From: Conchiformibius sp.
GTDB lineage: Bacteria > Pseudomonadota > Gammaproteobacteria > Burkholderiales > Neisseriaceae
DNA length: 39,212 bases
NCBI GenBank assembly: GCA_030537065.1
Contig: JAUNOT010000002.1
Coordinates: 1 to 39,212, forward strand
Direction: 5' to 3'
The position numbers and the translations under genes are program-made. Each line of letters opens with the position of its first letter. Within the stretch, counting starts at the first letter, position 1. Shown piece after piece: positions 1 through 39,212 of the stretch. The notes beneath the pieces are model-generated. The model was not told the DNA's origin and did not search any database. It worked only from the letters and a program-made list of their open reading frames with translations.

Positions 1-117
1 AAAAAGTCTTTGTTACCCAATAAGTAAATAAGCGCTTATCCCGAACTCACGTTACTTTACCTTGCTTGTATGATTATTCACGCTAAAGTTAATCAGGTAA
101 GACTACCTAGATTATGG

Positions 118-498
118 CTATTTTCTGACGGTAAAACGCGCTTTCTGCGGCATCCGCTCGGCAATGCGGGCGCGGTTGGCAGCCAATGCAGCAGCAGTCG
201 GCGTGTAATCCTGCCACAGCGCGGCATCTTCAGGCAACGTGTCCGGCCAACGGTTTTGCACATTAAAGCCGCGTGCCAAACATTCTTGATGCAACAGAGC
301 ATAACGGTTTTTTAGAAACAATAAGCGGTTAAAGAAAAAACGTACATGCCCTTCACCCAACTTGTAATCTTCAGGCTGCCCGTTTAAATGAAAACGCCCT
401 TTGGCAACAGCATTGGGAATGCGTGTCAGTTCGCGGTGTTCCGCCAACAGGTGTTGGTCGCACAGTTCGGACGGGGGTACAAGGTTGATTCGGGTCAT
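118..498 (-). CDS. Pyrimidine dimer DNA glycosylase / endonuclease V (T4 DenV family)
   Basis: This 126-residue protein belongs to the T4 endonuclease V family. These enzymes cut the glycosylic bond of UV-induced cyclobutane pyrimidine dimers and then nick the abasic site. The N-terminus matches the T4 enzyme closely: MTRINL, then SEL.DQHL.AE.REL. Thr2, whose amino group becomes the nucleophile after Met removal, and the catalytic Glu23 are both present, as are the GHVRFF and ECL.RGFN segments. It is slightly shorter than the 138-residue T4 protein. It lies 27 bp downstream of nadE on the same strand, so the two are probably co-transcribed. Bacterial members, including a Neisseria mucosa enzyme, have been characterised, so a chromosomal copy is expected for the family. 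Activity on UV dimers is inferred from the conserved catalytic residues. Confidence 0.93.
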   Translation of the reverse strand: MTRINLVPPSELCDQHLLAEHRELTRIPNAVAKGRFHLNGQPEDYKLGEGHVRFFFNRLLFLKNRYALLHQECLARGFNVQNRWPDTLPEDAALWQDYTPTAAALAANRARIAERMPQKARFTVRK

Positions 499-525
499 AC
501 CATGACTTATTCGGTTTACAAGCCG

Positions 526-1323
526 TTATGCCAACAGAGAAGCAGGAATAGTACAAACGGGAATCGGGCGGATTTTATGTTGGGCGGCACGGTTCAAACG
601 GGCAAAAATCGCCATCACTTCACGCTGCCGTCCGGAAAAGGCTTCAGGCTGCCTGCCCGCCTGATGCTGTGCCATCGCCCATTCCAATTCGGGATAGCTG
701 GCACCGATTTGCTGTTCGTCCGTGCGTTCGGTATCCCATAAACCGTCTGTCGGCACAGCCTGACGGATGTCGGCACGGATATCCAGCGCTTCGGCCAACT
801 GATAGACTTGGGTTTTGAGCAAGTCGGCAATCGGACTAATGTCCACGCCGCCATCGCCGTATTTGGTGAAAAATCCTACGCCGAAGTCTTCCACTTTATT
901 GCCGGTACCGGCCACCAGCAGGCCGTTAAGCTGGCCGTAATAATACAGGGTGGCCATACGCAGGCGTGAGCGGGTATTGGCCAACGCCAAATCTCGGGCG
1001 GACGCGGTTTCGTCGGCTGCCTGAACAGTGTGTTCAAATTGTTCAAACACGGGGGTTAAATCAACCGTTTGGCTGCGTACGTAGGCAAAACGGCCTTGCA
1101 GCCATTCAATATGCCCTACGGCGCGGTCAAGCTGGTCTGCTTTCTGACGTATCGGCATATTCAGGCACAACACGTCCAGACCGGTTTGCGCACACAGTGT
1201 GGACACCACCGCCGAATCCACTCCGCCTGATATTCCGACTACAAATCCGTTTACCTTGGCATTGGTGGCATAGTTTTTTAACCAACCGGTAATGTGGTCG
1301 ATAACTGCCTGTGTCTGCATCAT
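526..1323 (-). CDS. nadE: NAD(+) synthase, ammonia-dependent type
   Basis: NadE makes NAD from nicotinic acid adenine dinucleotide, ATP and ammonia, the last step of NAD synthesis in the cytoplasm. The ATP-pyrophosphatase loop SGGVDS is at residues 32-37 in the context GFVVGISGGVDSAVV. Further family segments are GTGNKVEDFGVGFFTKYGDGGVDISP (split here as GTGNKVEDFG and KYGDGGVDISP) and PTDGLW. At 265 residues it has no N-terminal glutaminase domain, so it should use free ammonia. Two adjacent ATG codons (1323 and 1320) could start it, preceded by a GGAAG element. The pyrimidine dimer glycosylase gene follows after 27 bp on the same strand. Confidence 0.95.
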   Translation of the reverse strand: MMQTQAVIDHITGWLKNYATNAKVNGFVVGISGGVDSAVVSTLCAQTGLDVLCLNMPIRQKADQLDRAVGHIEWLQGRFAYVRSQTVDLTPVFEQFEHTVQAADETASARDLALANTRSRLRMATLYYYGQLNGLLVAGTGNKVEDFGVGFFTKYGDGGVDISPIADLLKTQVYQLAEALDIRADIRQAVPTDGLWDTERTDEQQIGASYPELEWAMAQHQAGRQPEAFSGRQREVMAIFARLNRAAQHKIRPIPVCTIPASLLA

Positions 1324-1459
1324 GCTTCTTCCCGCTTAAAAAATACGCCAGCTTATCCGATAAGCCGCCTGATGCGCAAGTATCGGCAAAACAATGTAAA
1401 GCCGTTTGTTCAGGCTGCCTGCGCTGTTTAGAATCAGCGGTTTTGCCGGATGCCGTGTC

Positions 1460-2545
1460 ATGTTTTGGCTAATTTTTCTTTTGATTATTATTGCTTTACA
1501 GCTTATGTCATGGGCATTTGCCCGTGCGCTGCTGTGGCAGTTTGCCCTAGACGAACGGATTTGGCGTAAGCGTTTGATATACAGCGTATTAATTATCAGC
1601 AATCTACCGATGATGCTGCATATATTGCGTTTGGGAAAATGGTTTCGTATCACCGCAGGCTGGCTGACGGTATTATGGTTTGCCCTGCTGACTGCGCTGG
1701 CTGTCATCCTGTTGGGCAAATTATTCACCCTTATCCGCCGTCGGCCACACGAACGGCTGATGCGCCTGTTTGCCGCCCTGATATTTACAGGACTGTTTGC
1801 CCTGTCGCTGTACAACGCTTACACACCCACCGTGCGCCGCATTCAAGTCACTTTAGACAAGCCTTTAAGCCAGCCTGTCCGCATCGGTATGGCCGCCGAT
1901 ACGCATCTGGGCGTATTGGTGGGGGCAAAGCAGTTGGATAAATTGGCAGCCATTATGCAGCAGGAAAAAGTAGATTTGATTTTACTGCCTGGCGACATTA
2001 TGGATGACGATACCGATGCCTATTATGCCGAGAATATGCGCCCGCATCTGGAAAAATTACGCGCCCCGCTCGGCGTGTACGCCACCTTGGGCAATCACGA
2101 CCTGTTCGGCCGCGAACAGGAAATTACCCGCGCCGTTGAAGAAGCCGGCATTACCGTATTAAACGACCGTGCCGTGCTTATCGGACAAAGTTTTTGGGTG
2201 GTCGGCCGACCGGATAATCTGGACAAAAACCGCTTGCCGACTGCCGAGCTGCTAAAACAGACCAATCCGTCCCAAGCCGTTTTTCTATTAGACCACCGCC
2301 CCGATGCCGTATTGGAACACGCCAAGCTGCCGATAGATTTGCAAGTATCCGGCCATGTTCACAACGGACAAGTTTTCCCGCTGAATTTTATCGTGCGGCT
2401 GCTTAATCCGATTCATTACGGCTACGGCCGCATAGACAAACTGAATGTGGTCGTTACATCGGGTTTTGGTTTTTGGGGCGTACCGTTCCGTTTGGGTTCG
2501 CAGGCGGAAGTGTGGATTATTGATGTTAAGGGCAAAGACGGCTGA
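1460..2545 (+). CDS. Membrane-anchored calcineurin-like metallophosphoesterase
   Basis: About 361 residues. The N-terminal third (about 1-125) holds several hydrophobic membrane segments beginning MFWLIFLLIIIALQLMSW. A binuclear metallophosphoesterase domain follows, with every signature present: D-T-H near residues 147-149, GDIMDDD near 178, GNHD near 211 and GHVHNG near 300. The layout resembles the YkuE/YaeI group, some of which act on lipid-linked or UDP-linked substrates in lipid A synthesis; the substrate cannot be read from sequence. The frame is open upstream to a TTG at 1406, but that stretch contains a degenerate DUS and reads poorly, so ATG 1460 is preferred. It is divergent from nadE and ends about 145 bp before secA. 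Confidence 0.85.
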   Translation: MFWLIFLLIIIALQLMSWAFARALLWQFALDERIWRKRLIYSVLIISNLPMMLHILRLGKWFRITAGWLTVLWFALLTALAVILLGKLFTLIRRRPHERLMRLFAALIFTGLFALSLYNAYTPTVRRIQVTLDKPLSQPVRIGMAADTHLGVLVGAKQLDKLAAIMQQEKVDLILLPGDIMDDDTDAYYAENMRPHLEKLRAPLGVYATLGNHDLFGREQEITRAVEEAGITVLNDRAVLIGQSFWVVGRPDNLDKNRLPTAELLKQTNPSQAVFLLDHRPDAVLEHAKLPIDLQVSGHVHNGQVFPLNFIVRLLNPIHYGYGRIDKLNVVVTSGFGFWGVPFRLGSQAEVWIIDVKGKDG

Positions 2546-2624
2546 ACATTCAGGCAGCCCCCTTTTACAAACACCCGTCCGCCCCCATATCGGCAGCGTT
2601 TCACAAACTGCCCCATGCGCTTTG

Positions 2625-2633
2625 TGCTAAAAT
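2625..2633 (+). promoter_or_regulatory. Possible extended -10 promoter of secA
   Basis: The sequence TGCTAAAAT lies 58 bp before the secA start and fits an extended -10 element (TGnTAnAAT). No convincing -35 box is seen at 17 bp. The secA ribosome-binding region contains a short tandem repeat, AAGGAATATC, whose second copy supplies the Shine-Dalgarno sequence before ATG 2691. Confidence 0.35.
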
Positions 2634-2690
2634 CACAATGTTTTGCCTTTTTCAATAACAGGCTGAAGGAATATCAAGGAATATCCGATT

Positions 2691-5450
2691 ATGCTCACCC
2701 ATTTTGCTAAAAAAATCTTTGGTAGCCGCAATGACCGGCTGCTCAAACAATACCGTAAAACCGTTGCCAAAATCAATGCGCTCGAGCCGCATATGCAGGC
2801 TTTGTCAGACGAAGAACTGCAAGCCAAAACCCCCGAATTCAAAGACCGTTTGGCACAGGGCGAAACGCTGGACAGCATCCTGCCTGAAGCCTTTGCCGTC
2901 TGCCGCGAAGCCTCGCGCCGCATACTGGGAATGCGCCATTTTGACGTCCAACTGATTGGCGGCATGGTGCTGCATAACGGCAAAATTGCCGAAATGCGTA
3001 CCGGTGAAGGCAAAACGTTGGTGGCCACCTTGGCAGTATATTTGAACGCCCTGTCCGGTAAAGGCGTACACGTTGTGACCGTAAACGACTATCTGGCTTC
3101 CCGCGATGCCGGTACACTGGCACCGCTTTACGGTTTTCTCGGCCTGACCGTAGGCGTGATTGTCAGCAACCAAGAACCGCAATACCGTCAAAATGCCTAC
3201 CATGCTGATATTACCTACGGCACGAATAATGAGTTCGGTTTTGATTACCTGCGCGACAATATGGTTACCGAGCAGTATGAAAAGGTTCAGCGCGGTTTAA
3301 ATTTTGCCGTTGTGGACGAGGTGGACTCTATCTTGATTGACGAAGCACGTACGCCGCTGATTATTTCCGGTCAGGCAGATGACAATGTCCAACTGTATCA
3401 AATTATGAACCAAGTTCCGCCCTTGCTAAACCGTCAGGATAAGGAAGACGGCGAAGGTGATTACTGGGTAGATGAGAAAAATCATCAGGTTACCTTATCA
3501 GAACTGGGGCATGAACACGCCGAAAGCATTTTAACCCGCATGGGTTTGCTAAAAGAGGGCGACTCGCTCTACTCAAGCGGCAACATTATGCTGATGCACC
3601 ATCTGATGGCGGCTTTACGTGCGCATACCCTGTTCCATCTTGACCAGCACTATGTGATTAAAGACGGCGAAATCGTTATTGTGGACGAACATACCGGCCG
3701 CTTGATGGACGGCCGCCGTTGGTCGGATGGTCTGCATCAGGCGGTGGAGGCCAAAGAAGGTGTGGAAATTAAGCGCGAAAATCAAACGCTGGCATCCATT
3801 ACTTTCCAAAACTATTTCCGTCTGTACACCAAATTGGCCGGTATGACCGGTACGGCCGATACTGAAGCCTACGAATTCCAAACCATCTACAATTTGGAAA
3901 CGGTCATTATTCCGACCAACCGTCCTGTACAACGTAAAGACTACAACGACCAGATTTTCCGTACCGCCGAAGAAAAATACGAAGCCGTTGTTAAAGACAT
4001 TCAAGACTGCCATCGGCGCGGGCAGCCTGTATTGGTCGGCACGACAACTATTGAAAACTCCGAGTTAGTGTCGGAGCTGCTAGACCGTGTCGGTTTGGAA
4101 CACAATGTATTGAATGCTAAAGAACACCAACGCGAGGCGCTGATTGTGGCGCAGGCAGGTAAACCCGGCATGATTACCGTGGCCACCAATATGGCCGGTC
4201 GCGGTACGGATATTGTTTTGGGCGGCAATGTGAAGCACCAAGCCGAAGCAATTATGGCGGTAGAAACATTAAGCGATGAGGAAAAACGCCATCAAATCAA
4301 ATTACTGGAAGACTCTTGGGAAACTGACCATGAGCGTGTTGTTGCCGCAGGCGGTTTGCATATTATCGGTACGGAACGGCACGAAAGCCGCCGTATTGAC
4401 AACCAGTTGCGCGGACGTTCCGGCCGTCAAGGCGACCCCGGTTCCAGCCGTTTCTACCTGTCGTTTGAAGACCCGCTGTTGCGTTTATTTGCTTTAGACC
4501 GTGCCGCCGCCATCTTGAACCGTTTGGCACCTGAACGCGGCGTACCGATTGAGGCCGGTATTTTGACCCGCCAGATTGAAAACGCGCAGCGCAAAGTGGA
4601 AGGCCGCAATTTTGATATGCGTAAACAGGTATTGGAATACGATGATGTCGCCAACGACCAGCGTAAGGTAATATACCATCAGCGCAATGAGATTTTAAAC
4701 AGCCCGCTGATTGATAATATTACCCGTGAAATGCGCCAAGACGTCATTGGCGGCTTGGTAGATATTCACATGCCACCCGATAGCATGGAAGAAGAATGGA
4801 ATATTCCTGCTTTGGAAGCGCAGCTTATGGGAGAATTCCGTGTTCAGGCAGACATTCAAGGCTGGCTGAAAGCCGATAACTCTTTGGAAAACGAAGATGT
4901 TAAAGAACGGTTGTTGGAACAGGTAGAACGCGAGTATCAGGCAAAAGTAGATTTGGTCGGTCAGGAAATGTTTGGCGGCTTTGAGCGTAATGTACTTTTG
5001 CAAACCATTGATATTAATTGGCGTGAGCATTTGGCAGCGATGGATTACCTGCGTCAGGGCATTCATTTGCGCGGATATGCACAGAAAAATCCGAAGCAGG
5101 AATATAAACGTGAAGCATTTGAAATGTTTAAAAACCTGTGGCGTACGGTTCAGCACAATGCGACAGCCATGCTGGTATCGGTAGAAATCCGTCAGGATGA
5201 AGATGTGGTGGCAGAAAGTGAACCGTCCGCACCGGTAAATACGCAAGCGGTACATCATCAGGCACCTAATATCAGCGAAATGGCTGGTGATGATGAGGCA
5301 TTGGCTTTATCCGGTTTTGATACCGATGAGAAGAACTCACCGTTCAGCCCGTCTGCATTGGCATCAGCAGGCAAAGTGGTTCACCGCAATGACCCCTGCC
5401 CTTGCGGAAGCGGTAAAAAATACAAACAATGCCACGGAAGACTGATTTAA
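2691..5450 (+). CDS. secA: Preprotein translocase ATPase SecA
   Basis: SecA is the motor that drives unfolded preproteins through SecYEG using ATP. The 919-residue length is normal. Walker A RTGEGKT is at about 103-109 and the DEVD box at 209-212. The IRA/helicase motifs [14 protein letters not shown] and [17 protein letters not shown] are intact. The C-terminus has the SecB-binding zinc motif [13 protein letters not shown], with Cys903, Cys905, Cys914 and His915. The gene stands alone, with an AAGGAA Shine-Dalgarno before ATG 2691 and a DUS-pair terminator just after the stop. Confidence 0.99.
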
Positions 5451-5452
5451 GC

Positions 5453-5491
5453 AAAAGGCTGCCTGAATGCTGTTTTCAGGCAGCCTTTTTG
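5453..5491 (+). terminator. DUS-pair terminator of secA
   Basis: An inverted pair of perfect DUS copies (5456-5467 and 5475-5486) forms a stem of about 15 bp with a 7-base loop, followed by TTTTT. It starts 3 bp after the secA stop codon. Inverted DUS pairs used as rho-independent terminators are typical of Neisseriaceae. Confidence 0.9.
5456..5467 (+). repeat. DNA uptake sequence AGGCTGCCTGAA (representative of about 26 perfect copies)
   Basis: This is the first perfect DUS in the window. Other perfect copies in either orientation start at 5475, 7398, 8559, 12140, 12901, 14294, 14626, 15982, 16498, 18561, 18603, 18629, 19336, 20125, 20368, 21800, 21818, 23225, 23739, 26905, 34315, 35567, 35589, 36650 and 37454. 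Many 10-11 of 12 matches also occur (for example 2550, 6363, 9800, 10640, 11532, 12927, 13797 and 25227). The motif is the AG-simDUS dialect, which marks self DNA for natural transformation through the type IV pilus machinery. Confidence 0.95.
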
Positions 5492-5499
5492 TATATTTT

Positions 5500-5515
5500 T
5501 GTTTCACGTGAAAAG
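5500..5515. promoter_or_regulatory. Near-consensus parS site (ParB binding)
   Basis: The 16-mer TGTTTCACGTGAAAAG matches the broadly conserved bacterial parS consensus TGTTTCACGTGAAACA at 14 of 16 positions. The uninterrupted palindromic core is TTTCACGTGAAA. It is intergenic, between the secA terminator and the etfB promoter. ParB-parS sites organise chromosome segregation and usually cluster near oriC. The last two bases differ from consensus, so binding strength is uncertain. Confidence 0.6.
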
Positions 5516-5530
5516 TAATTATTTTTGATT

Positions 5531-5557
5531 TTTACAAGCAATTAAAAATCATATAAT
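5531..5557 (+). promoter_or_regulatory. Possible etfBA promoter
   Basis: TTTACA (5531-5536) and a perfect TATAAT (5552-5557) are separated by 15 bp, shorter than the ideal 17. A hairpin ACGGCC/GGCCGT follows at 5584-5601, then a T-rich tract. That hairpin could act as an attenuator or processing site ahead of ATG 5638. Confidence 0.45.
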
Positions 5558-5637
5558 TACGCATCATCAAACCATTATAGATAACGGCCTGAAGCGGCCG
5601 TACTTGTTTTTATTTTTTAATAAAGTATGGAGTATTT

Positions 5638-6384
5638 ATGAAAGCTCTGGTCGCGGTAAAACGCGTAGTGGACTACAACGTTAAAGTCCGTGTTAAAACA
5701 GACGGCTCAAATGTGGACATTGATAATGTTAAGATGTCAATGAATCCGTTTGATGAAATTGCCGTAGAAGAAGCCGTCCGCTTGAAAGAAGCAGGAAAAA
5801 TCAGCGAAATCATCGCCGTTTCTTTAGGCAGTAAAAAATGTGAAGACACCCTGCGTACCGCTTTGGCAATGGGTGCAGACCGTGCCATTCATGTAGAAAC
5901 CGATGCCGAACTGGAGCCTTTGACTGTGGCCAAACTGCTTAAAAAAGTTGCCGACGCCGAACAACCGAAAATCCTGCTTTTGGGCAAACAAGCGATTGAT
6001 GATGATGCCAATCAAACCGCACAGATGCTGGCTGCTTTATTGGGTGCGGCACAAGCCACTTTTGCCTGCAAAGTTGAGCTGTCTGAAACCGAAGCGACCG
6101 TTACCCGCGAGATTGACGGCGGTACGGAAACTCTAGCACTCAAGCTGCCTGCGGTTATCAGTACCGACCTGCGTTTAAACGAACCACGCTTTGTGAAGCT
6201 GCCCAATCTGATGCAGGCCAAGAAAAAGCCTTTGGAGAAAACCACACCACAGGACTGGGGTGTAGATGTCAGCCCGCGCCTGCAAATCAAGCGTTATACT
6301 GAGCCGAAGCCACGCCAAGCCGGTGTGAAAGTGAGCAGCGTAGCGGAGTTGTTGGACAAACTTCAGGCAGCCAAAGTTATTTGA
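5638..6384 (+). CDS. etfB: Electron transfer flavoprotein beta subunit
   Basis: EtfB (248 residues) pairs with EtfA to carry electrons from flavin dehydrogenases, such as acyl-CoA dehydrogenases, to the quinone pool through ETF-ubiquinone oxidoreductase. Family features are [19 protein letters not shown] at the start, [25 protein letters not shown] and [14 protein letters not shown]. The C-terminal arm [15 protein letters not shown] is also typical. It overlaps or abuts etfA in one transcript. A DUS-like TTCAGGCAGCC lies near the 3' end and encodes the LQAA of the C-terminus. Confidence 0.97.
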
Positions 6385-6395
6385 GAGGAAACAAA

Positions 6396-7340
6396 ATGAA
6401 AATATTGATTTTGGCCGAATACAACGGTCAAACGCTTAATCCGGCCACCCTGCACGCCATCGGTGCCGCCCGCACATTAAATGCAGAAATACATTTATTG
6501 GTGGCAGGCCACAACTGTCGCCATATTGCCGAAGAAGCTGCTACCATAGAAAATGTCAGCAAAGTTCTTTATACCGATGCGCCGCATTACGCCGACAGTT
6601 TGGCTGAAGATATGGCTGCCTTACTGGTTGCGGTGGCCGAACCTTACCGTTATCTGGCGGCGGCGGCAGATGCTTTCGGTAAAAATATTATGCCGCGTGC
6701 CGCAGCTTTGCTGGATTGCCCGCAAATCTCTGATATTACAGAGATTGAAGATGAAAATACTTTTGTACGGCCGATTTATGCCGGTAATGCTTTTACCACC
6801 GTATCTGCCGCCGATGAAAGCAAATTGGTGCTGACTTTCCGCAGCAGTGCCTTTGAAGCCGCAGCAGTCGGCGGCGGGCAAGCAGAAATTATTTCAACCG
6901 ATGCCGTGCCGCCTCAAAATTTAAGCCGCTTGATTTCGCGCGAATATATTTCATCAGACCGCCCCGAGCTGACACAGGCGCGGGTGGTCGTTTCCGGCGG
7001 ACGGGCATTAGGAAGTGCCGAACAATTTAATGCCTTGCTGACACCGTTGGCTGATGCCTTGGGTGCGGCCATTGGTGCTTCACGTGCCGCTGTGGATGCC
7101 GAATATGCGCCCAATGATTATCAGGTCGGACAAACCGGCAAAATTGTTGCGCCTGAGTTATATATTGCACTGGGTATTTCCGGTGCCATTCAGCACATTG
7201 CCGGTATGCAAGACAGCAAAGTGATTGTTGCTATTAATAAAGACCCAGACGCGCCTATTTTTAATGTAGCTGATTTTGGCATAGTCGGTGATTTATTTGA
7301 AATTGTGCCGCAACTGACCCAAGCCCTTCAAACACGTTAA
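6396..7340 (+). CDS. etfA: Electron transfer flavoprotein alpha subunit
   Basis: EtfA (314 residues) holds the FAD of the ETF heterodimer. The C-terminal FAD-binding domain is clear: VVSGGRALGS, then YQVGQTGKIVAPELYIALG, SGAIQHIAGM and VIVAINKDPDAPIF. The frame is open to a TTG at 6381, inside the etfB stop region. ATG 6396 is preferred because GAGAGG (6383-6388) is correctly spaced before it. The gap to etfB is 11 bp, so the two are co-transcribed and probably translated in step. A palindrome (7358-7389) and a DUS follow. Confidence 0.97.
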   Translation: MKILILAEYNGQTLNPATLHAIGAARTLNAEIHLLVAGHNCRHIAEEAATIENVSKVLYTDAPHYADSLAEDMAALLVAVAEPYRYLAAAADAFGKNIMPRAAALLDCPQISDITEIEDENTFVRPIYAGNAFTTVSAADESKLVLTFRSSAFEAAAVGGGQAEIISTDAVPPQNLSRLISREYISSDRPELTQARVVVSGGRALGSAEQFNALLTPLADALGAAIGASRAAVDAEYAPNDYQVGQTGKIVAPELYIALGISGAIQHIAGMQDSKVIVAINKDPDAPIFNVADFGIVGDLFEIVPQLTQALQTR

Positions 7341-7357
7341 AAACACGCTCAACATCA

Positions 7358-7389
7358 AACGGCCGTACCAACTTCCGAATACGGCCGTT
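7358..7389 (+). terminator. Hairpin after etfA (weak terminator or transcript end)
   Basis: AACGGCCGTA and TACGGCCGTT form a perfect 10-bp stem with a 12-base loop, 18 bp after the etfA stop. There is no T-run, so intrinsic termination is doubtful; the hairpin may stabilise the 3' end. A DUS (7398-7409) follows. Confidence 0.5.
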
Positions 7390-7478
7390 ATCCGTTCAGG
7401 CTGCCTGAAAATCCTGCTACTTGCGCCAGCAGGTTTCAACTAGGATAATTACAAAATTTTAAGCAGTAAGGAAACCTC

Positions 7479-8432
7479 ATGTCTAAACCAAGCGGTAATA
7501 AAGTGGTCGTTATCGGTACTGGTGCAGTCGGCATCAGCTATGCCTTTGCCATGCTGAACCAAGGTACTTGTGATGAACTGGTACTAATTGATTTAAATGA
7601 AAAACGCGCACATGCCGAAGTACGTGACCTACGTCACGGCGTATTGTATGCGCCCAATCCCATGAAAGTGAAGCAAGGCACCTATGCCGATTGTGCCGAT
7701 GCCGACATCGTCTGTATTTGTGCCGGCGTGGCGCAAAAAAGCGGTGAAACCCGATTACAGCTTATTGACAATAATCTAAAAGTATTCCGCAATATTATTA
7801 CAGAGATTATGCAGGTAGGCTTTGACGGTATCTTACTGGTGGCCAGCAATCCGGTGGACGTTTTATCTTATGCCGCTTGGAAATTTTCCGGTCTGCCGAA
7901 AGAACGGGTTATCGGTTCGGGTACGATTCTGGATACCGCCCGTTTGTGTAACTGCTTGGGCAAAGCCTTTGATGTCGCACCGGTTAGCGTGGATGCCCAT
8001 ATGATTGGCGAACACGGCGACAGCGTGATTGCGGCATGGAGTACCGCAACCATTGCCGGTATGTCCCTAAAAGAGGCTTTGGAGCAGCTGCCTGACGGTA
8101 AAGAAAGAATGAAACAAATTCATGCCGATGTGCGTGATGCCGCCTATTCCATTATTGAAGGCAAGGGCGCAACCTATTACGGCATTGCAATGGGTTTGGC
8201 ACGGATTTCCAAAGCAATTTTACACAATCAAAACGTTGTTTTAACCGTATCGGCATTACTAGATGGCGAATACGATGAGCATGACGTATATATCGGCGTA
8301 CCGGCGGTATTAAACCGCATGGGTGTCAGCCGTATTATCCGTAAACCTTTAGACTCGGATGAAGCCGAACAATTTGCCCGTTCTGCCGATATTCTGCGCA
8401 GCTATCAGGAAAAAGTGAAAGCATATAGTTAA
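7479..8432 (+). CDS. ldh: L-lactate dehydrogenase, NAD-dependent
   Basis: This 317-residue enzyme interconverts pyruvate and L-lactate with NADH. The nucleotide motif GTGAVG is at 13-18, and Asp38 at the end of beta-2 favours NAD. The active-site set is complete: the specificity residue Gln86 (which distinguishes lactate from malate dehydrogenase), Arg92 in GETR, Asn124, Arg155 and the catalytic His179 in IGEHGDS. The sequence looks like the tetrameric Firmicutes-type L-LDH. Most Neisseria are known for flavin-linked lactate oxidation, so a soluble NAD enzyme may be an acquisition or a lineage trait. An AAGGAAA Shine-Dalgarno precedes ATG 7479. It has its own terminator and is probably monocistronic. 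Confidence 0.95.
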
Positions 8433-8438
8433 ATGTGA

Positions 8439-8518
8439 TTTATTTTTCATACAAGGCGGCGAGCCGCAGACAGTACACGTAGTACGGCAAGGCGAGCCAA
8501 CGCCGTATGAGAAATAAA
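8439..8518. repeat. 80-bp palindromic intergenic repeat element
   Basis: Terminal arms TTTATTTTTCATAC (8439-8452) and GTATGAGAAATAAA (8505-8518) are inverted copies with one mismatch. Inside are ATACAAGGCGGC, a small palindrome GTAC-ACGTA-GTAC, and AGCCAACGCCGTA. The core resembles short mosaic repeats common between genes in Neisseria genomes. A related core is at 10364-10422. No coding potential is seen. Confidence 0.75.
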
Positions 8519-8571
8519 GCATATTGACTATATCAATCCTGATGCGTGAAACCGTTTCAGGCTGCCTGAAA

Positions 8572-8605
8572 AATGCCTGCCCCATTAAGGGCAGGCATTC
8601 TTTTT
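8572..8605 (+). terminator. Rho-independent terminator of ldh
   Basis: AATGCCTGCCC (8572-8582) and GGGCAGGCATT (8589-8599) form a perfect 11-bp stem with loop CATTAA, followed by CTTTTT. A DUS lies immediately upstream (8559-8570). The next gene, on the opposite strand, ends at 8619, so the hairpin may serve both. Confidence 0.9.
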
Positions 8606-8618
8606 AAAATAACGTCTT

Positions 8619-9401
8619 TTACTTCATCTCTTTTTCAATGGCTTGAATATTTAATTCACGGTCACGAATCATATTATTCAAACGCATAATCAATTTACTG
8701 TTGCCGCTTTTTTGCGCTGCCGACAACTGCGATTTGGCCGAACGTAATGCTGCACGTTCACGGCGGATTTCGTTTTCCAATACTTGGCGGCGGCTTAAAA
8801 CCGGTTTCACGGGTTTGGGCGGCGGCAGTTTGACCACGGCAGCAGGCGTTTTTTTATTGTTGCCGTCCGCATTTTTGCTTTTACCGGCCTTCTTATTTTT
8901 ATCGGTATTCTGATTACGCAGTTGCACATTGACCTTAACGGTCGGATTTTTATTATTGGTTTTACTCGGCGTTTCTTTTTTAGCGGTGTCGGTGTCTTTG
9001 AGCGGGGTTTCAGGCGTATCATCGCTGGGCTCAGCGGCGATTTCCTCTTTTTTCTCCTCTTCCACACGGATAAGTACATCACCGTCCATCGGCGCAATCC
9101 CTTCCGTCCAAGCACGCTGCAAGGTTTCACGGTTTTCACCGGCAGCAGTACTGCCACCGTCGGTAGGCGCATCGGTTAAGGCCTCGATACGGTTACTGTA
9201 AATATGTTCCTGAATGGTTTTTTTCAGACTCGGCGAAGTTTGTATCCGTACCGCCGGTGCGGACGCCTCGGCAGCAGGCTTTTTGTCTTTACTGCTTGAC
9301 GGCTGTTTATTTTTGGGTGGGGTGTCGGTATGAACATTTGCCTCGGCTCCAGCCGCAAACATCAGCAGGCATACGGTCAGAAAGGTAAAAATCTTGTTCA
9401 T
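8619..9401 (-). CDS. Secreted low-complexity/coiled-coil protein, unknown function
   Basis: The family is not recognised. The 260-residue protein opens with a Sec signal peptide (MNKIFTFLTVCLLMFAAGAEA, cleaved after about residue 21). The middle (about 25-205) is hydrophilic and low in complexity, rich in Lys, Pro, Thr and Asn, with an acidic EEEKKEE patch. A charged, helical C-terminus (about 205-258, from RRQVLENEIRRERAALRSA onward) is likely a coiled coil. It is therefore exported to the periplasm with a disordered linker and a helical end, possibly binding cell wall or another envelope protein. The GAAAGGAA ribosome-binding site is strong. It diverges from the methyltransferase gene at 9514. 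Confidence 0.7.
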   Translation of the reverse strand: MNKIFTFLTVCLLMFAAGAEANVHTDTPPKNKQPSSSKDKKPAAEASAPAVRIQTSPSLKKTIQEHIYSNRIEALTDAPTDGGSTAAGENRETLQRAWTEGIAPMDGDVLIRVEEEKKEEIAAEPSDDTPETPLKDTDTAKKETPSKTNNKNPTVKVNVQLRNQNTDKNKKAGKSKNADGNNKKTPAAVVKLPPPKPVKPVLSRRQVLENEIRRERAALRSAKSQLSAAQKSGNSKLIMRLNNMIRDRELNIQAIEKEMK

Positions 9402-9513
9402 GCTAAATTCCTTTCGGATAGACAGGGCAAAACGCAGGTATAAAGGGGCGGTATTGTAAACAATATGCGGTAAAATTCAAATCCGAATTTAAATCTTTTG
9501 AAAGCCATCCGTT

Positions 9514-10302
9514 ATGACCCAAGACAATAACGACCCTTATTTTATCCACAGCCGTCTGGCCGCCGACATGGACGCCCGTTTGCAGATTCTCAACCGCACA
9601 CCCAAGCAAATTATTCTGTTCGGTGCAGATGGCGACCACAGCCGCAGCCTGTTGGCATCGCGTTATCCGCAGGCGCGTTTCAGCGAATACGATTCACAGG
9701 AAGCTGCCCTTCAGGCAGCTGCTTTACGCCGCCGTGGCGGATTGTGGGCAAAATTAAGCGGCAAAAACATTATTCAGACCTGCCAAAGCGCCGAAACACG
9801 GCTGCCTGAAAACTCGGCAGAAATGTTGTGGGCCAATTTAGGGTTGATGAACGCTGCTGATGCGGTAACAGTATTGCAAAACTGGTCGGCAGCCTTAAAA
9901 AAAGACGGCCTGCTGTTTTTCAGTCATTTCGGTGCCGACTCGCTGCCTGAAATCCGGCAACTGCTGCAAGAAAACGGCATACGCTGCGCCGCACCCTTAT
10001 TAAAAGATATGCACGATTGGGGAGACTTACTGTTTGAACACGGTTTTAACGACCCGGTAATGGACACCGCCAAAATGGTTTTGGATTATCAGAATACCCG
10101 ATGGTTTTGGCAGGATTTGACATACAGCGGCCTGTGGCAGGCCTTACAGGCAGAACGGGAAGAGGATGCCCGCGCCGTTGTGGAACGGGCATTGTCGCAA
10201 GGACAGTTGAAAAACATCACATTGGAAATCCTGTTCGGCCATGCGGTGAAAAAAACCGTTATGCCCGCAGGCGAACAGGAAATCCGTTTTTACCGTAAAT
10301 AA
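9514..10302 (+). CDS. bioC: BioC-like SAM-dependent methyltransferase
   Basis: This 262-residue protein resembles BioC, the malonyl-ACP O-methyltransferase that starts the pimelate moiety of biotin. Matching features are the N-terminal RLAADMDARLQILN, the LFFSHFGADSLPEIRQ segment (BioC: FGxDSLxELR), MHDWGDLLFEHGFNDPVMD and the C-terminal GNITLEI-like sequence. The SAM-binding glycine loop is poor (FGADGDHS in place of a Gly-rich ExGxGxG), so this may be a divergent BioC or another class I methyltransferase. No other bio gene is adjacent. Two DUS-like stretches lie within the gene. Confidence 0.75.
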   Translation: MTQDNNDPYFIHSRLAADMDARLQILNRTPKQIILFGADGDHSRSLLASRYPQARFSEYDSQEAALQAAALRRRGGLWAKLSGKNIIQTCQSAETRLPENSAEMLWANLGLMNAADAVTVLQNWSAALKKDGLLFFSHFGADSLPEIRQLLQENGIRCAAPLLKDMHDWGDLLFEHGFNDPVMDTAKMVLDYQNTRWFWQDLTYSGLWQALQAEREEDARAVVERALSQGQLKNITLEILFGHAVKKTVMPAGEQEIRFYRK

Positions 10303-10311
10303 ACGCCGTTT

Positions 10312-10475
10312 AGAACCTGTATTCATAAGATTGATGGCTTGATTTTATTGTCAATTTGTGCGAATACAAGGCGGCTTTTTATGCCGATATTGAACATATC
10401 GGCGTAGAAAGCCAACGCGGTAGGCGCATAAAGTGGCGATAAAAGCAGGCTGTTAAGATTGTGAATACAGGTTCT
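10312..10475. repeat. 164-bp MITE-like element with 14-bp perfect terminal inverted repeats
   Basis: The ends AGAACCTGTATTCA (10312-10325) and TGAATACAGGTTCT (10462-10475) are exact inverted repeats. Inside is a strong hairpin, GCCGATAT-TGAAC-ATATCGGC (10383-10403). It extends with one mismatch to GGCTTTTTAT/GTAGAAAGCC (10373-10413). ATACAAGGCGGC (10364-10375) and AGCCAACGCGGTA (10410-10422) relate it to the repeat at 8439-8518. It encodes no transposase. It fills the gap between bioC and thiB, and its last base is the final base of the thiB stop codon. Confidence 0.75.
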
Positions 10476-11479
10476 TATTTCAACACCGTTTCCGTCCAAC
10501 GTTTCAGCCAACTTTTCTGATTGTCTGCCAAACGCCGTTCATTGGGTGCCCAATGGGTTTTCGGTACGCCTGCGTGTTTCATAATATCCGGCAGCTTGGT
10601 TTCCGATACAGCGGGATACACCCACATTGAAGTCGGCACGGCTGCCTGAACCTGTCCGCTTTGCAGGTAACCGACCAGTTTGGCGGCCAAATCAGCCTGT
10701 TTGGCATTTTTCAGCACCGCCGCACCTTCAATCTGACGGTACACGCCGCCTTTTAAAAACAGATTGCCCATATTGGGTGCTTTTAATTTACCTTTGCTGT
10801 AGAACACTTCGGCGGCCGGGCTGCTGGCGTAACCGACCATAATCGGACGCGAACCGCCGTTTAAGGTGAACTCGGTATAATACGCTTCCGACCAGCCTTT
10901 GGTGATTTTTACCCCGTTTTTACGCATTTTGCCCCACCACTCAAATGCCTTGCCTTCGCCCAAACCGCCGATATTGGCCAATAAAAAAGCCATGCCCGGC
11001 GTGGAAGTGTTCGGATTGGGCATGACCAGTAAATCTTTATATTCGGGACGGGTTAAATCCTCCAAAGAAGCGGGCAGGGGCAGCTTTTTATCGGCAAACC
11101 ATTTTTTATCATAGTTTAAATTCACAAAACCATAGTCCACTGCCAAAGCACCGTTCAGGGCAACCAAAGTTTTCACCCCTTGCGGCTGCGTTGCAGACAG
11201 AATCCCTTGACTGCGTGCTTTGTAGATATTGCCGTTATCCAAGCCGTACACCGCATCTGCAATCGGGCTGTTGCGCGTAATAATCAGGCGGTTGAGCAAT
11301 TCGTTGCCGTCTCCCGCTTTAATCAGCGACACTTTGGCATCGTGCTGACGCTCAAACGCTTCAATCAGAGGCTTGGGCAGGTCAAAACTGTCGTGTACCG
11401 CCAGCCGTACTTCGGTAGCGGCCGAAACGTGTGCGGTCGCACAGGCCAGCAGCAGGGCAAGTAATTTTACAGGTTTCAT
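10475..11479 (-). CDS. thiB: Thiamine ABC transporter periplasmic binding protein
   Basis: This 334-residue protein looks like ThiB/TbpA, which captures thiamine and its phosphates in the periplasm. A Sec signal peptide (MKPVKLLALLLACATAHVSA) is followed by VRLAVHDSF, FERQHDAKVSLIKAGDGNELLNRL (residues here given in parts), ADAVYGLDNG, VALNGALAVDYGFVNLNYD and MPNPNTSTPGMAFLL, all typical of the family. The frame opens at 11509, but ATG 11479 is chosen because it starts the signal peptide and has GGAG 6-7 bases ahead. The permease (thiP) and ATPase (thiQ) are not adjacent, and no TPP riboswitch is visible upstream. Confidence 0.9.
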   Translation of the reverse strand: MKPVKLLALLLACATAHVSAATEVRLAVHDSFDLPKPLIEAFERQHDAKVSLIKAGDGNELLNRLIITRNSPIADAVYGLDNGNIYKARSQGILSATQPQGVKTLVALNGALAVDYGFVNLNYDKKWFADKKLPLPASLEDLTRPEYKDLLVMPNPNTSTPGMAFLLANIGGLGEGKAFEWWGKMRKNGVKITKGWSEAYYTEFTLNGGSRPIMVGYASSPAAEVFYSKGKLKAPNMGNLFLKGGVYRQIEGAAVLKNAKQADLAAKLVGYLQSGQVQAAVPTSMWVYPAVSETKLPDIMKHAGVPKTHWAPNERRLADNQKSWLKRWTETVLK

Positions 11480-11566
11480 AACAGACTCCGTTTGCTTGTG
11501 GGAAAACAATATTGTAAACGAAATATTCCTTTTCAGGCAGCCCGCTTGCCAAAAAGCCCCGTTTTA

Positions 11567-11577
11567 CGGATAATCCG
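11567..11577. promoter_or_regulatory. Palindrome CGGATAATCCG between thiB and rtcB
   Basis: This perfect 11-bp palindrome lies 40 bp upstream of the leader ORF and about 90 bp from the thiB start on the other strand. It could be an operator for either divergent gene. No regulator can be named. Confidence 0.3.
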
Positions 11578-11616
11578 CATTTTTATCAACTCTTATGCAC
11601 GGAAAGGAGCATTATC

Positions 11617-11673
11617 ATGATTATGACTGCACCCATCTCTCAATCCGCTATTCCGTGCAGCCCGAACGCTTAA
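11617..11673 (+). CDS. Putative 18-residue leader peptide of rtcB
   Basis: This short ORF reads MIMTAPISQSAIPCSPNA and then stops (TAA 11671-11673). It has the best Shine-Dalgarno at the locus, GGAAAGGAG (11601-11609), 7 bases before the ATG, better than those of rtcB or prfH. The stop codon lies in the loop of the hairpin AACGC/GCGTT (11665-11679). That hairpin is enclosed by GCAGCCCG (11657-11664) pairing with CGGGCTGC (11704-11711). The arrangement resembles leader-peptide attenuation. Translation and function are inferences from the SD and RNA layout, and the peptide itself is not recognised. Confidence 0.5.
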   Translation: MIMTAPISQSAIPCSPNA

Positions 11674-11760
11674 GGCGTTTATCCGACTTTATCCCGCCCG
11701 TTTCGGGCTGCTTTCCCGATTCAAACCGCTTAACATGCGGCTGTTCTTTCAGGCAGCCGC
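11657..11760 (+). promoter_or_regulatory. Candidate attenuator: mutually exclusive RNA hairpins before rtcB
   Basis: Structure A pairs GCAGCCCG (11657-11664) with CGGGCTGC (11704-11711) around the small hairpin 11665-11679. Structure B is a local hairpin, GCCCG (11696-11700) with CGGGC (11704-11708), which shares the right arm of A. A third hairpin, GCGGCTG (11737-11743) with CAGCCGC (11754-11760), lies just before the rtcB ribosome-binding site. A ribosome paused on the leader stop codon (11671) would cover the left arm of A and favour B. There is no T-run, so control would act on translation or rho-dependent termination. Confidence 0.45.
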
Positions 11761-11796
11761 GCCGTTTTGACGTGTTTTCAAACAGGAAGTATGCCC

Positions 11797-12897
11797 ATGG
11801 GCCAAGTTTCCCTAATTCACACCCCCGATTTATGGCTGGAAGGCAACGCCGTCCGCCAACTGCACACCACCGCCGAACTGCCTGCCATGCAGCGCGTGGT
11901 CGGTATGCCCGATTTGCACGCCGGACGCGGCTATCCTGTCGGTGCAGCCTTTTTCAGTACCGGCCGTTTCTACCCCGCCCTGATTGGTAACGACATCGGC
12001 TGCGGCATGGCATGGTGGCAGACCGACCTGCCCGCACGCAGCAAAACCGACAAGCTAATCAAACAACTGGGCAGCATCGACGACCCTCTAGACGACGCTT
12101 GGGCAGAACGCATCGCCGAGCTGCTGCCGAACCACCCCTTTCAGGCAGCCTTGGGTACCATCGGCGGCGGCAACCACTTTGCCGAATTGCAAACGGTGGA
12201 CACCGTTTACCGTCCCGAATTGCTGCCGTCCACGTTTGACCCGAACTGCCTGCAACTGCTGGTACACAGCGGCTCACGCGGGCTGGGGCAACAGATTTTG
12301 CGCCGCCATGTAGATGCTTTCGGCCACCACGGCCTGCCCGAAAACAGCCCCGAAGCCGAAGCCTATCTGCACGAACACGCCGACGCCCTCAACTTTGCCC
12401 GAACCAACCGCCGCCTGATTGCCGAACGTATGCTGGCACGTTGGCGCGGCACGGGCGAATGCCTGAGCGAGCAGTTTCACAACTTCCTGCAACCGCGCAG
12501 CATCGGCGGCGAACACGGCTGGCTGCACCGCAAAGGCGCCAGCCCTGCCGACGAAGGCCTGCTGATGATTCCGGGTTCGCGCGGCGATTACAGCTATCTG
12601 GTGCGCCCCCTGCCCGAAGCGGCGGAAAACGCCCTGTATTCGCTGGCGCACGGCGCAGGACGCAAATGGCAGCGCAGCGAATGCAAAGGCCGTTTGTCGC
12701 ACAAATTTCCGGCCGACAGCCTGCGCCGTAACCGTTTCGGCGGCGCGGTGGTGTGTGCCGACAAAGCCCTGCTGTATGAAGAAGCACCGCAGGCCTACAA
12801 GAAAATTGACAGCGTGATTGAAGCCTTGCGCGTTCACGGCTTGATGGAAACGGTGGCGCGGTTTAAGCCCGTATTAAGCTACAAAACCGCTGTATAA
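11797..12897 (+). CDS. rtcB2: RNA ligase RtcB2 (release factor H-coupled RctB family)
   Basis: RtcB joins RNA 2',3'-cyclic phosphate or 3'-phosphate ends to 5'-OH ends using GTP and Mn. This 366-residue form is the short PrfH-coupled type (classical RtcB is about 400-480). Metal and nucleotide residues are present: Asp66 and Cys69 in NDIGCGM, His127 in GGGNHFAEL, His157 in VHSGSRGLG, GEHGWLHRKG, and His285 in HGAGR, the residue that is guanylylated. Two close ATGs exist; ATG 11797 has AGGAAG at a 7-base spacing and is preferred over 11791. In E. coli the RtcB2-PrfH pair reseals 16S rRNA cut in the decoding centre. Here prfH lies 730 bp downstream. A perfect DUS at 12140 encodes FQAAL. Confidence 0.93.
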   Translation: MGQVSLIHTPDLWLEGNAVRQLHTTAELPAMQRVVGMPDLHAGRGYPVGAAFFSTGRFYPALIGNDIGCGMAWWQTDLPARSKTDKLIKQLGSIDDPLDDAWAERIAELLPNHPFQAALGTIGGGNHFAELQTVDTVYRPELLPSTFDPNCLQLLVHSGSRGLGQQILRRHVDAFGHHGLPENSPEAEAYLHEHADALNFARTNRRLIAERMLARWRGTGECLSEQFHNFLQPRSIGGEHGWLHRKGASPADEGLLMIPGSRGDYSYLVRPLPEAAENALYSLAHGAGRKWQRSECKGRLSHKFPADSLRRNRFGGAVVCADKALLYEEAPQAYKKIDSVIEALRVHGLMETVARFKPVLSYKTAV

Positions 12898-12944
12898 ATT
12901 TTCAGGCAGCCTGAAACGGATTGTTCGGGCTGCCTGAAAAAGGC

Positions 12945-13130
12945 TTATTGCGTGCGGGCGCGGATACACGCCTTCACTTTGCCGCCGCGTTTGACCATAT
13001 CGTCAATATGCGCGTAATACTGCTCACAGCTTTGGCGTACCGCCTCCGCACCCGAAGCAGGCGGCGCATTGTCGGCGGCACAGGCCGACAACACCAGCAG
13101 CAGACACAGGGAAGATAAAGTGGTTTTCAT
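12945..13130 (-). CDS. Small lipoprotein, unknown function
   Basis: The 61-residue protein has a lipoprotein signal (LCLLLVLSAC, lipidated Cys17) and a mature part of about 45 residues with two more cysteines (Cys35 and Cys55), which may form a disulphide. It ends EQYYAHIDDMVKRGGKVKACI and a short basic tail. The family is not recognised. It follows the 137-residue gene at 13134 by 3 bp, and its ribosome-binding site (AAAGGAA) lies inside that gene's 3' end, so the two are coupled. Both sit between rtcB2 and prfH on the opposite strand. Confidence 0.7.
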   Translation of the reverse strand: MKTTLSSLCLLLVLSACAADNAPPASGAEAVRQSCEQYYAHIDDMVKRGGKVKACIRARTQ

Positions 13131-13133
13131 CGC

Positions 13134-13547
13134 TTATTCCTTTACGGTTGAAGGTTGGGAAAGCTGCCTGCGGATGTCCGCCAGCAACTGTTTCAGCTCG
13201 GCATCGGTTTCGGCCAGCGCGTCCAAGGCCGCGCCTTGATTTTCCGTTACCAACAGGCAACGGATACGCGCCTCCGACACCGCCACGCTGTCGTTTAAAT
13301 CCACGGCAGGATTTTGCGCCACTTGGTCGGCACAACGCTCGTCCGCCTCGCGGTAGGCATCGGCGGCGGAAGAAGCGGCAGACACGGCAACCGCCGATGC
13401 AGGCGCGTGCTGCACCGCCGTTTCCAACATTGCCGGCAAATGCTTTTTCGCCGCTTCGGTGGCGGCAGGTTTGACCACATCCAAAGCAAAGCCGCCGATA
13501 CCGGCCAACACCACGCCTGCGCCTGCCAAAAGCGTTTTCTTATTCAT
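13134..13547 (-). CDS. Small membrane-anchored or secreted protein, unknown function
   Basis: The 137-residue protein starts with a hydrophobic segment (residues 5-22, LLAGAGVVLAGIGGFALDVV) that could be an uncleaved anchor or a signal peptide. The remainder is Ala-rich and helical, with Cys near residues 73 and 97 that could pair, and the segment DSVAVSEARIRCLLV. It is not assigned to a family. It is the first gene of a two-gene minus-strand unit with the small lipoprotein. It starts 80 bp from prfH, which reads the other way, so the two share a divergent promoter region. Confidence 0.65.
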   Translation of the reverse strand: MNKKTLLAGAGVVLAGIGGFALDVVKPAATEAAKKHLPAMLETAVQHAPASAVAVSAASSAADAYREADERCADQVAQNPAVDLNDSVAVSEARIRCLLVTENQGAALDALAETDAELKQLLADIRRQLSQPSTVKE

Positions 13548-13627
13548 TTTTACCGCCGTTGCACAAGGTTTAAAATGCTGATTCTAACAAAAAACTGCCC
13601 CTGCACACGGCTTCGGACCATATTTTT

Positions 13628-14245
13628 ATGATTTACCTACAAATTTCCACCGGACAATCACCGGCCGAATGCCGCCTGTTTGCCCGTTTCCTGCTGCACC
13701 GCCTGCTGGCAGAAGCCCGCGCCGACGGTTTGCACGCCGAAGTTTTGGACGAAAACGCCGACCGTCACGGGCCGTTTTCCGCCGTCCTCACCGTTTCAGG
13801 CAGCCGCGCCGAAGATTTTGCCGACCGCCGCACCGGTACGCAGCAATGGATTTGCGCCAGCCCGCTGCGCCCGAAACACCCGCGCAAAAACTGGTTTGTC
13901 GCCCTCACGCGCCTGCCCGAACCGCCGCCGCTGCCCGACGACGGCGGCATTGTGTTCCAAACCTGCCGCGCCGGTGGCAAAGGCGGCCAGCACGTCAACA
14001 AAACCGACAGCGCCGTCCGCGCCACCCACACCGCCACCGGCCTGTCGGTACGCGCCGACAGCGAGCGCAGCCAACACGCCAACAAAAAGCGCGCCCGCCA
14101 ACTGCTCGCGCTTAAGCTGGCGCAACAACACGGCCACGCCGCCGCCCAATACGCCAAACAGGCACACAGCGGCCTGTACCGCTTGGAACGCGGCAATCCC
14201 GTGCGGGTGTTTGTCGGTAGGGATTTTACTGAGCGTCCCGCCTAA
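13628..14245 (+). CDS. prfH: Peptide chain release factor homologue PrfH
   Basis: PrfH (205 residues) is a truncated class I release factor that frees nascent chains from ribosomes cut in the 16S decoding centre, so that RtcB2 can then repair the rRNA. The catalytic GGQ is in RAGGKGGQHVNKTDSAVRATH (about 115-135), and the C-terminus HSGLYRLERGNPVRVFVG is diagnostic. Normal codon-recognition elements of RF1/RF2 are absent, as expected. The Shine-Dalgarno is weak. Separation from rtcB2 by two genes on the other strand is unusual, because the pair is normally adjacent. The gene is GC-rich and ends at a strong terminator. Confidence 0.92.
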   Translation: MIYLQISTGQSPAECRLFARFLLHRLLAEARADGLHAEVLDENADRHGPFSAVLTVSGSRAEDFADRRTGTQQWICASPLRPKHPRKNWFVALTRLPEPPPLPDDGGIVFQTCRAGGKGGQHVNKTDSAVRATHTATGLSVRADSERSQHANKKRARQLLALKLAQQHGHAAAQYAKQAHSGLYRLERGNPVRVFVGRDFTERPA

Positions 14246-14251
14246 AATGCC

Positions 14252-14289
14252 AACACCGTACTGCATTACCGCAGTACGGTGTTTTTGTT
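14252..14289 (+). terminator. Strong rho-independent terminator after prfH
   Basis: AACACCGTACTGC (14252-14264) pairs perfectly over 13 bp with GCAGTACGGTGTT (14271-14283) around loop ATTACC. TTTGTTTTT follows, then a DUS at 14294-14305. Confidence 0.93.
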
Positions 14290-14312
14290 TTTCAGGCTGC
14301 CTGAAAACGGTT

Positions 14313-15665
14313 TTATTTGCCGATACAAAACCGTGAAAAAATCACGCCCAATAAATCATCGGCACTAAATTCGCCGGTAATTTCGTTGCAGGCTGCCTGT
14401 GCCAAGCGCAGGTGTTCGGCCATCAGCTCGGTTTGGGAAGCGGCTGCGGCGGCAAATGCCAATTCTTCACGCGCCCGTTCCAAAGCGTGCAGGTGGCGGC
14501 TGCGTGCCAGAAACAGCCCTTCGCTTTCTCCCTGCCAGCCGATATGTTCCAGCAGCGATTGTTTGAGTAAATCCAAACCGTCGCCGGTTTTGGCGGACAG
14601 GCTGATAATGCGTTCCGCCGCGCACAGGCTGCCTGAAAACGCGACTGCTGCGGTTTCGCCGCGCAAATCGCTTTTGTTGCGGATTTCAATGCGCTTGAGC
14701 GTTTCAGGCAGCCGCGCCAACACGGCGGCGGCGGTGTCGTTCAGCCCTTCGGACGGATCAATCACAATCAGGGCGACATCGGCATGATTGAGGGCGGTTT
14801 CGCTGCGGCGGATGCCGATTTGTTCCACCACGTCGTCGGTATCGCGCAGGCCGGCGGTGTCAATAATGTGAACGGGTACGCCGTCTAAAGTGATTTGTTC
14901 GCGCACGGTGTCGCGGGTGGTGCCGGCAATTTCGGTCACAATCGCCACTTCGTCGCCTGCCAGCGCGTTCAGCAGGCTGGACTTGCCGACATTGGGCGCA
15001 CCAACCAACACGGCAGTCAGCCCTTCACGCAACACCGCGCCCTGTTGCGCGCCCGCCAGCAGTTCGTCGGTGCGGCGGCGCAGGTCGGCCAGTTTGCCGT
15101 GTGCGTCGGCCGCTTGCAGAAAATCAATGTCTTCTTCGGGAAAGTCCAAGGTGGCTTCCACCAGCATGCGCAGGGTAATCAGTTCGTCGGTCAGCGCGTG
15201 TACCTGTTGCGAGAACGCGCCTTTCAGGGAACGCACCGCCATGCGCGCCGCCGTTTGGCTGGAGGCGTCAATCAGGTCAGCCACGCTTTCGGCCTGTGCC
15301 AAATCCAGTTTGTTGTTTAAAAAGGCGCGTTTGGTAAATTCGCCCGCTTCGGCCAAACGTGCGCCCAGTTGCAGGCAGCGTTGCAGCAGCATTTGCATCA
15401 CAACGGGGCCGCCGTGTCCGTGCAGCTCCAAGACGTCTTCGCCGGTAAAGCTGTTCGGCGTGGGGAAATAGAGCAGGATGCCGTTGTCCAAAGGCTGTCC
15501 GTCGGCATCGTAAAAATCGGTGTGAAGCGCGGTACGCGGACGCGGGGTTTTGCCGCCGCACAGGGCTTGGGCAAACGGCAGCAAGCTGCTGCCGGAAACG
15601 CGGACTATGCCGACACCGCCGCGTCCGGCGGCGGTGGCAACGGCGGCAATGGTGGTTGGTTTCAT
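14313..15665 (-). CDS. mnmE: tRNA uridine-5-carboxymethylaminomethyl modification GTPase MnmE
   Basis: MnmE works with MnmG to modify U34 in the wobble position of several tRNAs. The 450-residue protein has the N-terminal formyl-THF-binding domain ([21 protein letters not shown]). The helical middle contains the G domain with [27 protein letters not shown] and NKSD. The C-terminal catalytic motif CIGK is intact. ATG 15665, 7 bases after AAGGAA, is preferred over the TTG just upstream (15668). A perfect DUS at 14626-14637 and several imperfect ones lie inside the gene. It is on the same strand as polA, 138 bp downstream of polA's stop. Confidence 0.97.
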
Positions 15666-15755
15666 CAAAATTCCTTTTCGGTTTGAAACCCCGCCGTTTA
15701 CGGCGGTAAGGTAGCTTTTTTATTCGAGCGGGGCGTAAACCCGTCTGAATCTGGG

Positions 15756-15796
15756 CAACACATGGGGCTGTGCTTTATGTGCGACCCTGTGTGTTG
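15756..15796 (-). terminator. Possible hairpin after polA
   Basis: CAACACA (15756-15762) and TGTGTTG (15790-15796) are inverted copies, with partial GGG/CCC pairing further in, shortly after the polA stop codon. A second small palindrome CCGCCG-TTTA-CGGCGG lies at 15691-15706. Neither has a clear T-run on the polA strand. Confidence 0.35.
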
Positions 15797-15803
15797 AAAC
15801 ATT

Positions 15804-18557
15804 TTAATGTGCGCTTTCCCAATCCGCGCCCGCGCCGACCTCCGCCAATAGCGGTACGTCCAGCACGCCTTCGCCTACCTGCGCCATCAGTTCGGGCAGT
15901 TTTTGGCGTATGGTATCCCATTCGTCTTGCGGCACTTCCAATACCAGTTCGTCATGTACCTGCATCACCAAACGGCTGTTCAGGCTGCCTGAAAGCAGGA
16001 ATTGGTGGACGGCAATCATGGCGCGTTTAATCAGGTCGGACGCGGTACCCTGCATCGGCGCATTGATGGCGGCGCGTTCCGCACCGGCACGGGCGGCGGC
16101 ATTGCGGCTGCGGATATCGGGCAGATAAAGGCGGCGGCCGAACAGGGTGTCCACATAACCTTGTGCGGCGGCCTGTTCTTTGGTGCGCTGCATGTATTCG
16201 GCCACGCCGGTATAACGGGCAAAATAGCGGTCGATAAAGTTTTTTGCCGACAGGTTGTCAATACCCAAGGCTTTGGCCAAGCCGTACTGCCCCATGCCGT
16301 AAATCAGGCCGAAGTTGATGGTTTTGGCATAACGGCGTTGTTCGCTGCTGATTTGCTCGGGCGGCACGCCGAACACTTCGGCGGCGGTGCGGCGGTGTAC
16401 GTCTTCGCCGTTGCGGAACGCTTCCAGCAAAGTGGGGTCACCCGACAGATGCGCCATAATCCGCAGCTCAATCTGCGAATAGTCGGCGGAAACCATCAGG
16501 CTGCCTGAAGGCGCAGTAAAGGCGCGGCGCACACGCCGTCCGGCTTCGGTGCGGATGGGAATATTTTGCAGATTGGGCTGGCTGCTGGCCAAACGGCCGG
16601 TAATCGCCACCGCCTGCGCGTAGGTGGTATGCACACGGCCGGTAGCAGGAAAAATCATTTCAGGCAGCTTGTCGGTGTAGGTAGATTTGAGTTTGGCCAA
16701 GCTGCGGTTTTGCAGAATAATTTGCGGCAAGGGATAGTCCAAAGCCAGTTGTTCCAACACAGCTTCGTTGGTGGAAATGCCGCCCGAAGCGGTTTTTTTC
16801 AGGCCTTTGGTGGGAATGCCGAGTTTGCCAAACAGAATATCCTGCAACTGTTTGGGCGAATTGAGGTTAAACGGTTGTCCGGCCTGTTCGTAGGCCTGTG
16901 TTTCCAAAGCCAGCAGCTCCTGTCCCAAATCGCGGCTTTGCGCGGCCAGTTCGCTGCTGTCAATGTGAACACCGGTGCGTTCCATTTCAAACAGGATTTG
17001 GGCGACGGGCAGCTCCAGTTGTTCGTACATCTGCCGTTGGCGCTCGTCCATTTGCGCTTTCAGGTGGGCTTCAATACGCAGGGCGAAATCGGCGTCCTGA
17101 CAGGCGTAGGCGGTGGCCTGCTCCAAAGGCACATCGGCAAAGGAAATTTGTTTCGCGCCTTTGCCGCACAGGGATTCGTAGGTAATGGTTTCCAAACCGA
17201 GCCAACGCGCCGCCAGTTCGTCCAAGCCGTGTCCGAGATGGCTTTCTACTATATACGAGGCGAGCATGGCATCGCCGCTGATACCACGTAAACTGATGCC
17301 GCAGTTGGCAAAAATATGTTGGTCGTATTTGAGGTTTTGGCCGATTTTGTGCAGCTCGGGGTTTTCCAGATGCGGTTTGAGGGCGGCCAACACTTGTTCG
17401 GCAGGCAGTTGCTGCGCGGTAAAGGCGGGGTTGTGCGCCAAGGGGATGTAAACCGCTTCGCCGACGGCAAAGGCAATGCTGATGCCAACCAGCCGCGCAC
17501 TCATGGCATCCAGCGAGGTGGTTTCGGTGTCCAGCCCGATGGTTTGGGCGGCCGACAGCCGCGTCAGCACGTCGTCCAGTTCGGCGGCGGCGGTAATGCT
17601 GCGGTAATGCAGTTCGGCCGGGGCAGCGGCCTGTGTGGGTTCGGGCGGCGGCGTGTCTGGAAACAGGGCTGCCTGAACGCTGCCGCTGTTGTCGTTTTGT
17701 TGCTGTTCGGCTTCTTTCAGCCAGCTTTTGAAACCGAGCGTGCGGAAGTGTTGGCTCAGTTGCGGCCAGTCGGGTTCGCGCCGTTGCAGGCCGTCCAACC
17801 CTTCAGGCAGCACGTCTTGCAGGGCAACATCGGTTTTGATGGTAATCAGTTGTTGCGACAAAGGCAGCGCAGACAGGGCTGCCTGAAGGTTTTCGCCGAC
17901 TTTGCCTTTGATTTCGGCGGCGTGCGCCATCACGTTTTCCAGCGAACCGTATTGTTGCAGCCATTTGACGGCGGTTTTGGGGCCGCATTTGTCCACGCCC
18001 GGCACATTGTCCACTTTGTCGCCAATCAGGCTTAAATAGTCCACAATATTTTCCGGCGGCACGCCGAATTTGGCGGTTACGCCGTCGCGGTCGAGCGTTT
18101 CGTCCGACATGGTATTAACTAACGTGATGCGCTCGTTAACCAACTGCGCCATGTCTTTATCGCCGGTGGAAATGACGGTTTGCCAACCGCGTGCTTCGGC
18201 TTGCCGCGCCAGCGTGCCAAGCACGTCGTCAGCTTCCACACCCGCCACTTTCAACACCGTCCAGCCCATCAGCTCCACCAGTTCGGGCAACATATCGGCC
18301 TGCGGACGCAAATCGTCGGGCATCGGCGGACGGGTGGCCTTGTAGTCTTCATACAGCTCGTGGCGGAAGTTTTTGCCTTTGGCATCAAAGATGCAGGCGC
18401 AGTAATCGTGGGGAATATCGGCGCGGGCGCGGCGCAGCATATTGAGTACGCCGTAGACGGCATTGGTGGGCGTGCCGTCGGGCGCGGACAGGTGGGTCAT
18501 GGCGTAAAACGCACGGTAAAGGTAGGACGAACCGTCCACCAGCAGAAGTGTTGACAT
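15804..18557 (-). CDS. polA: DNA polymerase I
   Basis: PolA (917 residues) fills gaps and removes RNA primers. The N-terminal 5'-nuclease domain (about 1-290) starts LLLVDGSSYLYRAFYAM and has STGDKDMAQLV and LIGDKVDNVPGV. The 3'-5' proofreading domain appears intact, with Asp and Glu in GLDTETTSLD. The polymerase domain carries VSADYSQIELRIMAHLSGD, the finger motif RRYAKTINFGLIYGMG, and QVHDELVLEVP with its catalytic His-Asp. Perfect DUS copies at 15982 and 16498 encode SGSL, placed in surface-like loops. The next gene upstream is a lipoprotein across a DUS-rich spacer. Confidence 0.98.
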   Translation of the reverse strand: MSTLLLVDGSSYLYRAFYAMTHLSAPDGTPTNAVYGVLNMLRRARADIPHDYCACIFDAKGKNFRHELYEDYKATRPPMPDDLRPQADMLPELVELMGWTVLKVAGVEADDVLGTLARQAEARGWQTVISTGDKDMAQLVNERITLVNTMSDETLDRDGVTAKFGVPPENIVDYLSLIGDKVDNVPGVDKCGPKTAVKWLQQYGSLENVMAHAAEIKGKVGENLQAALSALPLSQQLITIKTDVALQDVLPEGLDGLQRREPDWPQLSQHFRTLGFKSWLKEAEQQQNDNSGSVQAALFPDTPPPEPTQAAAPAELHYRSITAAAELDDVLTRLSAAQTIGLDTETTSLDAMSARLVGISIAFAVGEAVYIPLAHNPAFTAQQLPAEQVLAALKPHLENPELHKIGQNLKYDQHIFANCGISLRGISGDAMLASYIVESHLGHGLDELAARWLGLETITYESLCGKGAKQISFADVPLEQATAYACQDADFALRIEAHLKAQMDERQRQMYEQLELPVAQILFEMERTGVHIDSSELAAQSRDLGQELLALETQAYEQAGQPFNLNSPKQLQDILFGKLGIPTKGLKKTASGGISTNEAVLEQLALDYPLPQIILQNRSLAKLKSTYTDKLPEMIFPATGRVHTTYAQAVAITGRLASSQPNLQNIPIRTEAGRRVRRAFTAPSGSLMVSADYSQIELRIMAHLSGDPTLLEAFRNGEDVHRRTAAEVFGVPPEQISSEQRRYAKTINFGLIYGMGQYGLAKALGIDNLSAKNFIDRYFARYTGVAEYMQRTKEQAAAQGYVDTLFGRRLYLPDIRSRNAAARAGAERAAINAPMQGTASDLIKRAMIAVHQFLLSGSLNSRLVMQVHDELVLEVPQDEWDTIRQKLPELMAQVGEGVLDVPLLAEVGAGADWESAH

Positions 18558-18602
18558 GGCAGGCTGCCTGAAAAATCTAAAACGCCGCGATTATACGGAA
18601 AA

Positions 18603-18640
18603 AGGCTGCCTGAAAGGGTTTTTCCCGTTTCAGGCAGCCT
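18603..18640 (-). terminator. DUS-pair terminator of the lipoprotein gene
   Basis: Two perfect inverted DUS (18603-18614 and 18629-18640) with additional GGG/CCC pairing form a long stem. On the minus strand it ends in TTTTT, 12 bp after the stop of the gene at 18652. A third DUS (18561-18572) lies between this and polA. Confidence 0.85.
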
Positions 18641-18651
18641 GATTTTCCATG

Positions 18652-19065
18652 TTATTCGGCGCGGCATTCTACTGAAACAAAACTGCCGCTTTGTTTACCG
18701 TAGTGCAGACGGGCGCGGTTGCCGTCCAATTCCTGCCACTGGGCCCCGCCGCCAAACAAGCCCCTACCGGACGAATAGCTGCCGTCCGGATTACGCGCCA
18801 AGCGGGCGGTAGCCAGTTGCGGAACACCATAGGCAACGCTCAAATCCACATAATTATCTCCGCCGACGATGCCGACATTAAAGCCGTTTTGACACACATA
18901 TGGCTTACCGCTCACTTTGGCCGGTACAGCCGTCCGTACTGTTTGGGGGAGGGTTTGGGGCGTACTTGCCTGCACTTTGGGATGTTTGGGATAGCGTGGA
19001 TGGCGGGTGGCATGACAGGCCGTCAGCGTGAAAGCAACGGCCAGAGAAACCCAAATGATTTTCAT
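18652..19065 (-). CDS. Small lipoprotein, possibly MliC/ACP-like lysozyme-inhibitor fold
   Basis: The 137-residue lipoprotein has the lipobox LTAC (lipidated Cys17), a Pro/Thr-rich linker (20-50) and a compact C-terminal domain. That domain begins with YVCQNGFNVGI and ends with VSVEC, so it could be closed by a disulphide. The pattern of YxC, a short beta-rich body containing SYSSGRGLFGGGAQWQEL, and a terminal Cys is like MliC-type lysozyme inhibitors and the neisserial adhesin complex protein. The match is by pattern only. ATG 19065 with AAAGGAA is preferred over TTG 19068. It is probably monocistronic. Confidence 0.7.
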   Translation of the reverse strand: MKIIWVSLAVAFTLTACHATRHPRYPKHPKVQASTPQTLPQTVRTAVPAKVSGKPYVCQNGFNVGIVGGDNYVDLSVAYGVPQLATARLARNPDGSYSSGRGLFGGGAQWQELDGNRARLHYGKQSGSFVSVECRAE

Positions 19066-19221
19066 CAAATTATTCCTTTCTTATTTTTCAAATGACTCAA
19101 AACAGACGGCCGCCGTTACGGCAACCTGACCATAGCATTATATTACTGGCCTTAACATTCTCTTTCAATCATTGTTAAAACCTTAACATCAAATCCCCGC
19201 CATCACGGCCGGCTGTACCCA

Positions 19222-19329
19222 AACATCGCCATGGATAAGGGGCGGATTGTGGAGCAGGGCACGCATCAGGAGCGGTTGCAGCGAGAGCAGGGTTATTACC
19301 GCTATCTGTATGATTTGCAGAACGGTTAG
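19222..19329 (+). pseudogene. 3' relic of an ABC exporter (type I secretion-like) ATPase gene
   Basis: On the plus strand, a frame ending at TAG 19327 reads IAMDKGRIVEQGTHQERL and continues to GYYRYLYDLQNG. This is the typical C-terminal tail of ABC exporter ATPase domains of the HlyB/MsbA kind (MDKGRIVEQGTH.ELL...). Nothing upstream in any frame resembles the rest of an ABC protein; only about 33-36 codons survive. A DUS (19336-19347) follows the old stop codon, as it would after an intact gene. This is a remnant of a deleted or rearranged transporter gene. Confidence 0.7.
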
Positions 19330-19370
19330 GCTTTCAGGCTGCCTGAAAATGATTGGCGTATGATGGGGTG

Positions 19371-19892
19371 TCAAGCCCCATCGCTTAATTCTTCAATAAA
19401 TTCCCTGTTTTGTTGGTTTAAAAAATCCAGATTAAATTTGCCGTTTTTCCACTTTCTATTATTTTCATATATGTCACAAAGATAGTAGCTCATATTATAT
19501 ATTGCCAATTCGTTATGTCGGTACTTTTGGGATACGCATCTAAAATAGTGTAAATAGAAATTGCTTTTCCATACATTGAAAAATAGAGTTCTGTCAGAAA
19601 AGAAAGAAGAAAAACTTATACTTGGGTATCTCAATATCATTTCTTCCAATAATTTGAAAAAATTGCGGTAGGTAATCAAATTTTCATCTAAACATGTCAA
19701 ATAATACTCTGAAACCAAATAATCAATATCTTGATACTCATGTTTAATCTCATAAGTGTAGTCTTTAATACTTTGAAATCTAAAAGCATTATAAATATTA
19801 ACTTTGTCTATTACTGAGTTATCCAACTGATGCGGTAAAACAAATGCCAATTCACCGTTATCTAACATATTTTGGATAGCTTGGATGTTCAT
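19371..19892 (-). CDS. AT-rich hypothetical protein (173 aa)
   Basis: Not recognised. The protein is soluble-looking, rich in Tyr, Phe, Asn and Ile, with no signal peptide and an acidic C-terminus (REFIEELSDGA). Codon use is strongly AT-biased, unlike the GC-rich waaA immediately upstream, and the gene has no DUS. It begins 18 bp after the waaA stop region on the same strand. The start ATG 19892 is preceded by a plausible AGGAGA-type site. A small, acidic, AT-rich cytosolic protein next to a transporter relic is the usual look of an orphan immunity gene from a polymorphic toxin or bacteriocin locus, but no family match supports that. Confidence 0.65.
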   Translation of the reverse strand: MNIQAIQNMLDNGELAFVLPHQLDNSVIDKVNIYNAFRFQSIKDYTYEIKHEYQDIDYLVSEYYLTCLDENLITYRNFFKLLEEMILRYPSISFSSFFSDRTLFFNVWKSNFYLHYFRCVSQKYRHNELAIYNMSYYLCDIYENNRKWKNGKFNLDFLNQQNREFIEELSDGA

Positions 19893-19909
19893 GGGTCAAA
19901 TTTCTCCTG

Positions 19910-21190
19910 TTACAGCTTGCTGCTTGATGAATCGGCCGACAACACTTCCGCCACTGCCTGCGCCATTTTCTCCGCCGCGCCGCGGTGTTGCGCCACAAAC
20001 GCTGCCCCCCGCGCCGCTACCGCCTGTTGCTGCTGCGGTTCGGCCTGCCAGCGCGTCCATTGTGCAATCAGTTCCGCCGCACTGCGTATCTGTACTGCCG
20101 CCCCCGCCGCCAATGCCCCCGCGCAGGCTGCCTGAAAATTATAGGTGGACGGCCCGAACAACACCGCCCTCTCCGCCGCCATCGGTTCAATAATATTTTG
20201 GCAGCCGCTGTCCACCAAGCTGCCGCCGACAAACACGCTGTCGGCCGCACGGCAGTAAGCAGCCATTTCCCCCATGCTGTCGCCCACCCACACTTGTGTG
20301 TCGGGGCGCACTGCTTCGTTACTGCTACGCCGTTGCACGCGCAAACCCAATGCCGCCGCCGTGTCGCAGGCTGCCTGAAAACGCTCGGGGTGGCGCGGCA
20401 CAATCAGCAGCAGCGCATTACCGCGATAGTCCTGCCAAGCGCGTAAAATCTGTTCCGCTTCATCGTTGCCGTGATATTCGCGCGTACTGGCCGCCAGCCA
20501 AATCGGACGTTTTCCAACCAAAGCGCGTAACTGCGCCGCCTTATCATCGGCATCGGGCGGCAGGCTCACATCGTATTTGGTGTTGCCGCACACCTGCACA
20601 GCTTGTGCGCCGATATGCTGCAAACGCTGCGCATCGTCCGCCGTTTGCGCGAAACAACCCGACAAGGTCGCCAAAGCAGGGGCGGTCAGGCCGCGCACGC
20701 GCAGATAACCGCGTTCGGAACGCGCCGACAAACGGGCATTCGCCAAAAACAAGGGCACGCTCGCTTCACGGCAGGCGTGCATCAGGTTCGGCCAAATTTC
20801 CGTTTCCATCAGAATACCGGCACGTGGCTGGTGTTCGCGTAAAAATGTTTGCACCCAATCGCGGCGGTCGTAGGGCAGGTAACGGCATTGCGCTTCGGGA
20901 AACAAGGCTTGGGCGGTGGCGCGGCCGGTGGGGGTCATTTGCGTCAGCAGCAGCGGCGTATCGGGAAAATGCTGTTTCAAGGCGGTAATCAGGGGCTGGG
21001 CGGCACGGGTTTCGCCCACGGAAACGGCGTGTATCCACAATGCGCCGCGCACGGGATTGGGGTACGGTTCGCCGAAACGTTCGCCCCAATGTTCGGCATA
21101 AGCGGGATTTTGACGGGCACGGCGGCGCAGATAGCGGCGCAGCAGGGGCGGGGCGATGCGCCAAGCGGTTTGGTAAACGGTCTGCCACAT
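19910..21190 (-). CDS. waaA: 3-deoxy-D-manno-octulosonic acid (Kdo) transferase
   Basis: WaaA (KdtA, 426 residues) adds Kdo to lipid IVA at the inner membrane, an essential step of lipo-oligosaccharide synthesis. The order is N-terminal membrane anchor, GALWIHAVSVGE, the acceptor-site segment METEIWPNL, LFLANARLS, VCGNTKYD, and the C-terminal GT-B motifs WLAASTREYHGNDE, RHPERF and FVGGSLVDSGCQNIIEP. Two perfect DUS (20125 and 20368) both encode FQAAC. It starts 3 bp after the stop of the ricin-like lipoprotein gene, so the two form an operon. Confidence 0.96.
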   Translation of the reverse strand: MWQTVYQTAWRIAPPLLRRYLRRRARQNPAYAEHWGERFGEPYPNPVRGALWIHAVSVGETRAAQPLITALKQHFPDTPLLLTQMTPTGRATAQALFPEAQCRYLPYDRRDWVQTFLREHQPRAGILMETEIWPNLMHACREASVPLFLANARLSARSERGYLRVRGLTAPALATLSGCFAQTADDAQRLQHIGAQAVQVCGNTKYDVSLPPDADDKAAQLRALVGKRPIWLAASTREYHGNDEAEQILRAWQDYRGNALLLIVPRHPERFQAACDTAAALGLRVQRRSSNEAVRPDTQVWVGDSMGEMAAYCRAADSVFVGGSLVDSGCQNIIEPMAAERAVLFGPSTYNFQAACAGALAAGAAVQIRSAAELIAQWTRWQAEPQQQQAVAARGAAFVAQHRGAAEKMAQAVAEVLSADSSSSKL

Positions 21191-21193
21191 GGT

Positions 21194-21775
21194 TTATTTC
21201 GGCTCAAAAAAACGCCATTGCGAATGGGAAAGTGGTACGTCGTTACATTTTTGCAGCGACAGGGTACGCCAACGGTGTCCGGTATCAAAAGTAGCGGCCG
21301 AGTCGCCGCCTGCGGTCAGGCACAAGCCCGAACCGGAAAGTTCAACCCGCCCGTCGGCACGGTAAACAAAATGTTGCAGATACTGCGCTTCCAAAAACGG
21401 GCTGCGTTCGCCGCAGGCTCGCGGCATTACTGCCGCCCCTGCGAGAACAGTTTGGTTGATACCGGCGGCAGTGGCGCAAGCGTTGTAGGCGGGAAAGCGG
21501 ATTTTGCCGTCTGCTTCCCACATGACGGCTTCATCTTCATACAGGCCGGGTTTGCAGTTATGCACCGTCATCGGCATATCAAAGCGGATGTATTCGCCCG
21601 AACCGAGAATGTCCAAACAGTAGCCGTCTGTGCGGTCCAGATTGTCGGCCAAACGCAGTTGTCCGGTTTTGCCGACGGGCGGGGCTTGTACGGCGGGCGG
21701 TGGGGCAGATTCGGCACAGGCGGCCAACAGGAAGTTTAATGCCAATAAAGGGATAAAAATTTGTTTAATATTCAT
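21194..21775 (-). CDS. Lipoprotein with ricin-like beta-trefoil features
   Basis: The 193-residue protein has a lipoprotein signal (LLALNFLLAAC, lipidated near Cys20) followed by a Pro-rich stretch. The domain contains Cys-rich repeats (DGYCLDILG, VHNCKPG, NACATAAG, GLCLTAGGD, LQKCND) and ends in SQWRFFEPK. Repeated C.L/QxW elements are typical of ricin-type beta-trefoil (carbohydrate-binding) domains, so sugar binding is plausible but unproven. It lies directly upstream of waaA in the same operon, suggesting a cell-surface role. A DUS pair follows on the 5' side. Confidence 0.75.
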   Translation of the reverse strand: MNIKQIFIPLLALNFLLAACAESAPPPAVQAPPVGKTGQLRLADNLDRTDGYCLDILGSGEYIRFDMPMTVHNCKPGLYEDEAVMWEADGKIRFPAYNACATAAGINQTVLAGAAVMPRACGERSPFLEAQYLQHFVYRADGRVELSGSGLCLTAGGDSAATFDTGHRWRTLSLQKCNDVPLSHSQWRFFEPK

Positions 21776-21798
21776 TATGGCTTTTCCAAATAGTTTTT

Positions 21799-21830
21799 CA
21801 GGCTGCCTGAAAGGGTTTTCAGGCAGCCTG
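21799..21830 (-). terminator. DUS-pair hairpin after glmS
   Basis: Perfect inverted DUS at 21800-21811 and 21818-21829 form a stem of about 14 bp with a short loop, 10 bp after the glmS stop. No long T-run follows on the minus strand. It separates glmS from the lipoprotein-waaA operon. Confidence 0.7.
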
Positions 21831-21839
21831 CTGATTTAT

Positions 21840-23687
21840 TTATTCTACGGTAACCGACTTGGCCAAATTACGCGGTTTGTCCACATCGGTGCCGCGTGCC
21901 AGCGCGGTGTGATACGACAGCAACTGTACCGGCACGGTATGCACAATCGGCGACAAAATGCCGACATGGCGCGGCGTGCGGATAATGTGTACGCCGTCTG
22001 CCTCTTCAAAACGGCTGTCCAAATCAGTGAACACAAACAGCTCGCCGCCGCGTGCGCCCACTTCCTGCATATTGGCTTTCACTTTGTCCAGCAGGCTGTC
22101 GTTCGGCGCAATCACCACCACCGGCATATCTTTGTCCACCAAAGCTAAGGGGCCGTGTTTCAATTCGCCGGCGGGATAGGCTTCGGCGTGGATATAGGTA
22201 ATTTCCTTCAGCTTCAGTGAACCTTCCAAGGCAATCGGATAATGGATGCCGCGCCCTAAAAACAGTGCGCTGGTTTTATCGGTAAACTGCTGCGCCCACG
22301 AAGCGATTTGCGGTTCCAGATTCAGCGCGTGCTGGATGCTGCCCGGCAGTTGGCGCAATTCGTCGGCATAGGCCTGTGCCTGCTGCTCGGATACATGACC
22401 GCGCATAATGCCTAAAGTAACCGCCAAGCCGAACAATACCACCAACTGCGTGGTAAAGGCTTTGGTGGACGCCACGCCGATTTCGGCACCGGCGCGGGTG
22501 TACAGCACCAGTTCGCTGGCACGCGGCAGTGCCGATTCCAATACGTTGCAGATAGACAGGGAATGGCGGTGTCCTAACGATTGGGCGTATTTCAGCGCTT
22601 CCATGGTGTCCAGTGTTTCGCCGGATTGGGAAATGGTTACAACCAGTTGTTCGGGGTCGGCAATCACGTCGCGGTAGCGGTATTCGCTGGCGATTTCCAC
22701 ATCGGTAGCGATTTTGGCCACGCTTTCCAGCCAGTATTTGGCGGTCATGGCGGCGTAATAGGAGGTGCCGCAGGCCAGAATTTTGATGCTGCAGATGTTT
22801 TGGAACACTTCGGCGGCGTTTGCGCCAAAGTTTTCAGGTACGAAGCCGCCATCCAAAAACACTTCGGCGGTATCGGCCACGGCGCGGGGCTGCTCGTGAA
22901 TTTCTTTTTGCATAAAGTGGTTGTAACCGCCCAGCTCCAGCGAGGCCAGCGACAGTTCGGAGGTTTTGACGCTGCGTTCAACCGCCTGACCGTGTTTATC
23001 GGTCATTTTGACGATGCCGCCGGCGTTGAGCAGGGCAATGTCGCCGTCTTCCAGATAGGCAACGCGGCGGGTAAAGGCAATCACGGCCGACACGTCGGAG
23101 GCAATAAAGGTTTCGTCTTCGCCGAAGGCCACCAGCAGGGGACAGCCCATGCGTGCCACCACCATGTTTTCGGGGCGGTCTTGGGCAATCACGGCAATGG
23201 CATACGCACCGTGAAAACGGGCGCAGGCTGCCTGAACGGCGGCAAACAGGTCGTTTTGATGGTCGTGGGTATATTCGTGGCAGATGCTGTGGGCGATGAT
23301 TTCGGTGTCGGTTTGCGATTCGAATGTGTAGCCCAAATCTTGCAGGCGGCGGCGTTCGGCTTCAAAGTTTTCAATAATGCCGTTGTGTACCACGGCAATC
23401 ATGCCGCCGGAAATATGGGGGTGGGCATTGGGTTCGGTCACGCCGCCGTGGGTGGCCCAACGGGTGTGACCGATGCCGGCATGGCCGCTTAAGTTTTTGG
23501 CTTTGGCCGCTTCTTCCATCAGCGCAACACGACCGACGCGGCGCACGCGTTTGATTTTGTTTTCGCTGTCGCTGTATACGGCAATGCCGGAGGAGTCGTA
23601 GCCGCGATATTCCAGCCGTTTAAGGCCATCGGTCAGAAAATCGACCACATTGTGTTTGGCGCGTAATGCGCCGACGATACCGCACAT
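21840..23687 (-). CDS. glmS: Glutamine-fructose-6-phosphate aminotransferase (isomerizing)
   Basis: GlmS (615 residues) makes glucosamine-6-phosphate, the entry to peptidoglycan and LPS amino sugars. Cys2 of the N-terminal glutaminase ([10 protein letters not shown]) is in place, with [11 protein letters not shown] and GIIENFE. Two SIS isomerase domains follow, with [54 protein letters not shown] and the C-terminal [13 protein letters not shown]. No glmS ribozyme is expected or seen in this proteobacterial context. A DUS (23225) lies in the gene. DUS pairs on both sides isolate it as a single transcript. Confidence 0.98.
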
Positions 23688-23717
23688 AATTGTTCCTTAG
23701 TATCCAATCAATCAAAA

Positions 23718-23748
23718 CAGGCAGCCTGAAACCTTTTCAGGCTGCCTG
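23718..23748 (-). terminator. DUS-pair terminator of the lut operon
   Basis: CAGGCAGCCTGAAA (23718-23731) and TTTCAGGCTGCCTG (23735-23748) form a 14-bp stem with a 3-base loop, followed on the minus strand by TTTT. It lies 27 bp after the lutB stop codon and upstream of glmS. Confidence 0.85.
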
Positions 23749-23774
23749 AAACGGAAGCGGGCATTATAAACCCT

Positions 23775-25214
23775 TTACTGCTTTCCGCCTTGCTGTTTTT
23801 CCGCCATCATCTGATGCAGCGTTTTTGCGGCCGGTTTAAGCGGCACGCGATTTTGCGTCCAGCCCATCTGATACGGCGGCGTGAGCATGCGGAAGGTAGA
23901 AGCCGCCCAACCGAAGGCGCGGTAGGCTTTGCGGCCGCCGAAAATGCCGTTAAAGGTGCGCCAAGCCAGTTGTTCGCCCACCGAGTGCGACGCGCCCTGT
24001 CCGCGAATCGGATACACGGTTATCTGCTGCGGCGGACGCTGCGCTTCGGTACGCATCCGCATCATTTGTTCGGTAATCGGAATGCGCACGGGACAGACTT
24101 CGTTACACGCGCCGCACAGGCTGCAAGCAGTAGGCAGGTCGCGGGTGTCGTCCAAACCAAGCAGGTGCGGCGAGAGAATTTCGCCGATGGGGCCCGGATA
24201 AGTGGTGCCGTAGGCCGCGCCGCCGATGCGGGTGTACACGGGGCAATGGTTCATACACGCGCCGCAACGGATACATTGCAGGGTACGGCGCATCTGTTCT
24301 TCGCCGTAGGCCTGCGTGCGGCCGTTGTCCAGCAGCACTAAGTGCATTTCCTGCGGCCCGTCCAATTCTTCGCTGCGGCGCGGGCCGGTAATCATATTGA
24401 AATAGGTGGTGATGTTTTGGCCGATGGCGGAACGCGGCAGCAGGCTGTACAGCGGCGGAATGTCCGACAGTTTGGCCACCACTTTTTCAATGCCGGTAAT
24501 GGCAATGTGTACGGGCGGCACGGTGGTAGTCAGGCGGCCGTTGCCTTCGTTTTCCACCAAACACAGTGTGCCGGTTTCGGCAACGGCAAAATTCACGCCG
24601 CTCAAGCCGACGTCGGCGGTGCGGTAAATATCGCGCAAGGCCATGCGGGCAAAACCAGTCAATTTATCCACATCGTCGGTCAGCTCCGTGCCGATTTCGC
24701 GGTGGAACAGTTCGCTAACCTGTTGTTTGGTTTTGTGAATGGCAGGCATGACGATATGGGTGGGTTTTTCGCCCGCCATTTGTACGATGTATTCGCCCAA
24801 ATCGCTTTCTACGGCGCGGATGCCCTGTGCTTCCAGATAGTGGTTCAGCTCGATTTCTTCGCTGACCATGGATTTGCCTTTGACCATCAGGCTGCCCTGA
24901 CGGCTGCTGACGATACCGTGGATAATTTGGCAGGCCTGTTCGGGGGTTTCCGCCCAATGGACTTTTACGCCCAATTCGGTCAGTTTGGTTTCCAGTTGCT
25001 CCAGCAATTCAGGCAGCCGCGACAGGGAACGCTGGCGGATGTGTTCGCACAGATTGCGCAGCAGTTGCAGTTCCTGTTCGTCCGACAGCACGGCTTTGCG
25101 CTTGCTCATCAGCATATCCATAGCGGTACGCAGGCTTTGGCGCAAGGAGGCATCGGCCAACGCCTCAATGCTGTTTTGTTTGAAGGTTTCGGGGCGGGGG
25201 TGGGGTGTGTTCAT
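23775..25214 (-). CDS. lutB: Lactate utilization iron-sulfur protein LutB
   Basis: LutB (479 residues) is the iron-sulfur subunit of the LutABC complex that oxidises L-lactate to pyruvate. An N-terminal LUD domain (about 40-300) is followed by two [4Fe-4S] clusters: CIRCGACMNHCPVYTRIGG and CSLCGACNEVCPVRIP. The C-terminal LutB tail ends in a Pro/Lys-rich stretch. It is third in the operon lutA-lutC-lutB, 12 bp after lutC. The order differs from the A-B-C of Bacillus. The complex should feed electrons to the respiratory chain. Confidence 0.95.
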   Translation of the reverse strand: MNTPHPRPETFKQNSIEALADASLRQSLRTAMDMLMSKRKAVLSDEQELQLLRNLCEHIRQRSLSRLPELLEQLETKLTELGVKVHWAETPEQACQIIHGIVSSRQGSLMVKGKSMVSEEIELNHYLEAQGIRAVESDLGEYIVQMAGEKPTHIVMPAIHKTKQQVSELFHREIGTELTDDVDKLTGFARMALRDIYRTADVGLSGVNFAVAETGTLCLVENEGNGRLTTTVPPVHIAITGIEKVVAKLSDIPPLYSLLPRSAIGQNITTYFNMITGPRRSEELDGPQEMHLVLLDNGRTQAYGEEQMRRTLQCIRCGACMNHCPVYTRIGGAAYGTTYPGPIGEILSPHLLGLDDTRDLPTACSLCGACNEVCPVRIPITEQMMRMRTEAQRPPQQITVYPIRGQGASHSVGEQLAWRTFNGIFGGRKAYRAFGWAASTFRMLTPPYQMGWTQNRVPLKPAAKTLHQMMAEKQQGGKQ

Positions 25215-25226
25215 GATGATTGTCTT

Positions 25227-25928
25227 TCAGGCAGCCAGCTCGTCTGCGGTAATGCCTTCAGGCAGCAGCGCCAGCACCACCATATCGCGCGGGCCGTGTG
25301 CGCCGTAGGCAAGGGTCAGTTGGATGTCGGCGGTTTTGGAAGGACCCGACACCAGCACCACATTGGTGGGCATGGCATCGGCCATCTTTTCGCCGTGCAT
25401 GGCGCTGTAAAAGTCGTCATACATTTTGGCGGCGTCAAACAGGCAGATATGCACCGGCGGCACCAGGCTTTGACTGCGCGGCTCTTCGGGCGTGGGAAAC
25501 AGCATCAGTGTACCGGTTTGGGCGATGCCGCAGCGCACAGCGGTAAAACCGGCGTCAATGCCGTTAAAAAACTCGTCTTTCCAGTCTTCAATCGGGCGGT
25601 CAAAACTTTTTACCGCCACTTCGGACGCAGCTGCCTGAAACGCCGCCGCCGCCTGTTGGCCGTGTTCGGTTTTTAAGGGCAGCAAAACGGTTTTCAAACC
25701 TTTTTCGCGTGCCACCGCCAGCAGCGTATCCGTCCAGTTGTCGCGCGTGACCCAGTAAATTTCGGTTTTGACCGCACGCATGGTTTTGGCCCAATGACGC
25801 AGGCGTTCCGCGGGGCTATCCCATTGCGGACGCATTTCGCGGTAGTAATCGGCGGTGTCCGGCTCGCGCATCGGCGAAGCGGCGGCCTGTTTCAGTTTTT
25901 GCAGGATGTTGTAACGTGCCGCGCTCAT
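25227..25928 (-). CDS. lutC: Lactate utilization protein LutC
   Basis: LutC (233 residues) is a LUD (DUF162) domain protein. Family segments are TAVRCGIAQTGTLMLFPTPEEPRS (given in parts: RCGIAQTGTLML, TPEEPRSQSLVPPVHICL) and VLVSGPSKTADIQLTLAYGAHGPRDMVV (here VLVSGPSKTADIQLTLAYGA). Its ATG overlaps the lutA stop codon by 4 bases (ATGA at 25925-25928), so translation is coupled. It has no cysteine clusters of its own, as expected for LutC. Confidence 0.95.
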   Translation of the reverse strand: MSAARYNILQKLKQAAASPMREPDTADYYREMRPQWDSPAERLRHWAKTMRAVKTEIYWVTRDNWTDTLLAVAREKGLKTVLLPLKTEHGQQAAAAFQAAASEVAVKSFDRPIEDWKDEFFNGIDAGFTAVRCGIAQTGTLMLFPTPEEPRSQSLVPPVHICLFDAAKMYDDFYSAMHGEKMADAMPTNVVLVSGPSKTADIQLTLAYGAHGPRDMVVLALLPEGITADELAA

Positions 25929-26689
25929 GCGGTTTTTCCTCCGGTGCGTTCAAGCAGAAAAGTAGCGATGTGTTTGGGACGGGGCATGGCCGGTTCGTCT
26001 TTAGCGATTTTGCCGCCGATATTGAGCATGCAGCCGGCATCGGCACTGATGATTTCCACCGCTTCGGTTTCTTTTAATGCCGCCACTTTGTCCGACACCA
26101 TTGCGCCGGAAATAGCGGGATGTTTGACCGCAAACGTGCCGCCGAAGCCGCAGCATTCGCTTTCGTGGCCGTGTACCACGCGTTCCACATTGGCCAGTTT
26201 GTCCACCAACGCCCAGCCCGACAGGTGGACGTTCATTTCGCGGCGGGCGGAACAAGACGTGTGCACCGCCACTTTAACCGGCGCGCCGGTATCCTGCGGC
26301 GTATAGCCGATGTCCAGCAGAAAATTGGTCAGCTCCACCACCCGTTGTGCCAACTCTTCGGCGCGGGCTGCCTGCGGCGTACCGGCAAACAGTTGCGGCC
26401 AATGGTGTTTCATCATGCCGCCGCAAGAACCGGACGGGACGACAATCGGCCAAGGTTCGGGAAACAGCTCCAGTTGGGCAGATGCCACCGTACGGGCATC
26501 GTCGGGGTGACCGGAAGAAAAGGCGGGCTGGCCGCAGCAGGTTTGCGCCATCGGATAGTGGACGCGGATGCCCTGTTGTTCCAACAGGCTCACCGCATCC
26601 ATGCCCGCTTCGGGCATAAACATATCCAGCAGGCAGGTGCCGAAAAAATAAACGTCGGCAGGTTTGGCAGAAGGTTCGGCGTGGTTCAT
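25925..26689 (-). CDS. lutA: Lactate utilization protein LutA, CCG-domain iron-sulfur subunit
   Basis: LutA (254 residues) is the CCG-motif subunit, related to GlcF/heterodisulfide reductase proteins. Two cysteine motifs are present: TCCGQPAFSSGHP near residue 60 and ECCGFGGTFAVKHP near 190, with PSGSCGGMM and HTSCSARREM between. The frame is open to 26785, but the first 32 codons lack family resemblance. ATG 26689 (MNHAEPSAK) is preferred, although its Shine-Dalgarno (GGAAA) is weak. It is the first gene of lutA-lutC-lutB. No FadR/LutR-type regulator is adjacent. Confidence 0.93.
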   Translation of the reverse strand: MNHAEPSAKPADVYFFGTCLLDMFMPEAGMDAVSLLEQQGIRVHYPMAQTCCGQPAFSSGHPDDARTVASAQLELFPEPWPIVVPSGSCGGMMKHHWPQLFAGTPQAARAEELAQRVVELTNFLLDIGYTPQDTGAPVKVAVHTSCSARREMNVHLSGWALVDKLANVERVVHGHESECCGFGGTFAVKHPAISGAMVSDKVAALKETEAVEIISADAGCMLNIGGKIAKDEPAMPRPKHIATFLLERTGGKTA

Positions 26690-27038
26690 GGTGTCGGTTT
26701 TCCGTATATTTTTATGACCGCATTCCGTTCGGAATGTGGAAGATTGACGCCGCAGACGGTAAAATAATTGGTTTTTGCAGCGCATAGGGCGAAAACATAA
26801 GTAATTGCCTGTAATCCGTCAAGTGCCGATTATACGGAATCTGCGCCGTATCTGCCCGTTTTTGCCGCAGCATATGGGTAAACCGATAGAAAATACCTGT
26901 CTTTTTCAGGCAGCCTGAACGGTTTTTCCTGCTGTAAAATCAGGTAAACGCGGGCAAAGCGCCCGTAAAGCACACACCGCTGCTTTTTTCCTTTAGAATA
27001 CTGCCCCAGTTTAAAAATATTTTTCGGAGAACACGCCC
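26690..27038. promoter_or_regulatory. 349-bp divergent intergenic region between lutA and the flavoprotein gene
   Basis: No gene is seen. It holds a short inverted repeat, CATTCC-GTTC-GGAATG (26721-26736), 32 bp upstream of the lutA start and well placed as an operator. A perfect DUS lies at 26905-26916. For the plus-strand gene there is a -10-like TAGAAT (26994-26999) and a GGAG Shine-Dalgarno (27026-27029). The 26721 repeat is the best candidate for lactate-responsive control, but no regulator is evident here. Confidence 0.4.
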
Positions 27039-28112
27039 ATGAGCGCACCGTCTTTAATAGAACGATTCAACTTGCGCCTGCCCGTCGTACAGGCCCCGAT
27101 GGCAGGCGGGGTGACCACGCCCGAGCTGGTGTCGGAAGTGTGCAAGGCCGGCGCGTTGGGCTTTATCGGAGCGGGTCTGATGCCGCCGCAAACCATTGCC
27201 GAACACGCTGCCGCCATCCGTCAGCGTACCGACAAGCCTTTCGGCATCAACCTGTTTGTACAATATTTCCGCGAACCGCCCAACCAGATTGCCGACCCGA
27301 TTCCGCGCTGGCTGGCCGATATTTACCATAAACGCGGCCTGCCCCTGCCCAAGCAGCACCAGCCCACACCTTTGTTTGAAGACCAGTTGGATGCAGTTTT
27401 GTCTATTCAGCCTGCGGTGGCGTCATTTGCATTCGGTCTGCTGCGCCCCGAACATATCCGCGCTTTAAAAGAACGGCGTATTGCCATTGTCGGCACGGCC
27501 AACCATGCCGAAGAAGCCAAGCATTGGGAAGACATCGGCGCCGATGCTGTGTGCGTACAGGGCAGCGATGCGGGCGGACACCGTGGCGGTTTTACCGAAC
27601 AATATATTGAGCAGCCGATGGGTTTGCAGCCTTTGATGACGCAATGCCGGCAGAATGTGCGTGTGCCGTTGTGGGCGGCAGGCGGGCTGATGACGGGGCA
27701 GTCTATTGCGGCCGTGCGTAATTTGGGCGCGGAAGCGGCGCAAATGGGAACGGCGTTTTTAAGTACGCGCGAATCGGGTATTCCCCGTGCTTATAAAAAT
27801 GCCCTGCTGGACATCCGCCGCGCCGTTACCGCCCACACCAAATTGTTTTCAGGCAGACCCGGACGGGCATTGGTCAACCGCTTTATCCGTGAAAACATGA
27901 TGTATGAGCAGCATGTTGCCGCCTATCCGCTGCAACGCGCCTATACTGCGCCGCTGCTGGCTTATGCCGAAGAAAACGGCGACCCGGATTATATGGCTTT
28001 GTGGGCCGGACGCGGCGTAGGTTTGTGCCGCGACGTGTCGGTGGCGGAGCTGATGGATATTTTGGAAGAGCAATATAACGAAGCCATCGGCAAAAGCCGT
28101 AGTGAGGGTTAA
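27039..28112 (+). CDS. Nitronate monooxygenase-like FMN oxidoreductase (YrpB/NMO family)
   Basis: This 357-residue FMN TIM-barrel protein is of the nitronate monooxygenase / enoyl-reductase-like family. Features are RLPVVQAPMAGGVTTPELVSEV at the N-terminus (in parts VVQAPMAGG and PELVSEV), GALGFIGAGLMPP, KPFGINLF, GADAVCVQGSDAGGHRGG with the family's QG.EAGGH loop, and PLWAAGGLMTGQSIAAVRNLGA for phosphate binding. In NMOs the His of the GGH loop is catalytic and is present. The substrate may be propionate-3-nitronate, but annotation in this family is broad. GGAG is 9 bases before the ATG. It is convergent with hemA across a bidirectional terminator. Confidence 0.88.
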   Translation: MSAPSLIERFNLRLPVVQAPMAGGVTTPELVSEVCKAGALGFIGAGLMPPQTIAEHAAAIRQRTDKPFGINLFVQYFREPPNQIADPIPRWLADIYHKRGLPLPKQHQPTPLFEDQLDAVLSIQPAVASFAFGLLRPEHIRALKERRIAIVGTANHAEEAKHWEDIGADAVCVQGSDAGGHRGGFTEQYIEQPMGLQPLMTQCRQNVRVPLWAAGGLMTGQSIAAVRNLGAEAAQMGTAFLSTRESGIPRAYKNALLDIRRAVTAHTKLFSGRPGRALVNRFIRENMMYEQHVAAYPLQRAYTAPLLAYAEENGDPDYMALWAGRGVGLCRDVSVAELMDILEEQYNEAIGKSRSEG

Positions 28113-28114
28113 AG

Positions 28115-28150
28115 AAAAATCCCCGTTTCATTGAAAATGGGGATTTTTTA
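28115..28150. terminator. Bidirectional terminator between the NMO-like gene and hemA
   Basis: AAAAATCCCC (28115-28124) pairs with GGGGATTTTT (28139-28148), and an inner TTTC/GAAA stem extends it. An A-run on the left and T-run on the right let it work from both strands between these convergent genes. Confidence 0.92.
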
Positions 28151-28162
28151 AGTTGAGTGGTT

Positions 28163-29440
28163 TTATAGCCGTTCGGCAAAACGTTCTGTTTGCGGATGCT
28201 GTAAGCGGTAAATCTGTGATACCGCATCAATCAGGCTGCCATCTTCACCCACGCCTTTGTTTAATACGCGGGTTGGTGCATGCAGTAATTTGTTGGTTAA
28301 TTGAACCGATAAACGCTCTAAAACTTCTTCCGGTGTCATTCCTTTGGCTAATTGCTTGATGGCATTGTCCAAAACTTGGCGCCGGGCCCGCTCACCCTCA
28401 TTACGCAAAGCGCAAATCAAGGGAACACGCTGACGACTTTTTTGCCAATCGACAAACTCCTCCATTTTTCGCAATACCATTTCTTCAGCCGCAGCTGCAG
28501 CCTCACGCCGCGCCTCTTTGCCACTTTGTACAACAGCCACAATATCATCTACCGTATACAAGTGCACCCCGTCAATTTCTGCGGCCTGCGGTTCGATATC
28601 ACGGGGTACGGCCAAATCCAGCAAAAACATTTTACGATGGTTGCGTTGCACCATCGCGGTTTCCAGCATACCCTTACCGACAATCGGCAGAGGCGCGGCA
28701 GTGGACGATACCACCACATCATATTCCGCCAAAATATGCGGCAAATCACCAAGCAAACAAGTTTCTGTTTGACCCGGCAGGCCTTCACATAAGGCTTGTG
28801 CGCGGCTCAAGGTGCGGTTGGCAACAGTAATTTTCTTTGGTTCGGCAGAAGCAAAATAGGTGGCCACCAGTTCAATCATTTCACCAGCACCAATCAGTAA
28901 AATATTGAGCCCTTTTAAACTGCCTAATAAATTTTCTGCCATCTTCAAACCAGCAGATGCCATGGAAACGGTATTATCGCCTACACTGGTAACGGTGCGT
29001 ACTTCTTTTGCTGTGGCAAAGGTTTTTTGGAATAAACCGTTTAACCAGGTTCCCATCGTTCCCTGTGTGCGTGCCGTATGCACCGCATCCTTCATTTGCC
29101 CTAAAATTTGGGTTTCCCCCAACACCATGCTGTCCAAACCGCAAGAAACACGAAAAGCATGACGGATGGTTTCACTGCAACCATGTGTATACAGATAAGG
29201 GCTGATTTCTGTCACAGGGATATGGTGATAATCCGCCCACCACTGGATAATGTCGACACCATTGCCGACACAATACAGCTCCGTACGGTTGCAGGTAGAC
29301 AAAATCATGGCCTCTGCCGCAGCATTTTGTTGAAGGGATTGCAGGGCTTCAGGCAGGGCGGCGGCGGTAAATGCCAGTTGCTCGCGTATGGCAAGCGGGG
29401 CGGTTTGATGATTCAAACCGATAATGGTTAATTGCATCAT
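28163..29440 (-). CDS. hemA: Glutamyl-tRNA reductase
   Basis: HemA (425 residues) reduces glutamyl-tRNA to glutamate-1-semialdehyde, the committed step of C5-pathway haem synthesis. The catalytic Cys50 is in LSTCNRTELYCV. The N-terminal GLNHQTAPLAIRE, VLGETQILGQMKDA, the NADPH-binding domain (ILLIGAGEMIELVATYF, VANRTLSRAQAL) and the C-terminal dimerisation helices are all present. Two adjacent ATGs (29440 and 29437) could start it; the Shine-Dalgarno is poor. An extended -10 promoter (29479-29487) lies 39-47 bp upstream, after the tRNA-Phe terminator, so hemA has its own transcript. Confidence 0.97.
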   Translation of the reverse strand: MMQLTIIGLNHQTAPLAIREQLAFTAAALPEALQSLQQNAAAEAMILSTCNRTELYCVGNGVDIIQWWADYHHIPVTEISPYLYTHGCSETIRHAFRVSCGLDSMVLGETQILGQMKDAVHTARTQGTMGTWLNGLFQKTFATAKEVRTVTSVGDNTVSMASAGLKMAENLLGSLKGLNILLIGAGEMIELVATYFASAEPKKITVANRTLSRAQALCEGLPGQTETCLLGDLPHILAEYDVVVSSTAAPLPIVGKGMLETAMVQRNHRKMFLLDLAVPRDIEPQAAEIDGVHLYTVDDIVAVVQSGKEARREAAAAAEEMVLRKMEEFVDWQKSRQRVPLICALRNEGERARRQVLDNAIKQLAKGMTPEEVLERLSVQLTNKLLHAPTRVLNKGVGEDGSLIDAVSQIYRLQHPQTERFAERL

Positions 29441-29478
29441 AATAATTGGTTTGCGTTCAAAATATAATTATGCTTCGG

Positions 29479-29487
29479 ATTATAACA
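29479..29487 (-). promoter_or_regulatory. Extended -10 promoter of hemA
   Basis: On the minus strand TGTTATAAT fits the extended -10 consensus TGnTATAAT exactly. No strong -35 box is seen, which is usual for extended -10 promoters. It lies 39 bp before the hemA start. Confidence 0.6.
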
Positions 29488-29556
29488 AAGAATTATCCAA
29501 AGTTCTTGACTGTAAATGACAAATATTATCAAATTAGCTTTCAGACAGCCTGAAAA

Positions 29557-29589
29557 TGAAAAAACCCGAGTTGTTAATAAACTCGGGTT
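29557..29589 (-). terminator. Rho-independent terminator of tRNA-Phe
   Basis: AACCCGAGTT (29563-29572) and AACTCGGGTT (29580-29589) form a perfect 10-bp stem with a 7-base loop. On the minus strand TTTTTT follows. It begins 9 bp after the tRNA 3' end. Confidence 0.93.
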
Positions 29590-29597
29590 AATCAAAC

Positions 29598-29673
<76 letters not shown>

Positions 29674-29688
29674 AGAATTAAGTTGACT

Positions 29689-29717
29689 ATTAAACCAGAA
29701 TAGAGCATCTTTGACAA
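29689..29717 (-). promoter_or_regulatory. Promoter of tRNA-Phe
   Basis: On the minus strand, TTGTCA (29712-29717) and TTTAAT (29689-29694) are spaced by exactly 17 bp, 16 bp upstream of the tRNA 5' end. This is a good sigma-70 promoter. Confidence 0.8.
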
Positions 29718-29928
29718 GTATTTTGTGTGTTTTTGATACAACCAACGATTTTCTAATCGGTGCGATTAAATTTATATATATTTAAAGCAGTTGCACACTC
29801 TTAATTTTAAGTTTAGATTTTAAAAATAAAGTCTTATAAAAATCATTCGCTTGAACCAGCTTTCTACCATTGAAATTTTGAAGCGGTGGCATAGCAATCA
29901 TGCTAAAAGCGAAAATTCTTTCGTCCGG

Positions 29929-29957
29929 CTGCATGGCGGCCTAAAAAGTGATAGAAT
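29929..29957 (+). promoter_or_regulatory. Likely promoter of the FimV-like/GTPase operon
   Basis: An extended -10 element, TGATAGAAT (TG 29949-29950, hexamer 29952-29957), has a weak -35 (CTGCAT, 29929-29934) at 17 bp. The 410-bp gap between tRNA-Phe and the operon otherwise holds an AT-rich tract, a small palindrome GCAT-AGCAATC-ATGC near 29889, and a 17-codon ORF (30043-30096) that overlaps the first gene's start. Confidence 0.45.
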
Positions 29958-30083
29958 ATAAACTATTTTGAATTTTGTAAAACCGTTATGGCTTGCGATA
30001 TCAGGCGGCGGTAATCAAATTTAAATCCGGATGGAAACAGACATGATGGTGTTTTTAGATTATATGCAAAACCAGGAGCAGCA

Positions 30084-31556
30084 ATGGACATTTTAGATCC
30101 CGTAATATTGGGAAGTGTTGGCGGCGGTGTGCTGCTGCTTGTTCTTCTGATTGTTGTACTAAAGAAAAAACAACAAAGTCAAAGTGAAGAAGACAACAAG
30201 CCATCTTCTCACAAGGGCACGGCACACCAAAAAGAAAAAACACAAGCATCCAAGAAAAAAACTGCTGAAGAAGCTGTTGATAGTGAAGAAGCCGGTGACG
30301 AAGAAGCAGAAAGTGATGATGGCGATTGGAACTGGAGTACTCCTGCCGCAGCTACAGCCGTAGATGACACCAAGGTTTCAGTTCAAGATGTAGATACACT
30401 GACCGAATTTAATGTGTATAAACAATTCGGTTATGTGGATAAGGCTGCAGAGTCTTTGGCCGTCTACCTGAAAAACCATCCTGAGAAAGCCGATAAGCGT
30501 TTAGTCGGCGAGCTGGCTGATTTATGGTTGGAAGCAAAGAAAGTTGATGAACTTTCCGAAACATTAAACCAATATATCGATTTATTCTCTACTGAAGAAA
30601 TTACCGAATATATTAAACAAGGTTTGGCAGTAGATGAAAATCATCTTGGTTTGCGCGTATTGGCCGAAGCCCGATTGGGTTGGACAGTCAAACAAACCGA
30701 GCAAGAGATTGAGCAATCCGATGACAGTCAATCTGCAGCAGAAAGTTCTGGTGCTAAGGCTGCTGAAAATCAAGATGAAAAGCAAAAAGTACGTTACGAT
30801 TTAGTTATCGGTGAAGCTTCTTTGAGCGGCTTGAGCAATGAAGAAAAAAGTACGGTTTTGGCATTTATGGAACCGGAAAAAAGTACCAAATTATTAAGAG
30901 GTTTAATGGCCTATGAAATGGCCAGCCGTTATCTGAATCGTGCAATCCGTACAGCCGGAAAACCTGCCGCCTATTTAATTGATGCATTAACCCTTGACTT
31001 TAAAGCAAAGAATTTAAAAAACTTTGCCGAGCATCTTTGGAATCTTTACTATACATTGGGACAAGGCGGCCGTCAGGTTAAAGAGCGGATGTTGGGTCTA
31101 GGGTATAGCTTGGGTGAGCATCCCTTATTTGGCATTTTGGAAGCTAATCAAAATGATGCCTCTATTCTTCGCAAAGTTGGCATTAAACTTGGCTATATTG
31201 AAATTAGTGCGGCAATGAAAAAAAGCCGTTATAAAAATCTGGTCAATGAAATTGTTGATGAAGATACCGAGCCTAAAACACCAACCGAACGGATTTTGAA
31301 AGAGGCAGAGTTCTTATTGATGTACGGCCAATTGGATCAATCCATGGATATGCTCGAACAGGCAATTAAAGAGTATCCGAATGAATCCCAACTCTATATT
31401 ACCTTGTTTGATTTGTATGAACGTGCGGAAGAGTGGGGGCGTTTGGGCGAGCTGTTGAAAACATTGCGTACGCAAATCCAATCGCTGCCTGAAGAAGTGG
31501 TGTTGGCAATGAGCCAGTTACTGCAGCGTTTTAATAATGGTTCATTTGGACGTTAA
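30084..31556 (+). CDS. FimV-like membrane protein with TPR-like repeats
   Basis: This 490-residue protein has one N-terminal membrane segment (about 8-26, VILGSVGGGVLLLVLLIVVL) and a basic, then highly acidic, low-complexity linker (27-85). The soluble helical part (about 105-490) opens with LTEFNVYKQFGYVDKAAESLAVYLKNHP, the layout of the FimV/TspA cytoplasmic domain (L.E..VY..YG..D.A...L). TPR-like helices recur at the C-terminus (MYGQLDQSMDMLEQAIKEYPNE). FimV proteins are polar scaffolds that control type IV pili. This one lacks the periplasmic LysM half and is much shorter than TspA. AGGAG stands 6 bases before ATG 30084. It is the first gene of a five-gene operon, with 3 bp to the next. 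Confidence 0.85.
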   Translation: MDILDPVILGSVGGGVLLLVLLIVVLKKKQQSQSEEDNKPSSHKGTAHQKEKTQASKKKTAEEAVDSEEAGDEEAESDDGDWNWSTPAAATAVDDTKVSVQDVDTLTEFNVYKQFGYVDKAAESLAVYLKNHPEKADKRLVGELADLWLEAKKVDELSETLNQYIDLFSTEEITEYIKQGLAVDENHLGLRVLAEARLGWTVKQTEQEIEQSDDSQSAAESSGAKAAENQDEKQKVRYDLVIGEASLSGLSNEEKSTVLAFMEPEKSTKLLRGLMAYEMASRYLNRAIRTAGKPAAYLIDALTLDFKAKNLKNFAEHLWNLYYTLGQGGRQVKERMLGLGYSLGEHPLFGILEANQNDASILRKVGIKLGYIEISAAMKKSRYKNLVNEIVDEDTEPKTPTERILKEAEFLLMYGQLDQSMDMLEQAIKEYPNESQLYITLFDLYERAEEWGRLGELLKTLRTQIQSLPEEVVLAMSQLLQRFNNGSFGR

Positions 31557-31559
31557 GTT

Positions 31560-32693
31560 ATGAATAACAGTATCCCGCAAGTAAAAACAGTCAAGCTGTT
31601 GTTTGTGGCTATGGATGAGCAACAACAGGCTATGTTCAGGATGGCATTTAGAATGCATAGCACGACAACCTATCAGGTTATCGGTGCAGATGATATGATA
31701 AATGAACGGCCGGAAATGGTTATTGTTGACGGTGACAGTCCTATGGGCGCAGCACTTTGGCAAAAGGCAAAAACCGACTATCCAAAAAGTGTGGTGGTAT
31801 TTTTCTCCAAAAATCCGCCAATGATTACAGCCCCTTATCTATCCAAGCCAATTAAGTTTGATACACTGTTCTTAAGCTTACGCAACTTACTACAAGGTAA
31901 TGGTGTAAGGGTTGCACATCCGGGTGGTGCAATACACAATCCTGCAGCAGCGCAACAGCAAATTAATCAGGCAGATGCACGCACGACAGGTAAAACACGC
32001 CAACGTGCTGCAGAAATGATTATTCCGCGATTTGATCCGCGTAGAGGTTTGTTGGGCAGATTTAGAGATTTGCTTAATCAGAGTAAAGATACCGTCATAG
32101 TCTTTAATGAAAAACCGGTTTTGGCTGTTTTCCCCTCATCACAACGTGTATGGGTGCCGGATGCAAAACTGTTAGAAACCTTATGCCGTCAGGATCAACC
32201 CAATATACGTGTTAAAGTCATTTCGGAAAGCAGCCAGATTCAAGAACGGGCGAATGCTACCGTGTTGTCTTGTATGTGGCAGGTAGCAGTATGGACAGCC
32301 AGCGGACGTTTGGTTCATCCCCTGACCCCTAACACAATGTTCCGTTTAAAACAATGGCCCAATTTAACCCGTTTGGCGCCTCTGCCGGAATCCATGAGAT
32401 TGTCAGCATTCCTGACCAAAACCACGGTTAATCTGAATATGCTGTATAAAATGATGCCATTGGAAATGGCAGACATTTTAAATTATATTGCAGCGACTTA
32501 CTTGACGGATTATTTGACCGTGAGCAAAGACACGCCATCAAATGCAGCCGTAACGACATCTGTTAAATCCGTTGCAGACGGTATGACACGTCAACAATCT
32601 TCTGATTATGACGATGAAGACGAGATAGAAGATGACAAACCGAAGAAAGTCGGATTACTTGGCCGTCTGATGAAAAAATTACTCAGCAAATAA
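31560..32693 (+). CDS. Receiver-like protein with amphipathic C-terminus, unknown function
   Basis: Not assigned to a named family. The first about 110 residues look like a response-regulator receiver fold: beta-1 VKLLFVAMDE with acidic D19/E20, beta-3 EMVIVDGDSP with Asp57 where the phospho-acceptor sits, beta-4 SVVVFFS and beta-5 YLSKPI with Lys96-Pro97. A linker follows, then a second domain (about 150-330) and an acidic stretch (YDDEDEIEDD). The motif GLLGRF..LL (about 163) recurs as GLLGRL...LL at the extreme C-terminus (KKVGLLGRLMKKLLSK), an amphipathic basic helix that might bind membrane. It is second in the operon, 18 bp before the GTPase gene. Confidence 0.8.
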   Translation: MNNSIPQVKTVKLLFVAMDEQQQAMFRMAFRMHSTTTYQVIGADDMINERPEMVIVDGDSPMGAALWQKAKTDYPKSVVVFFSKNPPMITAPYLSKPIKFDTLFLSLRNLLQGNGVRVAHPGGAIHNPAAAQQQINQADARTTGKTRQRAAEMIIPRFDPRRGLLGRFRDLLNQSKDTVIVFNEKPVLAVFPSSQRVWVPDAKLLETLCRQDQPNIRVKVISESSQIQERANATVLSCMWQVAVWTASGRLVHPLTPNTMFRLKQWPNLTRLAPLPESMRLSAFLTKTTVNLNMLYKMMPLEMADILNYIAATYLTDYLTVSKDTPSNAAVTTSVKSVADGMTRQQSSDYDDEDEIEDDKPKKVGLLGRLMKKLLSK

Positions 32694-32711
32694 ATTGAAG
32701 GCATCAGAATT

Positions 32712-33251
32712 ATGTTGGTAGAAAATAAAATTATTTTTACAGGGCCGGTTGGCGTGGGAAAAACCACAGCTATTGCCGCTTTGTCTGACGAACCGCCGAT
32801 TCAGACAGATGCCAGCGCATCAGATATGACGGCCGTTCGCAAAGGTTATACGACGGTAGCAATGGACTATGGCCTGATCCAATTAGATGAAAATACGAAA
32901 GTTCATCTGTATGGAACACCCGGGCAAGAGCGTTTTGATTTTATGTGGGACATCCTGAGCCAGGGCAGTATGGGATTAGTCTTGCTTTTAGATAATACCC
33001 GTGCTAACCCACTTAAGGATTTAAAATTCTTTTTGGATTCGTTTGCCGACTTGCTTAAAACCGCGCCTGTGGTTATCGGTGTGACTAAGATGGATATTCG
33101 GGCTGTGCCTGGTATTGATGTTTATCAGAAATATCTGACCCAACACGGTATCATTGCCCCCATTTTTGAAGTAGATGCCCGCAACGAAGATGATGTCAAA
33201 CAACTGGTAACAGCTATGCTGTTTCAAATTGACCCCGGTTTAGAGGTATAA
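32712..33251 (+). CDS. Ras-like small GTPase (MglA/CvnD-like, COG2229-type)
   Basis: This 179-residue protein is almost only a G domain. P-loop GPVGVGKT is at 11-18, with a switch I Thr near 47-48 (GYTTVAMDYG), G3 GTPGQERF at 68-75 and the guanine-specificity motif TKMD at 125-128. The G5-like EVDARN is near 153-158. Small GTPases of this group are usually encoded beside roadblock/LC7 proteins that act as their GAPs or partners, as in Myxococcus MglA-MglB and the Streptomyces conservons. A roadblock gene lies two genes downstream. Cell polarity or pilus control through the FimV-like protein is a reasonable role, by inference. Confidence 0.88.
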   Translation: MLVENKIIFTGPVGVGKTTAIAALSDEPPIQTDASASDMTAVRKGYTTVAMDYGLIQLDENTKVHLYGTPGQERFDFMWDILSQGSMGLVLLLDNTRANPLKDLKFFLDSFADLLKTAPVVIGVTKMDIRAVPGIDVYQKYLTQHGIIAPIFEVDARNEDDVKQLVTAMLFQIDPGLEV

Positions 33252-33253
33252 CA

Positions 33254-33910
33254 ATGGATTCTAATTCTACCCTGTCCTTACAAGCTAACCTGTATCCGCA
33301 TATTACGGCTGCTGGAGCGTTTTATGCCGTAACCAATAAACATGGCAGCGCCAGCCGAACATTATTGAGTAATATTCTGCAAGCCAACGGTGAACCGATG
33401 ACTCAGGCCAAGTTATTGGAATGGGCGGAAACAACAGATTTGGATGCCGCATTAAATCTGTTATACCGTATGCAGCGTTTGGAATTTGTTTATGGTGATG
33501 AAGCACCTGCAAAAATGCCTGTGGTGAATGATACGACTTTGGCAAAAATTTTGCCGATGCTGTCTGAAAGCCAAAAAGCCTTACTCATTGACCAAGATGG
33601 TTTTTATTTTGCTAACTCGGGCTTCAACCATGAGGCGGCTGAGGAAGTGGCTATTTTGGCAAGTGAAGCTGTCCGTTTATCGGAGCGGCATGCATTGTTG
33701 ATTAAAAACAATCTGAATATTTACCAAAATGCTTGGGGTATATGTGATCCGGCCGGACAAAGCGAGTTAACATTCTTTCCTATTTATATCAATGATTTGC
33801 GATTTATCTTAGTAATTGGTGGTACTCCTTTGCTGCACAAGGATATTTTTGTATCCCTTGTATATACCCTGTATCGGAATAATTCGATTGGTTCGGCAAA
33901 TGCCTCTTAA
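33254..33910 (+). CDS. Unknown protein, possible winged-helix plus roadblock-like domain
   Basis: The family is not recognised. In the N-terminal half, residues of about 30-80 (LLSNILQANGEPMTQAKLLEWA, then LNLLYRMQRLEFVYGD) read like a winged-helix fold. The C-terminal half (about 105-215) starts KALLIDQDGFYFANSGF and continues with helices containing AEEVAILASEAVRLSERH. It ends with beta-strands ELTFFPIYINDLRFILVIGG and a final helix. That order and the xxIDxDGxxxAxxG signature look like roadblock/LC7 domains, similar to the next gene's product. It starts 2 bp after the GTPase stop, so coupled translation and direct partnership with the GTPase are likely. Confidence 0.75.
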   Translation: MDSNSTLSLQANLYPHITAAGAFYAVTNKHGSASRTLLSNILQANGEPMTQAKLLEWAETTDLDAALNLLYRMQRLEFVYGDEAPAKMPVVNDTTLAKILPMLSESQKALLIDQDGFYFANSGFNHEAAEEVAILASEAVRLSERHALLIKNNLNIYQNAWGICDPAGQSELTFFPIYINDLRFILVIGGTPLLHKDIFVSLVYTLYRNNSIGSANAS

Positions 33911-33930
33911 TTATTGATTGGAAAAGAAAA

Positions 33931-34296
33931 ATGCATGCACAACTTTTAACATCCATATTAAGCGACCTAAATAGTTCATCTGCAGATATCACTGCTTCTG
34001 CCGTAATTTCGACTGACGGCCTGCCTATTGCTCATTTGCTGCCCAACAATATTGATGCAGACCGTATCGGCGCAATGTCTGCAGCATTGCTGGCATTGGG
34101 AAACCGAACTGCGCAGGAATTGGCTTGCGGAGAATTGGAGCAGGTGATCGTGAAAGGTAAATCGGGTTATACCCTGTTAATTCAGGCCGGCGGTACCAAT
34201 GTGTTGTGTTTAACAGCCCGTGAAAATGCCAAACTGGGATTGATTTTATTAGATGCCAGACGTGCATCAAGAAGTATTGTTGATGTAACCAAATAA
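33931..34296 (+). CDS. Roadblock/LC7 domain protein (MglB-like)
   Basis: The 121-residue protein is a single roadblock/LC7 domain: an N-terminal helix, ITASAVISTDGLPIAHLLP (the typical beta-strand with xxxSxDGxxIA), helix DRIGAMSAALLALGNRTAQEL, VIVKGKSGYTLLIQAGG, VLCLTARENAKLGLILLDAR. Such proteins dimerise and regulate Ras-like GTPases (MglB is the GAP of MglA). It is the last gene of the operon, 20 bp after the previous one, and is followed by a DUS-containing terminator. Confidence 0.92.
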   Translation: MHAQLLTSILSDLNSSSADITASAVISTDGLPIAHLLPNNIDADRIGAMSAALLALGNRTAQELACGELEQVIVKGKSGYTLLIQAGGTNVLCLTARENAKLGLILLDARRASRSIVDVTK

Positions 34297-34300
34297 AAAT

Positions 34301-34327
34301 AAGGCTGCCTCTGTTTCAGGCAGCCTT
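34301..34327 (+). terminator. DUS-containing terminator of the GTPase/roadblock operon
   Basis: AAGGCTGCCT (34301-34310) and AGGCAGCCTT (34318-34327) form a 10-bp stem, 4 bp after the roadblock stop codon. The right arm lies in a perfect DUS (34315-34326); the left arm is a truncated one. Confidence 0.75.
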
Positions 34328-34377
34328 TGATAATCAAAACCACATTGATAACAAAAAAATTTACAGGGATACCTATC

Positions 34378-35466
34378 ATGAACGTAATATTCCAACGTCT
34401 TTACCCCCTAGGCATCATCTTACTTTTATTGTCTGCCTGCTCCCCTCCCCAAACGTCAGAGTCGGAGCAGGGAGCTGCGTCTGCAAATCAAAGCGATGCG
34501 GCGACAGCAGATAAAGAACTGCTCAAACAGGCTCAGGCTATTTTTTCACCGCTTCCCACACTTGAAGAAAGCCGGACAAAACACCCGTTTACTGATGAGC
34601 AGGTGCAGTTGGGTAAACAACTGTGGTATGAACCGCGTTTGTCATTAGGTAATGATATCAGTTGCAATACCTGTCATGGTTTAAATACTTATGGGGTCGA
34701 TAATAAACCGACCAGCCCCGGGCATAATAACGCTCAGGGTGTACGCAATTCGCCAACGGCTTTAAATGCCTTTTTATTAGACAGCCAATTTTGGGACGGC
34801 AGGGCTAAAGATGTGGAAGAACAAGCTAAAGGCCCCCTTATTAATCCGATAGAAATGGCTATGCCCAACCATGCTGCCGTAGAGCAAAAAATAGCCGCTA
34901 TTCCAGGTTACGCAGAACAATTTCAAAAACATTATGCAGATAAAGGGGGAAAAGTAAGCATCGACAATATTGTTCATGCTATTGGTGCTTTTGAGCGCAC
35001 CTTATTAACCCCCAGCCGTTGGGATAAATATTTGGCTGGCGATATTGACGCTTTAAACCAACAAGAGCGCAACGGTTTGAAAGCCTTTATGAATCAAGGC
35101 TGCATTGCCTGCCACTCCGGTGTCAATCTTGGTGGTGATTCGATGCAGAAATTTGGTGTGGTAAAAGGCCCGTATTGGGATTATATTAACACCAAGCAAA
35201 AGGATTTGGGCTTGTTTGATTTGACCAAAAAAGAAGAAGACAAATTTGTTTTCCGCACCCCGGGTCTGCGTAATGTAGCCAAAACAGCCCCCTATTTTCA
35301 TAGCGGCAGTGTTCAGGATTTGGGTAAAGCCGTTGAGGTGATGGCAGAGCTGCAATTAAACCATAAACTGACAAAGCAGGAAATTGATGATATTGTTGCA
35401 TTTTTAGGCAGTACAACAGGTGAAATTCCTGCTGATGCCTTGGCAGTTCCCACGTTGCCCAAATAA
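34378..35466 (+). CDS. ccp: Di-heme cytochrome c peroxidase, lipoprotein
   Basis: This 362-residue peroxidase reduces hydrogen peroxide to water with electrons from cytochrome c in the periplasm. It has two c-type haem sites: CNTCH at 96-100 and CIACH at 243-247. Family segments RNSPTALNAFLLDSQFWDGR (here RNSPTALNA, FWDGRAKDVEEQA), GPLINPIEMAMP, TPGLRNVAKTAPYFHSGSV and DDIVAFLGSTTG are clear. The signal peptide ends LLLLSAC, with lipidated Cys21, so it is anchored to a membrane as in other Neisseria. The frame opens at 34327, but ATG 34378, with AGGGA upstream, begins the signal peptide. It is convergent with hisD. Confidence 0.95.
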   Translation: MNVIFQRLYPLGIILLLLSACSPPQTSESEQGAASANQSDAATADKELLKQAQAIFSPLPTLEESRTKHPFTDEQVQLGKQLWYEPRLSLGNDISCNTCHGLNTYGVDNKPTSPGHNNAQGVRNSPTALNAFLLDSQFWDGRAKDVEEQAKGPLINPIEMAMPNHAAVEQKIAAIPGYAEQFQKHYADKGGKVSIDNIVHAIGAFERTLLTPSRWDKYLAGDIDALNQQERNGLKAFMNQGCIACHSGVNLGGDSMQKFGVVKGPYWDYINTKQKDLGLFDLTKKEEDKFVFRTPGLRNVAKTAPYFHSGSVQDLGKAVEVMAELQLNHKLTKQEIDDIVAFLGSTTGEIPADALAVPTLPK

Positions 35467-35565
35467 AAGGTTGCCGTATAGGTGGTGTCCTAAACAGTGT
35501 GCTGGGTTAAATGTGTTTGGGAGAATTGATTGCCCAATTTCAATTCCTTTTAAGCATGGATTTTA

Positions 35566-35601
35566 TTTCAGGCAGCCTTGCGGATAAAAGGCTGCCTGAA
35601 A
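35566..35601. terminator. Bidirectional DUS-pair terminator between ccp and hisD
   Basis: Perfect inverted DUS (35567-35578 and 35589-35600) form a stem with loop TGCGGATAAA. A T-rich sequence on either side allows use from both convergent genes. The hisD stop is 5 bp away. Confidence 0.85.
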
Positions 35602-35605
35602 AATT

Positions 35606-36895
35606 TTATTCCATCCTCATTTCCGCCGCCCGCGCATGAGCCTGCAAACCTTCGCTGTAGGCCAGCGTGGCGGCGGTTTTGCCCAATTCGGCCGCGCCCT
35701 GCGGCGACACCCGTATCAGGCTGGTACGTTTTTGGAAATCATAAGTGCCGAGCGGTGAAGAAAAACGTGCGCTGCGGCTGGTGGGCAAAACATGATTGGG
35801 GCCGGCGCAATAGTCGCCCAGACTTTCGCTGGTGTACGCACCCATAAACACCGCACCGGCATGACGGATTTTCGGCTGCCAGCGTTCGGGTTCGGCAACG
35901 CACAATTCCAAATGTTCGGGGGCGATGCGGTTGGCCAAGGCGCAGGCTTCGTCCAAATCGGCCGCTAAAATCATTGCACCGCGGTTTTGCAGGGCAGCAC
36001 GGATAATATCGCGGCGCGGCATATCGTCCAGCAGACGGTCAATTTCCGCCTGTACCGCAGCCAAATAATCCTGTGATGTGGCAATTAAAACCGCTTGGGC
36101 GATTTCATCATGTTCGGCCTGACTGAACATGTCCATCGCCACCCATGCCGCCGGTGTGCTGCCGTCTGCAATCACCAGAATTTCAGACGGCCCCGCAACC
36201 ATATCAATACCGACCACACCGAAAACACGGCGTTTGGCCGCAGCCACATAGGCATTGCCCGGGCCGGTGATTTTGTCTGCCTGCGGCACGGTTTCCGTAC
36301 CGTAGGCCAAAGCCGCTACCGCCTGTGCGCCGCCGACAGTAAAGATTTTATCCACACCGGCCAAATGGGCGGCTGCCAATACGGTATCGTTGCGTTCGCC
36401 TTTCGGGGTCGGTACCACCATAATAATTTCGCCCACACCCGCCACGCGTGCGGGCAGGGCGTTCATCAGCACCGAGCTGGGGTAGGCGGCTTTGCCGCCC
36501 GGCACATAAATGCCGACACGGTCAAGCGGGGTAATGTTTTGTCCGAGCAGGGTGCCGTCTTCATCGGTGTAAGACCATGATTGCAGCTTTTGCTGCTGAT
36601 GATAGCGTTCAATGCGTGTGGCGGCGGTTTGCAGGGCATTGCGGATGTTTTCAGGCAGCCTGAAAAAAGCCGCTTCCATTTCGGCGCGGTCAATCGTCAA
36701 ATCGGCCATGCTTTGGGCGTTCATGCCGTCAAAACGGTTGGTGTAATCCACCACCGCCGCGTCGCCGCGTCGGCGCACTTCGGCACAGATTTCTGCAACG
36801 GCACGGTCGGTGTTGTCATCTTGCGCGCTTTCAAAAGCCAATACCGATTGCAGTTTGGCTTCAAAATCGGCGGAACGGGTATCAAGATATTGCAT
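35606..36895 (-). CDS. hisD: Histidinol dehydrogenase
   Basis: HisD (429 residues) carries out the last two oxidations of histidine synthesis with NAD and zinc. Segments [32 protein letters not shown] (in parts), [52 protein letters not shown] with its catalytic Glu-His, and the zinc ligand region [15 protein letters not shown] are all present. Other his genes are not in the window. A perfect DUS at 36650 encodes FRLPE. It follows the DUF302 lipoprotein gene by 10 bp on the same strand and may share its promoter. Confidence 0.97.
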
Positions 36896-36905
36896 GATTT
36901 TTCCT

Positions 36906-37391
36906 TTATTGCGGCGCGGACACGGTGGCGCGAATCAGCCCTTCGGCTTTGGCCAAAGTGTTTTCCACATCGGCAGGGGCAATTTTGCTGCCCAAAATCA
37001 GGTGTTGCGCCGGAACGTAAGATACTTGTACTTTGCCGTCCGTTTCGGTAATCAATACCTTAAGCGGCAGTTGCAGGGCAAAAGCAGGGTCTTTTACCAT
37101 CAGCGGCGTACCGGCTTTGGGGTTGCCGAACACCAGCACGGTGGCCGGTTGCATGGTCAAGCCGGCTTTTTGCGCGGCCGCTTGGTGGTCAATCACCGCA
37201 AACACGGTCATGCCTTTGCTTTCTACTGCTTGGCGGATTTTGGACACGGTATCGTTAAAATTATAGATGCTGTTTAGGGTGGCTTGGTGTGGGTGCATGG
37301 CGTGGGATTTTCCGGTGTGGTGGTGGGCGGGAAGGGCGGAACAGGCTGCCAGCATCAGCGCGGCAACAACGGGGACAAAATGTTTTTTCAT
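36906..37391 (-). CDS. DUF302 domain lipoprotein
   Basis: This 161-residue lipoprotein has the signal [17 protein letters not shown] (lipidated Cys17) and a His-rich start to the mature part ([14 protein letters not shown]). A DUF302 domain follows: [31 protein letters not shown] (given in parts), [17 protein letters not shown] and the [18 protein letters not shown] core. DUF302 proteins are of uncertain role; the N-terminal His cluster may bind metal ions, by inference. It lies directly upstream of hisD, 10 bp apart on the same strand. Confidence 0.9.
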
Positions 37392-37451
37392 GGTTTCTCC
37401 TTGGAATGGGTTTGGCCGTATTGTAAGCTGCGGCAGGCGGTTTGCCTATGT

Positions 37452-38057
37452 TCAGGCTGCCTGAAACGGTTTGCGCCCCAGCAGATACACCACCGAACTT
37501 TCGCCTTGGTGCAATTCCCCTTCGTCTAATACATGGCGGCGGTGTTCGGCGTGCAGCCATTCCAAATCGGGGAACATCGCCTGCCAGTCCGCCAAACTGC
37601 CTAAAAATTCGGGGTTAGACGGTCCGCCTGTGCCAAGCGCAAGCTGCTCGCTGTGGTAAAACACAGCCACCAGCAAACCACCGTCCCGCAAAGCATTCAC
37701 TGCCCTGCGCCCCACCGCCAAACGCAGCGGCGGCGGCAGTTGGAAAAACACGCTGCTGACGACATCGTAGCTGCCCTGCTGCCAATCGTGGCTACACAAA
37801 TCCGCCTGCACCAGCTCAAGGCGCACACCACGGCTTTCCGCCAAACGCTGTGCCTTTGCCAAGCCCACGCTTGAAGCATCGGCAGCCGTTACCGACAAAC
37901 CGCGTTCCGCCAAAAAAACCGCATTGCGCCCTTCGCCTGCCGCCAAATCCAAAGCACGTCCGCTGCTGGGCAGATGGTGGGCGATTTCTTGTAGAAAAAT
38001 ATTGGCTTGTGTGCCGTAAACATAGTTTTCGCTGTTGTAGCGTTCGTCCCAAAACAT
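37452..38057 (-). CDS. Class I SAM-dependent methyltransferase (TehB-like)
   Basis: This 201-residue methyltransferase begins MFWDERYNSENYVYGTQAN, a start typical of TehB-like proteins. SAM motif I is ALDLAAGEGRNAVFLAERG, motif II is the acidic AADASSVGL, and VQADLCSHDW and YDVVSSVFFQLPP follow. Some relatives confer tellurite tolerance or act in thiol chemistry; the substrate is not known. A perfect DUS (37454-37465) overlaps the last codons and stop, so the DUS supplies part of the C-terminus. It is on the same strand as the DUF302-hisD pair but 61 bp upstream. Confidence 0.88.
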   Translation of the reverse strand: MFWDERYNSENYVYGTQANIFLQEIAHHLPSSGRALDLAAGEGRNAVFLAERGLSVTAADASSVGLAKAQRLAESRGVRLELVQADLCSHDWQQGSYDVVSSVFFQLPPPLRLAVGRRAVNALRDGGLLVAVFYHSEQLALGTGGPSNPEFLGSLADWQAMFPDLEWLHAEHRRHVLDEGELHQGESSVVYLLGRKPFQAA

Positions 38058-38093
38058 GATGGATTCCTTAGTGTTTTAGAATGGGTAGGTTAA

Positions 38094-38447
38094 TTACCTA
38101 TATTTTTTAGAATTGATTTCCATATTATTTACTTCTGATTCAAATAGGGTGGAATTAAAGATGCCCTGCACCTGAACCGTATAATTATCCTTGTCTATTG
38201 TCATGTAACAATTGCCCCAACCTGCCATATTTAAGTCAAGAAAATAACAATATGATTCTGAATCTGTTATGCTTTTTAAGATAGAATTTGGATTCTTGGG
38301 AATTTCTTTATGATGGATTTTGTATTCCGATATTTTTTGGGTGATAAATAATGTTCTTCCCACAACATTATTTCGGTCGTTAATGTATAAAATATGAAAG
38401 AATAGGATGAAAATCATCATCAGTTTAATTGGTTTATATGATTTCAT
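38094..38447 (-). CDS. AT-rich hypothetical membrane or secreted protein (117 aa)
   Basis: Not recognised. A hydrophobic N-terminal segment (about 8-22, IKLMMIFILFFHILYI) could be an anchor or signal. The rest is polar with SYCYFLDLNMAGWGNCYMTIDKD and VQVQGIF, which read as beta-rich. Two Cys (near 67 and 79) might pair in the periplasm. Strongly AT-rich, unlike its upstream and downstream core genes, which suggests horizontal transfer. Confidence 0.55.
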   Translation of the reverse strand: MKSYKPIKLMMIFILFFHILYINDRNNVVGRTLFITQKISEYKIHHKEIPKNPNSILKSITDSESYCYFLDLNMAGWGNCYMTIDKDNYTVQVQGIFNSTLFESEVNNMEINSKKYR

Positions 38448-38525
38448 TTTTTGGAATAATCCTATTTTTCATTAGGTGTAGGCAGGGTTAATCAACCCAG
38501 CTTTTGCCTTTCAGGCTGCCGTGTT

Positions 38526-38554
38526 GTTGGGTTTACGCTGTGCTTCAACCCAAC
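38526..38554. repeat. Inverted repeat GTTGGGTT...AACCCAAC
   Basis: Eight-bp perfect arms (38526-38533 and 38547-38554) enclose a 13-base spacer. The flanking TAGGTTGGGTTGAAGC-like sequence is a short intergenic repeat often seen in Neisseria and other proteobacteria. A degenerate DUS (38512) lies next to it. It separates two AT-rich genes on the same strand. Confidence 0.55.
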
Positions 38555-38630
38555 CTACGCTTACTTTTTCGTGAGAAGTCTGTATAACTTGCTTCCGCAA
38601 GATATAGGTAATCTGAAATAAATTGATTTT

Positions 38631-39185
38631 TCATCTTGTAACCCCTAGAGTTGAATTTGAATATTGTTCAGTAATGTCTGCTTGCTCATATCCTTCCAAA
38701 TTTGAACAAGTACTTAAATAATTTAGCCAAAATTTAGGACTGCCACCAGCTATCCAAGTACCACTACCTGCAGAAATAGATACATATTTAACTAAAATTT
38801 TTTGAGAAGTTTTATCTATAAGTAAACCTGTATATTTGGATATAAATTGACTTAAACGCTCCCAGTTAGAATAGACTATTATATTTTTATTGATTTGAGA
38901 AGCGGGGATAAAATTTTTGTTATCTATTGTTATTTCCCTAACAGGGTAACTCTGGCTTTCAATCTCGTTGTATTTTCGCAGAGTATTCCATTCTGCACCA
39001 ATCTGCTTACGCCATTGTTCAGGCGTTACATACACCGTAATCCCCGCTTCTTTTTCGCATAAATAACTCACTTTAGCTTGAATATACGCAAACTCAATCG
39101 CCCAATACACAATCCAACCGCCCATTGTCAGCATAAATCCTACAAATAAGCCTTTTTTCTTGGCAATTTTGTAGCCAATAGTCAT
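38631..39185 (-). CDS. AT-rich hypothetical protein with N-terminal membrane segment (184 aa)
   Basis: Not recognised by name. A single membrane segment (about 12-35, LFVGFMLTMGGWIVYWAIEFAYI) is followed by KVSYLCEKEAGITVYVTPEQWRKQ, a stretch resembling uncharacterised proteins of Neisseria and other gamma/beta-proteobacteria. The rest (about 80-184) is polar with GSGTWIAGGSPKFW near the end and three Cys in all. The gene is AT-rich and has no DUS. It is complete within the window, starting 27 bp from the right edge. Confidence 0.65.
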   Translation of the reverse strand: MTIGYKIAKKKGLFVGFMLTMGGWIVYWAIEFAYIQAKVSYLCEKEAGITVYVTPEQWRKQIGAEWNTLRKYNEIESQSYPVREITIDNKNFIPASQINKNIIVYSNWERLSQFISKYTGLLIDKTSQKILVKYVSISAGSGTWIAGGSPKFWLNYLSTCSNLEGYEQADITEQYSNSTLGVTR

Positions 39186-39212
39186 GGCAATCAGCGTTAC
39201 AACTATCCAAAC

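Follow-up and report, generated by a model that had tools for sequence, protein, structure and literature searches.

The RtcB2-PrfH pair repairs ribosomes that have been cut in the decoding centre, which raises the question of what turns the repair genes on when ribosomes fail. Here we analyzed the DNA upstream of rtcB2 in a 39,212-nt stretch of Conchiformibius sp. (Neisseriaceae; contig JAUNOT010000002.1, positions 1 to 39,212), referred to below as the window. All coordinates are those of the window, on the + strand unless stated. The rtcB2 gene, encoding a release-factor-H-associated RtcB RNA ligase, spans 11797-12897 (NF007153/PRK09588, 522 bits against a cut-off of 407; TIGR03073, 520 bits), with the start most likely at 11797 (MGQV), the start common to relatives. 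The prfH gene, encoding peptide chain release factor H, spans 13628-14245 (TIGR03072, 218 bits against a cut-off of 167). In published accounts rtcB2 and prfH are adjacent or overlapping. In the window they are separated by approximately 730 nt (12898-13627) with minus-strand ORFs between them, and a wide gap is also found at five other loci (L017, L018, L021, L022, and L025). Since prfH is split from rtcB2 in the window, a leader upstream of rtcB2 may not control both genes. Just 3' of prfH, at 14233-14297, there is a weak Rfam match to ctRNA_pGA1 (29.5 bits against a gathering threshold of 45), which is probably a repeat-based terminator hairpin.

The region before rtcB2 contains a leader ORF, MIMTAPISQSAIPCSPNA, at 11617-11673, with its ATG at 11617, 18 codons, and a TAA at 11671-11673. 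The ATG lies 180 nt 5' of rtcB2 and is preceded, at 7-base spacing, by the Shine-Dalgarno sequence (SD) GGAAAGGAG (11601-11609), which is kept in the leader-bearing lineages examined. Several pairings surround this ORF. P1 is a perfect 9-bp helix between TGCACGGAA (segment 1, 11596-11604), which overlaps the leader SD, and TTCCGTGCA (11651-11659) within the ORF; it was overlooked by an earlier sequence-only reading of this DNA and found by inspection of the sequence. P2 joins GCAGCCCG (segment 2, 11657-11664) to its perfect complement CGGGCTGC (segment 4, 11704-11711). Because the two helices share bases, P1 and P2 are mutually exclusive. P3 is a local hairpin, GCCCG-TTT-CGGGC (11696-11708), that competes with P2 and is kept in Neisseria-type leaders. 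P4 pairs GCTTTC (11710-11715) with GGAAGT (11785-11790), assigned as the rtcB2 SD region from sequence and pairing; two of its six pairs are G-U, and its pairing energy in the window is -5.4 kcal/mol. A small hairpin, AACGC-TTAAG-GCGTT (11665-11679), holds the leader TAA in its loop. The sequence-only reading had located the ORF, the SD and its spacing, the P2 arms, and the two hairpins, and all are present where it placed them, although the stop-codon hairpin is conserved only in patches among relatives.

A sigma70-like promoter is predicted at 11546-11574 (-35 TTGCCA, 17 bp, -10 GATAAT; 10 of 12 matches), from which transcription would be expected to start near 11581, 5' of the entire leader. 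A -10-like hexamer approximately 47-53 nt 5' of the leader ATG is also present in many relatives, frequently accompanied by TTGCCA at 17-18 bp. The sequence-only reading had held that a start downstream of 11680 would speak against a leader switch; the promoter-like sites predicted here lie 5' of the leader instead. By single-sequence statistics the leader is modest: its fold z is -2.14, which is moderately unusual, the duplex energies of P1 and P2 compared with shuffles gave 7/1000 and 74/1000, and the 8-mer GCAGCCCG has 7 copies in the window against 2.7 expected. The leader was instead confirmed by comparison, that is, by conservation and covariation.

For this comparison, rtcB2 relatives were gathered from the Neisseriaceae, from genome contigs, from the class, from the order of genome G221, from the Pseudomonadaceae, and from plasmids. 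Most share a common upstream anatomy, in which a CTGCAAAG-type arm is followed by an SD, an ATG, and an ORF of 13-20 codons that ends near a TGCAG core; 3' of this core comes an arm ending in CTGC or CCGC, and then the rtcB2 SD. The anatomy of strong SD, short ORF, P1, and P2 is also found before rtcB2-prfH in E. coli, Proteus, a Klebsiella plasmid, and the Pseudomonadaceae, and in all these clades P1 sits at the leader SD while P2 joins the ORF end to the downstream arm. Full-length rtcB2 is present in 34 of 83 Neisseriaceae genomes. A covariance model built from 18 leaders matched 31 of the 83 genomes, always directly upstream of rtcB2 (31 of the 34 with full rtcB2), in a search that tests specificity more than discovery because many matches are training sequences or their near relatives. 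The only match away from rtcB2 in these genomes was weak (E 0.04). The ORF, SD, and pairing arms are thus kept in relatives, the comparison that the sequence-only reading had proposed. By eye, three Neisseriaceae rtcB2 genes have no leader (genomes G057-G059; loci L103, L104, and L105) and show an apparent TTG start, and no such leader was seen at a few distant rtcB2 loci (e.g., L047-L049 and L094). All 30 Pseudomonadaceae loci inspected have one. Three Burkholderiales leaders (L008-L010) contain the ORF and SD; their P1 and P2 pairings are mostly not clearly better than shuffles and appear consistent with the common arrangement. In two of these Burkholderiales-type loci (L008 and L009) the rtcB2 SD lies inside a strong local hairpin (CCAGTTTCAA..TTGAATCTGG), possibly a P4 of different sequence.

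The leader is also carried on a Klebsiella pneumoniae IncC conjugative plasmid (NZ_CP086440.1, locus L077), where leader, rtcB2, and prfH adjoin sul1; the module, including its switch, is therefore mobile. In E. coli, a leader-rtcB2 query (L075) gave matches of at least 80% in 2649 of 5426 complete genomes, or approximately half. Many other E. coli genomes, including K-12 W3110, retain the leader and the rtcB2 start with the rest missing; in K-12, rtcB2-prfH is partly deleted and the leader retained. The window region and six relatives gave no leader match in Rfam at E ≤ 1, and we found no paper describing the leader outside Pseudomonas in the open-access literature searched.

We assessed covariation of the helices with a partner-swap test, in which arms were exchanged among 24 lineages in 20000 swaps. 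Own partners paired better than swapped partners for P1 (mean -12.6 vs -10.6, z -6.3, 0/20000), P2 (-14.7 vs -9.6, z -7.3, 0/20000), and P4 (-7.6 vs -5.7, z -4.4, 0/20000), while two control pairings gave z of -0.2 and 0.0; since the lineages are related, these figures are not exact probabilities. P1 and P2 covary both within the Neisseria-type group and within the remaining lineages. P4 covaries between clades only (within clades, 12699/20000 and 1271/20000) and therefore has few independent events behind it. Compensatory P2 pairs include GCAGCCCG:CGGGCTGC, GCAGGTCT:AGACCTGC, GCGGACA:TGTCCGC, and GCAGATCT:AGATCTGC. Because MAFFT wrongly aligned the P1 arm of one clade as well as one insertion, pair counts were made on anchored arms. 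Cells changed on both sides numbered 28 for P2 against 10.7 shuffled, and 8 for P1 against 1.8, the latter biased towards P1 by positioning its 5' arm for maximal pairing.

The sequence-only reading knew of no described attenuator for rtcB-prfH, but one had reportedly been described in 2009, the PA5471.1 attenuator of armZ in P. aeruginosa. The armZ gene (PA5471) is in PRK09588, the family of the window rtcB2 (PRK09588/NF007153), and shares a transcript with PA5470, which is predicted to encode a release factor (prfH); armZ is controlled by a 13-aa leader, PA5471.1, approximately 250 bp upstream (PMC3516279, PMC12057347). Codon 3 of PA5471.1 is Gln, converted to amber by C7T, and codon 4 is Phe, converted to Leu by C12A. 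Expression of armZ is on with the codon-3 amber or with stalling linked to codons 3-4, and full translation is off in the published model (PMC13041342). Deletion of positions 16-22 (7 nt) makes expression constitutive, and the model is one of transcriptional attenuation, a proposal on which that literature calls for further work (PMC12057347). Only in P. aeruginosa has disruption of ribosomes been reported to induce the armZ-prfH message through the leader, and in the literature searched we found no account of RtcB2-PrfH induction outside Pseudomonas.

Among our Pseudomonadaceae loci, L110 encodes a 13-aa leader (MIQFSTLCRLRLA) whose third and fourth codons are CAG and TTC and which lies 254 nt upstream of rtcB2. 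Its length, codons, and distance fit the published details, and L110 therefore matches PA5471.1. It contains a TGCAG-equivalent core; its P1 is clear and its P2 partner less certain. Mapped onto L110, the 16-22 deletion removes ACCCTTT, including most of the P1 3' arm; because the reading frame changes as well, the deletion does not test P1 cleanly. Judged by sequence, the leader in the window is a more distant version of the PA5471.1 attenuator. Both have a short ORF with a strong SD some 130-250 nt upstream of a PRK09588-family rtcB gene, prfH in the locus, exclusive folds, and an ORF end with a CTTTGCAGG-type core. The leader in the window differs in having 18 codons and another peptide, in the separation of rtcB2 and prfH, and in having no known link to MexZ. 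It also differs in that no terminator was found in the window, where the presence of a segment able to pair with the rtcB2 SD points to a translational output.

In most lineages the TGCAG core encodes Cys-Ser/Arg, and in others it encodes Ala-Gly/Ala. An ORF is thus kept, but because its core is translated in either of two frames, the conserved feature is the RNA and not the peptide. Spacing is nevertheless maintained. The stop codon lies 12-18 nt 3' of GCAG in nearly all lineages (17 in L093) and 26 nt in one clade, so a terminating ribosome usually covers the P2 5' arm. In all leaders measured, GCAG and the P2 arm are 22 nt or more downstream of the ATG, which places the arm out of reach of a ribosome at the start codon. 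We then folded 30 leaders from 30 species with a ribosome-sized block at the start, at the stop, or absent. Mean probabilities were 0.90 for P1, 0.46 for P2, and 0.74 for P4 with no ribosome; 0.07, 0.83, and 0.43 with a ribosome at the start; and, for P2 and P4, 0.00 and 0.75 with a ribosome at the stop. The loss of P1 or P2 under a block covering one of its arms is built into this calculation; the gain in P2 and the drop in P4 when the block sits at the start are not imposed in this way. The leader in the window behaves like the mean, P2 rising from 0.02 to 0.76 and P4 falling from 0.98 to 0.53 with a ribosome at the start.

Based on these folds, we consider it slightly better than an even chance that the leader acts as a ribosome-operated RNA switch, monitoring whether ribosomes clear the opening codons of a decoy ORF that has strong initiation. 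When the leader is untranslated, P1 would form, segment 4 would be free, and its 3' part would pair with the rtcB2 SD in P4, keeping rtcB2 off. During normal translation, a ribosome at or near the stop would cover the ORF end and block P2, so that P4 would persist and rtcB2 would again be off. A ribosome that begins translation and is then detained at the start or among the first few codons would cover the P1 5' arm and leave the ORF end free; the ORF end could then pair with segment 4 in P2, shortening or displacing P4 and freeing the rtcB2 SD. Such an early hold would be expected from decoding-centre damage or from drugs that block ribosomes. The sensor logic, in which the translation state of the leader chooses between exclusive folds, is well supported. 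Translation of the leader ORF, a translational output, and rRNA damage as the natural signal are each what we infer from this arrangement. The output step appears to be the weak part of the model, since some species, including E. coli and Proteus, keep P4 when P2 forms, and the mean unpaired probability of the rtcB2 SD in masked folding changes just from 0.31 to 0.37. The claim of the sequence-only reading that a conserved leader ORF chooses between exclusive folds, making damage-induced repair plausible, thus holds up, but its stop-codon trigger and its lack of precedent do not.

Other explanations of the arms and the ORF were weighed against this switch. A near-consensus DNA uptake-type repeat (CGGCTGCCTGAA) lies incidentally inside the leader on the minus strand (11748-11759), and the genome holds 1420 exact copies of AGGCTGCCTGAA and none of the reversed control, a pattern that would be expected of a DNA uptake sequence dialect. 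The hairpins could then be by-products of this abundant repeat (core GGCTGCCTGAA), as its copy number and the near-copy in the leader would allow. However, the arms also occur in species with another repeat dialect, in E. coli, and in Pseudomonas, and they covary; these comparative data refute an uptake-repeat origin, to which we give next to no credence. Nascent-peptide arrest as in erm or cat leaders, with the peptide sensing a small molecule, would suit a short ORF before a stress gene, and LCRS/LCSP residues do recur. A conserved leader peptide was sought across the lineages, but the peptides diverge strongly, contrary to what arrest calls for, and one RNA core gives LCRxx or FAGxx/FFAAQ depending on the frame. 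In P. aeruginosa, moreover, Q3K or F4L alone leave basal armZ unchanged. Peptide-specific arrest is rejected by the frame change over the core, and arrest of this type is very unlikely here. It is more unlikely still that the leader ORF merely raises rtcB2 expression through translational coupling or re-initiation. Leader ORFs are generally capable of such coupling, but in Neisseria-type loci 108-231 nt separate the leader stop from rtcB2, which is far for re-initiation, and the exclusive covarying helices would be left unexplained.

The remaining alternatives keep the switch and change its trigger or its output. In the sequence-only reading, the proposed trigger was delayed release at the leader stop codon, which would refold the RNA and induce rtcB2. 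PrfH is itself a release factor, a ribosome at the usual stop position would control P2, and stop-codon hairpins are somewhat more frequent than shuffled sequences would give (mean score 5.07 vs 2.87). Against this, the hairpin is absent or weak in many lineages, one clade has its stop farther away, and in folding, placing the ribosome at the stop eliminates P2 but not P4, whereas a ribosome at the start favours P2. Early stops or stalls in P. aeruginosa turn armZ on and full translation turns it off; these genetics and the deletion mapped on L110 favour an early-codon trigger, and a trigger at the stop is improbable. The output could instead be transcriptional, with the same sensor, P2 serving as antiterminator, and full translation permitting an intrinsic or Rho-dependent terminator before rtcB2. 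This agrees with the published PA5471.1-armZ model and with P3, a G+C-rich hairpin conserved in Neisseria-type leaders. However, the search for an intrinsic terminator was negative on the + strand of the window leader and in most leaders scanned, including L110 and that of E. coli, and in the window P3 is followed by TGCTTTCCC rather than the T tract that a G+C-rich terminator hairpin would have. Transcriptional control also does not predict the kept complementarity to the rtcB2 SD. Given the negative terminator search, we favour translational control acting at the rtcB2 SD, and we regard a transcriptional output as a real but doubtful possibility.

The switch favoured here resembles the erm, cat, and msrD translational attenuators, in which a ribosome held on the leader refolds the RNA and exposes the downstream SD, as is proposed here. 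Those systems need drug-specific nascent-peptide arrest, whereas the leader peptide in the window is unconserved and the likely signal would be a general failure of early elongation. As in the trp and his transcription attenuators, the position of the ribosome would pick between exclusive helices, but the leader in the window lacks a stretch of regulatory codons, and the search in it for an intrinsic terminator was negative. The controlled genes belong to the RtcB2-PrfH repair operon studied in E. coli ATCC25922 with colicin E3, and E. coli has the same leader; the searched passages of the ATCC25922 paper contain no leader, attenuator, or native promoter control.

Ribosomes that fail on the decoy ORF probably turn on the rtcB2 repair enzyme, and a conserved leader that gauges how well ribosomes work would couple repair to the damage itself. 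The Pseudomonas case is already known, and what is new is its wider-spread version. We tentatively suggest, at somewhat less than even likelihood, that this is a beta- and gammaproteobacterial leader RNA family that senses ribosomes initiating but not elongating, that decoding-centre damage itself thereby induces the rRNA repair enzymes RtcB2-PrfH, and that antibiotic control of armZ/mexXY in P. aeruginosa is a later use of it. A conserved leader would join that antibiotic response to a wider repair system, and its distribution is a sign that the PA5471.1 kind of attenuator is widespread and tied to ribosome repair.
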